From positions 62,001 to 126,000 of the forward strand of contig JAKPSI010000002.1 of NCBI GenBank assembly GCA_029555415.1: DNA of 64,000 nucleotides, written 5' to 3'. The translations under genes were made by a program, and so were the position numbers. The notes beneath the pieces were generated by a model. It worked only from the letters and a program-made list of their open reading frames with translations, had not been told where the DNA came from and did no database searches. Every line of letters starts with the position of its first letter. The stretch's first letter is position 1. The DNA comes from Bacteroidota bacterium. Its GTDB lineage: Bacteria; Bacteroidota; Bacteroidia; Chitinophagales; Chitinophagaceae. Shown here in pieces: positions 1 through 64,000 of this stretch.

Positions 1-312
1 CCGGCGTCCGTCCGGTTGCAGCGTTACGGTATCAATGAAAGCCGTCAGTCGGCCGCCACTCTGTTTCGCGAATTCATTGAAACGACTCAGTACCCATACA
101 CGTGCGGCGCCGATCCCACGTCCCGGATCGGTCTGTGTGCTCAGCGTACTGCGTGTGCCGAAGCTCACCATTTTGCGGATATAGGATTCAAGGGAATCCT
201 TTGAAACTTCAGTGACCATTTTGGCGATCTGCGGATCACGGTTGATGGTGGTCTGGGCCTGCATCATGGTGAATGCAGTGAGGAGCAAAAGGCTGGCGGT
301 CAGTTTTTTCAT
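1..312 (-). CDS. M28-type secreted metallopeptidase, N-terminal part
   Basis: Reading leftward from an ATG at 312, the frame stays open to the window edge (104 codons), so only the N-terminus is present. It starts with a clear signal peptide (MKKLTASLLLLTAFTMMQA), followed by a helical stretch with SLESYIRKMVSFGTRST and then RGIGAARVWVLSRF. This pattern is typical of the region before the catalytic domain in Bacteroidota M28 aminopeptidases exported to the periplasm or cell surface. The zinc ligands would lie beyond the edge, so the family call rests on the N-terminal region only. A 44-bp gap separates it from the haemoglobin gene upstream on the same strand. Confidence 0.6.
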   Translation of the reverse strand, partial: MKKLTASLLLLTAFTMMQAQTTINRDPQIAKMVTEVSKDSLESYIRKMVSFGTRSTLSTQTDPGRGIGAARVWVLSRFNEFAKQSGGRLTAFIDTVTLQPDGRR

Positions 313-356
313 GTCTGTCAATTCAGTGTTTAAATATATTGAAATAGCGGCGGCGC

Positions 357-743
357 TTACATCGGCCGGTCAGAATTCTCCTGGAACATCTTAACACGCA
401 TGACCTCGGCGATGGTGCGGGCACGCTTCTTTGCATTCTCCGTTACATCACCACTGAAATGCAGGTCCAGACTGGCTTCGAACAATTCGATCCAGCGGGT
501 GAAATGATGGTCGAGCATCGGTACTTTACGGTTCACATTGAAATGCGCGCCCATCGTATCCCTTACGTAAGCCTGACGGCCCAGCAGGATCGTTTCCCAG
601 AAATCACACATGATGGGAAGATGCTTGTTCCAGTCCGTCTTCATCACATCCAGAAAGATGGGGCCCAGGTCCGGGTCCTGCATGATGTTATCATAAAAAT
701 GATACACTACTTTCTCAATGTCCTGCCTTGTACTAATATCCAT
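357..743 (-). CDS. Group III truncated haemoglobin
   Basis: 128-residue protein, the usual length of a 2-on-2 haemoglobin. The helix with VVYHFYDNIMQDPDLGPIF, the central FWETILLG segment and the closing HHFTRWIELF helix match group III truncated globins, which are cytoplasmic haem proteins thought to handle O2, NO or peroxide; the physiological role is not settled for most members. The start lies inside the 3' end of rarA (11-bp overlap, different frame), so the two are probably translated from one message. No partner flavohaemoglobin or nitrosative-stress regulator is nearby. Confidence 0.85.
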   Translation of the reverse strand: MDISTRQDIEKVVYHFYDNIMQDPDLGPIFLDVMKTDWNKHLPIMCDFWETILLGRQAYVRDTMGAHFNVNRKVPMLDHHFTRWIELFEASLDLHFSGDVTENAKKRARTIAEVMRVKMFQENSDRPM

Positions 744-1995
744 ATTTATCCTTCCAGAGGTTTTTTAAGTATTTGCGTAATTCTTCTTCACGCGCGTTCT
801 TGCCCGGATCATAAAAAGCAGATCCCGAAATGGCATCCGGCAGGTATTCCTGCGGGGCGAAGTTATTCTCATAACTGTGCGAATAGCGGTAGTCCTTTCC
901 GTAACCCATGTTCTTCATGAGTTTGGTCGGCGCATTGCGGATATGCAACGGTACCGGCAGGTCCCCCGCATTGCGCACCGCCGCCATGGCCGCATCGATC
1001 GCCACGATCGCTGAATTGCTTTTGGCGGAAGATGCCAGGTAGATCGCGCACTGCGAAAGGATGATCCTTGCTTCCGGGTAACCGATCTTGTTCACCGCCT
1101 CGAAACAGGCGTTGGCCATCACCAGCGCGGTAGGGTTGGCATTACCGATGTCCTCGCTCGCCAGGATCACCATCCTGCGCGCGATGAACTTCACATCTTC
1201 ACCACCCTCGATCATACGTGCCAGCCAGTATACCGCGCCATTCGGATCACTGCCACGCACCGATTTGATGAATGCTGAAATGATATCATAATGCTGTTCA
1301 CCGCTCTTGTCATACAACGCGATCTTTTGCTGCGCCACTTTCATCACAAGTGCGTCCGTGATCACGATCTCTTTTCCACCCGCGTCACATACGATCTCCA
1401 GCAGGTTCAGCAGTTTTCTTCCGTCTCCGCCGGAAATATGCAGCAATGCTTCCGTTTCTTTGAGCGTTACTTTTTTCTGTTTGAGGATCTCGTCTTTTTT
1501 TAACGCGCTTTCCATCAGCTTCACCAGGTCCTTATCCTCCAGTGGTTTCAAAACATAAACCTGACAACGGGAGAGGAGGGCGCTGTTCACTTCAAAAGAA
1601 GGGTTCTCCGTCGTGGCACCAATGAGCGTCACCGTTCCTTTTTCCACCGCACCCAGCAGGGCATCCTGCTGACCTTTGTTGAAACGATGGATCTCATCAA
1701 TGAACAGGATCGCGCCCGGTTTGTGTTTCGCTTCTTCGATCACTTCCCGTACATCTTTCACCCCGGAACTGATAGCACTCAGGGTATAGAATGGCGCTTT
1801 CAGGCTATGCGCGATGATGGTCGCGATGGTCGTCTTGCCCGTACCCGGAGGTCCCCAGAAAATAATGGAAGGTAATTTGCCACCAGCAATGGCGTGGCGC
1901 AGCATACTGCCCGGTCCAGTGATATGTTCCTGACCCAGCAAGTCATCCAGTGTATGCGGCCTGATCCTCTCCGCCAGCGGTGCTAATGCATTCAT
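733..1995 (-). CDS. rarA: Replication-associated recombination protein A (RarA/MgsA AAA+ ATPase)
   Basis: 420 residues, normal for the family. Walker A is GPPGTGKT at residues 48-55, Walker B is LFIDEIHRF near residue 100, and GATTENPSF follows as sensor-1 region. The C-terminal half carries the clamp-loader-like helical and MgsA tetramerisation regions (SEDIGNANP, GYPEARIILSQCAIYLA). RarA acts at stalled replication forks and interacts with SSB in other bacteria. It starts at an ATG only 54 bp after the alpha/beta-hydrolase stop codon and overlaps the truncated haemoglobin gene at its 3' end, so haemoglobin expression is likely coupled to it. Confidence 0.95.
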   Translation of the reverse strand: MNALAPLAERIRPHTLDDLLGQEHITGPGSMLRHAIAGGKLPSIIFWGPPGTGKTTIATIIAHSLKAPFYTLSAISSGVKDVREVIEEAKHKPGAILFIDEIHRFNKGQQDALLGAVEKGTVTLIGATTENPSFEVNSALLSRCQVYVLKPLEDKDLVKLMESALKKDEILKQKKVTLKETEALLHISGGDGRKLLNLLEIVCDAGGKEIVITDALVMKVAQQKIALYDKSGEQHYDIISAFIKSVRGSDPNGAVYWLARMIEGGEDVKFIARRMVILASEDIGNANPTALVMANACFEAVNKIGYPEARIILSQCAIYLASSAKSNSAIVAIDAAMAAVRNAGDLPVPLHIRNAPTKLMKNMGYGKDYRYSHSYENNFAPQEYLPDAISGSAFYDPGKNAREEELRKYLKNLWKDKYGY

Positions 1996-2049
1996 GGCTT
2001 CAAAGTAACAAAAAAAGGGGCCGGCACCGCCGCTTGTGCAAAACTGTTA

Positions 2050-2889
2050 TCAGTTCACATACGCGTTCAGGAAAGCCGTGATCTTGTCGAATGAATCCGT
2101 GAGGTTCGCGCCCGTCCAGCCGTGGTTTTCGGACGGATAGAACACATACTGGTTCGTGACACCTGAAGTAATGAGTTTGTCACGCAGGATCACTGATTGT
2201 GTATAATCCACTACGATGTCGGCACCACCCTGCAGGATGATGGTGGGCGGGCATTGGGCCGTGACATAATTATAAGGACTTCCGTCATGATAAGCCTGTG
2301 CCTTCGTGGCCGGATTACCACCGATGACCGCGATCAGCTGCAAAGGGATCAGCGGATTGATGGGATACGTGTACATGGAATACAGTTCCGTGGGTCCGAA
2401 GAAATCCACAACGGCTTTGACCTTCACGACCGAATTATTCTTATACGACTGTTGCAGGGCAAGATGTCCGCCCGCACTGGCACCGAGTGCCACGAACTTG
2501 TCGGATATCTTATAATCCGCACGTTTATTATAGATGAATTCGAAAGCTGCTTTAACGTCCAGCTCCTGTGTCGGGAAAAGATTCGTACCACTCACTGCCA
2601 GCCGGTAATTGATATTGAAGATGGCATAACCCGGTAATCTTTTCTTCAGCGAATCCACATAGGGTGTGAAATCAATCTTATCACCTTCACTCCATCCGCC
2701 ACCATGTACCATGATGATCACTTTTGTTGTGGCCACCGATCTGCCTTCCGGCAAATAGATGTCCATCTTCTGCAAAGGATCCGTTCCGTATGAGACATTC
2801 AGTTGTGTGGAAGAGGGTACGGCAGGCGTCACATCCTTTTTCTTACAGCCGAATGCGAGGAACGGTAAAAGCCAGAGTATTTTTTTCAT
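2050..2889 (-). CDS. Alpha/beta-hydrolase lipoprotein (BD-FAE/esterase-like)
   Basis: The ATG at 2889 is chosen over an in-frame start 70 codons upstream because it gives a lipoprotein signal peptide, LLPFLAFGC with lipid-anchored Cys15. The mature part (279 residues in total) has the oxyanion-hole motif HGGGW (62-66), nucleophile elbow GASAG with Ser138, an acid in GGADIVVD (Asp224 or Asp228) and His256 in ENHGW. This is the layout of the BD-FAE and acetylesterase/lipase branch of alpha/beta-hydrolases. The substrate is unknown; an ester or acylated carbohydrate is plausible. It is divergent from the trypsin-like protease, with 140 bp between the two starts. Confidence 0.8.
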   Translation of the reverse strand: MKKILWLLPFLAFGCKKKDVTPAVPSSTQLNVSYGTDPLQKMDIYLPEGRSVATTKVIIMVHGGGWSEGDKIDFTPYVDSLKKRLPGYAIFNINYRLAVSGTNLFPTQELDVKAAFEFIYNKRADYKISDKFVALGASAGGHLALQQSYKNNSVVKVKAVVDFFGPTELYSMYTYPINPLIPLQLIAVIGGNPATKAQAYHDGSPYNYVTAQCPPTIILQGGADIVVDYTQSVILRDKLITSGVTNQYVFYPSENHGWTGANLTDSFDKITAFLNAYVN

Positions 2890-3029
2890 GTTTGCAGATT
2901 GATATGAAATTACGGATGTTGACGATATGGACGTTCCACAGGTTGCCCGGAAAATTAAAACGGTGGTATTCAGGCAAAAGCGGCCCGGCAGGGAAATCTC
3001 GCACGACTTTTGGTATTTCCCTCTCAGCC

Positions 3030-4451
3030 ATGAACCACCAACCTGAGTACCCCCTCCATCAAAAACCATTCCGCCGGGCCTTTTTCCTGGTCTGGGCACT
3101 TGGTTTTGCCATGAATATAGCTGCCCAAACCCTGGGAACTGAGCAGAATTATGCCATGAACAGTCCCGCCATCGTCAAAGTGCAGGCGGTATTCTCGGCC
3201 ACAGTTTATGTCAATAAGGTCGATCTCAACCAGTCCAGGTTCGATAAACTCGTGGATTCGGTGAAGCGGCTCGACAGTTCCGGCCGCTTGTTCAGTTCCG
3301 AACAGAAGCTGGATATCCTGGTCCGGGCGCTCTATAAGAATCCATTACGGTTCTTCACGCCTACTGAAGAATATTTCAAACAGGCTCACCGCGTGGAATC
3401 ATCCGGTACCGGTTTCCTGATCACCGGTGATGGGTATATCCTCACGAACTGTCATATCATTGATCGTGACAGCGCCTATATCCGACGTAAGTTCATCCTC
3501 TCTACTTTCCATGAAGTATCAGAAGCGGGCATCAATGCCCTGCAGAATTCATGGGCCATGGAACTGAACGAACAGCAAAGGAATCTGCTGAATGACGCGT
3601 ATGGTCTCATTTATTCACAGTTGTCATCACTCATCTTATTCGATCTGAAAAAAGAATTCATCGTCAGTTACCGTGACGACCGCAATGGTCAGGGTGCGGA
3701 AACGGTGCAGACTACCGCACAGATCATCAGGCAGGGACAGCCCATGCCGGGAAAGGATGTCGCGATCCTGAAGATCAACGCACCGCATGAGTTGCCTGCG
3801 TTACAATTATCGCGGGATCCATTCATTGCCATCGGTACACAGGTGCTGGTGCTGGGTTATCCCGAACCCGTGACCAGTCATTCTTTCCTGGCTTCAGCAG
3901 CGGCGATCGAACCGAGTCTGACCACCGGGATCGTGAGTGCAGTCAAGACCTCCATCCATGGCTGGCCCGTCATTCAGATGGACGCGCTGATCAGTCATGG
4001 CAGCAGTGGCAGTCCGGTCTGCAATGATCATGGCGAAGTGATCGGCATCGCCACATTCGGTAGTATTGATGCAGGCGGCACCTCACTGGCCAGTGGATTC
4101 AACTTCGCGATACCGGTTTCCGTGGTGCGTGATTTTCTGGATGATGCCGGACTGGATCCGCGGCCAGGGAAGTCGACCACTTTATACAATGAAGGACTCG
4201 ATCTGTACTTCCATCAGTACTACCGGCGTGCACTGGAAAAATTCAGAGAAACGGCCATATTGAATGTAAAGTATCCGCAACTCAGTTTCTATACGGACCA
4301 ATGTGCAAGAAAAGTGGAGAGTGGGGCAGGGCACAGTGCGCCACCGAGGACTTATGTATTGTATTTCATGTCGCTTCTCGGAGTGGGAGCTGTATTGATG
4401 ATCATTTACAGGACCCGCAAGAACCGTAAGCGCATTTTACATGCGTCCTGA
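3030..4451 (+). CDS. Secreted trypsin-like serine protease with C-terminal membrane anchor
   Basis: 473 residues from the ATG at 3030. The frame is open further upstream, but this start gives an N-terminal hydrophobic segment ending in AAQ and matches the divergent gene arrangement. Chymotrypsin-fold triad: His142 in TNCHII, Asp243 in KDVAILKI, Ser326 in GSSGSP. About 100 residues separate His and Asp, roughly twice the usual distance in HtrA/S1C proteases, because of a helical insertion near residues 150-235. A hydrophobic helix (VLYFMSLLGVGAVLMIIY) followed by RTRKNRK closes the protein, so it is probably anchored in the inner membrane. There is no PDZ domain. Its stop is one base from the stop of the next, convergent gene. 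Confidence 0.85.
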   Translation: MNHQPEYPLHQKPFRRAFFLVWALGFAMNIAAQTLGTEQNYAMNSPAIVKVQAVFSATVYVNKVDLNQSRFDKLVDSVKRLDSSGRLFSSEQKLDILVRALYKNPLRFFTPTEEYFKQAHRVESSGTGFLITGDGYILTNCHIIDRDSAYIRRKFILSTFHEVSEAGINALQNSWAMELNEQQRNLLNDAYGLIYSQLSSLILFDLKKEFIVSYRDDRNGQGAETVQTTAQIIRQGQPMPGKDVAILKINAPHELPALQLSRDPFIAIGTQVLVLGYPEPVTSHSFLASAAAIEPSLTTGIVSAVKTSIHGWPVIQMDALISHGSSGSPVCNDHGEVIGIATFGSIDAGGTSLASGFNFAIPVSVVRDFLDDAGLDPRPGKSTTLYNEGLDLYFHQYYRRALEKFRETAILNVKYPQLSFYTDQCARKVESGAGHSAPPRTYVLYFMSLLGVGAVLMIIYRTRKNRKRILHAS

Positions 4452-4452
4452 T

Positions 4453-4947
4453 TCAGCGGGCGGCCTGTTCTTCGAACTCAAAGGTTTTCTTATTGAAATT
4501 GCGGTGCAGTAAGATCCGCAGTGAATACATGCCATACAGCATCAGGATCTGCAACAGGACCATAGCTGTTTGGAAGACCAGATCTGAGAACCACTTTCCC
4601 GGTATTTTCAGGAAGGGCTGTTTGATCACAGCAGCCATGGCTTCAAGTGTCTGGTATTCTCGGATCCACAAACCGAATAGGAATGCAAGCAACAGGAAGT
4701 TGATGAGGAAAAGCCAGTTGAAGACAGACTTGGTCTTTCCGCCCACCGGTATATCCGGGTAGTGTTCATTCAGCGTCTGTACACTGAATACCGCGAACCA
4801 GGTGATGAAGAAGAAGGCGATGGCCTGGATGAAATAGTTGACATCCCCCTCACGGAAGGTATTGATGAGCGACAGGAAACCGTACATCACTGCGATCAGC
4901 ATTTGTACGAAACATGCCAGTCTGAATAATTTCCAACCGAACTTCAT
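4453..4947 (-). CDS. Small integral membrane protein, function unknown
   Basis: 164 residues with about four hydrophobic segments (near residues 8-28, 38-55, 78-96 and 122-146) and a polar C-tail (NKKTFEFEEQAAR). I do not recognise the family; it looks like a DUF2975-type or similar four-helix membrane protein, but no diagnostic motif supports that. It begins 6 bp after the aspS stop codon and is almost certainly co-transcribed with aspS. Its stop codon is separated by a single base from that of the convergent protease gene, leaving no room for a terminator between them. Confidence 0.7.
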   Translation of the reverse strand: MKFGWKLFRLACFVQMLIAVMYGFLSLINTFREGDVNYFIQAIAFFFITWFAVFSVQTLNEHYPDIPVGGKTKSVFNWLFLINFLLLAFLFGLWIREYQTLEAMAAVIKQPFLKIPGKWFSDLVFQTAMVLLQILMLYGMYSLRILLHRNFNKKTFEFEEQAAR

Positions 4948-4953
4948 AAGCGT

Positions 4954-6780
4954 TTATTTGAGCTGCAACCGGATCTGTAATTCTTCCAGTTGTTTGTCAT
5001 CAATGGTCGACGGCGCATCCAGCATCACATCGCGGCCCGCATTATTCTTGGGGAACGCGATGAAATCACGGATACTTTCACTGCCACCGAGGATCGCGCA
5101 AAGCCTGTCGAATCCGAACGCGATACCACCATGCGGCGGTGCGCCATATTCGAAAGCGCCGAGCAGGAATCCGAATTTATGTAATGCTTCTTCCTTGCTC
5201 ATGCCCAATGCTGCGAACATCTTCTCCTGCAGTTCACGCTGGAAGATCCGGATGGATCCGCCACCGATCTCATTTCCGTTCAGCACCATGTCATACGCGT
5301 TGGCTTTGATGCCGGCATAAGGATGCTTCAGGTATTCCGCTGCATTCGTGATCACGGGATCATTGCCGATCATCGTTTCAATGTCGGAAGGTTTCGGTGA
5401 GGTGAACGGATGGTGACGGGCTACCCAGCGGTTGCCTTCTTCATCGTATTCGAACAGCGGGAAGTCGAGCACCCACAGTAAACGGAATTCCTCTTTCTTA
5501 CGAAGACCCAAACGGTTGGCCATTTCCATACGCAGGTCACTGATCGCTTTACGCGTTCTTTCTTCCGCACCGGCCAGGATGAGCACGAGGTCGCCGGCTA
5601 TGGCGCCGGCCGCGTCAGCGATGGCTTTCAGTTTTTCTTCGGTGAAGAATTTATCGATGCTGCTCTTGTAAGTACCGTCCGTATTGCATTTGATGAAAGC
5701 GAGACCTTTCATACCGATCTGCGGACGCTTCACCCACTCGGTCAGTTCATCCGTTTGTTTACGGCTGTATTCGCTGCAACCGGGTGCCGCGATGGCGATC
5801 ACCGTTTCCGCTTCGTCAAATACCTTGAAACCTGCTTCATTGATGAGTTGTGACTGGTCCTGCTTATTCATATACACGACCGCTGGTTTCTTCAGGTTCA
5901 GCAGCGGCATGTCGAAACGGATATCCGGTTTATCGTTACCGTATTTCCACATCGCATCCTCCCAGGTCATGCGTTGTACTTTCTCGGTGTATTCGATGCC
6001 CTTCACATCTTTGAAGATCGATTTGATCAGTCCTTCGAACATGTTCAGGATATCTTCCTGTTCCACGAATGCCATTTCACAGTCGATCTGTGTGAATTCA
6101 GGCTGACGGTCCGCACGGAGGTCCTCATCACGGAAACATTTCACCACCTGATAATAACGGTCATACCCGCTCACCATCAGCAATTGCTTGAAGGTTTGGG
6201 GCGATTGCGGTAAGGCGTAGAATTGTCCCGCGTTCATCCGGCTTGGCACCACGAAGTCGCGCGCACCTTCAGGGGTGGACTTGATCAGGAACGGGGTTTC
6301 AATATCCATGAATCCCTGCTGGTGCAGGTAATTGCGTGCGGCACGGTTCACGGCATAACGCAGTTCGATATTTCTCTTCACGGCGTTACGGCGGAGGTCG
6401 AGATAACGGTATTTCATGCGCAGGTCGTCGCCACCATCGGTATCGTCCTGAATGGTGAAGGGTGGTACTGCTGATTTATTGAGTACTTTGAAGGAGCCCA
6501 CGATGATCTCGATATCACCCGTAGCGAGGTTCGGATTCTTGTTACTGCGTTCATTCACTTTACCGGTCACCTGCAGCACGAATTCACGGCCGAGGGGCTG
6601 TGCATCCAGTTCAGTATTCAGTTCTTCACCGAATAATAATTGGGTGATGCCATAACGGTCGCGCAGGTCCACGAATGTGATGGATCCGAATTTACGAACG
6701 GTCTGCACCCAGCCGGCCAGGGTCACTTCCTGTCCGTTGTGGTTGATCGATAATTCTCCGCAAGTATGTGTTCTGTACAT
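4954..6780 (-). CDS. aspS: Aspartyl-tRNA synthetase
   Basis: 608 residues from the ATG at 6780, which begins [10 protein letters not shown], the standard start of bacterial AspRS; the longer open frame upstream is rejected. Domains in order: N-terminal OB-fold anticodon-binding domain ([11 protein letters not shown]), class II core with motif 2 ([18 protein letters not shown]), a GAD insertion (around [18 protein letters not shown]) and motif 3 near [10 protein letters not shown]. The GAD insertion marks the bacterial type. It charges tRNA-Asp in the cytoplasm. It is divergent from the MtfA-like gene (153-bp gap), with the small membrane protein directly downstream. Confidence 0.97.
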
Positions 6781-6883
6781 GTGTACTGTGTTAAGTCGTT
6801 GAGGGGTAGGTTTTTGCAGCTTGTGGCCGGTGGGCCCGGGGCCGCGTTTCGGCCGCAAATATAACAACAAATGGCGGGTGGGG

Positions 6884-6914
6884 TTGCAAATTGAAAACCC
6901 GTTATATATATTTA
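6884..6914 (+). promoter_or_regulatory. Bacteroidota-type promoter candidate for the MtfA-like gene
   Basis: TTG at 6884-6886, a 20-bp spacer, then TATATTTA at 6907-6914, one base off the TAnnTTTG minus-7 consensus. The predicted start of transcription, near 6921, leaves a leader of about 13 nt before the ATG at 6934. Sequence match only. Confidence 0.45.
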
Positions 6915-6933
6915 GTGTTCGAACCGTACCGTA

Positions 6934-7716
6934 ATGCACCCTTTCCTGAGAAAACTTAACGGCATCTTTGCCAGAGGCGCAAGCCATGCACCTGAGGATC
7001 TACCCCTTGAAGCGGTACTTTCCGAAGAAGAATTCAACAATTATTCATTTGTCATCGGTGGTCTGTTCACTTATTTCAACGATCTCCCGGAAGCGGAGAA
7101 AAGGAAATTCGTGTCAAGGGTCCATCATTTCAAAACGGGGAAGAAATTCCATTTCATAGGCCTGGAGCACCAGGAGGATACGTCAACGCTGGTCAGTGCT
7201 TCAGCGGTGCAGGTAACGTTCGGATTGAATAATTACAGTCTGACACATTTCAAGGATATCTACATTCTGGCCGATGCCTATCATATGGAAGATGATGAGG
7301 AGTTGTATATCGGACATGTGGCACCTGAAGGTATTTACTTATCCTGGAAACATTTCCTGTATGGGTATTCCAATAAGACGGACAATATCAACGTTGCAGT
7401 ACATGAGATGGCGCACGCGCTGCTGTACAATAATTTTTTCGCGCAGTACGGTATCGACAATCATTTCAGACTGAACTACGAACGTTTTTCGAACAGTACG
7501 GGCCCCATTCTCGCCGATGCGATCACGAACCGGCGCAGTTATCTGCGCAGTTACGCGTTCAGCAACCTGCATGAATTCTGGGCAGTGAGTGTGGAAGCTT
7601 TCTTTGAGAATCCGAAAGGGTTAAGGGATAATATGCCTGAGCTGTATGTGGCGCTGTGTGGTGTGCTGAATCAGGATCCCATGACACATCAAAAGATCAT
7701 TAAATCCGAACCATGA
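6934..7716 (+). CDS. MtfA-like zinc-dependent peptidase
   Basis: 260 residues. HEMAH (157-161) supplies two zinc ligands and the catalytic Glu158, and a downstream helix [11 protein letters not shown] offers Glu221 as the third ligand, the gluzincin layout of the MtfA family (PF06167). In enterobacteria MtfA binds the Mlc repressor and controls glucose PTS expression; Mlc is not expected here, so only the peptidase fold is inferred. There is no signal peptide, so it should be cytoplasmic. It is divergent from aspS and convergent with the next gene (69-bp gap). Confidence 0.85.
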
Positions 7717-7785
7717 TAACACTGACCCTCATTTATTTCACCCGCCGTTTCATTCAACAGTACAAACAACGATCGCGACTGGTCA

Positions 7786-8196
7786 TTACATCGTGACCAC
7801 CTGATTTTGTTTCACCTCTTTAGGCCGCTGTACCGCGTAATAGTACAGCAGGATCAATGCGCCTATGATGAATGGGATCAATGCCATTTCCTTTCCGGTA
7901 TAATGTCCGACAACGATCTTCGTGTCGAATCCGAAGAACTCACTGATCATCCAGTAAGCATTCGCGCTGATCCAGAAAACGATGGCCAGGTTATGCGCCA
8001 GTTCAGATACGATCTGCCGGTTCTTCCACGCGATCCATACCGCTACTGATAAGGTTGGGATGATCATCACGATACCAATAGGTTTCCACACCATACACCA
8101 GCTGATATCCTTCAGCAGCCAGAATACGATATGCATGTTCTCCATCTTCCGCAGGTACGAGGGAATGATATATTGCTGATCGGCGGCATTAGGCAT
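7786..8196 (-). CDS. Small membrane protein, function unknown
   Basis: From the ATG at 8196 this encodes 136 residues; a longer frame to 8370 would overlap the next gene and adds a non-hydrophobic leader, so it is not used. Three to four hydrophobic stretches (MHIVFWLLKDISWCMVW, IGIVMIIPTLSVAVWIAW, LAIVFWISANAYWMI, MALIPFIIGALILLYYYAV) suggest an inner-membrane protein rich in Trp. I do not recognise a named family. It lies 62 bp downstream of the FAD oxidoreductase on the same strand and may share its transcript. Confidence 0.65.
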   Translation of the reverse strand: MPNAADQQYIIPSYLRKMENMHIVFWLLKDISWCMVWKPIGIVMIIPTLSVAVWIAWKNRQIVSELAHNLAIVFWISANAYWMISEFFGFDTKIVVGHYTGKEMALIPFIIGALILLYYYAVQRPKEVKQNQVVTM

Positions 8197-8258
8197 AGCA
8201 GTTACCCGGTGGTTTATAGCCGGAAGCAATAAAAATAAGGATTCACTGCATTTTTTGA

Positions 8259-9317
8259 TCAGCGCGTAAGGATTTTCTGGAAGCGCATGACGGATGCTTC
8301 GGGGTCCAGCGGACCGTCTGTGGTTAAAAAACTGCTCAGCTGTTTGGCGAACCAGGGTGCAAGGGAGCAACCCTTCGTGCCCAACCCGTTGAATACACCG
8401 ATCTGCGGCAATCTTGGGTGCAAACCTACGAATGGCCTGCGTTCCAGTGTCGCCGGGCGTATGCCGGCGAAATGGCCGGTGATGCTGAACGGAACTTTGA
8501 GCCAGCTTTTCAGCAAAGCTTCGGCTTGTTCCCGGAACTGAGGGGTAGGCTGATCATCATCGAATTTCCAGGCATAGTTGGAGCCGATCCACCATTTGCC
8601 TTCACCAGCAAGCGGTGCCAGGATCATTCCTCTCTTATAGATATGGTGCGCGGGCAGATCAGGGATGTCGACGGTCAGCAGTTCTCCTTTATTCGGCGCA
8701 TAAGGCAGTGCCTGAAAATAACGGTTATCCGCACCTGCACTTCCGTCACAGAAGATGATCTTCTCCGCTTCAATGTCGCGGTAGCGTACACCTTTACCGG
8801 TGAGCATCAGTTCTTCTGTTTCAAATTTTTCTTCACGGAGCTGCTCTTTAGCGATCAAATGACTGCGCCAGGCGGGCAGGATATGCTCCAGATGTGCGGT
8901 ATAGGCCGGCTTGATCTCCCCGAATCCAAAATCATAATTCAAATGATCCCGGAATGCGGCTTCATCGGTACGGCCATGAACATATTGCGCTTTTTCTTCC
9001 ACACGCTGCATGAAGCTTTGGCGCATCTGCGCGCTGGGGAAGAAATCGAGAATGCTTTTTTCGGAAATGGCTTTGATGCCCAGTTCACGACCCATCTGGT
9101 TGTATTGCTTCCAGGCAAAGGGATGCAGTTCTTCCACCATCCATGCAGCCACATGCCTGCGTCCCGTTACCGGATTGATGATTCCCGCGGCCAGTCTGGA
9201 AGAAGAGAGCGGGTTGGATGCATCTAATACGATAAAGCTGGCACCGGCCTGCTGCAGATAATAACTAAGCCAGGTACCGGCAATGCCTTGTCCGATAATG
9301 AGGAAACGCGTTTGCAT
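8259..9317 (-). CDS. FAD-dependent oxidoreductase (DAO/glycine oxidase-like)
   Basis: 352 residues. The N-terminus has the dinucleotide-binding fingerprint GQGIAG (9-14) with the acidic residue of strand 2 in FIVLDAS. The region SSRLAAGIINPVTGRR and the C-terminal block FAGIRPATLERRPFVG then GLGTKG are characteristic of D-amino-acid-oxidase-superfamily proteins, including the MnmC C-terminal domain. It should bind FAD and oxidise an amine, but the substrate is unknown; no MnmC methyltransferase domain is attached. The gene starts 41 bp from the nested-palindrome cluster that separates it from the alpha-2-macroglobulin gene on the same strand. Confidence 0.8.
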   Translation of the reverse strand: MQTRFLIIGQGIAGTWLSYYLQQAGASFIVLDASNPLSSSRLAAGIINPVTGRRHVAAWMVEELHPFAWKQYNQMGRELGIKAISEKSILDFFPSAQMRQSFMQRVEEKAQYVHGRTDEAAFRDHLNYDFGFGEIKPAYTAHLEHILPAWRSHLIAKEQLREEKFETEELMLTGKGVRYRDIEAEKIIFCDGSAGADNRYFQALPYAPNKGELLTVDIPDLPAHHIYKRGMILAPLAGEGKWWIGSNYAWKFDDDQPTPQFREQAEALLKSWLKVPFSITGHFAGIRPATLERRPFVGLHPRLPQIGVFNGLGTKGCSLAPWFAKQLSSFLTTDGPLDPEASVMRFQKILTR

Positions 9318-9338
9318 TGCGCGAAGGTAAGCTACTTT

Positions 9339-9362
9339 GTCTCGCCGTCTCGCCGTTTCGCC
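9339..9362 (+). repeat. 8-bp-period array, GTCTCGCC family (3 units)
   Basis: Two exact GTCTCGCC units and one GTTTCGCC follow each other with no gap and run straight into the left arm of nested palindrome A. The string GTCTCGCC also starts the left arms of the other two copies (near 9526 and 17092), so this array and the palindromes share sequence. Confidence 0.75.
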
Positions 9363-9480
9363 GGGGTTTCCTGTATTCGGAGTTTGCGAACGTGGTAAAC
9401 TCAGAACCCCGGCGCATAGTACGCCGGGGTTCCGAAAGTAATAAAGAAGAAAGATTCATCCAGGCTGGAAACCCCGTCGA
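9358..9480. repeat. Nested palindromic element, copy A
   Basis: 123 bp. The outer arms are a 14-bp inverted repeat (TCGCCGGGGTTTCC at 9358-9371; GGAAACCCCGTCGA at 9467-9480, one mismatch). Inside is a 29-bp hairpin at 9404-9432 with perfect 11-bp arms GAACCCCGGCG/CGCCGGGGTTC around the loop CATAGTA. Copy B has the same length and offsets, and the 29-bp core is identical in all three copies in the window. It lies downstream of the alpha-2-macroglobulin stop codon and upstream of the FAD oxidoreductase. Confidence 0.9.
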
Positions 9481-9490
9481 AACAAGAAGC

Positions 9491-9520
9491 AAGAACCCCG
9501 GCGCTAATAACGCCGGGGCA
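9491..9520. repeat. Isolated GC hairpin between palindromes A and B
   Basis: CCCCGGCG (9496-9503) and CGCCGGGG (9511-9518) form a perfect 8-bp stem around the loop CTAATAA. The arms match the inner hairpin of the nested elements, but the loop differs and there are no outer arms. It looks like a solo or decayed inner core. Confidence 0.8.
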
Positions 9521-9527
9521 ACAAGTC

Positions 9528-9650
9528 TCGCCGGGGTTTCCAGTTCTCGAAGTTGCCGAACATCGTAAAGCAAGAACCCCGGCGCATAGTACGCCGGGGT
9601 TCTGAAAGTAATAAAGAAGAAAGATTCATCCAGATCGGAAACCCCGGCGA
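9528..9650. repeat. Nested palindromic element, copy B
   Basis: 123 bp. Outer arms 9528-9541 and 9637-9650 are a perfect 14-bp inverted repeat. The inner 29-bp hairpin is at 9574-9602, identical to copy A including the loop. The segment after the core (AAAGTAATAAAGAAGAAAGA onward) also matches copy A closely, whereas the segment before it is more diverged. A further AAACCCCGGCGGGAC fragment follows at 9659-9673. Confidence 0.9.
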
Positions 9651-9676
9651 GACCAAATAAACCCCGGCGGGACGAC

Positions 9677-12600
9677 CTATTCTACGTTAATTCTGATCCC
9701 CTCACTATGCGCACTGAACTCCGGCGCATACATGCACTGGATACTGGTAATGCCATTGCTGAAATTACCGGTATGCGTTACGAACAGCGGATATTCGAAC
9801 ACGTAAGTTCCTTTGTTCAGGTAGCTGAAGAAGAAATTCGTGCTCGCGTCCCTGGTGCTTTCATAATAACCGAGACCACCCTGCCATTTGTATTCACTCA
9901 GTACATTCACCGGTTCGAGACAGGAAGCGCGCATGTCTTTCATGTGCACATATTCCATGTCACGGTCAACACGCAATTCCACCCGTACTTTGATCTTGTC
10001 ACCCACATGCAGTACATCACCTTCATTCACCGGTTCCAGCACGGGCCCGCGGTCCGTATTCTTCTCCACGAATAATTTCTTCACCAGTTTCAACGGAGTG
10101 GCGGAAGGCGTGATCTTATCGAGGTCCTCGAAATACTGCCAGTACACGGCGCCCCAGCTGGGACTACTGCTCTGACCGTTCACGGTGACCGTGATATTGC
10201 CCATGTCAGGACCGATCTTCTCGGCCGGTATGGTTTGTTTGAAATAACCGGTGCCTTCTTCTGTTTTCACTTCATCAGATCTGATGCTGGTATTACCCAA
10301 ACGGATCTCCACTTTCGCATCGCTCTCCAGCCATTGCGTGCCTTGCAGCAATAAGGCGTAACAGGCTTCCGCCGTGGCTTTCGTTGTTTTCCAGTCGTTC
10401 GTCTGTTTGTTCTTCAGCAACCAGGTCTTCAACGCATCCACGGTCGCGGTATCTTTTCCTGCTTCACCGAATGCTTCGATGAGCAGTGCCTGTGTTTCAA
10501 TAGGGGCTTCATACCAGTACCAGCCGGCATTACTTTTCCAGTACATACCCAGTTCTTCATTGCTGATGGAGGTTTCTTTGAGCGACTTCAAAATCGCTTT
10601 CGGTGTAACCGCATCAGCAGTGCGGGAAAGGGCCAGCGCCGTCATCCCCTGCATGTACTTGCTTTGGGTGGTCCATGTTTTCTGTACGCGGCCGCGGAAA
10701 TAATTGTAGGCGGTCAGCGATGCTTTCGCGATCGGGTATTCCGGGAAAAAACTGCGCATGTAGAGATACTGGATCGTGGTATAACCAGGTGTGTAGGTAG
10801 TGAGTTTGGTTTTATACCGGATCAGCTCATCATAATCCGCTTTCAGTTTTTTATCGAGATAAGGGATCGCTGTTTCCAGGATGGCTTTAAGCGGGCCATC
10901 GCCCTGTGTCTTGTACGCTTTCAGTTTTTTCAGGTGACCGATACCCGTAACGATGTACTGCGTGATGTAACGGTCATCCGGGCCGCCTTTGAACCATACG
11001 AAACCACCGTTGTCCAGCTGCATTTGTTTCAGCTTATCGTAAGTGGTACTCAATTGTTCTTTCATGCGCATGAGATCGAAGAGCAGACCGATATTTTTCT
11101 TGCGTTCATTCTCTGATTTGGCTTCCAGCACCCACGGCGTTTCTTCCAGCAGCACGGCCTTCAGTTCGGGGTTCTTCTGCAGGTTGCTGAGCAGGGCGGC
11201 GGTGTCCTTGTTCTTCCAGGTTTCGAAGATCTGCTGCAGTTTGGGTGAACTGTTCGCGATCATTGCCGCGATCGAATTCGCGTAATACTTGTTCCATGTT
11301 TGTTCCGCGCATTCGTATGGATATTGCATCAGGTAGGGGAGCGACTGCACCGCATACCAGGCGGGGTTGGAACTGTATTCAGCCGTAAGACTCAGTGATT
11401 GCAAGGTTTCAGAAGAACCCGATGCTTTCAGTTTGTCGAAACTGTAGCTCTTCGTTCCGTTACCGCGTAAGGAGAGCGGTTGAGTTTCCGTGACCAGCAT
11501 GCGGTTGCTGAGTACAGGTAACGCGTTCTCTTCTCCGTCACTGTGGTCACCGGAACGTGCCACGATGCGCCAGATGAGTGCTTTGTTGAACAGGTAAGGC
11601 ACTTCAATGGGGAATTTCATCGCTTCGCTTTGTCCGGCCCCGATCGTGAAATACTGATTGGGGATCATATTGCGGAACCAGCCATCCACCGGTTCATTGG
11701 TGGCGGCATCGAATAAAAGTAATTGAGCCTGACCCGTGATCTCGGAATCGGTCATGTTGACCACTTTGGCACTGAATTCCATATTATCACCTTCACGCAG
11801 GAAGCGCGGGGGATTGGGTTGCACCATCAGTTCTTTCTGGGTCACGATCTCTTTGGTGCTGGAACCGAATGCCGCGTCTTTCGTATGCGCCAGTGCCATG
11901 AATTTCCATTTGGTCAGCGATTCCGGTAAGGTGAAGCTGAATTCAATGGCTCCGGTACTGTCGGTATGCAGTTCCGGCAGGAAGAAGGCGGTCTCGTTGA
12001 AATTCTTGCGGATCTTGATATCGCCTGAAGGCTTTTCTGTTTTTTCAACTTTCAGGAATGGAACCTGAGTGGTGAACGCCAGCGTGTCTGCAACGATTTT
12101 AGGAGCCGCGAAGTTCATGGATAAACCATTCATTTCTGATTTCAGTATCTCTCCACTGGCCATGGGAGCCACTTTCGCATCCATCGCCATTCTACGTCTC
12201 TCGTAAAGACCACCTCCTCTTCCTGACCAGCTGTACACCCTGTTCACAAAGACATCTGTTCCGATGAAATGGTCATATTCTTTTTCTACAGATGGTAGTT
12301 CTTTCAACTCCCTGTAACGTGAATCTGAACTGATCTGCCCGAAGTTCTGTTCGGTCTGCCATTCGATCACTGCATAATAAGAAGGCCACACATCCGGTTC
12401 GTTCCAGTAATGGGGATAGAACTGGTCCAGCGATGCGTCATACATACCGGCCAGCATTTCCGCTGCCACTTTTTCTTTTTTATAACCACTGATCCGAACT
12501 TTCCATTTTTCCGCGCTGCCCGGAAGGGTCTTGTCGCGGAAACTGAGGTATTCGATCTTCAGTTCTTTATCCGTCCAAGGGATGTTGATCGTTTGTGCCG

Positions 12601-15600
12601 CTTCATGAAAACGATTGTGCTTCACAAATGCCCAGCTAACGGTATAGCCCGCACGGTCAGCCTCCGTAACGGAGAAAGCCGTATGGATGATCTCGTTGTT
12701 GATGTTCAGGAAACTGAATTGCGGTTCTTGTTTTTCTTTGAGTATGGTTTTGATGATATGCGCGCTGTCCGCAGAACTTCCCCATTGTACTGTTGCGTTC
12801 TCACCGGGTTCAACGGTCGTTTTGCTTTCCAGTGTGGTGATATATGCGGGGTTGGACAATTGTGGGCTGGCCGGATTGGTCAGTTCGATATAAGCGATAT
12901 CGCGGATCGTACTGCCATCTTTATCGGTTGTGGTGACCTCCACTTTATAATGTCCGGGTACGGGCTTGGCCCATTGTAACTTCCATTCGCCATTGGCGCG
13001 GGAAGAATCGGTTTTGGTATGCACTTTTTCTCCTTCTTCCCAGGCATGTTTGTCCGTTTCGTTCGCATATTCATCGTAGGGGAAATTGCGGAGGTATTCT
13101 TCCTTCGACATTACGAACTGGTCCGGGCGGCCCCAGAATCGTTCACGGATCAGTCTTTTTTCGGCTTTCAGTCGGGTGATGCTGAGGCTGACAGTAGCGG
13201 GAATGAATTCACCGTTCATGTTCAGCGTACTGATATTGATCTTCTTCAGACTGTCCGCCGCCATTGTTTCCGGAATGCCCAGGCTGAGCATGAGTGCGTG
13301 GTAGCTGACAGATACTGTGGTTTGTTCACTGCGCGTTTCGCCATTGATATCGGTCACATCTGCATAAACCGTATAATCGAATACCGGTTCAAATTTCTTG
13401 TCGACGCTCAGGTCGGGAATAGCGTTGAATGAGACCGTGAATTTTCCGTCCTTGTCCGTTGTAGCTTCACCATGCGTGATCTCCATCGACGGAGTGGGCG
13501 GCTGCCACCAGCGCCAGAACATCCAGCTGTAAATGAAACGGGGCTGACGTTCCACGCGGTATTTGACGGTGGCGCCATCGATATTATTCCCGGCATAGGC
13601 TTTGGCGAAGCCGGTCACTTTGATACTGTCGTTCACTTTATAAGTGCCCTTCAGCGTTTCATAATCCACATAGAATTTCGGGCGTTTGTATTCTTCCACA
13701 TGGAATTCAACGGAGCCGTCCGTAGCAGTACTGATGCTGAATGAGCCATTCAGGGAACCGGAAGGCAGGTGGAATACACCGTTGAAAGAACCGTATTCAT
13801 TCGTCTTAACGGTCATGCTGTCCACTTCTTCATCATTGGCATCATTGAGGAACACTTTGGTTGAAAAAGACTGCAACAAAGAATTCTTCTTACCCTCATC
13901 TTCTTTTTTCAGCGCGATGCCTTTGAAATAAACGGTCTGGCCCGGACGGTAGAGGCTGCGGTCCGTGAACAAAAAGACCTTGTACTCCGGTACCCTTTCT
14001 TCCGGCGCACTGGAAAAGTAATTGCTGGTCCAGTCAGACATGAAAAGTCGTTCCTTGCCATACTTTACGTCGAACAAAATGTATTCATATGAATAAGCGG
14101 ACTGTTCTTTGCCGCGTTCCAGTCTGAAATATCCGTTGCCGTCGGTTGTATACAGCTTTCCCGCTTGCCGGATGTATTTGGATTGTTTGGAATCGTAGAC
14201 CCGGTTCCAGACCTGCACGGCGGCTTTCGCCAGCGGTTTACCATTGTCGCGGTCCAGTACGAAATAATCCCGGTTATTGGCACTGACATAACTAATCGAT
14301 GAAACATAGAAGAACCGGGCACCGAGGATATTTTTTTTATCGCTGAAATCCCTGCCATTGCTGGCCACCAGCATATATTCACCTGCAGGTAGTGCTTTGA
14401 TCTTGATTTCGGTTGTATGATGTTGTAAATCGTTAGTTTGGGGAAGTGATTGCACCCAGGCTTGTTCGACTTTGGCATTCACGATGGAGGGCCAGATTTT
14501 GGAAACATCCCTTTCTTCCATTAGATTTTTCAGTGCATCATCAGGTTTGATCAGCCGTAAGTACAGTGTGGATACCTGATCATATTCAACCAAAGTACGG
14601 AAAGGCTGATTGGGTACATTCACTTTCTCAACTGTGAAACTGAAAAAAGGCGTTGTGATAACTTGTGATAAAAGCGCGGCATTGAGTTTACCCTCTGAAG
14701 AATCCTTTTGTGTCAGGATCCTTTCACAGATCTCTTTGGCTTTCACACGTGCATATCGCTGGGTCGTATCTCCAAATGGTCTGTATTCGCTTGCTTTTTC
14801 ATTGTAAGTAGCCGCGATCAGGTACCAGGCCTGGGCCGCAGCGGGCAGATCCCCATATTTATCCGCGATCTGCTGCAGCGCTTTCAGGTATAATGCTTCC
14901 TTGTCGGAATGCACGGACTTATCCTTTACGAATGACAACCGCATCAGGTCCGCGTCGATCAGCGCATCAGCTTTGGCGTCCTTAATATGGAATGCCAGCA
15001 AATGCTGGTACAACTGTAATGCTTTGTGATGAAGCGAGAGACTGTCCTGCGTGATGAATTTCGTTTTAATGAACTCCGCAGCAGGTACAAACGCTTCCGC
15101 CTGGCCGATCGTGAATGCATAAGCGGGTTTGGTCAGGCCGCTTTCGTCGCCTGCGAAATAGTCCAATGCGCGGAAAGCGAGCAGGTCATAAAGGGTAGGG
15201 CGGAGGTGACGCATATTACCTTTGATGATGATCGCGTCGAAGTCCTTCAGTGTCGTTTGCTGTAATATTCTTTCTTCTTTGACGGACCTCAGGTAGAGTT
15301 CACTGATCTTTTGATGAAAGTCGCCCGCACTCCAGGTATCTATATCTTCCTTCTTGAATGATTTTGTTTCGGACCGGTTCATTAACTCCCATCGGTTGTT
15401 CTCATAATATGCCTGATACATACCTGCCAGTAATCCGGCTAATAGGGAATGCGCCGGTTCCCGGCTGCCGATACCGGTTGTATACTCTTTTTCGATCTCT
15501 TTAATGGAAGCTGCTTCATTGTCTTCCCGCGTCTCACTCTGAAGGTTGGTCATGTAGATCAAACTCTTGATGATCTGAGCATCCTGGTTCTCTTTTTTGG

Positions 15601-15781
15601 CAAGCGCATAGATCTTACTGACTTCAGCTACAGCGGATTTAGGTAAATTCTTCAATTGAAATGCCTCCACTTTCTTCCAGTTGGCGGCATAATCTTTTAC
15701 AGGGTTCTGGCTTTTGGCGGACATAGCGGATAAGGTTGTTAGAATGATCAGGATAAAGGCTGGAAAACGGAACCGTTTCAT
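9677..15781 (-). CDS. Alpha-2-macroglobulin family protein with intact thioester motif
   Basis: 2034 residues with an N-terminal signal peptide (FPAFILIILTTLSAMSAKSQ). After a helical N-terminal region of about 350 residues come many beta-sandwich macroglobulin domains, including an MG2-like stretch (LFTDRSLYRPGQTVYFKGIAL). The alpha-2-macroglobulin domain follows (GAIEFSFTLPESLTKWKFMA) and then the thioester domain with CAEQ in YPYECAEQTW near residue 1490, matching the CxEQ that forms the internal thioester. Such proteins are thought to trap proteases covalently in the periplasm. Bacterial versions are often next to pbpC; no PBP1C gene is present here. It is longer than the roughly 1650 residues of E. 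coli YfhM. Confidence 0.92.
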   Translation of the reverse strand: MKRFRFPAFILIILTTLSAMSAKSQNPVKDYAANWKKVEAFQLKNLPKSAVAEVSKIYALAKKENQDAQIIKSLIYMTNLQSETREDNEAASIKEIEKEYTTGIGSREPAHSLLAGLLAGMYQAYYENNRWELMNRSETKSFKKEDIDTWSAGDFHQKISELYLRSVKEERILQQTTLKDFDAIIIKGNMRHLRPTLYDLLAFRALDYFAGDESGLTKPAYAFTIGQAEAFVPAAEFIKTKFITQDSLSLHHKALQLYQHLLAFHIKDAKADALIDADLMRLSFVKDKSVHSDKEALYLKALQQIADKYGDLPAAAQAWYLIAATYNEKASEYRPFGDTTQRYARVKAKEICERILTQKDSSEGKLNAALLSQVITTPFFSFTVEKVNVPNQPFRTLVEYDQVSTLYLRLIKPDDALKNLMEERDVSKIWPSIVNAKVEQAWVQSLPQTNDLQHHTTEIKIKALPAGEYMLVASNGRDFSDKKNILGARFFYVSSISYVSANNRDYFVLDRDNGKPLAKAAVQVWNRVYDSKQSKYIRQAGKLYTTDGNGYFRLERGKEQSAYSYEYILFDVKYGKERLFMSDWTSNYFSSAPEERVPEYKVFLFTDRSLYRPGQTVYFKGIALKKEDEGKKNSLLQSFSTKVFLNDANDEEVDSMTVKTNEYGSFNGVFHLPSGSLNGSFSISTATDGSVEFHVEEYKRPKFYVDYETLKGTYKVNDSIKVTGFAKAYAGNNIDGATVKYRVERQPRFIYSWMFWRWWQPPTPSMEITHGEATTDKDGKFTVSFNAIPDLSVDKKFEPVFDYTVYADVTDINGETRSEQTTVSVSYHALMLSLGIPETMAADSLKKINISTLNMNGEFIPATVSLSITRLKAEKRLIRERFWGRPDQFVMSKEEYLRNFPYDEYANETDKHAWEEGEKVHTKTDSSRANGEWKLQWAKPVPGHYKVEVTTTDKDGSTIRDIAYIELTNPASPQLSNPAYITTLESKTTVEPGENATVQWGSSADSAHIIKTILKEKQEPQFSFLNINNEIIHTAFSVTEADRAGYTVSWAFVKHNRFHEAAQTINIPWTDKELKIEYLSFRDKTLPGSAEKWKVRISGYKKEKVAAEMLAGMYDASLDQFYPHYWNEPDVWPSYYAVIEWQTEQNFGQISSDSRYRELKELPSVEKEYDHFIGTDVFVNRVYSWSGRGGGLYERRRMAMDAKVAPMASGEILKSEMNGLSMNFAAPKIVADTLAFTTQVPFLKVEKTEKPSGDIKIRKNFNETAFFLPELHTDSTGAIEFSFTLPESLTKWKFMALAHTKDAAFGSSTKEIVTQKELMVQPNPPRFLREGDNMEFSAKVVNMTDSEITGQAQLLLFDAATNEPVDGWFRNMIPNQYFTIGAGQSEAMKFPIEVPYLFNKALIWRIVARSGDHSDGEENALPVLSNRMLVTETQPLSLRGNGTKSYSFDKLKASGSSETLQSLSLTAEYSSNPAWYAVQSLPYLMQYPYECAEQTWNKYYANSIAAMIANSSPKLQQIFETWKNKDTAALLSNLQKNPELKAVLLEETPWVLEAKSENERKKNIGLLFDLMRMKEQLSTTYDKLKQMQLDNGGFVWFKGGPDDRYITQYIVTGIGHLKKLKAYKTQGDGPLKAILETAIPYLDKKLKADYDELIRYKTKLTTYTPGYTTIQYLYMRSFFPEYPIAKASLTAYNYFRGRVQKTWTTQSKYMQGMTALALSRTADAVTPKAILKSLKETSISNEELGMYWKSNAGWYWYEAPIETQALLIEAFGEAGKDTATVDALKTWLLKNKQTNDWKTTKATAEACYALLLQGTQWLESDAKVEIRLGNTSIRSDEVKTEEGTGYFKQTIPAEKIGPDMGNITVTVNGQSSSPSWGAVYWQYFEDLDKITPSATPLKLVKKLFVEKNTDRGPVLEPVNEGDVLHVGDKIKVRVELRVDRDMEYVHMKDMRASCLEPVNVLSEYKWQGGLGYYESTRDASTNFFFSYLNKGTYVFEYPLFVTHTGNFSNGITSIQCMYAPEFSAHSEGIRINVE

Positions 15782-16098
15782 GCGGGAAAATTTTATACAA
15801 GTTAATTAATCTGTCGCCCCGGAATGATGTAAGAACCACTCTCTTTTCATAAACGTATTTTTTTTTGAGCCTTTTCAGGGCCGCTTTTACTTCTTCTTAA
15901 CTTTTGCACATCCAATGAAATGCAGGACGGACAAGCATAGCCGCAAAAAGCCGCAAATTGACTCGGAAAAACGCGTTTTGCTTTAACGTTTTCTTGAACC
16001 CGTTTTTGGCACGCTGGCATATACTTTGGATTTACTCCTGTGAAAACAATTTTCAATGACCTGCGGGCGCTTAACAGGCCTGCATTAAATCAAAGAGT
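15782..16098. other. 317-bp gap between divergent genes, probable promoter region
   Basis: Separates the divergent alpha-2-macroglobulin and DUF4476 genes. A TATACTTTG string at 16020-16028, about 70 bp before the DUF4476 start, resembles a Bacteroidota minus-7 element with one extra base between TA and TTTG; I see no correctly spaced TTTG upstream of it. The 69-codon open frame on the minus strand (15847-16056) has no recognisable features. No repeat array is present. Confidence 0.4.
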
Positions 16099-17031
16099 AT
16101 GAAAACAATTTTTACCCTCATCGCCTCTGTTCTTTTCGGAATGACCGTTCTTGCCGCTGACGTTAAGCCGGTCACTTCCCTGACGATCCGATCCATTGAC
16201 CGCGGCGATATCCGTGTGGTCATTGACGGACGACGTTTCGAACCTAATGATAACTATATGCGACTGCGTAACCTGCAGGCGGGTTATCACAAGATCAAAG
16301 TGTACCGTGAAAGGACCGGTGGTTTCATCAGCATCTTCGGTCGCCGTTATGAAGTAGTGTACAACAGTTCACTCTTCATCCGCCCCCGCACAAGTGTGGA
16401 AATGACGATCGACCGTTTCGGTCACGCGAATGTGTTCGTTTCCCGTACGGATGACTGGGGCCGTGATGACCGCGGTTTCAGGAATGATCGTGACGAGCGC
16501 GATAACCGTGACTTCCGTGGTGAGCGTGATAGCCGCGACTTCAATGGCCGTAATGATCAGAACTGGGATAATGGCCATGACTTCGATTTCGACCGTGGTC
16601 ATGATGACGGCGACTATAATGACCGCGACCGTGACCAGCGTGATTTCGACCATAACAATGACCGTGACAATGGTTACAACAATGGTTATGGCAATGGCCG
16701 CGACAATGGCTACAACAACGGCAATAATTATGGTAACCGTTCAGCCATGAGTGAATATGAATTCGGCCGGGTACTTTCTTCCATTCAGAAAGAATGGTTC
16801 GAAACCAATAAAGTGAAATCCGCCACCCAGGTGATCAATTCCAGCTGGTTCTCCGCCGCACAGGTGAAAAAAATGCTGCAGTTGTTCAACTTCGAAAGCA
16901 ACAAACTCGACCTTGCAAAACTGGCATATGCCAAAACCGTTGATCAGCAGAATTACTTCATCATCAATGACGTGTTCAGCTTCAACAGCAGCAAGGACGA
17001 ACTGACCCGCTACACCCGTGATTACAGGTAA
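16099..17031 (+). CDS. Secreted DUF4476 protein with Asp/Arg/Asn-rich linker
   Basis: 310 residues. Signal peptide (TIFTLIASVLFGMTVLAA), then a small beta domain of about 90 residues containing VVIDGRRF and LQAGYHKIKVYRERTGG, similar to PEGA-like surface domains. Next is a low-complexity linker of about 105 residues built from DRD, NRD, DNG and YNNG units, and finally a C-terminal DUF4476 domain (from MSEYEFGRVLSSIQKEWF to RYTRDYR). DUF4476 has no established function. The linker DNA repeats codon by codon (period 3 and multiples), unlike the 7-bp arrays elsewhere. Likely envelope-associated; a hairpin terminator follows. Confidence 0.82.
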   Translation: MKTIFTLIASVLFGMTVLAADVKPVTSLTIRSIDRGDIRVVIDGRRFEPNDNYMRLRNLQAGYHKIKVYRERTGGFISIFGRRYEVVYNSSLFIRPRTSVEMTIDRFGHANVFVSRTDDWGRDDRGFRNDRDERDNRDFRGERDSRDFNGRNDQNWDNGHDFDFDRGHDDGDYNDRDRDQRDFDHNNDRDNGYNNGYGNGRDNGYNNGNNYGNRSAMSEYEFGRVLSSIQKEWFETNKVKSATQVINSSWFSAAQVKKMLQLFNFESNKLDLAKLAYAKTVDQQNYFIINDVFSFNSSKDELTRYTRDYR

Positions 17032-17054
17032 TATAAGATCGATACCTCATGAAA

Positions 17055-17090
17055 GAAAAAGCCCCGACGGAAATCGTTGGGGCTTTTAAC
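17055..17090 (+). terminator. Rho-independent terminator after the DUF4476 gene
   Basis: GCCCCGACG (17061-17069), loop GAAAT, CGTTGGGGC (17075-17083) with one G-T pair, then TTTT. A-rich sequence before the stem means it could also act on the opposite strand. Confidence 0.8.
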
Positions 17091-17093
17091 GTC

Positions 17094-17219
17094 TCGCCGG
17101 TGGTTTCCAACTTTCGAGTCATGCGCGTATAGGAAAATTCAGAACCCCGGCGCATAGTACGCCGGGGTTCTGAGATTTCTTAAAGAAGCAATAAGCTGAT
17201 AGTTGGAAACCCCGGCGGA
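17094..17219. repeat. Nested palindromic element, copy C
   Basis: 126 bp. The outer arms are TCGCCGGTGGTTTCCAA (17094-17110) and TTGGAAACCCCGGCGGA (17203-17219), imperfect. The inner 29-bp hairpin at 17142-17170 is identical to copies A and B, about 7.6 kb away. It sits between the convergent DUF4476 and sucD genes, each of which also has its own hairpin terminator, so the element is additional to ordinary termination. Confidence 0.88.
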
Positions 17220-17223
17220 ACAT

Positions 17224-17256
17224 TAAAAAACCCCGACGAATGCCGGGGTCTTTTTA
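17224..17256 (-). terminator. Rho-independent terminator for sucD
   Basis: On the minus strand, CCCCGGC and GTCGGGG flank ATTC with one internal mismatch, followed by a run of Ts (complement of AAAAAA at 17225-17230). Plus-strand coordinates of the stem are 17231-17248; TTTTT at 17250-17255 suggests it may work in both directions. Confidence 0.75.
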
Positions 17257-17272
17257 TCAAGTGATGTGTGTG

Positions 17273-18148
17273 TTATTTCTTGAGGATCTCCGCCATCTTT
17301 TTACCGATGTCTGCGGGACTGCTCACCACATGGATGCCGCATTCGGTCATGATCTTCATTTTAGCGGCAGCGGTATCATCCGCGCCACCAACAATCGCAC
17401 CCGCGTGACCCATACGGCGTCCGGGAGGAGCGGTTTGCCCGGCGATGAAGCCTACAACAGGTTTTTTATTGCCGGTAGCCTTGATCCAGTTGGCTGCTTC
17501 GGCTTCCATGCCACCACCGATCTCACCGATCATTACGATCGCGTCAGTTTCGGGGTCGTTCATGAATAATTCAACAGCGTCTTTGGTCGTGGTGCCGATG
17601 ATCGGATCACCACCGATACCGATCGCGGTGGAAATACCGAGACCCGCTTTGGCTACCTGATCCGCTGCTTCATAGGTCAGCGTACCGGATTTGGAAACGA
17701 TACCGATACGGCCTTTGATGAACACGAAGCCGGGCATGATACCCACTTTGGCTTCATCCGCGGTGATGATACCGGGGCAGTTCGGCCCGATCAGTCTGGT
17801 TTCTTTTCCTACGAGGTAGTTCTTCACTTTCACCATATCCTGCACGGGAATACCTTCTGTGATACAAACCACCAGCGCGATACCCGCGTCGGCTGCTTCC
17901 ATGACCGCGTCAGCCGCGAAGGCAGGCGGAACGAAAACGATGCTCACATTGGCTCCGGTAGCTTTCACGCCATCGGAAACGGTATTGAAAACGGGACGAT
18001 CGAGATGGGTACTGCCGCCTTTACCGGGGGTGATACCGCCGACCACATTCGTGCCGTATTCGATCATCTGGGAAGCGTGGAACGTACCTTCAGTGCCGGT
18101 GAAACCCTGCACCAGGATCTTTGAATTTTTGTTGACGAGAATGCTCAT
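17273..18148 (-). CDS. sucD: Succinyl-CoA synthetase alpha subunit
   Basis: 291 residues, standard length. CoA-binding N-terminal Rossmann domain ([18 protein letters not shown], residues 15-32), GPNCPGII loop, SKSGTLTYE (152-160) and the phosphorylated histidine His248 in [10 protein letters not shown]. It forms the catalytic alpha subunit that, with SucC, makes ATP or GTP from succinyl-CoA in the TCA cycle. sucC is not adjacent, which is common in Bacteroidota. A minus-7 promoter match lies about 42 bp upstream. Confidence 0.97.
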
Positions 18149-18189
18149 GAAAGCAAGATTTAGAGGGTCCTTTAACTACAAAACCGGTG

Positions 18190-18197
18190 CAAAACTA
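18190..18197 (-). promoter_or_regulatory. Minus-7 promoter element candidate for sucD
   Basis: On the minus strand TAGTTTTG matches TAnnTTTG exactly and would start transcription about 35 nt before the sucD ATG. I did not find a clear TTTG at the expected upstream distance. Confidence 0.35.
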
Positions 18198-18242
18198 AGG
18201 GATTTTGGCCTCATGAAGGGGCTAAAAAAAGGCTGATTTTAC

Positions 18243-19052
18243 TCATTTCAGCATATCGTCCATATTGCGGTCGTTCGGGATCTTGCCGCGTTCTTCCAGC
18301 ATCCGCATGTCCTTGGCGTCCCGCAGGAACTCAGAGGCGAAAATAAAGTCGTTCAAACGCTGATTCTTGCTGAAGATGATCTCCTTGTTGGAGCCTTCCC
18401 ATTCCTTATGCCCCTTGTACATGTACATGATGTAATCACCGATCTCCATCACACTGTTCATGTCGTGGGTATTGACCACGGTCGTGATGTTGTATTCCAT
18501 CGTGATCTCCTTGATCAGTTTATCGATCACCAGACTGGTCTGCGGGTCCAGACCCGAGTTCGGCTCATCACAGAAAAGATATTTGGGATTGAGTACGATT
18601 GCCCTGGCGATACCCACCCGTTTTTTCATACCACCGGATAATTCACCCGGGAATTTGCGGTTGGTGTCCACCAGATTGACACGGTTCAGGACCTCATTCA
18701 CGCGATCGAGTTTTTGTTTGTGTGAAAGACTCGTGAACATATTGAGGGGGAACATGACGTTCTCTTCAACGGTCAGACTGTCGAACAGCGCGGAACCCTG
18801 GAACAGCATGCCGATCTCTTTACGTACAAGCGTCTTCGCTTCCCTGTCCAGCGTTGTGAACGGTTGTCCGCTGTACAGTACATCTCCCTCATCCGGCGCG
18901 AAGAGTCCCACCATGCATTTCATCAGCACCGTCTTGCCGCTGCCGCTCGCCCCGATGATGAGGTTGCACTGCCCGGCCTTCATGGTGGCGGAAACATCGT
19001 TGATGACGATCTTGTCGCCGAAGGATTTTTTTATGTTCTTTACTTCGATCAT
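18243..19052 (-). CDS. Mla-like ABC transporter ATP-binding protein
   Basis: 269 residues. Walker A GASGSGKT (about residues 35-42), signature LSGGMKKRVGIARAI, Walker B LFCDEPNSGLDP and the switch His in NTHDMNS. The LSGGM signature and the DEPNSGLDP form are typical of MlaF, the ATPase of MCE-type phospholipid transporters at the inner membrane. The C-terminal tail after about residue 235 is charged and variable. It follows the MlaE-like permease on the same strand after a 222-bp gap filled by inverted 7-bp arrays. An MCE (MlaD-like) substrate-binding gene is not downstream in this window. Confidence 0.9.
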   Translation of the reverse strand: MIEVKNIKKSFGDKIVINDVSATMKAGQCNLIIGASGSGKTVLMKCMVGLFAPDEGDVLYSGQPFTTLDREAKTLVRKEIGMLFQGSALFDSLTVEENVMFPLNMFTSLSHKQKLDRVNEVLNRVNLVDTNRKFPGELSGGMKKRVGIARAIVLNPKYLFCDEPNSGLDPQTSLVIDKLIKEITMEYNITTVVNTHDMNSVMEIGDYIMYMYKGHKEWEGSNKEIIFSKNQRLNDFIFASEFLRDAKDMRMLEERGKIPNDRNMDDMLK

Positions 19053-19062
19053 GTTCTTTACT

Positions 19063-19097
19063 GTTGCGGGTTGCCGGTTGCCAGTTGCGGGTTACGC
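19063..19097 (+). repeat. 7-bp-period array, GTTGCGG family (5 units)
   Basis: Five uninterrupted heptamers with the pattern GTTGCnn, the last being GTTACGC. It begins 11 bp upstream of the MlaF-like start codon. Together with the array at 19234-19261 in the opposite orientation it encloses an AT-rich spacer of about 136 bp. Confidence 0.85.
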
Positions 19098-19233
19098 CTT
19101 GGGCGATTGATCCTTTTCTCTATGAAATATGATTCTTCCTTACCCGCATCATTTATATTATCTGTGTGTTCACTCCTGGTTTAAATTATTTTGAACTTTG
19201 TTCTTTTTATTAACGACTGTTTCATTTTAACGG

Positions 19234-19261
19234 GTCTAACCCGCAACGCGCAACCCGCAAC
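19234..19261 (-). repeat. 7-bp-period array, GTTGCGG family, inverted (4 units)
   Basis: On the minus strand, GTTGCGG, GTTGCGC, GTTGCGG and a decayed GTTAGAC follow in register. Reading along the MlaE-like transcript the array begins 13 bp after the stop codon. It is the inverted partner of 19063-19097, so the message between the two genes could fold into a long hairpin. Confidence 0.85.
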
Positions 19262-19274
19262 AATTTCTTGTCCA

Positions 19275-20012
19275 TCAAAGCAAAAGTGCGGATAATACGT
19301 AGTCGCTGAACAATATCATGATACAACTCACCACCACCGCCTTCGTACTCGCCCTTCCGATCTCGAGTGCACCGCCTTCCACATGGTAACCGTAGAATGC
19401 GGGAACACTGGAAATGATGAATGCGAAAACATATGCTTTAACGAGTGCGAAAACCACATTGTAGGGAAGGAAGTACTCCAGCAGACCTTTATCGAAATCA
19501 GCTCCTGAAACGATACCCGACATGGTGCCGGCCAAACGGCCACCCCAGATACCCAGTACCATGGAAATGACGACCAGCAGGGGGATCATCAGCAGCGCCG
19601 CCATGATCTTCGGTCTGATGAGGTATGCGCGGCTGTTGATGCCCATGATCTCCAGGGCGTCGATCTGTTCACTCACACGCATGTTACCCAGCTCACTCGC
19701 GATACGGCTGCCGGCCACACCGGCCAGTACGATACAAACGAGGGTGGGAGCGAATTCCAGGATCACCGTATCCCGCACGATCTGCGCGATGGTAGAGGGG
19801 GGGATCAGGGGGGACACCAGCTGGTAAGCGGTCTGGATGGTAGATACCGCTCCGATAAATACGGAGATGATCGCTACGATACCCAGGGAACCGATACCGA
19901 TCTCGGAGCACTGATGCATGAATTCTTTCCAGTACATCTTGTTGTTCTCAGGTTTGGAGAACATGCTCTTGAGCATCAGGAGGTACTGGCCTATATCACC
20001 GAAAATTTTCAT
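19275..20012 (-). CDS. MlaE-family ABC transporter permease
   Basis: 245 residues, the family length. Contains the conserved MlaE core ELGNMRVSEQIDALEIMGINS, an upstream VLAGVAGSRIASELG segment and about five hydrophobic segments. MlaE dimers form the membrane channel of MCE-type lipid transporters that move phospholipids between inner and outer membranes. It is encoded upstream of the MlaF-like ATPase and 65 bp downstream of maeB; an inverted repeat in that gap could end the maeB transcript. Confidence 0.92.
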   Translation of the reverse strand: MKIFGDIGQYLLMLKSMFSKPENNKMYWKEFMHQCSEIGIGSLGIVAIISVFIGAVSTIQTAYQLVSPLIPPSTIAQIVRDTVILEFAPTLVCIVLAGVAGSRIASELGNMRVSEQIDALEIMGINSRAYLIRPKIMAALLMIPLLVVISMVLGIWGGRLAGTMSGIVSGADFDKGLLEYFLPYNVVFALVKAYVFAFIISSVPAFYGYHVEGGALEIGRASTKAVVVSCIMILFSDYVLSALLL

Positions 20013-20030
20013 ATTCAGCGTGAAGTTACA

Positions 20031-20060
20031 GGAAGCCGGCTATAGTTACAAGCCGGCTCC
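20031..20060 (-). terminator. Inverted repeat downstream of maeB
   Basis: AGCCGGCT at 20034-20041 and 20051-20058, flanked by GG and CC, form a strong hairpin with a 9-nt loop. GTTACA precedes both halves, so the segment also reads as a direct repeat. No T-run follows on the minus strand, so a terminator role is uncertain. Confidence 0.4.
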
Positions 20061-20077
20061 TAAAACCCAGTTCGGCC

Positions 20078-22423
20078 TTAATCTTCAATGTTGGTCTTGC
20101 GGATCCTTTTCCACCATCTCGACTTCTTGACGATCTCATCTGTCGATACCCGGCTCTTGATCTGCGCGTCCACCACGGCCACCATGGCCATATTGATGAT
20201 GTTACGCACGGAGCTGCCCAGTTGCAGTACGTGAACGGGTTTCTTCAGGCCCAGCAGGATCGGACCCACCGCATCGGCGGTCTCCAGTTCCTTGAGCAGG
20301 TTATAGGCGATATTACCGGAAGCGAGGTTGGGGAAGATCAGGGTGTTGACATCCTGACCTACCAGTTCGCTGAAAGGATAATTCTCTTTTAAAAGATCGT
20401 TGTTGAAAGCCAGACTCGCCTGCATTTCACCATCCACGATGAGTGAAGGCATCTTCGCTTTCACGATCGTGCGGGCATCTGCAACCAGACGGGCTTCACG
20501 GGAATCACTGCTGCCGAAATTGGAATAACTCAGCATCGCGATTCGCGGGGTGATGTTGAAGTTCTTCACTTCCTTCGCCACCATCAGTGTGATCTCAGCC
20601 AGCTCTTCCGCGGTGGGGTTGAAGTTCACCGTGGTATCGGCCAGGAACAGCGGACCATGTTTGGTCAGCATCAGGTACATACCGGCGATCTTCTTCACGC
20701 CTTCTTCGGTGCCGATCGTCTGCAGGGCAGGACGGATCGTATCGGGATAATTCTTAGCCAGTCCGGAGATCATCGCGTCCGCGTCACCGCATTCCACCAT
20801 CATACAACCGAAATAGTTGCGGTCCTTCATGATCTTCTTCGCTTCATACGCGTTGAAACCTTTACGACCACGGCGGGTGAAGAAGATCTCTGCATACAGA
20901 TTGCGTTTCTCTTCCATTTCATCACTGCGCGGATCGAAAATGGGTAATCCTTCCAGATCGATGCTGTTCACTTCAGCGATGCTGGTGATCTTATTACGGT
21001 CGCCCAGCAGGATCGGATAGCCGATGCCTTCATCGAAGATGATCTGCGCGGCTTTCAGGATCTTGAGGTTATCGGCTTCCGCGAACACGATACGTTTGGG
21101 ATCGCGGCGGGCCTTGTTACCGATGACACGCATCACCTGGTTATCGAGACCCAGACGTTTGTTCAGCGTATTCACATAAGCATCCCAGTCCTTGATCGGA
21201 TATTGCGCCACACCGCTTTCCATCGCGGCGCGTGCCACGGCGGGTGCTACGGTAGATAGCAAACGCGGATCCAGTGGTTTGGGGATGATATAGCTTTCAC
21301 CGAAAGTGATGTTCTTTTCATTGTACGCCATGTTCACGATATCCGGTACCGGTGATTTGGCGAGTTCCGCCAAAGCCTTGACCGCGGCCATTTTCATGGC
21401 TTCGTTGATCGTGGTCGCGCGTACATCCAGCGCACCGCGGAAGATGTACGGGAAGCCCAGTACATTGTTCACCTGGTTGGGATAATCGCTGCGTCCGGTG
21501 GCCATGATCACGTCCTTACGGGCGGATGTTGCATCTTCCCAGGTGATCTCGGGATCGGGATTCGCCATCGCGAAGATGATCGGATTCTTCGCCATGCCTT
21601 TGATCATATCACCATTGAGTACATTACCTGCACTCAGTCCGATGAATACATCTGCATCCTTCAAAGCCTGAACCAATGTCATTTCACCTTTCGCGTTATT
21701 AGCGAAACGTTGTTTGAAAGCTTCGAGGTCGGTCCTGTCCTTATGGATCACACCCTTGCGGTCGAACAGCAGGAAGTTCTCATGCTTCGCACCGAGTGCT
21801 TCATATAATTGTATGCAAGCCATGGCGGCGGCACCTGCGCCATTGACGACGAATTTCACTTTGTCGATCTTTTTCTTCTTCAGCTCCAGCGCGTTCAGCA
21901 ACGCGGCCGCGCTGATGATGGCGGTGCCGTGCTGATCATCGTGCATCACGGGGATCTTCAGTTGCTTCTTCAGTTCCTGCTCAATATAAAAGCAACCGGG
22001 CGCTTTGATATCTTCCAGATTGATGCCACCGAACGTGGGTTCCAGTGCTTTCACGATCTGCACGAATTTTTCGGGATCCTTTTCATTGATCTCGATATCG
22101 AACACATCGATGTCGGCGAATATTTTGAACAGTACTCCTTTCCCTTCCATCACGGGTTTACCGGCTTCAGGGCCGATATCACCGAGACCGAGAACGGCGG
22201 TACCGTTACTGATCACCGCAACCAGGTTTCCCTTGGCGGTGTATTTATATACGTCTTCAGGATTCGCGGCGATCTCCAGACAGGGGGCGGCTACGCCGGG
22301 GCTGTAAGCAAGGGAGAGGTCGCGTTGCGTTTTGGCTTCTTTGGTGGGGACTACTTCAATCTTTCCGGGTCTGCCCTTTGCATGGTATTCAAGGGCCTGT
22401 TGTTTACGAAGATCGTTTGTCAT
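20078..22423 (-). CDS. maeB: NADP-dependent malic enzyme fused to phosphotransacetylase-like domain
   Basis: 781 residues. N-terminal malic enzyme (about 1-420) with [30 protein letters not shown], the metal/substrate region [13 protein letters not shown] and the nucleotide-binding [13 protein letters not shown]-terminal phosphotransacetylase-like domain (about 430-765) including [14 protein letters not shown] and [11 protein letters not shown]. This is the standard MaeB architecture; in E. coli the C-terminal domain is regulatory, binding acetyl-CoA, rather than catalytic. It converts malate to pyruvate with NADPH production. Divided from the upstream M20 gene by 128 bp. Confidence 0.96.
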
Positions 22424-22513
22424 GGCAATGTTTTAGGGTTCTCATATGATATGGCCGGGCTGCAAGGTACAAAATTAACCTGCCGTGCAGCCGGGGTTCG
22501 CTGAGTTTGATCG

Positions 22514-22543
22514 CTTTAAGGCTGACAGCGGACAGCCTTAAAG
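22514..22543 (-). terminator. Perfect hairpin downstream of the M20 amidohydrolase gene
   Basis: CTTTAAGGCTG (22514-22524) and CAGCCTTAAAG (22533-22543) are perfect 11-bp arms around an 8-nt loop, 8 bp after the M20 stop codon on the minus strand. No U-tract follows, so it may be a processing or stability hairpin rather than an intrinsic terminator. Confidence 0.5.
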
Positions 22544-22551
22544 GTGATGGT

Positions 22552-23733
22552 CTACGGAAACTCCACGCTGCTGCCCATCCAGGCCATCATACCAATGCCC
22601 AGTTCAATGGCCGATTCATCGATATTGAAGGTAGGCGTATGTACACCCGACAGGATGCCCATCGCCTTATTGCGTGTACCCAGTCTGAAAAAACAACCGG
22701 GGATCAGTTTACAGTAATAACCAAAGTCTTCCGCACCCATCCGCATTTCCGTTTCACTCACTTGTTCCGCGCCGATATACTCTTCCGCTTTTTTACGCGC
22801 GACAGGATACAGGTTCACATCATTGAATACAGCCGGATAGCCCACATCGATATGAACATCCACTTCCGCACCCATGGAACCCACCAGCTCATTTGAAATT
22901 TTGCGGATCAGTTCATGCGCTTTAAAACGCCATTCTTCATCCGTTGCACGGAAAGTGCCCATCAGTTTCACTTCACTCGGGATCACATTGGTCGTGAAGC
23001 CGCCCTGGAAGGAAGTAATGGAAAGAACGGAGAGCGACATCGGGTTGCGGTTGCGGCTGATCACTTGTTGTAAGGCCACCACCAGATGGGATGCTATTAA
23101 TATGGTATCAGCGGTCAGATGCGGGGAAGCCGCGTGACCACCTTTACCGCGTATCGTAAAATACAATTCATCTGCACTGGCCATCGACATACCGGGTCGG
23201 AAACTGAAGAGTCCGGTATCGAGTGTCGGGTTCACATGTAATCCGAAGATGGCTTGCGGTTTGGGATTTTCCAGAACACCATCTCGGATCATATAACTCG
23301 CACCACCCGGGTTCTTTTCTTCACCCGGCTGAAAGATCAGTTTCACGGTCCCTTCCCATTCGTCCTTCAGTTCATTGAGGATCTTCGCGGCACCGAGCAG
23401 GCAGGTGGTATGCACATCATGTCCGCAGGCATGCATCACACCATCCTTTGTGGAACGATACGGAATATCATTGGCTTCCTGGATCGGCAGCGCATCCATA
23501 TCGGCACGCAGGGCGATCACTCTTTTATCCGGATTCTTTCCTTTGATGAGTCCGACCACACCGGTGGTAGCCATCACTTCGAAAGGGATCCCGTATTCGG
23601 TCAGGCGGGCCTGCACGAATTTGGAGGTCTCGAATTCCTGGTAGCTCAGTTCGGGATGCGCGTGCAGATGATGCCTTACATTGATGAAGTCGGGTGCATA
23701 TGCTTTTGCCAGCGCTTTGATCTTATCTCTCAT
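22552..23733 (-). CDS. M20-family amidohydrolase (N-acyl-amino-acid hydrolase-like)
   Basis: 393 residues, typical for M20D enzymes. Zinc-site motifs in order: ALRADMDALPI, HACGHDVH, QPGEEKNPGGASYMI, and MGAEDFGYY with a final HTPTFNID. The lid or dimerisation domain lies around residues 190-300 (GKGGHAASPHLTAD). These cytoplasmic enzymes remove acyl groups from amino acids or hydrolyse related amides. The exact substrate is unknown. The gene stands alone between maeB and the SPOR gene, all on one strand. Confidence 0.92.
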   Translation of the reverse strand: MRDKIKALAKAYAPDFINVRHHLHAHPELSYQEFETSKFVQARLTEYGIPFEVMATTGVVGLIKGKNPDKRVIALRADMDALPIQEANDIPYRSTKDGVMHACGHDVHTTCLLGAAKILNELKDEWEGTVKLIFQPGEEKNPGGASYMIRDGVLENPKPQAIFGLHVNPTLDTGLFSFRPGMSMASADELYFTIRGKGGHAASPHLTADTILIASHLVVALQQVISRNRNPMSLSVLSITSFQGGFTTNVIPSEVKLMGTFRATDEEWRFKAHELIRKISNELVGSMGAEVDVHIDVGYPAVFNDVNLYPVARKKAEEYIGAEQVSETEMRMGAEDFGYYCKLIPGCFFRLGTRNKAMGILSGVHTPTFNIDESAIELGIGMMAWMGSSVEFP

Positions 23734-23793
23734 GGCTGCAAAAATAGCATTTAAGATGGAAAGCTCTTTTTAGGGTTGATCAGCGGCAAAGGC

Positions 23794-23823
23794 AATAAAA
23801 AACCCCGGCGCTGTGGCCGGGGC
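23794..23823 (-). terminator. Rho-independent terminator after the SPOR gene
   Basis: On the minus strand, CCCCGGC and GCCGGGG (plus-strand 23803-23809 and 23816-23822) form a perfect 7-bp stem followed by TTTTTTATT. The stem shares the CCCCGGC sequence of the nested palindromes. Confidence 0.85.
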
Positions 23824-23848
23824 TATATCTGATGTTTGCATCGTGTTA

Positions 23849-24307
23849 TTATTTATCATTCACTTCTTCTGCGGACTTCGGCAGCTTGACTTCCACCACA
23901 TCATTCATGATGAAGACACCGGTGGGAAAATAAGCCTGTAGTTTTTTCTGATAGTCCTCCGCATCTTTTCGCTCTTTGAAGTTGCCCACTTTCAGTTTGA
24001 AATAGGGGGACTGGTAAACGAGGTAGGATTTCAGTTCCGGAAAATGACTGTATACCTTGCTTTTGGCAGCGAGTGCCTCATCTCTTTTATTGGTATTGAT
24101 GACAAGGATGCGGAATCCCTTCTGGTTCTTGCGGGCGTCACGGGTGATCTCATCATTGTACTGGATCTGTTTTTTGACGAGCAGGTCCAGACGCGGGTCC
24201 CGGTGAACAACGACCGAACCACTGTCCGCCATCCGCCAGCCGGTAGAGTCCTGGGCAGCGGAAGCAAGTGTGATGAATAAGAAAGAAAGGAATAAGGCGT
24301 ATTTCAT
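23849..24307 (-). CDS. Secreted SPOR-domain protein
   Basis: 152 residues with a signal peptide (MKYALFLSFLFITLASAAQ). Residues about 62-140 (FRILVINTNKRDEALAAKSKVYSHF, then YFKLKVGNFKERKDAEDYQKKL) form a SPOR domain, which binds denuded peptidoglycan glycan strands, often at division sites. There is no membrane anchor apart from the cleavable signal, so it should be periplasmic. A good promoter lies just upstream and an intrinsic terminator just downstream, so it is probably a single-gene transcript. Confidence 0.87.
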   Translation of the reverse strand: MKYALFLSFLFITLASAAQDSTGWRMADSGSVVVHRDPRLDLLVKKQIQYNDEITRDARKNQKGFRILVINTNKRDEALAAKSKVYSHFPELKSYLVYQSPYFKLKVGNFKERKDAEDYQKKLQAYFPTGVFIMNDVVEVKLPKSAEEVNDK

Positions 24308-24333
24308 ATGAAGGGTGTATTCAAATTGTAAGC

Positions 24334-24364
24334 CAAATTTAGGGGGGATTCATTGTTCGCAAAA
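24334..24364 (-). promoter_or_regulatory. Bacteroidota promoter for the SPOR gene
   Basis: On the minus strand TTTTG (24360-24364), an 18-bp spacer and a perfect TAAATTTG minus-7 (24334-24341). Transcription would begin near 24327, giving a leader of about 20 nt before the ATG at 24307. One of the best promoter matches in the window. Confidence 0.6.
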
Positions 24365-24370
24365 GGTTTC

Positions 24371-24410
24371 CCGCAGATTACACTGATTTTAGCGCAGATT
24401 TCGCAGAATT
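24371..24410 (+). repeat. 10-bp-period array, CGCAGATTnn family (4 units)
   Basis: Four decamers in register, most clearly CCGCAGATTA and AGCGCAGATT, followed after 3 bp by the ACGCAACG array. The same order, 10-bp array then 8-bp array, occurs at 46311-46381. Confidence 0.75.
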
Positions 24411-24413
24411 TTC

Positions 24414-24445
24414 ACGCAACGGCGCAATGACGCGGCGACGCAACG
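24414..24445 (+). repeat. 8-bp-period array, ACGCAACG family (4 units)
   Basis: Four octamers: ACGCAACG, GCGCAATG, ACGCGGCG, ACGCAACG. Preceded by TTTC like the other members. One of seven arrays of this family in the window. Confidence 0.85.
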
Positions 24446-24484
24446 AAAAATACTGACTTCGGTGGCCCATTCGAAATTTCAGAA

Positions 24485-24508
24485 CTTAACCACGGAGGCA
24501 CAGAGAAA
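24485..24508 (+). repeat. CTTAACCACGGAGGCACAGAG unit
   Basis: A near match to 54953-54972 read on the other strand: both have CTTAACCAC followed by a GAG/CAC-rich tail. Repeats of the type CCACAGAGGCACAGAG are familiar in intergenic DNA of several bacterial phyla. Confidence 0.6.
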
Positions 24509-24601
24509 TGGAATTATAGTCCGAAAATTGTTTACAGTAGTTCGAGTTCACAGCAGCGCAGGGCGCTGGAGAAGTACAACCTGCTTCTTTCGGGGTCCTA
24601 A

Positions 24602-24629
24602 TTCAAAACTCAAAACTCAAAATTCAAAA
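24602..24629 (-). repeat. 7-bp-period array, TTTTGAr family (4 units)
   Basis: On the minus strand the units are TTTTGAA, TTTTGAG, TTTTGAG, TTTTGAA. Each carries TGA and, because 7 leaves remainder 1 on division by 3, the stops fall in all three frames. Confidence 0.85.
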
Positions 24630-24685
24630 TTTAAATAGCCTCCCAACTTAACAAGTGTCACAACTAAACTCATAATCGGTTAGAA

Positions 24686-24720
24686 GAGACTAACGACTAC
24701 CGACTAAAGACTAGCGACTA
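24686..24720 (-). repeat. 7-bp-period array, TAGTCnn family, supplying a stop codon (5 units)
   Basis: Five exact-register heptamers on the minus strand, each beginning TAGTC. The first TAG is the stop codon of the truncated ALDH gene (24718-24720). The same family closes the LLM oxidoreductase gene at 58560-58587, in the same orientation relative to its gene. Confidence 0.88.
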
Positions 24721-25617
24721 GTACCCCCCGCCTGCACCCGCAATATTCTCCACCGGATGCCAAGTGGTTTTGATCTCCTGACAATCCTGAATGAAATAAG
24801 GCGACTGACCCGCATCGGTGTTCCAGTTGATGTTGTCGTAGAAATGGATGCGTTTGAGATTGTTGGCGGATTTTTCGCGGATGGTTTTTTGTACAGCCGG
24901 TACTTTTTCACAATAGATCATCGCGTTCACATCCATGTGGTCCACGAAATGCGGGATGAGTTCGGATGGCATGCCAGTGAGGATGTTGACTACACCACTC
25001 GGTAAGTCGGATGAATGAAGTACTTCCGCGAAGGTCACCGAACACAACGGTTTTGTTTCTGATGCCAGTACGATACAGGTATTGCCACCGGCGATCACCG
25101 GCGCGATCACGGAAACGAGTCCGAGTAAGGAATCACCTTGCGGCGCGATAATGGATACCACACCCGTTGGTTCCGGAACAGAGAAGTTGAAATGGGAACT
25201 CGCGACCGGATTCACGGCACTGAACAATTGCTGGAATTTATCGCACCAACCCGCGTAATATATCAAACGATCGGTAGCGAGGTTGACCTCTTTCTCCGCG
25301 TTCGATTTGGAAGAGCCCTGCAGCACGAGTTCTTCCATGAACTGCGCTTTGCGTCCTTCCAGCATCTCTGCCATGCGATACAGTATCTGACTGCGGTTGA
25401 AAGCAGCGCGGCCACTCCAGCCTCCGAAAGCACCGCGAGCGGAAACGACCGCATCGCGGAAATCCTTGCGGGAACAGAGACAGACATTCGCCAGTTTTTT
25501 TCCGGACGGAGAAACAGGACTGTAAAAACGTCCGGATTCCGTGCGCGGAAATTGTCCGCCGATATAGATCTTGTAAGTTTTCAGCACTTCAAGTCTGTTG
25601 GAAATTGCTGTTGCCAT
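24718..25617 (-). CDS. Truncated aldehyde dehydrogenase paralogue lacking catalytic residues (ALDH16 C-domain-like)
   Basis: 299 residues aligning with the N-terminal two-thirds of an ALDH. The strand with the catalytic Asn is changed (IIAPQGDSLLG instead of IIPWNFP), the FTGS motif is replaced by IYCEK, the ELGGK glutamate is absent, and the protein ends before the catalytic cysteine loop. It ends with a distinct tail around TTWHPVENIAGAGGGY. It begins 24 bp after the active ALDH in another frame. The pair's combined size (495 + 299) closely matches ALDH16, where an ALDH domain is fused to a dead ALDH-like domain of about 300 residues. Its likely role is structural or regulatory, bound to the active ALDH. 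The stop TAG is part of a 7-bp repeat array. Confidence 0.85.
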   Translation of the reverse strand: MATAISNRLEVLKTYKIYIGGQFPRTESGRFYSPVSPSGKKLANVCLCSRKDFRDAVVSARGAFGGWSGRAAFNRSQILYRMAEMLEGRKAQFMEELVLQGSSKSNAEKEVNLATDRLIYYAGWCDKFQQLFSAVNPVASSHFNFSVPEPTGVVSIIAPQGDSLLGLVSVIAPVIAGGNTCIVLASETKPLCSVTFAEVLHSSDLPSGVVNILTGMPSELIPHFVDHMDVNAMIYCEKVPAVQKTIREKSANNLKRIHFYDNINWNTDAGQSPYFIQDCQEIKTTWHPVENIAGAGGGY

Positions 25618-25641
25618 ATTCGTTTGATTTCTTGCTGTTGA

Positions 25642-27129
25642 TCAGATGTTTTTCAGTTCTACATAGGGGAGAAGGCCGTGCAGTCCGCCTTCCCGGCCAA
25701 AGCCGCTTTCTTTATAACCGCCGAATGGTGAAGTGGGATCGAATTTATTGAACGTATTCGCCCATATCACGCCGGCGCGCATGCGTTTGGTCATGTTGAA
25801 GATCTTCGATCCTTTGTCGGTCCAAACTCCCGCGCTCAATCCGTACGGAGAATTATTCGCTTTTTCGATCACTTCATCATCGGTCCTGAATGTGAGGATG
25901 GACAATACCGGTCCGAATATTTCTTCCTGCGCGATGCGGTTGCTCTGCGCCACATTGGTGAAGATGGTGGGGCGGCACCAGAATCCTTTGTTCGGCAATT
26001 TGCAGGCGCTCTCATACATCTCCGCGCCTTCGGATCTTCCGATCTGCAGGTATTTGTTGATCGTAGCCAGTTGTTGTTTGGAATTGATGGCACCGATATC
26101 GGTATTCTTATCCAGTGGATCACCGACGATGAGCGATTCCATCCTGTCTTTTAATTTACGGATGACCTGCTTCGCAACGGATTCCTGCACATACAAACGG
26201 GAGCCTGCGCAGCAAACATGTCCCTGATTGAAGAAGATACCATTGATGACACCTTCAACCGCCTGATCGAGCGGTGCATCTTCAAAGATGATATTGGCGG
26301 CTTTACCACCGAGTTCGAGTGTTACTCTTTTATTCGTACCCGCGACAGCTCTTTGAATGATCTTGCCCACATCGGTCGATCCTGTGAACGCGATCTTGTT
26401 GATGTCGGGATGATTGACGATCGCCGCACCGGTCTCACCCGCACCGGTCAGGATATTCACCACACCCGGTGGCAGGTCCGCTTCCTGGATGATCTCGGCC
26501 AGCTTCAAAGCCGTCAGGGGCGTGGTTTCCGCGGGCTTCAGCACCACGGTGTTACCCGTAGCCAGTGCCGGCGCGATCTTCCATGCGGCCATCAGCAGCG
26601 GGAAATTCCAGGGAATGATCTGTCCCGCAACTCCCAGTGGTTCGGCTTTTTTATTAAGGAAGGCGTATTCCAGTTTATCGGCCCAACCGGCATAGTAAAA
26701 GAAATGATTGGCGGCGGTAGGTACATCGAAGTCGCGGCTTTCACGGATGGGTTTACCGCCATCCAGTGTTTCAATGATGGCAAGCTCCCTTGCTTTTTCC
26801 TGGATGATGCGCGCGATGCGGAAGATGTATTTCGCTCTTTCCTTCGCGGAGATCTTACGCCATGTTTTTTCATAAGCGTTGCGCGCGGCTTTCACGGCTT
26901 TGTCGACATCCGCCGCATTCGCCATGGCCACTTCACTCAGTTTTTCTTCAGTCGCCGGATTGATGGTGCCGAAATATTTCTTACTGAGCGGTGCCTGCCA
27001 TTCCCCGTTGATGAATAATTCATACCGGTCTTTGATCTGCGCGGCCGAACGGCTTTCCGGAGCCGGCGCATATGGCCAGGCAGTATCAAATTTCAGTTTG
27101 AGGGTGTTGCTTTTCTTTTTGGTTGCCAT
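25642..27129 (-). CDS. Aldehyde dehydrogenase, catalytically complete
   Basis: 495 residues. Key residues present: IIPWNFP with the catalytic Asn, KPAETTPLTAL cofactor site, FTGSTDVG, general base Glu272 in LELGGK and nucleophile Cys306 in NQGHVCCAGSR. The N-terminus has an extra Lys-rich leader. It should oxidise an aldehyde with NAD(P)+. Its place directly after deoC suggests acetaldehyde or glyceraldehyde-3-phosphate released from deoxyribose-5-phosphate as substrate, an inference from context. It is followed after 24 bp by the dead ALDH paralogue and preceded by deoC with a 35-bp gap. Confidence 0.95.
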   Translation of the reverse strand: MATKKKSNTLKLKFDTAWPYAPAPESRSAAQIKDRYELFINGEWQAPLSKKYFGTINPATEEKLSEVAMANAADVDKAVKAARNAYEKTWRKISAKERAKYIFRIARIIQEKARELAIIETLDGGKPIRESRDFDVPTAANHFFYYAGWADKLEYAFLNKKAEPLGVAGQIIPWNFPLLMAAWKIAPALATGNTVVLKPAETTPLTALKLAEIIQEADLPPGVVNILTGAGETGAAIVNHPDINKIAFTGSTDVGKIIQRAVAGTNKRVTLELGGKAANIIFEDAPLDQAVEGVINGIFFNQGHVCCAGSRLYVQESVAKQVIRKLKDRMESLIVGDPLDKNTDIGAINSKQQLATINKYLQIGRSEGAEMYESACKLPNKGFWCRPTIFTNVAQSNRIAQEEIFGPVLSILTFRTDDEVIEKANNSPYGLSAGVWTDKGSKIFNMTKRMRAGVIWANTFNKFDPTSPFGGYKESGFGREGGLHGLLPYVELKNI

Positions 27130-27164
27130 ACGTATGGTTTGGGCCTTGTTGTAATAATATTGGA

Positions 27165-28085
27165 TCAGTCGGCGGAAAAATAATTCGCTGACTGGTACAG
27201 TCCTGTTTTTGCTCTCACGATCTGCATGAGTACATCGTTGGCGAGACTGCTGGCGCCGAAACGGAACCAGTGATTGTTCAGCCAGTCATCACCCAGCACT
27301 TCTTTCACCATCACCAGGTAATGCAGTGCCAGCTTGGATTTGGAGATGCCACCCGCAGGTTTCATGCCGATCATCTTGCCGGTCTTGTAATAAAAATCAC
27401 GGATCGCTTCCAGCATCACCAGTGTCACGGGCATGGTGGCGGCCGGTTGAATTTTGCCAGTCGAGGTTTTGATGAAATCCGCTCCTGCGTACATCGCGAT
27501 ATCACTCGCGCGTCTTACTTTATCATAAGTGCCTAGTTCTCCGGTTTCGAGAATGACCTTCAGTCTGGCTTCACCGCAGGCTTCTTTTACCGCGGCGATC
27601 TCATCGAACACGAAATTGTATTCGCCTTCGTGGAATTTACCGCGACTGATCACCATGTCCACTTCATCCGCTCCCTGCTGTACCGCATATTTCACATCCG
27701 CGATCTTGATGGCGCGTGAGGCCTGTCCGCTGGGAAATGCAGTAGCAACGGATGCCACTTTGATGCCCGAACCCTCCAGTGCTTTTTTGGCGATGCTCAC
27801 CATGCTGGGATATACGCAAACCGCGGCAACGGTCGGGATGCCGGGTACCGCGTCATGCGGATGCATGGCTTTGTAGCAAAGTTGCTTCACTTTGCCGGCC
27901 GTATCCTTTCCTTCCAGGGTAGTGAGATCGATCATGTTGAGCACCAGCTTCAGTCCGTTCATCTTCGTTTCATTCTTGATACTGCGCTTGGTGAAACGGG
28001 ATGCCCGTTCTTCAACGCCCACCTGATCGATCCGGGGCGATATACTGAAGTCAGGCAGGGTGGTTTGAGGTCCTTTCCCGGTCAT
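27165..28085 (-). CDS. deoC: Deoxyribose-phosphate aldolase
   Basis: 306 residues from the ATG at 28085; the open frame extends 24 codons further but this start gives the usual N-terminus. The Schiff-base lysine is Lys206 in DFIKTSTGK and the proton-relay lysine is Lys242 in GMKPAGGI. The protein has an N-terminal extension (ERASRFTKRSIK) seen in the long DeoC type found next to ALDH pairs in other phyla. DERA splits 2-deoxyribose-5-phosphate into acetaldehyde and glyceraldehyde-3-phosphate during DNA or nucleoside catabolism. First gene of a three-gene set with the two ALDH genes. Confidence 0.95.
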   Translation of the reverse strand: MTGKGPQTTLPDFSISPRIDQVGVEERASRFTKRSIKNETKMNGLKLVLNMIDLTTLEGKDTAGKVKQLCYKAMHPHDAVPGIPTVAAVCVYPSMVSIAKKALEGSGIKVASVATAFPSGQASRAIKIADVKYAVQQGADEVDMVISRGKFHEGEYNFVFDEIAAVKEACGEARLKVILETGELGTYDKVRRASDIAMYAGADFIKTSTGKIQPAATMPVTLVMLEAIRDFYYKTGKMIGMKPAGGISKSKLALHYLVMVKEVLGDDWLNNHWFRFGASSLANDVLMQIVRAKTGLYQSANYFSAD

Positions 28086-28248
28086 ATAGTGGTTGGAGTT
28101 TATTTGTTTCAAAGTTAGCCAAATTGTACAGCCATCGGCTTTTTTACCCCTTATCAAATTACCTCATTTTTCTGCTCCAATTCCGTTAAATTCGGCATTC
28201 CTATATTTTTCAGTTCAATCATTTCTACATATCAAAACCACTTCTGTA

Positions 28249-31200
28249 ATGAGAAAACAAAAACTCCTGAGATGGCCGGGCATGCTATGTGCATTGCTGT
28301 TAACGGCTACGGTGTTACAGGCGCAGCAAACATTCCCTGAGAATGGTGTTGCTGATCCGCGTCATGGGCATTACGCATTTACCCATGCGATCATTGTAAA
28401 AGATGCATCGGTCACCCTCAAGAATGCGACCATGGTCATTAAAGACGGAAAGATCGTCGCCGTTGGTACGGACATTGCGGTGCCTGCGGGCGCTGTGGTG
28501 ATCGATTGCCAGGGAAAATTCATCTACCCCTCTTTCATTGATATCTATGCTGATTATGGAACCGGTGCGCCGCAAACCCGCACAGGTGGTGGCTTTGGCG
28601 GCTTTAACCCCGGGCAGCAACCTCAGGTAAGTTCCGCAACAAAAGGCGCATACGGTTGGAATCAGTCGATCAAACCGGAAGTGGATGCGTATAAAGTTTT
28701 TGCAGTGGATGATGCGAAAGCGAAGCCGCTCCGTGAAGCTGGTTTCGGAACGGTACTTTCTCACGTACGGGATGGTATCGCACGCGGAACCGGTACAGTA
28801 GCCACTTTGGCTACGGAAAAAGAGAACCTCGTCATTCTGAAGGAAAGGGCATCTGCTCATTATTCATTCAACAGAGGAAGCAGTACACAAAGTTATCCCA
28901 GTTCCATGATGGGTATGATCGCATTACTGCGTCAGACCTTCCTGGATGCACAATGGTACAAGAACCGCCCTGCTGAAGAAGGATTGAACCTCAGTCTGCA
29001 GGCCTGGAATGATAACCTGGGCTTGCCTCAGGTCTTTGAAGCCAATGACAAATGGAATAATCTTCGTGCGGACAGGGTCGGTGATGAATTCGGGATACAA
29101 TATATCATCAAAGGCGGGCAGAATGATTACCAGCGGATCAGTGACATGAAGGCGACCAATGCCACTTTCATCGTGCCGCTGAACTTCCCGCAGGCGCAGG
29201 ACGTAGAAGATCCGAATGACGCGCGTTTCGTTTCGCTCAGCGACCTGAAGCAATGGGAAATGGCCCCTTCCAATGCAGCAGCATTTGAGAAGGCCGGTAT
29301 TCCTTTCTGTCTGACGACCGCTGACCTGCGTGATGTAAAACTCTTCTGGACCAACCTCCGCAAATCTTTTGAATACGGGCTCACCGAGAACAAAGCGTTG
29401 GAAGCACTTACCAAAACGCCTGCTTCGTTGCTGGGTATCTATAATCAGGTGGGAAGTCTGGAGCCCGGAAAGATCGCAAACTTCCTCATTACATCAGGCC
29501 CGGTTTTCAGTGAAAAAACGAGTATCTGGCAGAACTGGGTTCAGGGATTGAAATATGTTATCCGTGATGATGCCGCTGCCAATGCGGCCGGTAATTACCT
29601 TCTTACAGTAAATACACCTTCCGGTACAGAAACCTATAATCTGGATGTGAAGAGTGGTTCTGCTCTGACCATGTGGGGTAAGGATACGCTGAACACCAAA
29701 TTCAGCAACGACGGGAAAATGGTGAAACTGAATTATGCCCCGATGCCCCGCAGGCAAAGACCTGGTGGCAATCCGGGCATGCCTGCTGACTCTCTTCGTC
29801 AGCGTCCCGGTGGTCCCGGTGGGTTTGGCGGTGGATTTGGTGGCGGTGCGGCTGCTGCTGCATTACCATCAACGGCAACAAGACTCAGTGGTATCGACAA
29901 TGGCAAAGAGTGGAATGGTACCGGTGTGGATTCTTCCGGTAACCTGCTGACCTGGACAGCCGTGTTCGTAAAGGCGCCGGAGGTGAAGTCGGACAGCATG
30001 AAGAAAAAGGATATACCCGATTTCGGCAAAGTGATCTATCCTTTTGAACCATTCGGATGGGAAGAGTCACAGGCGCCAAAACAGGAAACGATCCTGATCA
30101 AAAATGCCACGGTCTGGACCAATGAGAAAGAAGGTGTACTGAAAGAGACTGATGTCCTGATCAAAAATGGCAAGATCGCGGCCGTAGGTAAGAATTTATC
30201 CGATCCTTCCGCACGCGTGATCGATGGTACCGGAAAACATGTGACCCCCGGTGTGATCGATGAACACTCACATATCGCTGCGGCAGGTATCAATGAAGGT
30301 GGTCAGAGTGTGACTTCTGAAGTTCGCATCGCGGATGTACTGAATCCCGATGATATCAATATTTACCGCCAGTTGAGCGGTGGTGTCACGACCTCCCATA
30401 TCCTGCACGGCTCAGCCAATGTGATCGGCGGACAAACCCAGCTGATCAAACTGCGCTGGGGAGCGAATGATGAAGGACTTAAATTCCGCAATTGGGCCGG
30501 ACAGATCAAGTTCGCATTGGGTGAGAATGTAAAACGTTCCGCCGCTGCATTGGGGAACAGCTCCAATAATAACCGTTATCCGGATACCCGCATGGGTGTT
30601 GAACAGGTACTGGTTGATGCCTTCACCCGCGCCAAGGATTACAAGAAAGCCTGGGCTGATTACAATGCGCTGAAAGACAAAAAAGGTGTATTCCCGCCCC
30701 GACGCGATCTGGAACTGGACGCGTTGGTGGAGATCCTGGATAAAAAGCGATTCATCACTTGTCACTCCTACGTACAAAGTGAGATCAACAGTGCGATGGA
30801 AGTAGCCAACAGGATGGGTTATACCGTGAACACTTTCACGCATATCCTGGAAGGTTACAAAGTGGCCGATAAAATGAAAGCACATGGTTCAAATGCTTCC
30901 ACATTCTCCGACTGGTGGGCATATAAGATGGAAGTAGAGGACGCGATCCCTTACAATGCCGCGATCATGCAGAAAGTTGGTTTGAATGTAGCGATCAATT
31001 CAGATGACGCTGAAATGGCCCGCCGCCTGAATCAGGAAGCGGGTAAGATCGTGAAATACGGAGGCGTAACTGAAGAAGAAGCGCTGAAGATGGTCACGCT
31101 CAATCCGGCTAAGATGCTGCATGTTGACGACCGCGTTGGAAGTCTGAAACCCGGCAAGGATGGCGATGTGGTGCTCTGGTCCGATCATCCGCTCAGTATC

Positions 31201-31446
31201 TACGCTAAATCGCTGTATACGATCGTGGATGGTACGATCTATTTCGACAGGCAGAAAGATGAACAAATGCAGGTAACAGTGGATGCGGAAAGGAACAGGA
31301 TCATTCGCAAGATGAACGGAGAAAAACGCAGTGGCGTTCCCGTGATCCCCGCACAAGCCAGTTATCATATCTTGAATACCTGCAGTGACCACGGTCATAG
31401 CCATGGTCTGCTTGTTATTGAATCAGATGGACTTTCAAACGAATAA
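28249..31446 (+). CDS. Secreted amidohydrolase with two tandem amidohydrolase-like halves
   Basis: 1065 residues from the ATG at 28249, with a signal peptide ending LQAQQ. The N-terminal half is an amidohydrolase fold in which the metal motif has become IDIYADYG (no HxH). A Gly/Pro/Phe-rich linker follows (about residues 498-540, RPGGPGGFGGGFGGG). The C-terminal half keeps the metal motif DEHSHIAAAG near residue 673, then HGSANVIGGQTQLIKLRWG, typical of imidazolonepropionase-like amidohydrolases, and NSDDAEMARR. Probably a periplasmic or surface hydrolase acting on a cyclic amide or peptide; substrate unknown. Followed by a second amidohydrolase gene 10 bp downstream. Confidence 0.85.
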   Translation: MRKQKLLRWPGMLCALLLTATVLQAQQTFPENGVADPRHGHYAFTHAIIVKDASVTLKNATMVIKDGKIVAVGTDIAVPAGAVVIDCQGKFIYPSFIDIYADYGTGAPQTRTGGGFGGFNPGQQPQVSSATKGAYGWNQSIKPEVDAYKVFAVDDAKAKPLREAGFGTVLSHVRDGIARGTGTVATLATEKENLVILKERASAHYSFNRGSSTQSYPSSMMGMIALLRQTFLDAQWYKNRPAEEGLNLSLQAWNDNLGLPQVFEANDKWNNLRADRVGDEFGIQYIIKGGQNDYQRISDMKATNATFIVPLNFPQAQDVEDPNDARFVSLSDLKQWEMAPSNAAAFEKAGIPFCLTTADLRDVKLFWTNLRKSFEYGLTENKALEALTKTPASLLGIYNQVGSLEPGKIANFLITSGPVFSEKTSIWQNWVQGLKYVIRDDAAANAAGNYLLTVNTPSGTETYNLDVKSGSALTMWGKDTLNTKFSNDGKMVKLNYAPMPRRQRPGGNPGMPADSLRQRPGGPGGFGGGFGGGAAAAALPSTATRLSGIDNGKEWNGTGVDSSGNLLTWTAVFVKAPEVKSDSMKKKDIPDFGKVIYPFEPFGWEESQAPKQETILIKNATVWTNEKEGVLKETDVLIKNGKIAAVGKNLSDPSARVIDGTGKHVTPGVIDEHSHIAAAGINEGGQSVTSEVRIADVLNPDDINIYRQLSGGVTTSHILHGSANVIGGQTQLIKLRWGANDEGLKFRNWAGQIKFALGENVKRSAAALGNSSNNNRYPDTRMGVEQVLVDAFTRAKDYKKAWADYNALKDKKGVFPPRRDLELDALVEILDKKRFITCHSYVQSEINSAMEVANRMGYTVNTFTHILEGYKVADKMKAHGSNASTFSDWWAYKMEVEDAIPYNAAIMQKVGLNVAINSDDAEMARRLNQEAGKIVKYGGVTEEEALKMVTLNPAKMLHVDDRVGSLKPGKDGDVVLWSDHPLSIYAKSLYTIVDGTIYFDRQKDEQMQVTVDAERNRIIRKMNGEKRSGVPVIPAQASYHILNTCSDHGHSHGLLVIESDGLSNE

Positions 31447-31456
31447 ACTCATTGAA

Positions 31457-32776
31457 ATGAAAAAAATACTATTCATATTCATGCTCTGCCTGTGCGGTGC
31501 CACATACGCTCAGGAAACGGTGCTGCCTACCAAAGCGCACAAGGGTGTTTCTTATATCAAGAACGCCACAATTCATGTGGGCAACGGAAAGGTCATTGAG
31601 AACGGAGTGATCCGTATCGTAGATGGCAAGATCGATGAAGTCGGGTCTGATATCAAAGTGCCCGAAGGCGCGGATGTAACGGATGCAGGAGGCAAACAGG
31701 TATATCCTGGTCTGATCCTGGCCACCAGCAATCTGGGTCTCGTTGAAGTTGGAGCGGTTCGCGCGACAACCGATGTGCAGGAACTTGGTGATTTCAATCC
31801 GAATGTCCGCTCGATCGTTGCCTATAACACCGACAGCAAGATCATCAATACCCTTCGCTCGAATGGTATCCTCCTTGCGAATATCGTTCCGGAAGGAACA
31901 CTGCTCGCGGGTTCTTCCTCCGTTGTACAACTCGACGCCTGGAACTGGCAGGACGCTGCTTATAAGACCGATGCAGGTATGCATCTCTATATGCCCTCTA
32001 TGATGGCCCGTCCCCGCGGCTTTGGAGGTTTCGCTGGTTTTGGAGGCGGACAGGGAGCCAATTCGGATCCTGTTAAGGAAGGGCTTGAAAAAGTGGAAGG
32101 TATCAAGGGATTCTTCCGTGAAGCCAAAGCATATCTGGCCGAACCAACACATAAAGAAGTGAACCTGAAATTCGAAGCCACGAAAGGGCTCTTCGACAAG
32201 TCACAAAAACTGTATGTACACGCCAATACGACCCGTCAGATATTACTGGCACTGGATTTCGTAAAAGAATTCGGTGTGGATCTGGTGATCGTTGGCGGCA
32301 GTGACAGTTATCAGGTAGCTGATCTGCTGAAACAGCATAATGTTTCTGTCATCCTGCAGCAGCCTCATAGTCTGCCCACACTGGATGATGATGATGTGGA
32401 TCAGCCTTACAAAACAGCTGCCCAGCTGCAAAAGGCCGGGGTGCTGTTCACGATCTCCGATGATGATGCGCAGACCCGCGGCCGTAATCTGCCCTTTGGT
32501 GCAGGTACCGCTGCCGCTTACGGTTTGACAAAAGAAGAAGCGTTACAGGCCATCACACTCAATGCCGCTAAGATCATGGGTGTGGCTGATAAAACCGGTA
32601 CCATTGAAAAAGGTAAGGATGCCAATATCGTGATCAGTGATGGCGATATCCTGGATATGCGCAGCAGCAATGTTACCGACGCTTTCATACAGGGTCGTAA
32701 GATCGATCTGACGGATAAGCATAAATTGCTGAACGACCGTTACCTCAAAAAATATGATCTGAAGAAAGGGTTCTGA
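31457..32776 (+). CDS. Secreted amidohydrolase-like protein lacking the HxH metal motif
   Basis: 439 residues from the ATG at 31457, chosen because it gives a signal peptide (ILFIFMLCLCGATYAQ) and lies 10 bp after the previous stop. It resembles the N-terminal half of its upstream neighbour (NATIHVGNGKVIENGVIRIVDGKI), and the position of the HxH motif reads PGLILATSNLGLVE, so at least two metal ligands are missing. It has a Gly/Phe-rich insertion (RGFGGFAGFGGGQG). The C-terminal DDDAQTRGRNLPFGAG and TGTIEKGKDANIVI remain. Probably a partner of the upstream enzyme; catalysis on its own is doubtful. Confidence 0.82.
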   Translation: MKKILFIFMLCLCGATYAQETVLPTKAHKGVSYIKNATIHVGNGKVIENGVIRIVDGKIDEVGSDIKVPEGADVTDAGGKQVYPGLILATSNLGLVEVGAVRATTDVQELGDFNPNVRSIVAYNTDSKIINTLRSNGILLANIVPEGTLLAGSSSVVQLDAWNWQDAAYKTDAGMHLYMPSMMARPRGFGGFAGFGGGQGANSDPVKEGLEKVEGIKGFFREAKAYLAEPTHKEVNLKFEATKGLFDKSQKLYVHANTTRQILLALDFVKEFGVDLVIVGGSDSYQVADLLKQHNVSVILQQPHSLPTLDDDDVDQPYKTAAQLQKAGVLFTISDDDAQTRGRNLPFGAGTAAAYGLTKEEALQAITLNAAKIMGVADKTGTIEKGKDANIVISDGDILDMRSSNVTDAFIQGRKIDLTDKHKLLNDRYLKKYDLKKGF

Positions 32777-32792
32777 TCCTTTTCAGTCACTT

Positions 32793-32836
32793 CAAAAAAA
32801 ACTGCCATGGCCATACCGGTCATGGCAGTTTTTTTT
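32793..32836. terminator. Bidirectional intrinsic terminator
   Basis: AACTGCCATG (32800-32809) and CATGGCAGTT (32821-32830) form a perfect stem with A-run before and T-run after. It serves both the amidohydrolase pair and the convergent ion channel gene. Confidence 0.92.
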
Positions 32837-32845
32837 AGAAGAACG

Positions 32846-33682
32846 TTAGTGGGCCTCGTGATCTGCGCCTTCATTGATCGGCATGCCGCAATGCGGACAC
32901 TTTTTATCAAGCGGCTGTTTCATTTTTTTATTCTCTTCCAGAAAACCACTGGTGATGATGCCCGCGGGTAATGCCAGTAACGCTACGCCTGCGATGAGGA
33001 TGAAGGTCGTGAAAACCTTTCCCAGGATCGTGATCGGCACCATGTCGCCGTAACCGACCGTCGTCAGCGTTACAACAGCCCACCAGAGCGTATCCGGGAT
33101 ACTCGTGAATTTATCAGGCTGTGATGGATTCTCCGCAAAATAGACCAGACATGCGGCAATGACGATGAGGAAAGTAGTGAGGATGAAGGCGAGTGATAAT
33201 TCATTCCATTTCGACTTCAGCACATTCTTCATCAGCTTCGAAGCTTTTGAATATGCGGTCAGTCTGAACAAACGGAAGAAACGCATCAGCCGGAATATAC
33301 GGAGCATGCGCAGGTCGAAGCCCACGAATACATGTACATAAAAAGGAAGGATCGCCACCAGATCGATCAGCGCGGCAGGGGAGATCATGTACTTCAGTCT
33401 TCCGTGAATGCTGTGGCTGTAACGCGGATCATGGTTGCTGCTCCATACACGAAGGATGTATTCAATACTGAAGATGATGACGGAAACCAGATCGAAATAA
33501 TGAAAGAAATGTTGTTCTTCGATACTATCGCGGTAGGAGGGCACCGATTCGATCATCACCGCCGCCACGTTCAGGATGATGAGCACGATGATGAAACCGT
33601 TGATGATCCTGTCCCAGTGCGAATCACCGATGATCTCAGGGTGCAGCAGGCCGTGCACTTTTGCCTTTGTTTTCCGGTACAT
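32846..33682 (-). CDS. Voltage-gated potassium channel with C-terminal CxxC...HxxH motif
   Basis: 278 residues with six transmembrane segments. The S4 voltage sensor is RMLRIFRLMRFFRLFRL with regularly spaced Arg, and the pore carries the K+ selectivity filter TTVGYGD. S1 follows a cytoplasmic N-terminus of about 25 residues. The tail has a short putative metal-binding module, CPHCGMPINEGADHEAH, giving CxxC and HxxH ligands. The main function is K+ conduction across the inner membrane; the tail is not a standard feature of Kv channels that I know. Single gene, terminated by the shared hairpin. Confidence 0.93.
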   Translation of the reverse strand: MYRKTKAKVHGLLHPEIIGDSHWDRIINGFIIVLIILNVAAVMIESVPSYRDSIEEQHFFHYFDLVSVIIFSIEYILRVWSSNHDPRYSHSIHGRLKYMISPAALIDLVAILPFYVHVFVGFDLRMLRIFRLMRFFRLFRLTAYSKASKLMKNVLKSKWNELSLAFILTTFLIVIAACLVYFAENPSQPDKFTSIPDTLWWAVVTLTTVGYGDMVPITILGKVFTTFILIAGVALLALPAGIITSGFLEENKKMKQPLDKKCPHCGMPINEGADHEAH

Positions 33683-33723
33683 GCAAGCCGTTTTGGTGTA
33701 CTTAAAGATAGCAGAATTACAGG

Positions 33724-33769
33724 CAAAAAAAATCCCGGCGTTCAGGCAGTAACGCCTGAAGCCGGGATC
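33724..33769 (-). terminator. Intrinsic terminator for secA
   Basis: On the minus strand a long stem (plus-strand 33732-33747 with 33754-33768) has one bulged base and a 6-nt loop, then TTTTTTTT. Lies 26 bp after the secA stop codon. Confidence 0.9.
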
Positions 33770-33793
33770 GTATCGTTGTTTTCAGGAGCGCGC

Positions 33794-37123
<3,330 letters not shown>

Positions 37124-37229
37124 AAAATGAGTGTTAGTGGGTATTCCCTTTTTTTCTGATTTTCAGGACTTTTACCCGGTCAAAAAAAGTGCTACAAATA
37201 ATTGTAAGCCAATTTGACAGGAAAGGCTG

Positions 37230-37237
37230 CAAATATA
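37230..37237 (-). promoter_or_regulatory. Minus-7 element candidate for secA
   Basis: TATATTTG on the minus strand matches TAnnTTTG exactly and is followed by C, as is common. It would give a leader of about 100 nt for secA. No clear TTTG at the expected distance upstream. Confidence 0.4.
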
Positions 37238-37359
37238 CGTAATCGGAAAATAAGCATACCAGCCGTCTAAGTACTTAATACCATATACTTTGTACTGGTA
37301 ATTAGCACTTTATTAACGTACCTTTCTGTCAAAACCTGTATTAACCTGAAAACCTTATT

Positions 37360-38055
37360 ATGAACCGTCTTCTTTTCGCCGGAGCGCTGTCTGTATCAGT
37401 CCTTCTTTTTGCCTGCACCAGTAACGAGATCGCCAACAGCAAGGATGTGAATCCGGATGCTGTTTACTTCGATTACCAGGTAGATGGCAGTGAGCAGAAT
37501 ACCTATGTAACCGTGAAACTGCAGTATCGTTTCGGAGGTCCCAACGGTACGACCCTTGTGTTGCAAGAGCCCAGCCATGTGAAGCTGGACGGTGATACAC
37601 TGAAGGTGGACAGTTCCCGGATGCTGGGTGCATATTATGAAGACCAGCAATTTTCAAAATCCTTTGCAGGTGAGCATACCATCGAATTCACCGACCTGAA
37701 TAAGAAACAATACACTGAAAAATTCAGCTGGGAACCCATGTTCATCTCGGGCAAGCTCCCGCTGAAAATGAAAAAAGAAGACCTGCTCATTGAGCTTACA
37801 GGGGTAAAAGCCGGCGATCTGGTGAGGGTAGTGGTCAATGATACTTCCAGGGCCAGCGAAGGCATCAACCGGGTGGATACGCTGAAAACAAATACGATCC
37901 TGATCAGTAAGGCCGACCTGGAACCGATGGTTGCCGGTCCGCTGAATGTGGAACTGTACAAGGAGTCAGAAGGGCCACTGAAACACGCTACCCCGGAAGG
38001 AGGCAGGCTCCTGATGAATTACGCCATCCGCCGCCAGATCAGCCTGAAAAACTAG
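37360..38055 (+). CDS. Lipoprotein, function unknown
   Basis: 231 residues with a lipobox LLFAC (Cys19), so lipid-anchored. The mature part is a predicted all-beta protein with two similar-looking halves (YVTVKLQYRFGG and VRVVVNDTSRAS regions). I do not recognise a family. It stands divergent from secA and upstream of atpG (131-bp gap). A TATACTTTG string at 37274-37282 may be part of its promoter. Confidence 0.75.
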   Translation: MNRLLFAGALSVSVLLFACTSNEIANSKDVNPDAVYFDYQVDGSEQNTYVTVKLQYRFGGPNGTTLVLQEPSHVKLDGDTLKVDSSRMLGAYYEDQQFSKSFAGEHTIEFTDLNKKQYTEKFSWEPMFISGKLPLKMKKEDLLIELTGVKAGDLVRVVVNDTSRASEGINRVDTLKTNTILISKADLEPMVAGPLNVELYKESEGPLKHATPEGGRLLMNYAIRRQISLKN

Positions 38056-38136
38056 CCTGATCCAGAGGCTTTTAGCTGTTGTACACCGGCAGTCCTTTAT
38101 TTTCCACATGGCTATGGAATTTCGATGCCGGGGCGC

Positions 38137-38144
38137 TACCTTTG
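38137..38144 (+). promoter_or_regulatory. Minus-7 element candidate for atpG
   Basis: TACCTTTG, an exact TAnnTTTG followed by C, would start transcription near 38151 and give a leader of about 36 nt. This would make atpG independently transcribed. The upstream TTTG box is not clear. Confidence 0.45.
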
Positions 38145-38186
38145 CGCCCTGTTTAGGGAGGTCATAAAACACCCGGAAAAATCACT

Positions 38187-39065
38187 ATGGCAGGTCAATT
38201 AAAAGAAGTACGTAACCGGATCAAATCCGTTCAAAGCACCCAGCAGATCACGAAAGCGATGAAAATGGTAAGTGCGGCCAAATTGCGCCGTGCCCAGGAC
38301 TCCATCATCCAGATGCGTCCTTATGCCAAAAAGCTTCAGGAATTGCTGAGCAATATCGTGAGCAACGGTGAAACCGGCGATATGTCACTGGCCGCTGAAC
38401 GTACGGTTGAAAATGTACTGATGATCGTGATCACAAGTGACCGCGGTCTTTGCGGTGCATTCAATGCCAACGTGATCAAGGCAGCCAAAGCATCGATCGC
38501 TGAGAAATACAGCGCGCAGCAGCAGAAAGGCAAAGTGACCATCTGGGCCATTGGTAAAAAAGGATACGAACACTTCATCAAGAATAAATACAATACGGAC
38601 GACCGTTTCAAGGATATTTTCCTGAAACTGAGTTTTGAAGGGGTTCAGCAGGCTGCACAGGCTGCCATGAAAGCCTTTGAGAACAAGGAATTTGATGTGG
38701 TGGAACTCGTGTACAGCCAGTTCAAGAACGCGGCCACGCAGAAATTCGAAGTGGAAAGATTCCTCCCGATCCCGAAAACAGCGAAAGTGGCAGGTGCTTC
38801 TACCGCTGATTTCATCTACGATCCGGCCCGCGAAGGTCTGATCGCAGAACTCATGCCCAAGATCCTCAACACCCAATTATACAAAGCGGTACTGGATTCC
38901 AATGCGTCTGAGCATGGTGCCCGTATGACCGCGATGGATAAAGCGAGCGAGAACGCTAATGAAATGCTCCGCGCGCTGAAGATCTCCTACAACAGGGCCC
39001 GCCAGGCTGCCATCACGACCGAATTGACAGAGATCGTGTCCGGTGCCGCGGCATTACAGGGATAA
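38187..39065 (+). CDS. atpG: ATP synthase F1 subunit gamma
   Basis: 292 residues. Starts with the conserved coiled-coil helix (KEVRNRIKSVQSTQQITKAM) and ends with the matching C-terminal helix (RQAAITTELTEIVSGAAAL); ITSDRGLCGAFN lies in the middle domain. It is the rotating central shaft of F1. The usual upstream neighbours atpH and atpA are absent: a lipoprotein gene precedes it and scpB follows, so the F1 genes are split in this genome or the operon has been rearranged. Confidence 0.97.
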   Translation: MAGQLKEVRNRIKSVQSTQQITKAMKMVSAAKLRRAQDSIIQMRPYAKKLQELLSNIVSNGETGDMSLAAERTVENVLMIVITSDRGLCGAFNANVIKAAKASIAEKYSAQQQKGKVTIWAIGKKGYEHFIKNKYNTDDRFKDIFLKLSFEGVQQAAQAAMKAFENKEFDVVELVYSQFKNAATQKFEVERFLPIPKTAKVAGASTADFIYDPAREGLIAELMPKILNTQLYKAVLDSNASEHGARMTAMDKASENANEMLRALKISYNRARQAAITTELTEIVSGAAALQG

Positions 39066-39101
39066 ACAGGAGAACAGGGTGGGTAAAAATATGTGTAAAT
39101 G

Positions 39102-39137
39102 TTTTTTTACCCGCTAACCTGAATTACAGCATATTTG
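39102..39137 (+). promoter_or_regulatory. Promoter candidate for scpB that decides the start codon
   Basis: A T-run (39102-39108), a spacer of about 20 bp and CATATTTG (39130-39137), one base off TAnnTTTG. The in-frame ATG at 39135 would lie inside the minus-7 box, so translation more likely begins at 39165, about 20 nt after the predicted transcript start. Confidence 0.4.
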
Positions 39138-39164
39138 TCTTCACGCCAATCCGCAAATGAAACA

Positions 39165-39908
39165 ATGGAAATAACGAATCTCATTCCCCATATTGAAGCA
39201 CTCGTATTCGCGAGTGATAAACCTTTGACCGCACTGGACCTGACGGAACTGGTGAACAATGCATTTGGATTCATGGAAGATAAGGTAACGCTCGACCAGG
39301 TGGAAGCTTCACTGGAAGGGATCGTTGAAAAATACAGCGCCGATTTTTATCCTTTCGAAATGAGGCAAAGTGGCGGTGGCTGGCAATTCCTGACCAGAAA
39401 AGAATACCACAAGACCGTTGCTCAACTGAACGGCGATAAATTCCTGAAACGTCTTTCCTCCGCAGCGCTCGAAACCCTGGCCATCATCGCTTACAAGCAA
39501 CCGGTGACCAAAGGTGAGATCGAAGCGATCCGTGGTGTGAGTTCCGATTATGCGGTACAGAAACTGCTGGAGAAAGAACTCATCCTCATCAGCGGCAGGA
39601 ATGAGAAAGCGGTAGGACAACCCCTGCTGTATTCCACATCCAAGAATTTCATGGATTATTTCGGCATCAACTCAGCCGATGATCTGCCACGTATCAAGGA
39701 AGTACTGGCAGAACAACTGGTGGAACCGACTTACATCAGCGAAACACATGCGGAAGACGGTACCGTGCTGGATCAGCCTGATGAAGAACCTGTAGCAGAA
39801 GCGGAAGAAACAACGGTTTCAACTGAAGCAGAAGCTGAAGGCCTCACGGTAACACAGGAAGGCGAACTGATCGTGAACAACGATGGTCCCACTGAAGAAG
39901 AGAACTGA
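39165..39908 (+). CDS. scpB: Segregation and condensation protein B
   Basis: 247 residues from the ATG at 39165. Two winged-helix domains: IEALVFASDKPLTALDL at the N-terminus and the conserved LSSAALETLAIIAYKQPVTKGEIEAIRGV block in the second, followed by KLLEKELILISGR. An acidic tail of about 55 residues rich in Glu, Thr and Ala closes the protein. ScpB dimers bind the ScpA kleisin of the SMC condensin complex. scpA is not adjacent. A hairpin follows the stop codon. Confidence 0.95.
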   Translation: MEITNLIPHIEALVFASDKPLTALDLTELVNNAFGFMEDKVTLDQVEASLEGIVEKYSADFYPFEMRQSGGGWQFLTRKEYHKTVAQLNGDKFLKRLSSAALETLAIIAYKQPVTKGEIEAIRGVSSDYAVQKLLEKELILISGRNEKAVGQPLLYSTSKNFMDYFGINSADDLPRIKEVLAEQLVEPTYISETHAEDGTVLDQPDEEPVAEAEETTVSTEAEAEGLTVTQEGELIVNNDGPTEEEN

Positions 39909-39930
39909 TATGACTTTCCGGTAATAAGTC

Positions 39931-39963
39931 CATGCCGTCCCGACCCCGAGTCAGGACGGCATG
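39931..39963 (+). terminator. Strong hairpin after scpB
   Basis: CATGCCGTCC (39931-39940) and GGACGGCATG (39954-39963) are perfect 10-bp arms around a 13-nt loop. The following TCTGTTT is only a weak T-tract, so it is a probable rather than classic intrinsic terminator. Confidence 0.6.
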
Positions 39964-39986
39964 TCTGTTTATAGTAAATTCGCAAC

Positions 39987-41198
39987 ATGTCCGAACAGTT
40001 AACATACGAACAGCTGAAACAAGCCGCCGCGGAATTCGGCACGCCACTTTATGTGTATCATGCTGAACGCATCAAAGCACAATACAACAGATTAGTGAAC
40101 GCGTTCGATGGCGCCCCGGTGCGTTTTTTCTACGCGGCCAAAGCGCTGACCAATATCAACGTGCTGAAATATGTGAAAGAGACCGGCTGCGGTATCGACT
40201 GCAGTTCCGTCAATGAAGCCAAACTGGCGGTGAAGGCGGGTTTTCCGGCCGACAGGATCCTGTACACTTCCAACAATATCGCTTTCGATGAGATCCGCGA
40301 AGCGAAAGCCATCGGTGCACATATCAATATCGACAGTCTTTCCAACCTCCGCAAATTCGGAGAGGCATTCGGACATAGTTATCCGGTCGGTGTACGTCTC
40401 CGTCCCAATATCATGGCCGGTGGTAATTTGAAAATATCAACAGGACATGCGGCCAGTAAATTCGGTGTGCCGGTGGAAGCCGTAGATGAACTGCTGCAGG
40501 TGATGAAAGAAACGAACCTGCATATCCGTACACTCCATATCCATACCGGCAGTGAGATCAAAGATGTGGAAGTGTTCGCACGCGGACTGGAAGTGTTGTT
40601 CGAAGTAGCGAAACGATTCCCGGAGCTGGAAGTGCTGGACCTCGGCGGCGGATTCAAAGTGCCATATAAACCAGGAGAGGAAGGAACAGATATGGAGACG
40701 CTGGGTAAAAAGGTGAAAGAAGAATTCGGGTCATTTGAAAAAACGACCGGTAAAAAATTACAGGTGTGGTTCGAGCCGGGAAAATTCCTGGTGAGTGAAT
40801 GCGGCTACTTCATCACGCAGGTGAATGTATTGAAAGAATCAGGTTCCATTTCCTTTGCGGGTGTGAACAGCGGGTTGAATCATCTCATCCGCCCGATGTT
40901 CTATGGTTCCTATCATCATATCGAGAATATCTCCAATCCGGAGGGCGCGGTGAAAAATTATAATGTCGTGGGGAATATTTGCGAAACGGACAATTTCGCT
41001 GAAGACCGCCCCCTGCCTGCGGTCCGTGAGGGCGACCTGCTCGTGTTCCGCAACGCCGGTGCATATTGTTATGAAATGTCTTCCAATTACAATTCACGCT
41101 ACAGGCCGGCTGAAGTGCTGGTGAAGGATGGGAAATTGCAACTGATCCGGAAGCGGGAAACGCTGGATGATCTGCTGCGGAATCAGGTTGAACTATAG
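39987..41198 (+). CDS. lysA: Diaminopimelate decarboxylase
   Basis: 403 residues. PLP-binding lysine Lys52 in FFYAAKALTN, HIHTGSEI, glycine loop DLGGGFKVPY, EPGKFLVSECG, the active-site cysteine in GNICETDNFAED and the closing NAGAYCYEMSSNYNSR. It converts meso-diaminopimelate to lysine, the last step of lysine synthesis. It begins 78 bp after scpB, beyond the hairpin. An ACGCAACG array begins 6 bp after the TAG stop. Confidence 0.96.
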   Translation: MSEQLTYEQLKQAAAEFGTPLYVYHAERIKAQYNRLVNAFDGAPVRFFYAAKALTNINVLKYVKETGCGIDCSSVNEAKLAVKAGFPADRILYTSNNIAFDEIREAKAIGAHINIDSLSNLRKFGEAFGHSYPVGVRLRPNIMAGGNLKISTGHAASKFGVPVEAVDELLQVMKETNLHIRTLHIHTGSEIKDVEVFARGLEVLFEVAKRFPELEVLDLGGGFKVPYKPGEEGTDMETLGKKVKEEFGSFEKTTGKKLQVWFEPGKFLVSECGYFITQVNVLKESGSISFAGVNSGLNHLIRPMFYGSYHHIENISNPEGAVKNYNVVGNICETDNFAEDRPLPAVREGDLLVFRNAGAYCYEMSSNYNSRYRPAEVLVKDGKLQLIRKRETLDDLLRNQVEL

Positions 41199-41203
41199 GT
41201 TTC

Positions 41204-41235
41204 ACGCAACGACGCAGCGGCGCAAAGACGCAACG
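41204..41235 (+). repeat. 8-bp-period array, ACGCAACG family (4 units)
   Basis: ACGCAACG, ACGCAGCG, GCGCAAAG, ACGCAACG in register, preceded by GTTTC and the lysA stop codon. Same orientation relative to its gene as at 55006-55037 and 58654-58677. Confidence 0.88.
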
Positions 41236-41267
41236 GAAATTCAGTCATTTTATCAGGTGTACTCATC

Positions 41268-41291
41268 GCTCGCAGCTCAAAGCTCACAGCT
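41268..41291 (-). repeat. 7-bp-period array, GCTnnnA family (3 units)
   Basis: On the minus strand GCTGTGA, GCTTTGA, GCTGCGA, then GC, beginning 6 bp after the stop codon of the DUF6263-like gene. Every unit carries TGA, giving stops in all frames. Confidence 0.8.
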
Positions 41292-41296
41292 ATTCA

Positions 41297-42169
41297 TCAC
41301 TTCCTTGTTACTGTAATGGTTGTAATGGTCTTCGCTGTTACAGGTAATGTTCCGAAAGTAGATTCTGTATTGCCATTCGATTCGGTCTCTGTCTTTTTTT
41401 CTTTGAGGATGCCGGTATTGCGGTCAACGATGATCGTTCCTTTGATCTTGTTGCTCATCGTGGTGGTGGTTTCATTCCCCATCATTTCCGCTTTGGTGGT
41501 GGAAGTAGAGCCGCCGCTGATCTCGATGGTGATCGTTGCATCATCGATGGCACTGATCCGGTAATTGTTGATGCCCTTTACCGTTTCGGTCATGATCGTA
41601 TCTGACCATACATCACCAACACCTACTTCATGAGCGGGTAATACGCCGAAGATGCTGTTGTCGCCTTTCTTCGGCGGTTCGGAGATCGATAAAACATCGC
41701 GCAGCATATTCGTGATGATGGCCATCCGGTCATCCATCTGTACTTTTTCCTGTTTGCCTTCCGCTAACAGCAATACTTTTCCGTGCGGATCCACGATCAT
41801 ATCATATTTACGGGCCAGGAACTGTTTGATCGGCTTGCCGAAAGGTCCGTTTCCGTCCTTCTCATTATTGGAATCAAATTTCCGGGACTGTCCCATGCCA
41901 TCGAAATCAAATCCGATTTTTTGCGCTTCATGGTGTAAAGTGAAATTATCCTCGGTCGCGTTCATGACCTTGAAAGAATGCAGGCCATTCCCATTCACCA
42001 CAAAATCGATCGCCTGACCCATGGCCTGCTGGGAAACGGTATTCTTCAGCACGAGGGTCACTTCGTATTCCTGTCCCTGTTCCATTTTCAACGGAACGGT
42101 CACTTTTTGTGCGGAAGCGGAAAGGGAGCTGAGAAAGCTGATCGCGAATGCAAGGATCGGTCGGGTCAT
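41297..42169 (-). CDS. Secreted DUF6263-like protein
   Basis: 290 residues from the ATG at 42169, which gives a signal peptide (ILAFAISFLSSLSASAQ); 30 upstream codons in frame are not used. The body is rich in beta strands, with EYEVTLVLKNTVSQQAMGQ, DPHGKVLLL and a Thr/Ser-rich C-terminus (TIIVDRNTGILKEKKTETE). It matches the style of DUF6263 proteins in Bacteroidota, for which no function is known. Divergent from the papain-like protease gene (166-bp gap). Ends beside a 7-bp array. Confidence 0.7.
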   Translation of the reverse strand: MTRPILAFAISFLSSLSASAQKVTVPLKMEQGQEYEVTLVLKNTVSQQAMGQAIDFVVNGNGLHSFKVMNATEDNFTLHHEAQKIGFDFDGMGQSRKFDSNNEKDGNGPFGKPIKQFLARKYDMIVDPHGKVLLLAEGKQEKVQMDDRMAIITNMLRDVLSISEPPKKGDNSIFGVLPAHEVGVGDVWSDTIMTETVKGINNYRISAIDDATITIEISGGSTSTTKAEMMGNETTTTMSNKIKGTIIVDRNTGILKEKKTETESNGNTESTFGTLPVTAKTITTITVTRK

Positions 42170-42335
42170 TTTTTCGGTTTTTTGGGGGCTTGTTAATATG
42201 CTCAGGCAAATTTGGTGCTTTAAATCCACAGTTTTCCGGCCTTTACAAAAATTTATCAACCGGGCAACCCGCGGAGGCCGGATCTCATCCTAAGTTCCTA
42301 TTTTTAATACCACATACACCTTTAAATTTTTTTCT

Positions 42336-43913
42336 ATGCCTATTCGAATGACGGATGACCCGATCGACCCTAATCAGCGTGATGATGACGGTGGCGGCGG
42401 TGGCCGGCCCAACTTCCCGGGAGGGGGTGGCGGCGGTGGATTATTGTCCCTGCTTCCATTATTACTCGGTCTTTTCCGCGGTAAGGGCATCTTCCTGCTG
42501 CTGATCCTGGCGGTAGGCGGATATTTCCTGCTCGGTCGCGGTGGTTGTAATATGGAGACGGTTCAGAAACTGTTCTCACAAAGCGGCTATAATTTCAGCC
42601 CGGCAGAATTCGATAAGGCATCGGTTTATGAGGGTCTCGAAGATGACCCTTCTCAGAATCCCTTACCGGAATCCGTTTCATTGCTGCGTTTCGCACCCAG
42701 TCCCGGTGACCAGGGCCAACAAGGCAGTTGTGTAGCCTGGAGTTCCGCTTACGGCGCGCGTACCATTCTGGAAGCGGCTTCCGCAGGCGTGGATCCGGAC
42801 CAGATACGATTCAGCCCGTCATTCTTATATAATCAGATCGGACTCGATAATTGCGAAGGTTCCTATATCGAACGCGCGATGGAACAAATGACGAAGCAGG
42901 GCGCATTGCCACTGAGTGAGTTCCCTTACAGTGATCAGGATTGTCAGCGTTTGCCTGATGGCAACCAGGTCCGTGAGGCAGCACAATATAAGATCCATGG
43001 TTTCACGCGACTGACCAATGGCAATACCCAAACCATCAATGTGCGTGCAGTGAAGGAACACCTGGCAAAAGATGCGCCGGTGGTGATCGGGATGATGGTG
43101 GGACAAAGTTTCATGCAGGATATGATGGGCCAGGAATTGTGGCAACCTCAGGGTGCGGATGCATCCGGTATGGGCATGGGCGGGCATGCCATGTGTGTGA
43201 TCGGTTATGATGACCGCAAATTCGGCGGCGCATTTCAGATCCTCAACAGCTGGGGACCGAAATGGGGAAAGGACGGAGTGGGCTGGGTACGCTACCGTGA
43301 TTTCAAGAATTTTGTGAAAGAAGCATACGGACTGGATCCGCTGGCCAAACGCGGTGCCATGGCCAATATTCCGCTGGAGTGTACGATCGGTCTTGTGAAT
43401 AATGATGGGGGCGAAGTGATCCCGCTCCGTTCGGCAGGCGGTAATACTTTTGAAACGACTGCGCCTGTAGCAGTAGGCACACGTTTCAAAATGTCCATTA
43501 AGAACGCGACCGAATGCTATATCTATATTTTTGGTGAGGAGAAGGATGGCAGCAGTTATGTGCTGTTCCCATATTTGAAACCGGGTGAGACCGTTTCCAA
43601 ACATTCACCGTATTGCGGCATCACGGGTTACCGTTTGTTCCCGAAAGCGCAATCCTTCACTGCGGATTCGATCGGACATAAGGATCAGGTAGGTATCGTG
43701 GTGAGCAAGGACCAGCTGGATTATGATCAGCTGAACAGCGCGATCAACAGCAGCACGGCCACGACCTATGCAGGCAAACTGAATGAAGCCGTACGTTCTA
43801 TTCAGATCCGTTCGGCCCGTTTCAGCAATACGAACGACGGAACGATGTATTTCAAAGTGGACGCGAATGATAATAAAGCGGTCGCCTTTGTGGTGGCGCT
43901 GGATAAACAATAA
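42336..43913 (+). CDS. Membrane-anchored papain-like (C1) cysteine protease with DUF4384
   Basis: 525 residues. An Asp/Gly-rich N-terminus is followed by a transmembrane helix (residues about 52-67), so the C1 domain probably faces the periplasm. Active site: Gln126 and Cys132 in GDQGQQGSCVAW, His284 in GGHAMCVIGYDD and Asn304 in NSWG. The C-terminal part (from about residue 345) resembles DUF4384 (CYIYIFGEEKDGSSYVLFPY), usually fused to peptidase or caspase-like domains. There is no N-terminal propeptide of the papain type. First gene of a four-gene operon with gaps from 4 bp down to overlap. Confidence 0.88.
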   Translation: MPIRMTDDPIDPNQRDDDGGGGGRPNFPGGGGGGGLLSLLPLLLGLFRGKGIFLLLILAVGGYFLLGRGGCNMETVQKLFSQSGYNFSPAEFDKASVYEGLEDDPSQNPLPESVSLLRFAPSPGDQGQQGSCVAWSSAYGARTILEAASAGVDPDQIRFSPSFLYNQIGLDNCEGSYIERAMEQMTKQGALPLSEFPYSDQDCQRLPDGNQVREAAQYKIHGFTRLTNGNTQTINVRAVKEHLAKDAPVVIGMMVGQSFMQDMMGQELWQPQGADASGMGMGGHAMCVIGYDDRKFGGAFQILNSWGPKWGKDGVGWVRYRDFKNFVKEAYGLDPLAKRGAMANIPLECTIGLVNNDGGEVIPLRSAGGNTFETTAPVAVGTRFKMSIKNATECYIYIFGEEKDGSSYVLFPYLKPGETVSKHSPYCGITGYRLFPKAQSFTADSIGHKDQVGIVVSKDQLDYDQLNSAINSSTATTYAGKLNEAVRSIQIRSARFSNTNDGTMYFKVDANDNKAVAFVVALDKQ

Positions 43914-43917
43914 TAAC

Positions 43918-44418
43918 ATGCAGCAAAAATTATGGGCCGGAGTACTGGCAATGATCTTATCTGTGGCGGTCAACGCGCAGGACATGAAGAATTTCCATCT
44001 CTACCATCCGGAGCAGGATGCGGATTCTGCCATCAAAGCGGCGGTGAAGCAGGCGAAACAGGAAGGCAAACACGTACTGATCCAGGCAGGTGGGAACTGG
44101 TGCATCTGGTGTGCAAGGTTCAATGACTTCGTGGCTTCGGATGCGCATCTGGATTCTGCCATGAAGGCGGCGTATGTGGTCTGTCACCTGAATTACAGCC
44201 AGGAGAACGGGAATGCGAAGGTCTTTGAGAAATACGGCTTCCCGCAACGATTCGGTTTTCCTGTTTTTTTAGTTTTGGATAACAAAGGAAACCTGCTCCA
44301 TACACAGAATTCGGCTTACCTTGAAGAAGGTAAATCGTATAGTCGAAGCAAGGTAGATGGCTTTTTCACCGATTGGTCGCCTGCCGCGCTGGACCCCAAA
44401 CAATACCAACAACACTGA
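43918..44418 (+). CDS. Secreted thioredoxin-like protein
   Basis: 166 residues from the ATG at 43918, 4 bp after the protease stop. Signal peptide (LWAGVLAMILSVAVNAQ), then a thioredoxin fold with the redox motif WCIWC (Cys62, Cys65) preceded by VLIQAGGN, and the cis-Pro region GFPVFLVLD. Resembles the thiol-disulfide family DUF255/thioredoxin_7. Probably keeps periplasmic thiols reduced or helps the C1 protease upstream, whose active site needs a free cysteine; that link is inferred from operon position. Confidence 0.88.
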   Translation: MQQKLWAGVLAMILSVAVNAQDMKNFHLYHPEQDADSAIKAAVKQAKQEGKHVLIQAGGNWCIWCARFNDFVASDAHLDSAMKAAYVVCHLNYSQENGNAKVFEKYGFPQRFGFPVFLVLDNKGNLLHTQNSAYLEEGKSYSRSKVDGFFTDWSPAALDPKQYQQH

Positions 44419-44909
44419 TGAACCCCCGGTTACCGGATTTTGTGAAACTGATGATGCATCCGCTGAAGGCGCGGGTATTCCTGTTCAGCCGGCTGCCCAG
44501 TGCTTATTTTTCGGGTGTGCGTGTACGTGAGTTGGATGGGGCTCATTGCATGGTCACGGTTCCGTACAAATGGTTCTCGCAAAATCCTTTCCGGTCCACT
44601 TATTTCGCCTGTCTGGCCATGGCCGCAGAAATGAGTACCGGTGCGCTGGCCATGGCGCACCTGCATGGCCGTGATCCTTCCGTTTCCATGCTGGTCGTGA
44701 AACTGGAAGCGAATTATTTCAAGAAAGCAACGGGCCGCACCCGCTTCACCTGTAATGATGGCGCGGCATTCGATAACGCGATAGAAGAAAGCATCGCCAC
44801 CGGCGAAGCGAGAACGGTATCCGCTAAGTCAACGGGCATCAATGATGCCGGTGAGGTCGTTGCGGAATTCATCATCACCTGGTCATTCAAAGCAAAATCA
44901 AAATCATGA
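44418..44909 (+). CDS. DUF4442 protein, hotdog-fold thioesterase-like
   Basis: 163 residues. The start ATG shares a base with the upstream TGA (TGATG), indicating translational coupling. Segments PYKWFSQNPFRSTYFACLAMAAEMSTGALAM and VKLEANYFKKATGRTRF fit DUF4442, a family with the hotdog fold of acyl-CoA thioesterases. No signal peptide, so cytoplasmic. Substrate unknown. The next gene starts inside its last codons (4-bp ATGA overlap). Confidence 0.8.
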   Translation: MNPRLPDFVKLMMHPLKARVFLFSRLPSAYFSGVRVRELDGAHCMVTVPYKWFSQNPFRSTYFACLAMAAEMSTGALAMAHLHGRDPSVSMLVVKLEANYFKKATGRTRFTCNDGAAFDNAIEESIATGEARTVSAKSTGINDAGEVVAEFIITWSFKAKSKS

Positions 44910-46309
44910 AGATCGCATTCCACGGCGCCGCCCGTACTGTAACCGGTTCCAAACACCTGATCACTTTGCAGAATGGTAAGAAGATCCTGCTGGATTGTGG
45001 CATGTTCCAGGGCCTGGGCCGAGAGACGGATGTGGCCAACCGTGAATTCGGATTCGTGTCACAGGATGTGGATGTGATGATCCTTTCGCACGCGCATATC
45101 GATCACTCAGGGCTTATTCCTAAACTGGTTTCGGAAGGTTTCAAGGGTGTCATCTTTTGCACCCCAGCAACCATGGACCTGACAGCCGTGTTGCTGGAAG
45201 ATTCTGCGGAGATACAGGAAGATGAAGTGAAGTATGAGAATAAACGCCGGTCGATGCAAGGCCTGCCTTATCTCAAACCTTTATATACGAAGGACGATGC
45301 GGCGAACGCGCTGGCACTTTTCCGTAAAGTTGAATATGGATTATGGTTCGATGTCACGGATGGCGTACAGGCGATGTACACGGATGCCGGACATATCATC
45401 GGCAGTGCCTGTGTGCATCTTAAAGTGAATGAGAACGGGAAAGAAACCCGCCTCACATTCAGCGGGGATGTGGGCCGTTACCGTGATGTGATCCTGAAAT
45501 CCCCCGAAGTGTTCCCGCAGGCGGATTATGTAGTGATGGAATCGACCTATGGAAACAGTTTGCATGACGAGAATCACACAACACCCGATCAGTTGCTGCG
45601 CTGGATCGAAAAAGCCTGCCTGCAGAAAAAAGGAAAACTGATCATGCCTGCTTTCAGTGTGGGCCGGACACAGGAATTGCTGTTCGCATTGAATCAATTG
45701 GAAGAAGAGAAGTCTTTACCCGATCTGGATTATTATGTGGACAGTCCGCTGAGTATCGAAGCCACCGAAGTGGTGAAACGCTATCCCCAGTATTTCAATA
45801 AAACGATCCAGCAGATCATGCAGACCGACAAGGACCCGTTCACTTTCAAAGGTTTGAAATATATCCGCACTGTGGAGCAATCCAAGATGCTGAATTTCCA
45901 GGATGGTCCGATGGTGATCATCTCCGCCAGCGGTATGGCAGATGCCGGTCGCGTGAAACACCATATCAGCAATAATATCGAGAGCAGCCGCAATACGATA
46001 TTGTTGACCGGATATTGTGAACCGCATTCACTCGGCGGACGCCTGATGGCAGGAGAGAAGGAAGTGCATATCTATGGAGTCGAACATCAGGTGCATGCCG
46101 AGATCGGCGCGATCCGCAGTATGAGCGCGCATGGTGATTATGAGGACCTTTGTCAGTGGCTGGCTTGTCAGGACCCGAAGAAGGTGAAGAAATTATTCCT
46201 CGTTCATGGCGAATATCCGGTGCAACAGGACTTCAAGCAACGGCTGATCAAAAAAGGTTTTGCGGATGTGGAGATCCCGGAGCGGCATTTCGAGCTGGGG
46301 TTGGGGTAA
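44906..46309 (+). CDS. Beta-CASP metallo-beta-lactamase-fold nuclease-like protein
   Basis: 467 residues. MBL metal motif HAHIDHSG (His62, His64, Asp66, His67), DAGHIIGSACV, SGDVGRY, then the beta-CASP region with MESTYG, PAFSVGRTQELL, ASGMADAGRVKHH and a final SAHGD and LVHGE. These are the motifs of CPSF-73/RNase J-like RNA-processing enzymes (the YsH1/Cft2-like bacterial group). Probably a cytoplasmic RNA endo- or exonuclease. It is coupled by overlap to DUF4442. Its stop TAA runs directly into a 10-bp repeat array. Confidence 0.92.
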   Translation: MKIAFHGAARTVTGSKHLITLQNGKKILLDCGMFQGLGRETDVANREFGFVSQDVDVMILSHAHIDHSGLIPKLVSEGFKGVIFCTPATMDLTAVLLEDSAEIQEDEVKYENKRRSMQGLPYLKPLYTKDDAANALALFRKVEYGLWFDVTDGVQAMYTDAGHIIGSACVHLKVNENGKETRLTFSGDVGRYRDVILKSPEVFPQADYVVMESTYGNSLHDENHTTPDQLLRWIEKACLQKKGKLIMPAFSVGRTQELLFALNQLEEEKSLPDLDYYVDSPLSIEATEVVKRYPQYFNKTIQQIMQTDKDPFTFKGLKYIRTVEQSKMLNFQDGPMVIISASGMADAGRVKHHISNNIESSRNTILLTGYCEPHSLGGRLMAGEKEVHIYGVEHQVHAEIGAIRSMSAHGDYEDLCQWLACQDPKKVKKLFLVHGEYPVQQDFKQRLIKKGFADVEIPERHFELGLG

Positions 46310-46310
46310 C

Positions 46311-46350
46311 GCGGATCAACGCAGATTAACACAGATTTCGCCGAATTTCA
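46311..46350 (+). repeat. 10-bp-period array, GCAGATTAAC family (4 units)
   Basis: GCGGATCAAC, GCAGATTAAC, ACAGATTTCG, CCGAATTTCA in register. The TAA stop of the beta-CASP gene plus the next C falls on the TAAC end of a preceding decamer, so the stop codon itself is in phase with the array. Flows directly into the ACGCAACG array. Confidence 0.8.
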
Positions 46351-46381
46351 CGCAACGACGCAAAGGCGCGGCGACGCGACG
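46350..46381 (+). repeat. 8-bp-period array, ACGCAACG family (copy 1 of the duplication)
   Basis: ACGCAACG, ACGCAAAG, GCGCGGCG, ACGCGACG; identical to 46499-46530. Confidence 0.88.
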
Positions 46382-46460
46382 TTTAATATGGAACTCACGC
46401 CCACTCGCGGCATTAAAGAAGTCAATTTCATCCAACACATCTCCGGCATCCCGCATGAGC

Positions 46461-46488
46461 CAGCAGCTAACAGCTAGTAGCTAGCGGC
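46461..46488 (-). repeat. 7-bp-period array, GCTnnnA family (4 units)
   Basis: On the minus strand GCCGCTA, GCTACTA, GCTGTTA, GCTGCTG. End of copy 1 of the tandem duplication. Confidence 0.8.
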
Positions 46489-46498
46489 TCGTTATTTC

Positions 46499-46530
46499 AC
46501 GCAACGACGCAAAGGCGCGGCGACGCGACG
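46499..46530 (+). repeat. 8-bp-period array, ACGCAACG family (copy 2 of the duplication)
   Basis: Identical to 46350-46381. Confidence 0.88.
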
Positions 46531-46615
46531 TTTTTTATAGAACTGAATAGCCCCCCTCACGGCTTTAACAGAAGTCCATTTCTTTCGCCAAACTACCCGG
46601 CATCCCGGATCAGCT

Positions 46616-46636
46616 GGCAGCTAACAGCTAACAGCT
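46616..46636 (-). repeat. 7-bp-period array, GCTnnnA family (3 units)
   Basis: Plus-strand units GGCAGCT, AACAGCT, AACAGCT, at the end of copy 2 of the tandem duplication. Confidence 0.78.
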
Positions 46637-46716
46637 TTCTTTTCACATTCCATTAATAAACCCCCGCCCGTTTTTTGCGTTTATATACTGAGTTCTATTA
46701 CATACAATTTAAAAAC

Positions 46717-46724
46717 GGGAGGTG
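46717..46724 (+). promoter_or_regulatory. Unusually strong Shine-Dalgarno sequence
   Basis: GGGAGGTG ends 2 bp before the ATG at 46727. Most genes in this window have no Shine-Dalgarno sequence, as expected for Bacteroidota, so this one stands out; the very short spacing is not ideal for classical use. Confidence 0.5.
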
Positions 46725-46726
46725 TT

Positions 46727-47305
46727 ATGAAAACGAAAAGAAGCGTATGGCCTGTTTATCTCATTGCAGCAGGCCTTTTAGCGGGCTGTGCTTCATCAGC
46801 CCATATTGAAAAGGATGACAATACTGATTTTACAAGGTACCGGACCTTTGCCTGGGATAACAGCAAGGAGGATAACGGTCACCGGAACGATCTGGCAGAA
46901 CAGAAGATCAAAGCCGCTGTAGGGCAGGAGTTGAAAGATCATGCCGGATGGCGTGAAGTGAAGAATCATCCGGATCTGATCCTCAGTTATGATGTGCTGG
47001 TGGAACGTTCGGAAAAGGAATCGAGCAGCCCGCGTTACAGTACACCTTTCTCAAGACTGGTCTATAATCCCTACACACGGCGTTACGCCACGATCTGGTA
47101 TCCGTCCGAATTCATGGGATATGAAAGAGCGCGTTATCCGGTGCAGGAGGGGACCGTGACGGTAACGATGATCGATGCGGATACCGATAAGATGGTCTGG
47201 CAGGGCTGGACGACCGGTGAGATCGACAGCCGGCATATGACATCAAAAGAAGTGAACAGCGCGGTGCGCTCCATCTTTAAGAAATTCGATGTCGCGAAGA
47301 GATAA
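46727..47305 (+). CDS. DUF4136 lipoprotein
   Basis: 192 residues with a lipobox LLAGC (Cys21). The mature part has the DUF4136 pattern: DFTRYRTFAWD, LAEQKIKAAVGQELKDHAGWREV, PDLILSYDV, and near the C-terminus GTVTVTMIDADTDKMVWQGW. Members are outer-membrane or periplasmic lipoproteins of unknown function. The start is supported by a GGGAGGTG sequence just upstream. A terminator hairpin follows 25 bp after the stop. Confidence 0.85.
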   Translation: MKTKRSVWPVYLIAAGLLAGCASSAHIEKDDNTDFTRYRTFAWDNSKEDNGHRNDLAEQKIKAAVGQELKDHAGWREVKNHPDLILSYDVLVERSEKESSSPRYSTPFSRLVYNPYTRRYATIWYPSEFMGYERARYPVQEGTVTVTMIDADTDKMVWQGWTTGEIDSRHMTSKEVNSAVRSIFKKFDVAKR

Positions 47306-47330
47306 TTAGTGGACGGTTCCGGACAATCAG

Positions 47331-47359
47331 GCCTCCCAGGGATGGGGGGCTTTTTTATT
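47331..47359 (+). terminator. Intrinsic terminator after the DUF4136 gene
   Basis: GCCTCCCA (47331-47338), GGGA loop, TGGGGGGC (47343-47350; one T-G pair), then TTTTTTATT. Confidence 0.88.
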
Positions 47360-47390
47360 CAGCCTGCTCATTTTTTATTATCTTTTACCC

Positions 47391-47888
47391 ATGTACAGGT
47401 CATTGTTGTTTCTGGTTTCATGTTTTATCATGTTTCAGGTTGCTGCACAGGAAGCCCGGAATACCATCTTTGCGGATGGTGCCGTGAAGGGACCTGTGTA
47501 TGCACTGAACTTTGATCATGTGTTCCATACCGCTCATGGAAGTACACTGTCATGGAGCGCCGGTTTTTCTTTGGAACACGATGCGATCTCCGCGCCACTG
47601 GGTATTGATGTGATCAAGGGCCGGCGCGACTGGCATCCTGAATTCGGTATGTTGCTGATCCCTTACATCGATCATTACAAGACCTTTCTTTCCGGTGATA
47701 ATCTTTCTGACAAATACATTTATGTGATACCCTATGCGGGTTACCGGTTGCAGCATCCATATGGCGGACTATTCCTCAAAGCATCTGTAGGCCCCTTCCT
47801 TTCTCTAGATCCGCCTTCTGATCATTTCTTTCACATGACCGCCAAATTGTATGGCTACGCCTCAATTGGTGCGGGCTTCTCTTTCTGA
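47391..47888 (+). CDS. Secreted protein, probable small outer-membrane beta-barrel
   Basis: 165 residues with a signal peptide (LLFLVSCFIMFQVAAQ). The rest alternates polar and aromatic residues and ends in aromatic Phe (IGAGFSF), as outer-membrane beta-barrels do; YGGLFLKASVGPFLSL and YIYVIPYAGYRLQ look like barrel strands. I do not recognise a family. It lies between its own upstream terminator and a GCTnnnA array 20 bp after the stop. Confidence 0.7.
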   Translation: MYRSLLFLVSCFIMFQVAAQEARNTIFADGAVKGPVYALNFDHVFHTAHGSTLSWSAGFSLEHDAISAPLGIDVIKGRRDWHPEFGMLLIPYIDHYKTFLSGDNLSDKYIYVIPYAGYRLQHPYGGLFLKASVGPFLSLDPPSDHFFHMTAKLYGYASIGAGFSF

Positions 47889-47908
47889 CCCCGGTCTCCT
47901 CTCATGCC

Positions 47909-47929
47909 GCTTACAGCTTGAAGCCTGTA
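47909..47929 (+). repeat. 7-bp-period array, GCTnnnA family (3 units)
   Basis: GCTTACA, GCTTGAA, GCCTGTA in register, 20 bp after the stop of the preceding gene and in the same orientation relative to it as the arrays at 54860 and 62321. Confidence 0.65.
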
Positions 47930-48030
47930 TCTTTTTAACATACCCTTTCACAATAACCCGTCACTTCTGGAACCAACTTTGCGTCAATTGGGTGTAGAGA
48001 AGCGCGTGCTTTTCTTTAAACCCCACGAAC

Positions 48031-49401
48031 ATGAAAACGTTACGCAAATTTTCCGCGATCCTGGTCCTGCTGATCCTGAGCATGGCATTCGTACCGCAAC
48101 AGGCTTCCGCACAGGGACGCGTTTCCGTGAACTTCGATCTTTTTTATAATGAGCTGTCACCTTACGGCCGATGGTTCCATAACGCACAGTATGGTGAAGT
48201 ATGGCGGCCCAATGCTGACCGTAACTTCAGGCCTTATGCCAATGATGGTCACTGGGTATGGACCGATGACGATGAATGGACCTGGTACTCCGATTATGAA
48301 TGGGGTTGGGCTCCGTTCCACTACGGTCGCTGGGATTATGACGACTATGATGGCTGGTTCTGGATCCCTGATTACGAATGGGCTCCTGCATGGGTGGCCT
48401 GGCGCAGTGGTGATGACTATTATGGCTGGGCTCCTTTAAGGCCGGGTATCAGTATCAACATCAATATCGGAGGTTATGCGCCTCCTGACTATTACTGGAA
48501 TTTCGCACCACGCAGATATATCAACGATTACCGTGTTTACGACCATTGCTATAACCCCGGAATGAACCGGAATTACCTGGGTCGTACAACGATCATACAA
48601 TTCAATAACTATGGCGGACGCCGCAATGGTATCTGGGGAAACAGTCCCCGTCGTGAAGAAGTGGAACGCTATACACATGAACGTATCAATCCTGTTTCAT
48701 TTGGTGAACATGAAAGGTTTGGAAGAAGTGGTGGTAATCAGGTTAGAGGTAACAGGGATGAGGTAAGAGGTAATAGGGAAGGGAACAGGAATTTCGGAGA
48801 TGATCGCCGTGGTTTCGGTGGCAATTCGAATCAGCCTGGCAACGGCGGAAGGAATTTTGGCAATGGTAACCGTACGCCTGTTGATCCCCAGTCTAACGAC
48901 CGCAACAGGAATTTTGGTAACGATCGCCGTGGTTTCGGTGGCAATAATGATCAACGCAATAATGATCCCCGCAATAATGGCGGCCGCAATTTTGATAATG
49001 GTAACAGGCCGCCGGTAACACCACAGGCGGATGACAGAAGGCCCGGTGGAGGCAACAGAGAACAGGGAATAGGTAATAGTGGACAGGGAACAGGTGGCAG
49101 AGAACAGGGGAATGGTGGCAGGGTGCAAGGGGGAGATAACAGACCCCGGAATGATGGCCCCGTTCGTACGTTCGGAAATGACCGCGGGAATAATGGCGGC
49201 AACAACCAACCCTATAATGGTGGCCGTTCTTTCGATAACGGAAATCGTCAGCCTTCAGCTGACAGGCAGCCACAGGCTCCCGTCAGAGAACAGTCAACTG
49301 TTGGCAGAAGGCAGGATGCAGGACAGCAACCGCAATCCGGTAATGGGAGCCGTCAGGCTGATAACGGGAACCGTGGTGGCGGACGCGGAAGAAGATTTTA
49401 A
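48031..49401 (+). CDS. Secreted DUF6600 protein with low-complexity C-terminus
   Basis: 456 residues. Signal peptide (FSAILVLLILSMAFVPQQASAQ), then a Trp/Tyr/Asp-rich domain (about 30-160: YGRWFHNAQYGEVWRP, GHWVWTDDDEWTWYSDYEWG, DGWFWIPDYEWAPAWVAWR) matching DUF6600. The C-terminal 230 residues are rich in Gly, Asn, Arg and Gln, with repeated FGNDRRGFGGN and NGGRNF units. Two stretches of this region are encoded by uninterrupted 7-bp DNA arrays (48734-48789 and 49053-49143), giving 7-residue protein repeats such as REQGIGN and REQGNGG. Function unknown; probably surface-exposed. Followed by a strong terminator. Confidence 0.82.
   Translation: MKTLRKFSAILVLLILSMAFVPQQASAQGRVSVNFDLFYNELSPYGRWFHNAQYGEVWRPNADRNFRPYANDGHWVWTDDDEWTWYSDYEWGWAPFHYGRWDYDDYDGWFWIPDYEWAPAWVAWRSGDDYYGWAPLRPGISININIGGYAPPDYYWNFAPRRYINDYRVYDHCYNPGMNRNYLGRTTIIQFNNYGGRRNGIWGNSPRREEVERYTHERINPVSFGEHERFGRSGGNQVRGNRDEVRGNREGNRNFGDDRRGFGGNSNQPGNGGRNFGNGNRTPVDPQSNDRNRNFGNDRRGFGGNNDQRNNDPRNNGGRNFDNGNRPPVTPQADDRRPGGGNREQGIGNSGQGTGGREQGNGGRVQGGDNRPRNDGPVRTFGNDRGNNGGNNQPYNGGRSFDNGNRQPSADRQPQAPVREQSTVGRRQDAGQQPQSGNGSRQADNGNRGGGRGRRF
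48734..48789 (+). repeat. 7-bp-period array inside the DUF6600 reading frame (8 units)
   Basis: Eight heptamers in exact register, most fitting GGTAAnA or GGGAnGA. It is translated without a stop in the used frame although TAA and TAG occur in other frames. Confidence 0.8.
49053..49143 (+). repeat. 7-bp-period array inside the DUF6600 reading frame (13 units)
   Basis: Thirteen heptamers in register with consensus GAACAGG or TGGCAGG (CAG at the same offset in most). Because 21 bp equal 7 codons, it encodes a 7-residue repeat. Confidence 0.85.
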
Positions 49402-49446
49402 AGTGTAAGTTTTGAATTAGACATATAAAGGACAATTGCTAAAAAT

Positions 49447-49481
49447 AAAAGAGCAGCTGATAGTATTTCAGCTGCTCTTTT
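49447..49481. terminator. Bidirectional intrinsic terminator
   Basis: AAAAGAGCAGCTGA (49447-49460) and TCAGCTGCTCTTTT (49468-49481) form a perfect 14-bp stem with a 7-nt loop, between convergent genes. Confidence 0.93.
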
Positions 49482-49508
49482 ATTATGTAGTGTATTCTAT
49501 GTTGTCAA

Positions 49509-49536
49509 TTCAAAACTCAAAATTCAGCATTCAAAA
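49509..49536 (-). repeat. 7-bp-period array, TTTTGAr family (4 units)
   Basis: On the minus strand TTTTGAA, TGCTGAA, TTTTGAG, TTTTGAA, starting 6 bp after the stop of the 1029-residue protein gene. A single TTTTGAA also occurs at about 49412 after the DUF6600 stop, in the orientation of that gene. Confidence 0.85.
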
Positions 49537-49542
49537 TTTCCT

Positions 49543-52500
49543 TCACCTGATGTTGGAGATCGAATTCTTCACTGTATCATGTTTCGTCTTCAGTACATTA
49601 CTGATGGAACTGAATACACTGTTTTCTCTCAGGATGATGATCACATCTTCATCCGCTGCCACCTGAAAGTTCAGTCTCAGACCCAGCGGGACATTGGTGG
49701 GAACATTACTGAATCTGCAGGCGCCCTGGTTATCGGTCAGGGATTTGATCTCCCGGCCATTATTATCAGACAGGATGAGTTCTGCCTTGAGAATGGGTAC
49801 ACCCGGAGGTAATCCATTGATCGTAGCGATCGCGTCCGGAATATCTTCAGGATGTGCGGTAATGATCAACGCAACACCATCTCCTGCGGTTATTGTCTTC
49901 ACCGCGACCGGTGTGCCTCTCCATTTTTCTTTGGGGAGATCGTTCGCGGGATCGTTACTGAATGCCAATCTTCCGTCCTTCTGATCTACATGCGGATCAC
50001 CGGAAACATGTCTCAGCTTCAGTACTTCGGGGGCGCTCCATTTAATGGGTATTTTTGTGGTCGGGGCTACGGTCTTCAGTGCACCTGCTGGTGTACCAGT
50101 TGATCCGGGTTCGGAGATATTGAGACCGGTAAGTGTGGTGCCATTTCCACTGAATGTGAATGTTGCCACTTCTCCGGAATAGTTCATCCATGAAGTTTCG
50201 AAGTTGCCATCGCCATCCGTATCAGCTTCTATGACGCCTTTCACCTTTTCTCCGAAACTGGATTGTTGGGTCTGCCTTGCAACCGTGAAATTCATGGAGA
50301 TTCGGTTAGGCATACTGTTGTTGATATTGTTCACACTACGGAGCGATTGGGAATTCTGCGAAGCCGTGACCCTTGCATCTCCTTTCAGATTCGACTCACT
50401 CGTTACGATGTTCTGATCCAGGGATCCTTCATCATTCATATTGATCGTAATGCCCTGCCGCAGACGGAATGTTTGCGTTGTACTGATCGTATAAGTTCCC
50501 GCTTCCAGTCCCGTGAATTCAAATTCGCCAAATCGATTGGTCTGTGTGGTTCGGGAAGTTGTTCCACCCATCAGCATTTTAATTTTGATGCCTGCTACCG
50601 GCTGCCCGTACTGCAGGAACTGTTCTTGTGTAGGTTTATCACCGGTCTGAAAATACTCCCGGGTGGAGAATTCAGGTTCACCATCACCATCCAGATCGCC
50701 GCCAGTAACAGGAAGGGCGATCAGATTGGAACGCGGACTCCAGATAACGCCTGAACCGGCTGTGCGGTCGTTCGACTGATTGGATTTGGTCTTTGTTTTG
50801 ATGATCGCCTGAGCTACATCCATTCCTCCGGTTGCGGTACTGATATCGATCAGCCATTTATCCGCTTCCGCGGAAAGGATCCCGGCCAGATCCTTCTTTT
50901 TGTCAAGCTCGACCGTGTAATCTTTTTGTATGGTGAGGTTAGCGTTGATATCCAGGTTGTATATACCCTCAGGGACATTGATGAAAAAGAAAGTGCCGTC
51001 GGGCTCCGTTACTGTGGTGGCAAGTACCGCAGCGGTGTTGGGGTCGGTCAGCCGTACTTCCACACCGGCTTGAACCGGTACAAGAGAAGCCGGTGCTATG
51101 ATGCGGCCATCTTCCACATACATAGGATTGCTGTTGACATTGCTCATGGCTTTGGAGACCGGTTTACTGATATTAGCACTGCAGGCTGTACAGTGAATGA
51201 TACCATTTTTTTCGGAATAGAAGATCTCGTAAGCGGTCTTGCCACTGGCCTGACCGGTTTGCGCATCCCTGACCAGAAAATGACTTGTTGTGCCGCAATA
51301 ATTATTGTCCGCCATCCTGCCTGTTGCTGCATACGCTGCAGAAGAGGCGCCACTGCCACCGCTCATACCGGTGCTGCTGACCGCTGAAACGGACTGGTTG
51401 GTTTCAATGCCGTAGGTGTTGTTCCCGCTCAGTCTGATCCTGCCCGCGATCACGCGCGAAGCAGTGCTGGGCTGCATACGGGTGCCATTGGCCAGTGCGC
51501 TTCCTGTTTGTGCGAGTCCGGATTGTACTTTCTCTCCGAATGTAGCGCCCTGTGTTTGTTTAGGGACTGTAACGTTCATGGATATGCGCTGCTGATAAGC
51601 AGCGGCATCAGCGGGACAAGCGAATGTCATTTCATTGGCGGTTCCGTCCGCATTCGTTGTTTTGATCGTAACGGGCCCGCATGCAGGGTTGTTGTCCTGG
51701 ATCATCCGGTGCACACCGCTTTCGTCTATCGTGATGTTATTGCGGCCGCCAGTTGCTGTTCTGTGTACGCCGCTTTCATCGATGGTGATATCCTTGCGGC
51801 GACCGGTTGATTGGCCTGATTGCGCATCACGTGGACTAAGGATCTCTTTTTTATTGACGGTCGGTAATACTCGTTTGGAGCTGCCCAGATTTTTGCTGAT
51901 ACCGATGGAAGCGTTCAGCATATGCAGGTCCTTGTTGAATTCTCTTGGCTGATCGATGCCGCCCTGTGGGTCCAGTAGTAAGGTTGAACTCCGGGACTGC
52001 AGATAGCCGGTATGTAAGGTGAATTTCGTACTTGCATTGATCGGATATGCCGCCTGGATCTCTCCGCTGAAACCCGCTGCCATATTCTTTGAACCTTCAT
52101 CGAAACGATACAATGGTCTTTGAGCTCCATTTTGCGCAATGATCAGTCTGCCGCTATGGTTCATGAATATACCGCCTTGCAGGGATGCAGTCAGCTGCAC
52201 TTTATTACCGAACCGGACGGAAGGCCCGAAGAGGAGATAACTGTTCGAGGGATTCCCTTTGGTGATCAATGCATCTGAGGGATATTTCCGGTCGGTCAGG
52301 AACTGATTGATCGCACTGTTGCTCAGGTTACCCTGCATCCAGCCGCTGGTCATGCCTAATCCGAAAGGACCGAAATAGTAATGTGCGTAAAGGTCAGAGC
52401 CGATCCCGCTTCCGCGGAACAGATTGCTTTCAGCGCTCTTCATGCCGAATGAACCACCGCTGCGTAATCCGATCAGCCACCGGTCATCATTACTGATCAG

Positions 52501-52632
52501 GGCCTTCGCATTATTGCTGCGTGACGAGTTTTGATTGAAACTTCTTATGGTTTGGGAAGAGGCCTGGATCATCAGGCAACAAAAAAACATCAGACCCCAA
52601 AGGGCCCGGTAAGGGTGGCGTTGGTTGTGCAT
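49543..52632 (-). CDS. Large secreted protein: beta-barrel-like N-domain plus carboxypeptidase-regulatory-like repeats
   Basis: 1029 residues with a signal peptide (WGLMFFCCLMIQASSQ). Residues about 50-245 look like an outer-membrane beta-barrel (WLIGLRSGGSFGMKS, LYAHYYFGPFGLGMT, YLLFGPSVRFGNKVQLTASLQGG). Two exact copies of ITIDESGVHR occur at 282-291 and 300-309. A segment of about 20 residues (ISMNxTVxxQTQxxxFGEKV) appears at 350-369 and again at 778-797. Cna-B or carboxypeptidase-regulatory-like folds lie near 520-565, 679-720 and 955-1005. DGDGEPEF and DTDGDGNFE are calcium-loop-like. I do not recognise the whole architecture. Surface-located by inference. Confidence 0.8.
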   Translation of the reverse strand: MHNQRHPYRALWGLMFFCCLMIQASSQTIRSFNQNSSRSNNAKALISNDDRWLIGLRSGGSFGMKSAESNLFRGSGIGSDLYAHYYFGPFGLGMTSGWMQGNLSNSAINQFLTDRKYPSDALITKGNPSNSYLLFGPSVRFGNKVQLTASLQGGIFMNHSGRLIIAQNGAQRPLYRFDEGSKNMAAGFSGEIQAAYPINASTKFTLHTGYLQSRSSTLLLDPQGGIDQPREFNKDLHMLNASIGISKNLGSSKRVLPTVNKKEILSPRDAQSGQSTGRRKDITIDESGVHRTATGGRNNITIDESGVHRMIQDNNPACGPVTIKTTNADGTANEMTFACPADAAAYQQRISMNVTVPKQTQGATFGEKVQSGLAQTGSALANGTRMQPSTASRVIAGRIRLSGNNTYGIETNQSVSAVSSTGMSGGSGASSAAYAATGRMADNNYCGTTSHFLVRDAQTGQASGKTAYEIFYSEKNGIIHCTACSANISKPVSKAMSNVNSNPMYVEDGRIIAPASLVPVQAGVEVRLTDPNTAAVLATTVTEPDGTFFFINVPEGIYNLDINANLTIQKDYTVELDKKKDLAGILSAEADKWLIDISTATGGMDVAQAIIKTKTKSNQSNDRTAGSGVIWSPRSNLIALPVTGGDLDGDGEPEFSTREYFQTGDKPTQEQFLQYGQPVAGIKIKMLMGGTTSRTTQTNRFGEFEFTGLEAGTYTISTTQTFRLRQGITINMNDEGSLDQNIVTSESNLKGDARVTASQNSQSLRSVNNINNSMPNRISMNFTVARQTQQSSFGEKVKGVIEADTDGDGNFETSWMNYSGEVATFTFSGNGTTLTGLNISEPGSTGTPAGALKTVAPTTKIPIKWSAPEVLKLRHVSGDPHVDQKDGRLAFSNDPANDLPKEKWRGTPVAVKTITAGDGVALIITAHPEDIPDAIATINGLPPGVPILKAELILSDNNGREIKSLTDNQGACRFSNVPTNVPLGLRLNFQVAADEDVIIILRENSVFSSISNVLKTKHDTVKNSISNIR

Positions 52633-52717
52633 GGACTTGAATTGTTTAACTAAAGTAGATATAATAAGGGGAATATCATAGTGTTTGAGGGTAATGCGTA
52701 TAAGCTATTGGAAAAGA

Positions 52718-52745
52718 GCTGTTAGCTTCAAGCTATAAGCTGTAA
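52718..52745 (+). repeat. 7-bp-period array, GCTnnnA family (4 units)
   Basis: GCTGTTA, GCTTCAA, GCTATAA, GCTGTAA in exact register. Not next to a stop codon: both flanking genes start here. Confidence 0.85.
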
Positions 52746-52821
52746 GTTGATCCCTGGAACCGGATTGAACGGATATTGATGAAACTTGATTTAGATATGG
52801 CTGAAGCCGGGTATTCAAATT

Positions 52822-52853
52822 CGTTGCGCCGCCGCGCCATTGCGTCGTTGCGT
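52822..52853 (-). repeat. 8-bp-period array, ACGCAACG family (4 units)
   Basis: Minus-strand units ACGCAACG, ACGCAATG, GCGCGGCG, GCGCAACG, preceded by GTTTC. Confidence 0.85.
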
Positions 52854-52900
52854 GAAACTTTTCTGTGATTTATCGGAACCTCCCGATGCAATACGCTTGC

Positions 52901-52928
52901 TTTTTAATCTTTAATTTTGAATTCTTAC
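52901..52928 (+). repeat. 7-bp-period array, decayed TTTTGAr family (4 units)
   Basis: TTTTTAA, TCTTTAA, TTTTGAA, TTCTTAC. Ends 9 bp before the lyase ATG. Confidence 0.6.
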
Positions 52929-52937
52929 ATCTCCACC

Positions 52938-54857
52938 ATGAAACGATCGCTTATTTTTCTTTTTCTGTTGATCCACTCTTTTATAATGAATGCAGCTGAA
53001 CCCCGTGATCTGTTGCAGAAACAAGCATCGGCGGTCCAGCTTCAGAACTATATTCAGTCGCCCGTATCCTGGGTACGTTATCCTGCGTACAACGACCGTG
53101 CGGGATGGGACGCTTTCACTGGCTCATTGAAGGCAGGTATCATCAAAGACGGCGAGAAATATCTTACTTATGCCTGGCAGGTAGTGAAAGCGACCGACTA
53201 TCTGGAATATGAAAGAACGGGGAGTCGCGCAGCTATGGAGAATCCTTATGGTAACAATAATAAAGCACTGGGCAATCTGATCTTCGCGGAGCTGGCTGAA
53301 GGAAAAGGTCGATTCATCGATCAGATCATCAATGGAACCTGGCAGGCCTGCGAATTATCGTCCTGGTCTTTGTCAGCGCATTTGCCTTATCAAAAGACCA
53401 AACGTAATCTTCCTGATTTTCACGAGACCATCATCGATCTGGGTTCGGGTGATATGGGTTCCTTCTTTGCCTGGACCTGGTATTTCCTGCATCAGGAATT
53501 CGATAAGGTCAATCCGATCATTTCACAAAGACTGGTCAAAGAGATCCGTGACCGGATCATGGATCCCTATATGCAGCGCAGTGATTACTGGTGGCAGGCA
53601 TTGAGTGGGAAACCGGATGTGATGGTGAACAACTGGAATCCCTGGGTCAATTCAAATGTCATGACCTGTTTCCTGCTGATGGAGAACGACCCCGTGAAAC
53701 GTGCGGCAGGTGTGTACAAGACGATGCAGAGCACGGATCAGTTCATCAATTATGTGAAAGCGGATGGGGCTTGTGAGGAAGGTCCTTCTTACTGGGGACA
53801 TGCCGCCGGTAAATTATATGATTACCTGCTGGTGTTGTACAGCGCGACCGCTGGCAAGGTCGATCTTTTCGGGGATCCGATGATCCGGCGCATGGGTGAA
53901 TATATCAGCCGAAGTTATGTGGGGAACGACTGGGTCGTCAATTTCGCGGATGCATCCGCAAAGGGTGGGGGCGATATCGCGCTGATCCATCGCTATGGTC
54001 AGGCTGTAAAGAGCGAAGAGATGATGAGCTTCGCCGCTTATCTGCTGAATAAGAATAATGGAAAGATGGAAGTGAATGTGGCCCGTGATTTCTTCCGTAG
54101 CATTGAAAATATCCGCACATACCGCGATGTACAGAACGGTAAGCCCGCGTTGCCCTCATTCGGTTCAGCCTGGTATCCGGAAACACAGTTCCTGTACCTG
54201 CGTTTTGGCGGAGGCTTGTACTTTGCCGGAAAAGCTGGATTCAATAACGAAAGCCATAATCACAATGATGTGGGTACATTCAACTTGTACGTGGATACCT
54301 TGCCGATGATCATCGATGCAGGTGTGGGTACTTACACCCGTCAGACATTCGGCAGTGAGCGTTACAGTATCTGGACGATGCAAAGTGATTATCACAATGT
54401 GCCGAAGGTGAACGGGGTGCCGCAATCTTTCGGCGGCGAATTCAAAGCAACCGATGTACGCTTTGATGACAAGAAAGATCAGTTCATCCTTGATATGGCG
54501 GGGGCTTATCCTGCCGATGCGGCGGTAAAAGAATGGCACCGGACGTATAATTTCAGCAGTTCGGATCTGGTCATTCGTGAGGATTTCAAGTTGAACGCGA
54601 TGAAAGCCCCCAATGAACTTCATTATCTCGTATGGGCCAAGCCGGATCTCTCCAAGCCCGGTACGGTCGGGCTTTCCAAAGAAGGCCGAACTTTACAACT
54701 TCAATATGATCCAAAACAATTCGATGCCACTTTCGATGTGATCAGGCTTGATGATAAACGTTTGTCAAACGTTTGGGGACCGGAAGTGTACCGGGTGGTG
54801 CTGAAGGCGAAGGAAATGAAGTTGAAAGGGACGTATATCATTAAGATCAAAAGGTAA
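52938..54857 (+). CDS. Heparinase II/III-like polysaccharide lyase
   Basis: 639 residues from the ATG at 52938, which gives a signal peptide (LIFLFLLIHSFIMNA). N-terminal alpha/alpha-toroid of about 380 residues (including EGPSYWGHAAGKLYDYLLVLY) and a C-terminal beta-sandwich with the family motif NNESHNHNDVGTFNLYVD, then SIWTMQSDYHNVPKVNG. Such lyases cleave uronic-acid polysaccharides by beta-elimination in the periplasm. The exact substrate (alginate, heparan-like, ulvan) cannot be told. There is no SusC/SusD pair nearby, so it is not in a classic PUL. The stop TAA is 2 bp before a GCTnnnA array. Confidence 0.87.
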   Translation: MKRSLIFLFLLIHSFIMNAAEPRDLLQKQASAVQLQNYIQSPVSWVRYPAYNDRAGWDAFTGSLKAGIIKDGEKYLTYAWQVVKATDYLEYERTGSRAAMENPYGNNNKALGNLIFAELAEGKGRFIDQIINGTWQACELSSWSLSAHLPYQKTKRNLPDFHETIIDLGSGDMGSFFAWTWYFLHQEFDKVNPIISQRLVKEIRDRIMDPYMQRSDYWWQALSGKPDVMVNNWNPWVNSNVMTCFLLMENDPVKRAAGVYKTMQSTDQFINYVKADGACEEGPSYWGHAAGKLYDYLLVLYSATAGKVDLFGDPMIRRMGEYISRSYVGNDWVVNFADASAKGGGDIALIHRYGQAVKSEEMMSFAAYLLNKNNGKMEVNVARDFFRSIENIRTYRDVQNGKPALPSFGSAWYPETQFLYLRFGGGLYFAGKAGFNNESHNHNDVGTFNLYVDTLPMIIDAGVGTYTRQTFGSERYSIWTMQSDYHNVPKVNGVPQSFGGEFKATDVRFDDKKDQFILDMAGAYPADAAVKEWHRTYNFSSSDLVIREDFKLNAMKAPNELHYLVWAKPDLSKPGTVGLSKEGRTLQLQYDPKQFDATFDVIRLDDKRLSNVWGPEVYRVVLKAKEMKLKGTYIIKIKR

Positions 54858-54859
54858 CA

Positions 54860-54887
54860 GCTGCGAACTTTGAGCTATAAGCAGTAA
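54860..54887 (+). repeat. 7-bp-period array, GCTnnnA family (4 units)
   Basis: GCTGCGA, ACTTTGA, GCTATAA, GCAGTAA. The stop codon of the lyase (54855-54857) falls in the preceding heptamer register. Confidence 0.8.
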
Positions 54888-54952
54888 GTTGCCCCGCGCT
54901 GCCCGTGTACTTAATTACGCCAATTTTTTCTAAGCCCTCTCCAAATCAGATA

Positions 54953-54972
54953 TCCGTGTCTCAGTGGTTAAG
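54953..54972 (-). repeat. CTTAACCAC repeat unit
   Basis: On the minus strand CTTAACCACTGAGACACGGA, related to 24485-24508. Confidence 0.55.
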
Positions 54973-55005
54973 TAATGAAGTCAAAAAAATGAGCAGAACT
55001 CTTTT

Positions 55006-55037
55006 CGTTGCGTCGTTGCGCCTCCGCGTCGTTGCGT
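55006..55037 (-). repeat. 8-bp-period array, ACGCAACG family (4 units)
   Basis: Minus-strand units ACGCAACG, ACGCGGAG, GCGCAACG, ACGCAACG, starting 2 bp after the stop codon of the next gene (55040, minus strand). Confidence 0.88.
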
Positions 55038-55039
55038 GT

Positions 55040-55939
55040 TCACAGCTTTTTGAGCTTCGTGATCGGATGGATCTCCCAAACTGTTGTTAGCTGGTCTTTG
55101 AGTGATTCCGGTCCGTGTGCTCCGATCTTGTTCAGGTTCTTGTGCCAGTGTTCTGTATCCCAGTATACACTTCCTTTCACAGAGATCTTGATCGGTTGAT
55201 TTCCGTCCCCGAACCAGATATAACCACTGCTGCAGGTATTAGGAGTTGCTTTCAGGATCGTGAAATCATTCTGCACGGTTTCCAGTGTATTGTGTGCATC
55301 TGCGGCAGGCGCGGGCAGTCCGCTCACTTCTACGATCATGAACCGGTTGTTCGGATCATTCTTGTCGGCCAGATTGCCGATCACGAGATGATAGTCCTCA
55401 TCCGATTCCTTTGCATAGCAGAAAAGCCATGCTTTTTTTATCTCAGCATTGAAATCCTCCAGCGGAACGCGGCCATCTGCCCCATTGATGATCGCAGGCA
55501 TGTCCTCATCGGGATGATGATCGGCAAAACGAGTGAGGAATGATTTTACGGACGCGTAAGTTTTCAGTGAACCCTGACTGATCGTGGTCTTGGCTTCAAC
55601 ACGTCTCTTGCCGTCAAATCTGCAATTATCCGGGCAGCCGCTCGCGTCACAGGGTTTATTGGTCGCAGCACCAGAGCCTGCAGCACCGGAAGGGGGAACG
55701 GATAGCCCATCCTCGGGGACTGATTCTTCTTCCAGGTCCGTTTCTGTACTCGGTTCAAAACTCAGCACCTGTTTTTCTCCGGTGGGAGAAACGTATACCG
55801 CTTTCTGCAATGCAGGTAACTGGCTGAGATCATGGATCTCGGGCAGGTTTTCAGTAGTGCTTACGACACGTGCAGGATGGCACAACGCAAATGGCATACA
55901 ACTGATGATGAGCAGGAGGTTCAGCAGGGTTCTGTACAT
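55040..55939 (-). CDS. Secreted protein with C-terminal WEIHPI motif, function unknown
   Basis: 299 residues with a signal peptide (LLNLLLIISCMPFALC). An acidic linker (TETDLEEESVPEDG) and a small Cys cluster (CDASGCPDNC) come before the folded C-terminal part, which has DEDYHLVIGNL, FMIVEVSGLP and the closing GSVYWDTEHW with WEIHPITKLKKL. I recall similar WEIHPI endings in secreted bacterial proteins of unknown function with an OB-like fold, but I cannot name a family. It is convergent with the lyase gene; its stop codon abuts an ACGCAACG array. Confidence 0.75.
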   Translation of the reverse strand: MYRTLLNLLLIISCMPFALCHPARVVSTTENLPEIHDLSQLPALQKAVYVSPTGEKQVLSFEPSTETDLEEESVPEDGLSVPPSGAAGSGAATNKPCDASGCPDNCRFDGKRRVEAKTTISQGSLKTYASVKSFLTRFADHHPDEDMPAIINGADGRVPLEDFNAEIKKAWLFCYAKESDEDYHLVIGNLADKNDPNNRFMIVEVSGLPAPAADAHNTLETVQNDFTILKATPNTCSSGYIWFGDGNQPIKISVKGSVYWDTEHWHKNLNKIGAHGPESLKDQLTTVWEIHPITKLKKL

Positions 55940-56139
55940 ACGATCGGTTTTAATGTGGTGAACATTTCAAATCTAAAAAAATGGTTGCTGCTAAACGGCC
56001 GGGGGGTAGCGGGGGCGGGATGGTAATTAAAGGTAGGGAACCGGAATGTGAATTCCTATCTGTCATCAATTGTTCATGAATCATTAATTTTAGCCCTCCC
56101 AAAGGAAGGACTAACCCATTAACAGATCAAAAACGAATT

Positions 56140-56478
56140 ATGCAACTCACTGCCAAACTCATACAACTGCTTCCGCTGCAAACCGGTAACGGAAAGAACG
56201 GCCAATGGAAAAAACAGGATTTCATTGTAGAAACCGAAGGCCAGTATCCCAAGAAGGTCTGCATTTCCCTTTGGGGCGACAAGATCGACCCGGCAAAACT
56301 CACCGTCGGCAATATGCTGAAGATCGATTTCGATGTCGAAAGCCGCGAATACAACGGCCGCTGGTATACAGATGTCAAGGCCTGGAAGATCGATCTGGCC
56401 GGCGAAGGCTCAGGTCCCTCCATCGACCCCGGACATGACGACGGAAGTTATCAGGATGGGGATGGGTTGCCGTTTTGA
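56140..56478 (+). CDS. DUF3127 protein with SSB-like OB fold and acidic C-terminal tip
   Basis: 112 residues. The body (residues 1-90; QWKKQDFIVETEGQYPKKVCISLWGDKI and SREYNGRWYTDVKAWKI) matches DUF3127, predicted OB fold. The tail is acidic and ends DGDGLPF, close to the DDDIPF tip by which SSB recruits replication and repair proteins. No signal peptide; cytoplasmic. Likely single-stranded DNA binding or SSB-partner competition, by inference. About 200 bp separate it from the divergent secreted protein. Confidence 0.85.
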   Translation: MQLTAKLIQLLPLQTGNGKNGQWKKQDFIVETEGQYPKKVCISLWGDKIDPAKLTVGNMLKIDFDVESREYNGRWYTDVKAWKIDLAGEGSGPSIDPGHDDGSYQDGDGLPF

Positions 56479-56497
56479 GGAAATGTTAGGATAGCGA

Positions 56498-56773
56498 CTA
56501 GTCCATCAACGCCATAAGGACATCGATTTGTGTCCAGTATGTCGGTCCGTTTACTGCATCGGTAAATCTGATCTTACAGGATTTTTTGTTGAACGTGAAA
56601 TCAAACAATGGTTTGCCCTTTAGGCGGACCGTTCCTTCCAGTTTATTCCCGCGTAATTGTCGTCGCCATTTTCGCTTCAGACTTGTTGACCTGAATTCAA
56701 TATGGTCATATATAATGATCTTGTCGTCAATGGTGATATGACTACCGGATTCATATGTCGCTGAAATGTCCAT
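56498..56773 (-). CDS. Small conserved-looking protein, function unknown
   Basis: 91 residues with alternating beta strands (HITIDDKIIIYDHIEFRS, GTVRLKGKPLFDFTFN, CKIRFTDAVNGPTYW) and no signal peptide or cysteine-rich motif. The composition is protein-like and no competing frame is better. I do not recognise it. It is convergent with the DUF3127 gene; its stop TAG begins a single TAGTCGC heptamer on the minus strand. Confidence 0.6.
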   Translation of the reverse strand: MDISATYESGSHITIDDKIIIYDHIEFRSTSLKRKWRRQLRGNKLEGTVRLKGKPLFDFTFNKKSCKIRFTDAVNGPTYWTQIDVLMALMD

Positions 56774-56903
56774 GTTGCATTTTTTGGAATGAATCGGGTA
56801 TGAATTTCGTGATTCCCATCCGTATTTTGTACTATACGATCATGTTTTGAATTGATCTATTTTTAGCCCGGAACTTATTCAATGACCTTTTAAAGTAAAT
56901 CGT

Positions 56904-57464
56904 ATGCGATTACTGTTTTTCTTACTGGCCTGCATTTCAGGCAGCGTAGGCACCCTCCACGCTCAACCCTCCGGCGAACTCCATAAGCAAGTGGCCGATC
57001 TGCAACAACAGGTCGCTTCGCTGCAAGCACAAATCAATGCCCTCAAAGCTATGCTGAGCGGACAGGCGGGTGGCAATGTGTCATTTACCGTAGGGGGTAA
57101 CCGGAGCGACCAGATCGGCGGACAGTATACACTGTCAACCGGGACGGACCAAACTGTTGTCAATGCAAGGAACTATACCCATACGGTGAATGCTTCACAG
57201 AGCGTCACGGTGGGCATGAACCAGACTGTAGCGATCGGGGCCAATGTCAGTTATAATGTAGGTGCAGGCTATACACATTCCGTAGGAGCCCGTTATGCCT
57301 TATCCGTTGGCCGTGATATCCTTATTGAAGCCGGCGATCAGATCATACTCAAAGCCGGCACCGGCTCCATCATCATCCGCAAGAACGGCAATATCGAATT
57401 CACCGGGAATGTCGTCCTGCCGGTCACACCAATCACAGCGCCCGGTAAAAGGATCATTCAGTAA
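56904..57464 (+). CDS. Secreted protein with coiled coil and VgrG-tip-like beta-helix
   Basis: 186 residues. Signal peptide (LLFFLLACISGSVGTLHA), then a heptad coiled coil (about 24-52: LHKQVADLQQQVASLQAQ, typical of trimers), then repeats of the type QTVxVGxNxxxxVG (NASQSVTVGMNQTVAIGANVS, continuing to SVGARYALSVGRD). It closes with ILIEAGDQIILKAGTGSI and IIRKNGNIEFTG. The repeats and closing segment closely resemble the C-terminal triangular beta-helix and DUF2345 part of VgrG and gp5 spike proteins, but without the gp27-like base. A trimeric surface spike is inferred. Confidence 0.8.
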   Translation: MRLLFFLLACISGSVGTLHAQPSGELHKQVADLQQQVASLQAQINALKAMLSGQAGGNVSFTVGGNRSDQIGGQYTLSTGTDQTVVNARNYTHTVNASQSVTVGMNQTVAIGANVSYNVGAGYTHSVGARYALSVGRDILIEAGDQIILKAGTGSIIIRKNGNIEFTGNVVLPVTPITAPGKRIIQ

Positions 57465-57483
57465 AATACCAGCTCATGTTTTT

Positions 57484-57518
57484 TGTGAACCCCGTATCCG
57501 CGGGGTTCATTTATTTTT
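57484..57518 (+). terminator. Intrinsic terminator after the beta-helix protein gene
   Basis: TGAACCCCG (57486-57494), 6-nt loop, CGGGGTTCA (57501-57509), then TTTATTTTT. Confidence 0.9.
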
Positions 57519-57534
57519 ACACAAATATCATTGC

Positions 57535-58569
57535 ATGGAATTTGGCATCATCTCCTTCGCCGACATGGAACCCGAAGTGTTACCCGGCCCCGGGCTCAAC
57601 GGACATCAGCGTTTGAAAGATCTCATGGAAGAGATCAAACTGGCGGATGAGCTCGGCCTCGATGTGTTCGCCGTTGGGGAACACCACCGTCCGGATTATG
57701 CCATTTCATCACCTGCTGTGGTGCTTGCAGCCGCGGCTACTATTACAAAGCATATCAAACTGGCCAGTGCGGTGACCGTATTGAGCTCTGATGACCCGGT
57801 CCGTGTATTCCAGGGTTTCGCAACCGTCGATCTGTTGTCAGGCGGTCGTGCCGAGATCTGGGCCGGACGCGGTTCCTTCATCGAATCTTTCCCGCTCTTC
57901 GGGTATGACCTGGACGATTATGATGAACTCTTCACCGAGAAGATCGAGCTGCTTGTGAAACTGAATGCATCGGAAAAAGTGAGCTGGAAAGGCGGACATC
58001 GTCCCGCCATCAATAACCGGGGCGTGTACCCCCGTCCCTTTCAACCCCAATTACCCATTTGGCTCGCCGCCGGCGGTACGCCCGCATCCGCGGTCAGAGC
58101 CGCTTCCATGGACCTGCCGCTCACGCTTGCGATCATCGGAGGCTACCCCTCACAATTCGTTCCTTTCATTAATTTATATAAGGAGACCGCCAGAAAAGCC
58201 GGGAGGGATATGGAACAATTGAAGCTCGCGATCAATAACCATGTCTTCATCGGTGATGATTCGCAAAAAGCAGCCGATGATTTCTATCCTTATTATGCGA
58301 CTATGATGAATAGGGTAGGACGTGAACGCGGATGGCCACCGCTTTCCAAAGGACAATACGAACAGTCCCGCTCACCCAAAGGCGCGCTCATGGTGGGCAG
58401 TCCACAGGAAGTGACCGATAAGATCCTCTACGAATACGAACTCTTCGGCAATACGCGCTTCCTCGCGCAGGCGAGCATTGGCACCGTTCCGCATCCCCTG
58501 ATCATGAAGTCGATCGAGTTATTCGGAACCCGGGTAGTACCGGAAGTGAAAGCAGCCCTTAGTCTTTAG
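57535..58569 (+). CDS. LLM-class flavin-dependent oxidoreductase (luciferase-like)
   Basis: 344 residues from the ATG at 57535; the open frame continues 80 codons upstream through the previous gene and terminator, which is rejected. TIM-barrel motifs: AVGEHHRPDYAISSPAVVLA, LASAVTVLSSDDPVRVFQGFATVDLLSGGRAEIWAGRGS and IWLAAGGTPASA. Family members bind FMN or F420 and act as monooxygenases or dehydrogenases. No flavin reductase gene is adjacent. The last two codons and the stop TAG come from a TAGTC 7-bp array. Confidence 0.92.
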   Translation: MEFGIISFADMEPEVLPGPGLNGHQRLKDLMEEIKLADELGLDVFAVGEHHRPDYAISSPAVVLAAAATITKHIKLASAVTVLSSDDPVRVFQGFATVDLLSGGRAEIWAGRGSFIESFPLFGYDLDDYDELFTEKIELLVKLNASEKVSWKGGHRPAINNRGVYPRPFQPQLPIWLAAGGTPASAVRAASMDLPLTLAIIGGYPSQFVPFINLYKETARKAGRDMEQLKLAINNHVFIGDDSQKAADDFYPYYATMMNRVGRERGWPPLSKGQYEQSRSPKGALMVGSPQEVTDKILYEYELFGNTRFLAQASIGTVPHPLIMKSIELFGTRVVPEVKAALSL

Positions 58570-58587
58570 TCAATAGTCGTTAGTCCG
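58560..58587 (+). repeat. 7-bp-period array, TAGTCnn family, overlapping the end of a gene (4 units)
   Basis: TAGTCTT, TAGTCAA, TAGTCGT, TAGTCCG in register. The second TAG (58567-58569) is the stop codon of the LLM oxidoreductase and the first unit lies inside the coding sequence. Confidence 0.9.
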
Positions 58588-58653
58588 TGCTAAGAAGCTG
58601 AGTCTAAAAAAGGCATTAAAGATATTGTCTGTATAATATGTATAATTTGCCTG

Positions 58654-58677
58654 CCTTGCGCCGCTGCGACGCTGCGT
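58654..58677 (-). repeat. 8-bp-period array, ACGCAACG family (3 units)
   Basis: Minus-strand units ACGCAGCG, TCGCAGCG, GCGCAAGG, 8 bp after the stop codon of the serine hydrolase gene. Confidence 0.8.
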
Positions 58678-58685
58678 GAAAAAAC

Positions 58686-59930
58686 TCATTTCTTTCCATC
58701 AATGATCCCGATCGCCGTCTTCTCCAGTTTCGATAACACAGGTCCAAAGACAAATGGTGCTTTCTGGAAATAGAACAATGTGATCAGGTCACGTTTGGGG
58801 TCGACCATATAAGCGGTATTGAATGCACCCGCCCAGAAAAAACTTCCCTCCGAAGCATTATTGATGACCATGCCCGGTTTGGAAGTTAATCCAACGCCGA
58901 GGCCGAATGTATTGAGCGATTTCACACCACCGAATATGAATGTTTTGTTTCCTAATTGATTCGTGGTCAGACTATCCCTGAAATCCTTACTCAGTATAGC
59001 TTTTCGACCGCCATGCAGCAGACAGAGCAGGAATTTCGCATAATCTCCGGTAGTGGATACCAATCCTCCAATGGCGGAATAATAGCCATGATCTTGTTGC
59101 AAAGGATAATTCACGGGATACTGGACCGGATCCAGTTCCGTTAATTTCATTTCAGGGTCACCCGCAGCTTTACTGCTGACATATACTTTCACCAGCCTGG
59201 ATCTTTTATTTTCCGGCAGATAGAAATAGGTGTCCTTCATTTTCAAGGGCCTGAAAATATTTTTTGTGAGATAGTCTTTCAATGTCATTCCGGATACGAT
59301 CTCGATCAGCCTGCCCAGCACATTGGTGCTCAGTCCGTAACTGAAACGCTCACCAGGCTGATGCACCAATGGCATCGCGGCGATCCTGTTTACTTCCGCA
59401 TCAAGATTCGCGAAACCCATATTGAGTGACTGATCAAGCCCATATTGTTTGAAGAGTTTCCTGAATGCCGGATATTCATCCGCGGAGGAGATCCCGGACT
59501 GGTGACTGAGCAGATCACGGATCGTAACCGATCGGTTGAGGTTCACGGTCAGGAAACTGTCGCCACTGATGACCGCCACTTGTTGTGATGCGAAAGCAGG
59601 GATGTATTCTTCAATGGGATCATCCAGTCCTATTTTGTTTTGTTCCGCGAGTTGCAGCACAGCAACGGATACGATCGCCTTGGTCATGGATGCTATCCGG
59701 AAGATCGCGTCCTGCCGCATGGCTGTATGATCGGCGATATCCGATTCGCCATAGGAATGCGCATAGACCGTCTTCCCTTTGTGAATGATCACAGCGTTTC
59801 CGCCTGCGATCGTATGCTTCGCGATCTCGCCGTTAATGATGCTGTCGATCTTCTGAAACGACTGACCGTGCAGTACAGGTGTAATGAAAGTAAAAAGGAG
59901 GAAATGGCAAATGACTGCTGGGATCTTCAT
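58686..59930 (-). CDS. Secreted serine hydrolase (class C beta-lactamase/DD-peptidase-like)
   Basis: 414 residues with a signal peptide (ICHFLLFTFITPVLHGQS). The nucleophile motif SxxK is SMTK (Ser81, Lys84); FSYGLSTNVLGRLIE provides the second-motif tyrosine. The fold matches the serine hydrolase/beta-lactamase group (esterase EstB, penicillin-binding proteins and AmpC relatives). Probably periplasmic; esterase or peptidase action is more likely than antibiotic resistance, and nothing here shows beta-lactam cleavage. Its stop is followed by an ACGCAACG array. Confidence 0.88.
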   Translation of the reverse strand: MKIPAVICHFLLFTFITPVLHGQSFQKIDSIINGEIAKHTIAGGNAVIIHKGKTVYAHSYGESDIADHTAMRQDAIFRIASMTKAIVSVAVLQLAEQNKIGLDDPIEEYIPAFASQQVAVISGDSFLTVNLNRSVTIRDLLSHQSGISSADEYPAFRKLFKQYGLDQSLNMGFANLDAEVNRIAAMPLVHQPGERFSYGLSTNVLGRLIEIVSGMTLKDYLTKNIFRPLKMKDTYFYLPENKRSRLVKVYVSSKAAGDPEMKLTELDPVQYPVNYPLQQDHGYYSAIGGLVSTTGDYAKFLLCLLHGGRKAILSKDFRDSLTTNQLGNKTFIFGGVKSLNTFGLGVGLTSKPGMVINNASEGSFFWAGAFNTAYMVDPKRDLITLFYFQKAPFVFGPVLSKLEKTAIGIIDGKK

Positions 59931-60033
59931 GGTTGGGTTTTTGTTCCGGATGCAAATTAGATTATTCCGTCATGTCGGTTAAGGCGAGAATGTCATGGGA
60001 GTTTAATTTTTTGTTATTCCTTCGGAAAGTGTT

Positions 60034-60061
60034 GGGTTGCGGGTTTCGGGTTGCGGGTTGG
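60034..60061 (+). repeat. 7-bp-period array, GTTGCGG family (4 units)
   Basis: GGGTTGC, GGGTTTC, GGGTTGC, GGGTTGG in register, a rotated form of the arrays at 19063 and 19234. It lies between the divergent serine hydrolase and radical SAM genes. Confidence 0.82.
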
Positions 60062-60092
60062 CATAGCATCTGCGGGAAACCTTATTAAACGC

Positions 60093-60100
60093 TACATTTG
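60093..60100 (+). promoter_or_regulatory. Minus-7 element candidate for the radical SAM gene
   Basis: TACATTTG, an exact TAnnTTTG. The predicted transcript start is about 12 nt before the TTG start codon at 60119. No clear upstream TTTG. Confidence 0.4.
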
Positions 60101-60118
60101 TAAAAATTATCAACCGAA

Positions 60119-62314
60119 TTGCAGTCGCCCGTTTTCCTGATAACACCACCATTCACGCAACTGAATACGCCTTACCCCGCGACCGCCTACCTCAAAGGTT
60201 TTCTCAATACCAAAAATATTCCCGCCGTTCAGGCCGATCTGGGTATTGAAGTGACGCTGGCCATCTTCTGCAAAGCTGGACTGACGGACCTCTTCAATGA
60301 GATCGCGGCCCGTGATCAGCAATACGAGCCCAATATCACCCGCATCCTCAGCATGCAGGCGGACTATATCCGCACCATTGATGAGGTGATCGCTTTCCTG
60401 CAGGGCAAACGCGATACACTTGCCCGCCGCATCTGCAGCCGCAATTTTTTACCGGAAGCCGCCCGCTTCGCACAGGCCGAAGATCTGAAGTGGGCATTCG
60501 GGAACATGGGCATCCAGGATAAAGCGAAATTCCTCGCCACCATGTATCTCGAAGATCTCAGCGATCTCATCAAAGAGACCATCGATCCGCATTTCGGTTT
60601 CAGTCGCTATGCCGAAAGTCTGGGACGCTCCGCAAACAGTTTCGATGAATTATATACCGCACTCGGCCAACCGCATACGTATATCGACAAGATCCTCCTC
60701 CGCATCCTCCAACAGAAAATGGAATCGATCCGTCCTTCCATGCTGGCGATCTCCGTTCCATTTCCCGGCAATCTGTATACATCATTGCGCTGCGGACAAT
60801 GGGTGAAACAAAATCATCCCGATGTGAAAGTGGTGATGGGCGGCGGCTTCGCGAATACGGAACTCCGTTCGTTGAGCGACCCGCGCGTATTTGAATGTTA
60901 TGATTTCATCACCCTGGATGACGGGGAAGCACCCATTGAAATACTCTGGGAATATATCCATGGGAAACGAAGTCAGGATGAGCTGAAAAGGACATTCACG
61001 TTGGATGGTAAAAAGGTAGCGTATATCAATAACAGCGCCTGCTCGGATTATAAACAGGGACAGGTCGGGACCCCCGATTACAGTGACCTGCTGCTGGATC
61101 AATACATCTCCGCCATCGAAGTGGCCAATCCCATGCATAGTTTATGGAGTGATGGCCGCTGGAACAAACTCACCATGGCCCATGGTTGTTACTGGGGTAA
61201 ATGTACTTTCTGTGATATCTCGCTTGATTATATAAAGAACTATGAACCGGTCACTGCTTCATTGTTGGTGGACAGGATGGAGGAGATGATCGCGCAAACC
61301 GGACAGAACGGTTTTCACTTTGTGGATGAAGCCGCACCGCCATCACTCATGCGTTCACTGGCGATCGAGATCATTCGCCGTGGACTCATCGTCAGCTGGT
61401 GGACCAATGTGCGTTTCGAGAAAAGTTTCTCGCGTGACCTCTGTTTGTTATTGCAGGCATCCGGTTGTATCGCAGTGAGTGGCGGACTGGAAGTGGCTTC
61501 CGACCGGTTATTGAAACTGATCGATAAAGGTATCACCGTGGATCAGGTGGCGAAGGTCTGCCGCAATTTCACGGACTCCGGCATCCTCGTACATGCCTAT
61601 CTCATGTACGGCTTCCCGGCCCAAACCGAACAGGAAACGATCGATTCCCTCGAAATGGTGCGTCAGTTATTCGAGACCGGTGTCCTGCAGTCCGCCTTCT
61701 GGCATCTGTTCACCATGACGGCTCATAGTCCCGTCGGCATGGACCCAAAGCAATTCCAGGTCCGCAAACAAACCGATGCCTTGGGCACGTTCGCGAACAA
61801 TGATATCCATCATCTCGATCCCACCGGAGCGGATCATGAAACATTCGGTTTCGGATTGAAGAAAGCATTGCTGAATTATATGCACGGTAATTGTCTTGAT
61901 TTTCCTTTGAATAAATGGTTCGAGTTCAAAGTGCCCCGTACCACTGTGGCGCCGGATGAGATCCGCAAAGCGATCGAAGAACCGGAAATGAATTCCTCTC
62001 CGAATAGTAAGATGATCTGGCTGGGTCATATGCCAGCAACCGAGATCATCCGCAAATCCAAGAAGGGCGCCAGCTGGGAAGTGATGTCGCTCAGCTTCCA
62101 GACCATCAAAGGCAATTTCAGCATCAGTGTTGAACCAGCCAAAGGGGAATGGCTCCTCCATATCTTACCTCAGTTGCATTTCTCCCAGCCCCAACAAATG
62201 ACCCTGGCAAACATCAAAGCCGACTACGAAAAAGCCGGCCTGGATGATTTTGAATTATTCTGGGATAATAAGCCGGTGAACGGGTTGTATAAGGCGGGTT
62301 TGTTGAGGGTATGA
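60119..62314 (+). CDS. B12-binding-domain radical SAM protein
   Basis: 731 residues. The only sensible start is TTG at 60119, giving QSPVFLITPPFTQLNTPYPATAYLKG, the usual N-terminus of these proteins. A cobalamin-binding-like domain (VVMGGGFANTELRS, LDDGEAPIEILWEYI) precedes the radical SAM domain, whose cluster motif is CYWGKCTFC, a C-x4-C-x2-C spacing rather than the common C-x3-C-x2-C. SGGLEVASDRLLKLIDKGITVDQV and VHAYLMYGFPAQTEQETIDSLEM fit the SAM barrel. Reaction unknown; methylation or rearrangement of an unactivated carbon is typical. The stop is followed by a GCTnnnA array. Confidence 0.88.
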   Translation: MQSPVFLITPPFTQLNTPYPATAYLKGFLNTKNIPAVQADLGIEVTLAIFCKAGLTDLFNEIAARDQQYEPNITRILSMQADYIRTIDEVIAFLQGKRDTLARRICSRNFLPEAARFAQAEDLKWAFGNMGIQDKAKFLATMYLEDLSDLIKETIDPHFGFSRYAESLGRSANSFDELYTALGQPHTYIDKILLRILQQKMESIRPSMLAISVPFPGNLYTSLRCGQWVKQNHPDVKVVMGGGFANTELRSLSDPRVFECYDFITLDDGEAPIEILWEYIHGKRSQDELKRTFTLDGKKVAYINNSACSDYKQGQVGTPDYSDLLLDQYISAIEVANPMHSLWSDGRWNKLTMAHGCYWGKCTFCDISLDYIKNYEPVTASLLVDRMEEMIAQTGQNGFHFVDEAAPPSLMRSLAIEIIRRGLIVSWWTNVRFEKSFSRDLCLLLQASGCIAVSGGLEVASDRLLKLIDKGITVDQVAKVCRNFTDSGILVHAYLMYGFPAQTEQETIDSLEMVRQLFETGVLQSAFWHLFTMTAHSPVGMDPKQFQVRKQTDALGTFANNDIHHLDPTGADHETFGFGLKKALLNYMHGNCLDFPLNKWFEFKVPRTTVAPDEIRKAIEEPEMNSSPNSKMIWLGHMPATEIIRKSKKGASWEVMSLSFQTIKGNFSISVEPAKGEWLLHILPQLHFSQPQQMTLANIKADYEKAGLDDFELFWDNKPVNGLYKAGLLRV

Positions 62315-62320
62315 CTTCGG

Positions 62321-62348
62321 GCTGCAAGCTTTTAGCTGTAAGCTGCAA
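62321..62348 (+). repeat. 7-bp-period array, GCTnnnA family (4 units)
   Basis: GCTGCAA, GCTTTTA, GCTGTAA, GCTGCAA in exact register, 6 bp after the radical SAM stop codon. Confidence 0.88.
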
Positions 62349-62400
62349 GCAGTCACAGGATACCGGATATAATTATTAATTGTAAAAGTTGTATTATTCC

Positions 62401-62484
62401 GCGTTCATCTGCGCTAATCTGCGTTCATTCGCGTTCATCTGCGCCAATCTGCGCCAATCTGTGTTAATCTGTGTAAATCTGTGT
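62401..62484 (-). repeat. 10-bp-period array, acrCAGATTa family (8 units)
   Basis: Eight uninterrupted decamers plus a 4-base start, the clearest 10-bp array in the window. On the minus strand the consensus is ACACAGATTA or GCGCAGATTG. It begins 9 bp after the stop codon of the partial gene to its right, and its C/T-rich edge toward that gene is CTCC. Confidence 0.9.
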
Positions 62485-62493
62485 CTCCTCGCT

Positions 62494-64000
62494 TCAGTAT
62501 TGCGTCTTTACGTTCTTCAGGTAAAATACATCACTCTTATTATCACTGTTATTCCCCTTGTACCTGCTGAACGTATATAAATTATACTTCGCGTTACTCA
62601 GGAAAACATTCGCGATCTCGGCTTCTTTTTTATCATCCAGGGTGAAGACAAGCGCATCGCCCTGCCGCAGGATCTTCAGCTGGTGACTGTTCTTTTCCTG
62701 AAAAAAGCCCGGGAGTACGATCCGTTTCCGGGTGACCACGGATTCATTCCTGTCATATGAATACACCTCCATCGTGCCGCCGCCATTCCAGTTCGGATCG
62801 AACCAGATCATGACCCGGTTGAAGTTGCCCGCATAGCTGTCATACAAACTCCAGTACTGCCGCTGATTATTATCCATTTTATAGCTTTCGCTGGCGTTCT
62901 CGTAGGGGATCTCCGCGAAACAAAGGGTGAACAAGCCGCTGTTATAAGCGATATCCTTGTTCCAGCTCAGATCGAAACTGAGGGAGAAATTATCTTTGAT
63001 CTCTTTGTTGTATTGCTGCGGATACCAGTACCCGTCTTTGGTCATTGCCAGCCAGTTGCTGTTCTGGTACGACTGGACGGTTATATTTTTCATGCCATTC
63101 CAGCCGGAAGGGAACTGGCCAGCGGCAGCCGTTCCCAGATCGTACTGATTTGCGGCAGTACTGCTCTGATTGGCTTTCGTTTCATTCTTTGCTGTCGTTT
63201 CCGAAGCAGTGATCGTATTGATGCCATCCGGTCGCTTGGCGGGTTCGCCCGTCATTTTCGCCAATACATCCAGATTGAACTTACTGAAGAACTGGTCCAT
63301 GAAATTCTTCTTGGGCTGATCCCCATCCTGTCTTCTGATGTACATCGCGATGCATTGTACCGCATCTTTCGGTTTTGTTTTGTCAAAGAATTCAAGATTG
63401 TCCACCCAAACATTGTATCCGCTTCCTGCCGGCGCTTCCAGCTCCTCAGGTTTAAAATTGTAGGAGTCCAGTTTTTTTACATACGCGGCATTATTGGCAT
63501 TCGCAGCCAGTAATGCTTTGTTATACCATGCTTGTATACTCTCTTTCTCTTTTTTGATCTTGTTCAGATAAGTCACTCCGTTCAGATACTGTTGTGAACG
63601 GTAATCCCCTTTTTGCTTCTCCGCATCAGAGAGGGCATTGTAAACCATCTCATAATCCCTGACCGTTTTTTCTGTCCTTGTGATTTCAGCGGTCAGTCTT
63701 TTTTCATGATACAGCTTATAAGTAGTGTATAGTTCTTTGTTCGATAGTTTTCGCCAGGGCAGGTCATTCTTCATGGAGAAGAAATAACAGTGTTTGAGGG
63801 TCTCTTCAGGCCTGTAACTGCAATAGAGGATCTTGTTGCCGTTCGCGTCCTTCTTCACTTCAATATTCGTGACCCGGATCTTTGATTCGTAAGCATGATA
63901 TACCATCTCTGTTCCGGCTTCCGGTAACGGGAATTTCATACCATCGATCTGATTCACGGAAAAATAAACCCAGCAACCCGTTTCTCCTTCGGGCTGCAGG
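62494..64000 (-). CDS. Secreted or envelope protein, 5' end beyond the window
   Basis: A GTG at 63957 could start it, but the frame stays open to the window edge and the upstream codons read as normal protein (QPEGETGCWVYFSVNQIDG), so the true start is outside. At least 501 residues. Parts: an N-terminal region with IRVTNIEVKKDANGNKILY, a helical charged middle (ITRTEKTVRDYEMVYNALSD), a Ser/Thr/Asn-rich linker (ASETTAKNETKANQSSTA) and a C-terminal beta-sandwich (FSLSFDLSWNKDIAYNSGLF, FNRVMIWFDPNW, LKILRQGDALVFTLDD) like concanavalin-type lectin folds. Family not recognised. Ends beside the 10-bp array. Confidence 0.75.
   Translation of the reverse strand, partial: LQPEGETGCWVYFSVNQIDGMKFPLPEAGTEMVYHAYESKIRVTNIEVKKDANGNKILYCSYRPEETLKHCYFFSMKNDLPWRKLSNKELYTTYKLYHEKRLTAEITRTEKTVRDYEMVYNALSDAEKQKGDYRSQQYLNGVTYLNKIKKEKESIQAWYNKALLAANANNAAYVKKLDSYNFKPEELEAPAGSGYNVWVDNLEFFDKTKPKDAVQCIAMYIRRQDGDQPKKNFMDQFFSKFNLDVLAKMTGEPAKRPDGINTITASETTAKNETKANQSSTAANQYDLGTAAAGQFPSGWNGMKNITVQSYQNSNWLAMTKDGYWYPQQYNKEIKDNFSLSFDLSWNKDIAYNSGLFTLCFAEIPYENASESYKMDNNQRQYWSLYDSYAGNFNRVMIWFDPNWNGGGTMEVYSYDRNESVVTRKRIVLPGFFQEKNSHQLKILRQGDALVFTLDDKKEAEIANVFLSNAKYNLYTFSRYKGNNSDNKSDVFYLKNVKTQY

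Follow-up and report, generated by a model that had tools for sequence, protein, structure and literature searches.

Within genes, the period of a tandem repeat is expected to be a multiple of three (3n), and the repeat of neuO in Escherichia coli K1, which is the closest known case to the arrays described here, encodes a 7-residue motif. This coding AAGACTC repeat is phase variable, and strand slippage is the cause stated in passages of the neuO report (PMC13001214). In the same passages, the gene is of full length if its units number a multiple of 3, and 3 to 53 units were found in 64 genomes; the units are alike, occupy the gene's 5' end, and are variable within one culture. Direct repeats of TAACTGA occur in Beggiatoaceae, Cyanobacteria, and some Bacteroidetes (PMC4679880). 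Excerpts of that paper place them mostly between genes, with some in open frames and at gene ends, propose that those upstream of start codons are sites of translational control, and mention long TAACTGA arrays beside other heptamer repeats in some Bacteroidetes. For long simple sequence repeats, 7 nt was a favored unit length (Mrazek 2007, as cited in parts of PMC4679880 and PMC4692102), and the GGGNATC repeats of Xanthomonas and Nostoc form G-quadruplexes, according to a section of PMC4692102. Bacterial satellites derived from heptamers have also been described, and repeats of 3n were taken as coding in a portion of that survey (PMC6749651).

Here, we describe degenerate 7-bp arrays in a gene for a DUF6600 protein and in further genes of a Bacteroidota genome. 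As in the neuO passages, a 7-bp unit lies inside coding sequence, the frame is kept only at a suitable unit number, and a one-unit change breaks it, as in bshC of this genome. The units here are degenerate and lie in tails, linkers, and hairpins, whereas those of neuO, as described there, are alike and at the 5' end. Like the TAACTGA repeats in the excerpts of PMC4679880, the arrays consist of heptamers, are chiefly intergenic, and lie partly inside open frames; in contrast to the one fixed unit there, this genome has many units and few arrays in divergent gaps. With the heptanucleotide and GGGNATC repeats, as portrayed in the section of PMC4692102, they share a 7-nt unit, a proposed origin by polymerase slippage, an intergenic bias, and rarity between divergent genes. 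The heptanucleotide surveys, in the parts at hand, tie coding repeats to 3n units, whereas 7-bp arrays lie in frame here, and the G-quadruplex-forming GGGNATC repeats of that section differ from the present arrays, which are without such G-tracts. A literature search that took in few subscription papers found no description of housekeeping genes in which degenerate heptamer arrays leave the length unchanged, and a search for short array sequences gave no match concerning Bacteroidetes.

Results

Two 7-bp arrays lie in the DUF6600 gene

The window, i.e., the whole 64,000-bp stretch analyzed (G000:C133:62001-126000), belongs to a draft genome of 3.97 Mb in 139 contigs. An open reading frame on the plus strand (48031-49401) encodes 456 residues with a profile match to the DUF6600 domain (PF20245) at residues 39 to 138 (48145-48444; plus strand; E value of 1.6e-33); its 115.2 bits clear the curated cutoff of 27. 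Judged by name, the closest relatives in DUF6600 were from Chitinophagaceae metagenome-assembled genomes, and the nearest orthologues compared shared 57 to 64% identity. An AlphaFold2 model (23 aligned sequences; mean pLDDT of 60.5) predicted that most of the first ~240 residues are folded and that residues 244 to 452 form a low-confidence tail, with a pLDDT of <50 across nearly all of its length. This tail is rich in G, N, and R.

The original prediction had placed two 7-bp arrays, of 8 and 13 units and in exact register, inside this gene, and its coordinates and sequence were confirmed. Array A (48734-48789; residues 235 to 253; plus strand) consists of 8 degenerate units, namely, GTAATCA, GGTTAGA, GGTAACA, GGGATGA, GGTAAGA, GGTAATA, GGGAAGG, and GAACAGG, with the consensus GGTAAGA and a per-position majority of 4 to 8 of the 8 units. 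Array B (49053-49143; residues 341 to 371; plus strand) consists of 13 degenerate units, the last three of which, from 49123 onward, are weak; its consensus is GAACAGG, with a per-position majority of 7 to 12 of the 13 units. Both arrays are without any indel and the reading frame is open, so the 7-bp register is exact, and the translation reads as 7-residue repeats at both, as had also been predicted. The units are not nearly identical, unlike those of neuO-type repeats. The units were similar to GGTAAGA and GAACAGG, and neither TAACTGA nor GGGNATC was found among them. According to the model, array A spans the edge of the folded part and array B lies inside the disordered tail. The same tail holds a weak third lag-7 segment (segment C; 49284-49323; residues 418 to 431; plus strand; score of 11).

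The DNA period is not explained by the amino acid repeat

The lag-7 identity was 0.61 in array A and 0.57 in array B, and it was 0.22 to 0.41 at those reported lags that are not multiples of 7. A 7-bp period could also arise as a by-product of selection on the protein for a 7-residue repeat, combined with codon usage, and the G/N/R-rich tail and the high identity at lag 21 (0.69 in array A and 0.66 in array B) would fit such an origin. After synonymous shuffling of the codons, the lag-7 identity was 0.347 (standard deviation of 0.055) for array A and 0.379 (standard deviation of 0.047) for array B, and none of 4,000 shuffles reached the observed value for either array. Because the two stretches had been chosen by eye, the whole gene was scanned as well, with segments scored at +1 for a match and -1 for a mismatch. 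The top single lag-7 segment, with a score of 16, was equalled in 13 of 3,000 synonymous shuffles, which taken alone favors selection on the protein; the joint pattern (a score of 16 in two segments, or of at least 11 in three) was reached in 0 of 3,000. At lags 4, 5, 8, 10, 11, and 13, the gene had no segment scoring at least 11. Since the synonymous shuffles fail to reproduce arrays A and B, the outcome that would have refuted the original prediction did not occur; as predicted, the amino acid repeat leaves the DNA period unexplained, and a codon-driven repeat was ruled out as the source of the two arrays both singly and jointly. With the genome-wide excess described below also against it, selection for a 7-residue repeat is extremely improbable.

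Relatives have low-complexity tails without such arrays

Among 107 complete open reading frames in the relatives' DUF6600 set, in which those picked at L013 and L063 are far too long, no lag-7 score exceeded 11, compared with 16 in the window gene. The relatives' tails displayed, which were those of at least 90 nt, were of low complexity, with R, N, Q, G, S, T, or P in most. The relatives' loci came from two collections and contain doubles that look identical (L007/L093, L010/L097, L022/L102, and L023/L105). As judged from these sequences, the arrays appear to have changed a tail that was already of low complexity rather than to have created it. The proposal that the arrays create new disordered protein was therefore not upheld, since tails of low complexity and free of such arrays are found in relatives. 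The 7-residue repeats are probably filler that the protein tolerates, rather than elements kept for a function. A gene extended into an intergenic array was also considered and rejected; ~203 residues still lie downstream of array A and ~85 downstream of array B.

Period 7 is in excess in intergenic DNA and in genes

The genome scan covered 938,149 bp (59 loci including the window, with 13,533 N) and recorded segments scoring at least 12. Lag 7 gave 19 coding and 113 intergenic segments (132 in total), the genes being called by a simple script, with several of the 19 at probable false starts near gene starts. Coding segments numbered 0 at lags 4, 5, 8, 11, and 13, 1 at lag 10, and 15 to 23 at lags 6, 9, 12, and 15, as expected from protein repeats. 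Coding and intergenic segments together came to 10 to 15 at lags 8 and 10 and 0 to 4 at lags 4, 5, 11, and 13; these counts omit runs of N, which were included in the scan behind the window's intergenic arrays. The density of lag-7 arrays was 109 per 100 kb in intergenic DNA versus 1.8 in coding DNA. In the wide sense, these are heptanucleotide repeats, with an excess of period 7 over neighboring periods that is chiefly intergenic.

Within the 795 called genes, 14 lag-7 segments were found, compared with a mean of 1.05 (range, 0 to 3) in 20 synonymous shuffles, and 8 lag-14 segments, compared with 0.6. Lags 12, 14, 15, and 21 were also above the null, 14 and 21 being multiples of 7 and 12 and 15 being codon periods, and lags 4, 5, 8, 10, 11, and 13 were at the null. 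Pervasive 7-nt templated mutation was rejected as an explanation; the coding lag-7 identity outside arrays was 0.2444 versus 0.2428 after shuffling, a smaller excess than those at lags 4, 5, and 6.

Intergenic arrays in the window, given without strand, include one of the AATTCAA type ~105 bp beyond the stop codon of the DUF6600 gene (49507-49538; score of 13) and two upstream of a DUF4136 gene, one with AGCTA-type units (46442-46489; score of 15) and one of CAGCTAA, also found with TRF (46611-46636; score of 15). Arrays of other periods were seen as well. Degenerate intergenic ones of 10 bp, with AATCTGTGTA-like units and their kin, lie at 62400-62485, 24367-24418, and 46314-46337 of the window, and the genome has 12 intergenic segments at lag 10; arrays of 8 bp, ACGCAACG and TCGTTGCG like, lie at 41204-41236, 52821-52853, and 55005-55037, and there are 10 intergenic segments at lag 8. 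At two gene 3' ends, the upstream frame stops inside an array (L119, 11448-11479; L155, 4528-4558).

Divergent gaps held few of the 115 placed intergenic arrays (6) and convergent gaps many (33); of 96,814 bp of intergenic DNA, divergent gaps make up 28,013 bp and convergent gaps 11,108 bp. In intergenic arrays of at least 49 bp, the similarity between units was 0.741, 0.678, 0.624, 0.558, 0.505, and 0.487 at lags 7 to 42, the first value being inflated because the arrays were selected on lag 7. This steady fall with unit distance points to copying from neighboring units. In 29 of 61 arrays, the mismatches clustered at particular positions of the unit.

The fixed and variable unit positions and the uneven distribution over gap types would also suit an explanation in which the arrays are putative sites bound by a protein (or RNA) reading nucleic acid 7 nt at a time. 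They would then be built up through point mutation under selection on the nucleotide sequence, also in genes whose protein tolerates it. The genome-specific vocabulary and the repeated use of one bshC loop, with at least 4 changes on the tree (both described below), agree with it. Since the genome holds many different units, which drift along single arrays, and since arrays lie in long coding genes of unrelated role, we consider binding sites of this kind unlikely, and their construction by such selection equally so.

Coding arrays share 7-mers with intergenic arrays

The 7-mers of the arrays were compared up to rotation and strand. For array A, 0.68 of the 7-mers were found in the intergenic arrays of the genome versus 0.20 after shuffling (1 of 2,000 shuffles as high), and for array B, 0.52 versus 0.16 (0 of 2,000). 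Intergenic 7-mers were also common to the arrays in cysS, bshC, a GH9 gene (L121), and two more called genes. The array in a PSP1 gene (L116) did not share this vocabulary, and segment C, which may be due to chance, had no excess of intergenic 7-mers (404 of 2,000 shuffles as high). The idea that one DNA-level process acts both in and between genes thus gained support, from the 14 versus 1.05 segments and from the building of arrays A and B out of intergenic 7-mers. The genome's arrays shared 0.89 of their 7-mers among themselves and 0.24 and 0.15 with those of two other genera, a comparison in which the vocabularies differ in size and one other genus shares 0.66 in the reverse direction. The array vocabulary is partly the genome's own. 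A single-pattern search of the genome gave one match.

A flank resembling that of another array was found for 87 of the 132 arrays and often consisted of other short-period repeats. Such flanks, together with the shared vocabulary, could mean that ectopic recombination, a mobile element, or a trans-acting templated writer carries copies of arrays from one locus to another, with genes occasionally hit. The matches were short and varied and included overlapping neighbors, and no single element with constant flanks was seen among the flanks of the 132 arrays. The arrays of cysS, bshC, and ileS, described below, mostly leave the length unchanged, unlike an insertion. Spread between loci is therefore conceivable and yet improbable.

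Arrays in cysS, bshC, and ileS mostly keep the protein length

In cysS of this genome, an array lies between the catalytic and DALR domains (L155, 1109-1189), in a stretch of 64 residues compared with 63 to 71 for the aligned stretch in 29 orthologues. Two of these genes (L175 and L181) scored at least 12 at the same linker, with 0 of 500 gene shuffles as high for each.

In bshC, a hairpin bears an array in this genome and in 5 of 29 orthologues. In the gene here (L141, 1207-2900; G000:C1), the frame breaks at an AATTCAA array and the rest of BshC continues in another frame; the array stretch is 125 nt rather than the 132 nt of the orthologues, exactly 7 nt short, as seen in one assembly. A search of the genome with the first part of bshC gave this one match only. 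Five candidates for other genes broken at arrays were checked, and bshC alone fits. The stretch has 44 residues in 25 of the 29 orthologues, among them 4 of the 5 array-bearing ones; the other one, L214, has 58, i.e., 14 residues (42 nt) more. Length differences in 7-bp steps, which the original prediction expects at the DUF6600 arrays, are seen in bshC, through this gain and the 7-nt shortfall of this genome. Against shuffles, L204 (0 of 500 as high), L205 (1 of 500), L214 (0 of 500), and L217 (11 of 500) stood out; L213 (63 of 500) and the weaker L224, L228, and L231 had no support from the shuffles. L217 and L213 also hold segments that score 12 at other lags (lag 5 and lag 13, respectively). 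On a BshC tree of 30 rows, the array label, which includes the unsupported L213, needs 4 changes, forced by well-supported branches; shuffled labels needed 5.7 on average, and 18 of 500 were as low as 4.

A similar stretch in ileS has 36 residues in all six Mucilaginibacter sequences, the same as in the array-free L233 and L235, and 38 to 51 in the others. L019 (0 of 300 shuffles as high), L021 (1 of 300), and L080 (2 of 300) stood out, L014 was weak (22 of 300), and L017 and L029 were indistinct from shuffles (197 and 215 of 300, respectively). A linker array was also present in ABC-F genes (L005 and L007), and two compared ABC-F rows were array free. Because the arrays in cysS, bshC, and ileS are mostly at the usual protein length, they resemble in-place rewriting rather than insertion, which again goes against the creation of new disordered protein.

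Among 109 loci of relatives (1.27 Mb), 37 had lag-7 segments, 13 coding and 40 intergenic in all; lag 8 gave 7 and 12, respectively, so the preference for lag 7 is weaker there than in this genome. In two other genera (400 kb each), lag 7 was the most frequent lag, with 29 segments in one and 14 in the other; lag 14 aside, the runners-up were lag 4 (7 segments) and lag 8 (9 segments), respectively. Named isolates have such arrays too, Mucilaginibacter corticis (L021) among them. The draft state of the genome, with 139 contigs, and the single assembly behind the bshC break leave some room for an artifact of assembly or binning. With similar arrays in 37 of the relatives' 109 loci, in the two further genomes, and in M. 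corticis, such an artifact is very unlikely.

Discussion

Slippage in 7-bp steps with copying of neighboring units, filtered by the reading frame, is in our view the best explanation of these arrays and a fairly probable one. The same DNA-level process would fill intergenic gaps and make the coding arrays of degenerate heptanucleotide repeats. It would proceed in steps of 7 bp, each unit being copied from its neighbor, most simply through strand slippage in replication, and the copied units would later diverge through point mutation. In genes, only changes compatible with frame and fold would survive, and these would lie in loops, linkers, and tails. If 7 bp were lost and then 7 gained, or in the opposite order, a unit would be swapped for a copy of its neighbor at unchanged length, and such pairs of events would explain arrays in place at the usual protein length. 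We infer slippage as the simplest cause because units grow less alike with distance, bshC is 7 nt short, and L214 has gained 42 nt.

Several observations count against this slippage model. Pure local slippage predicts no shared vocabulary, and neutral drift of copied units need not concentrate mismatches as in the 29 of 61 arrays. The likeness of flanks between arrays (87 of 132) and the position of the PSP1 array and segment C outside the vocabulary are further points. The shared vocabulary, the uneven mismatch positions, and the flank matches suggest that local slippage may not act alone. One such reading, which we regard as doubtful, is a trans-acting process with 7-nucleotide steps and a partly genome-specific vocabulary, which would write heptamer patterns in place, mostly in a length-neutral way, into intergenic DNA and permissive loops of housekeeping genes. 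Just as doubtfully, the cysteinyl- and isoleucyl-tRNA synthetases and BshC would then have been hit repeatedly at the same loop across genera.

With slippage and copying of neighboring units still the preferred reading, our findings indicate that a DNA process of period 7 leaves its mark on coding sequence, both in tails and in loops of essential enzymes, and that the protein length mostly stays the same. The excess of lag 7 over synonymous shuffles offers a simple way to tell protein sequence driven by mutation from that driven by selection, and with bshC out of step, change in 7-bp steps can be tested directly in this lineage. If a trans-acting writer is at work, period-7 overwriting would change protein sequences in Bacteroidota by a route not described before, and bshC of this genome would have been caught 7 nt out of step.
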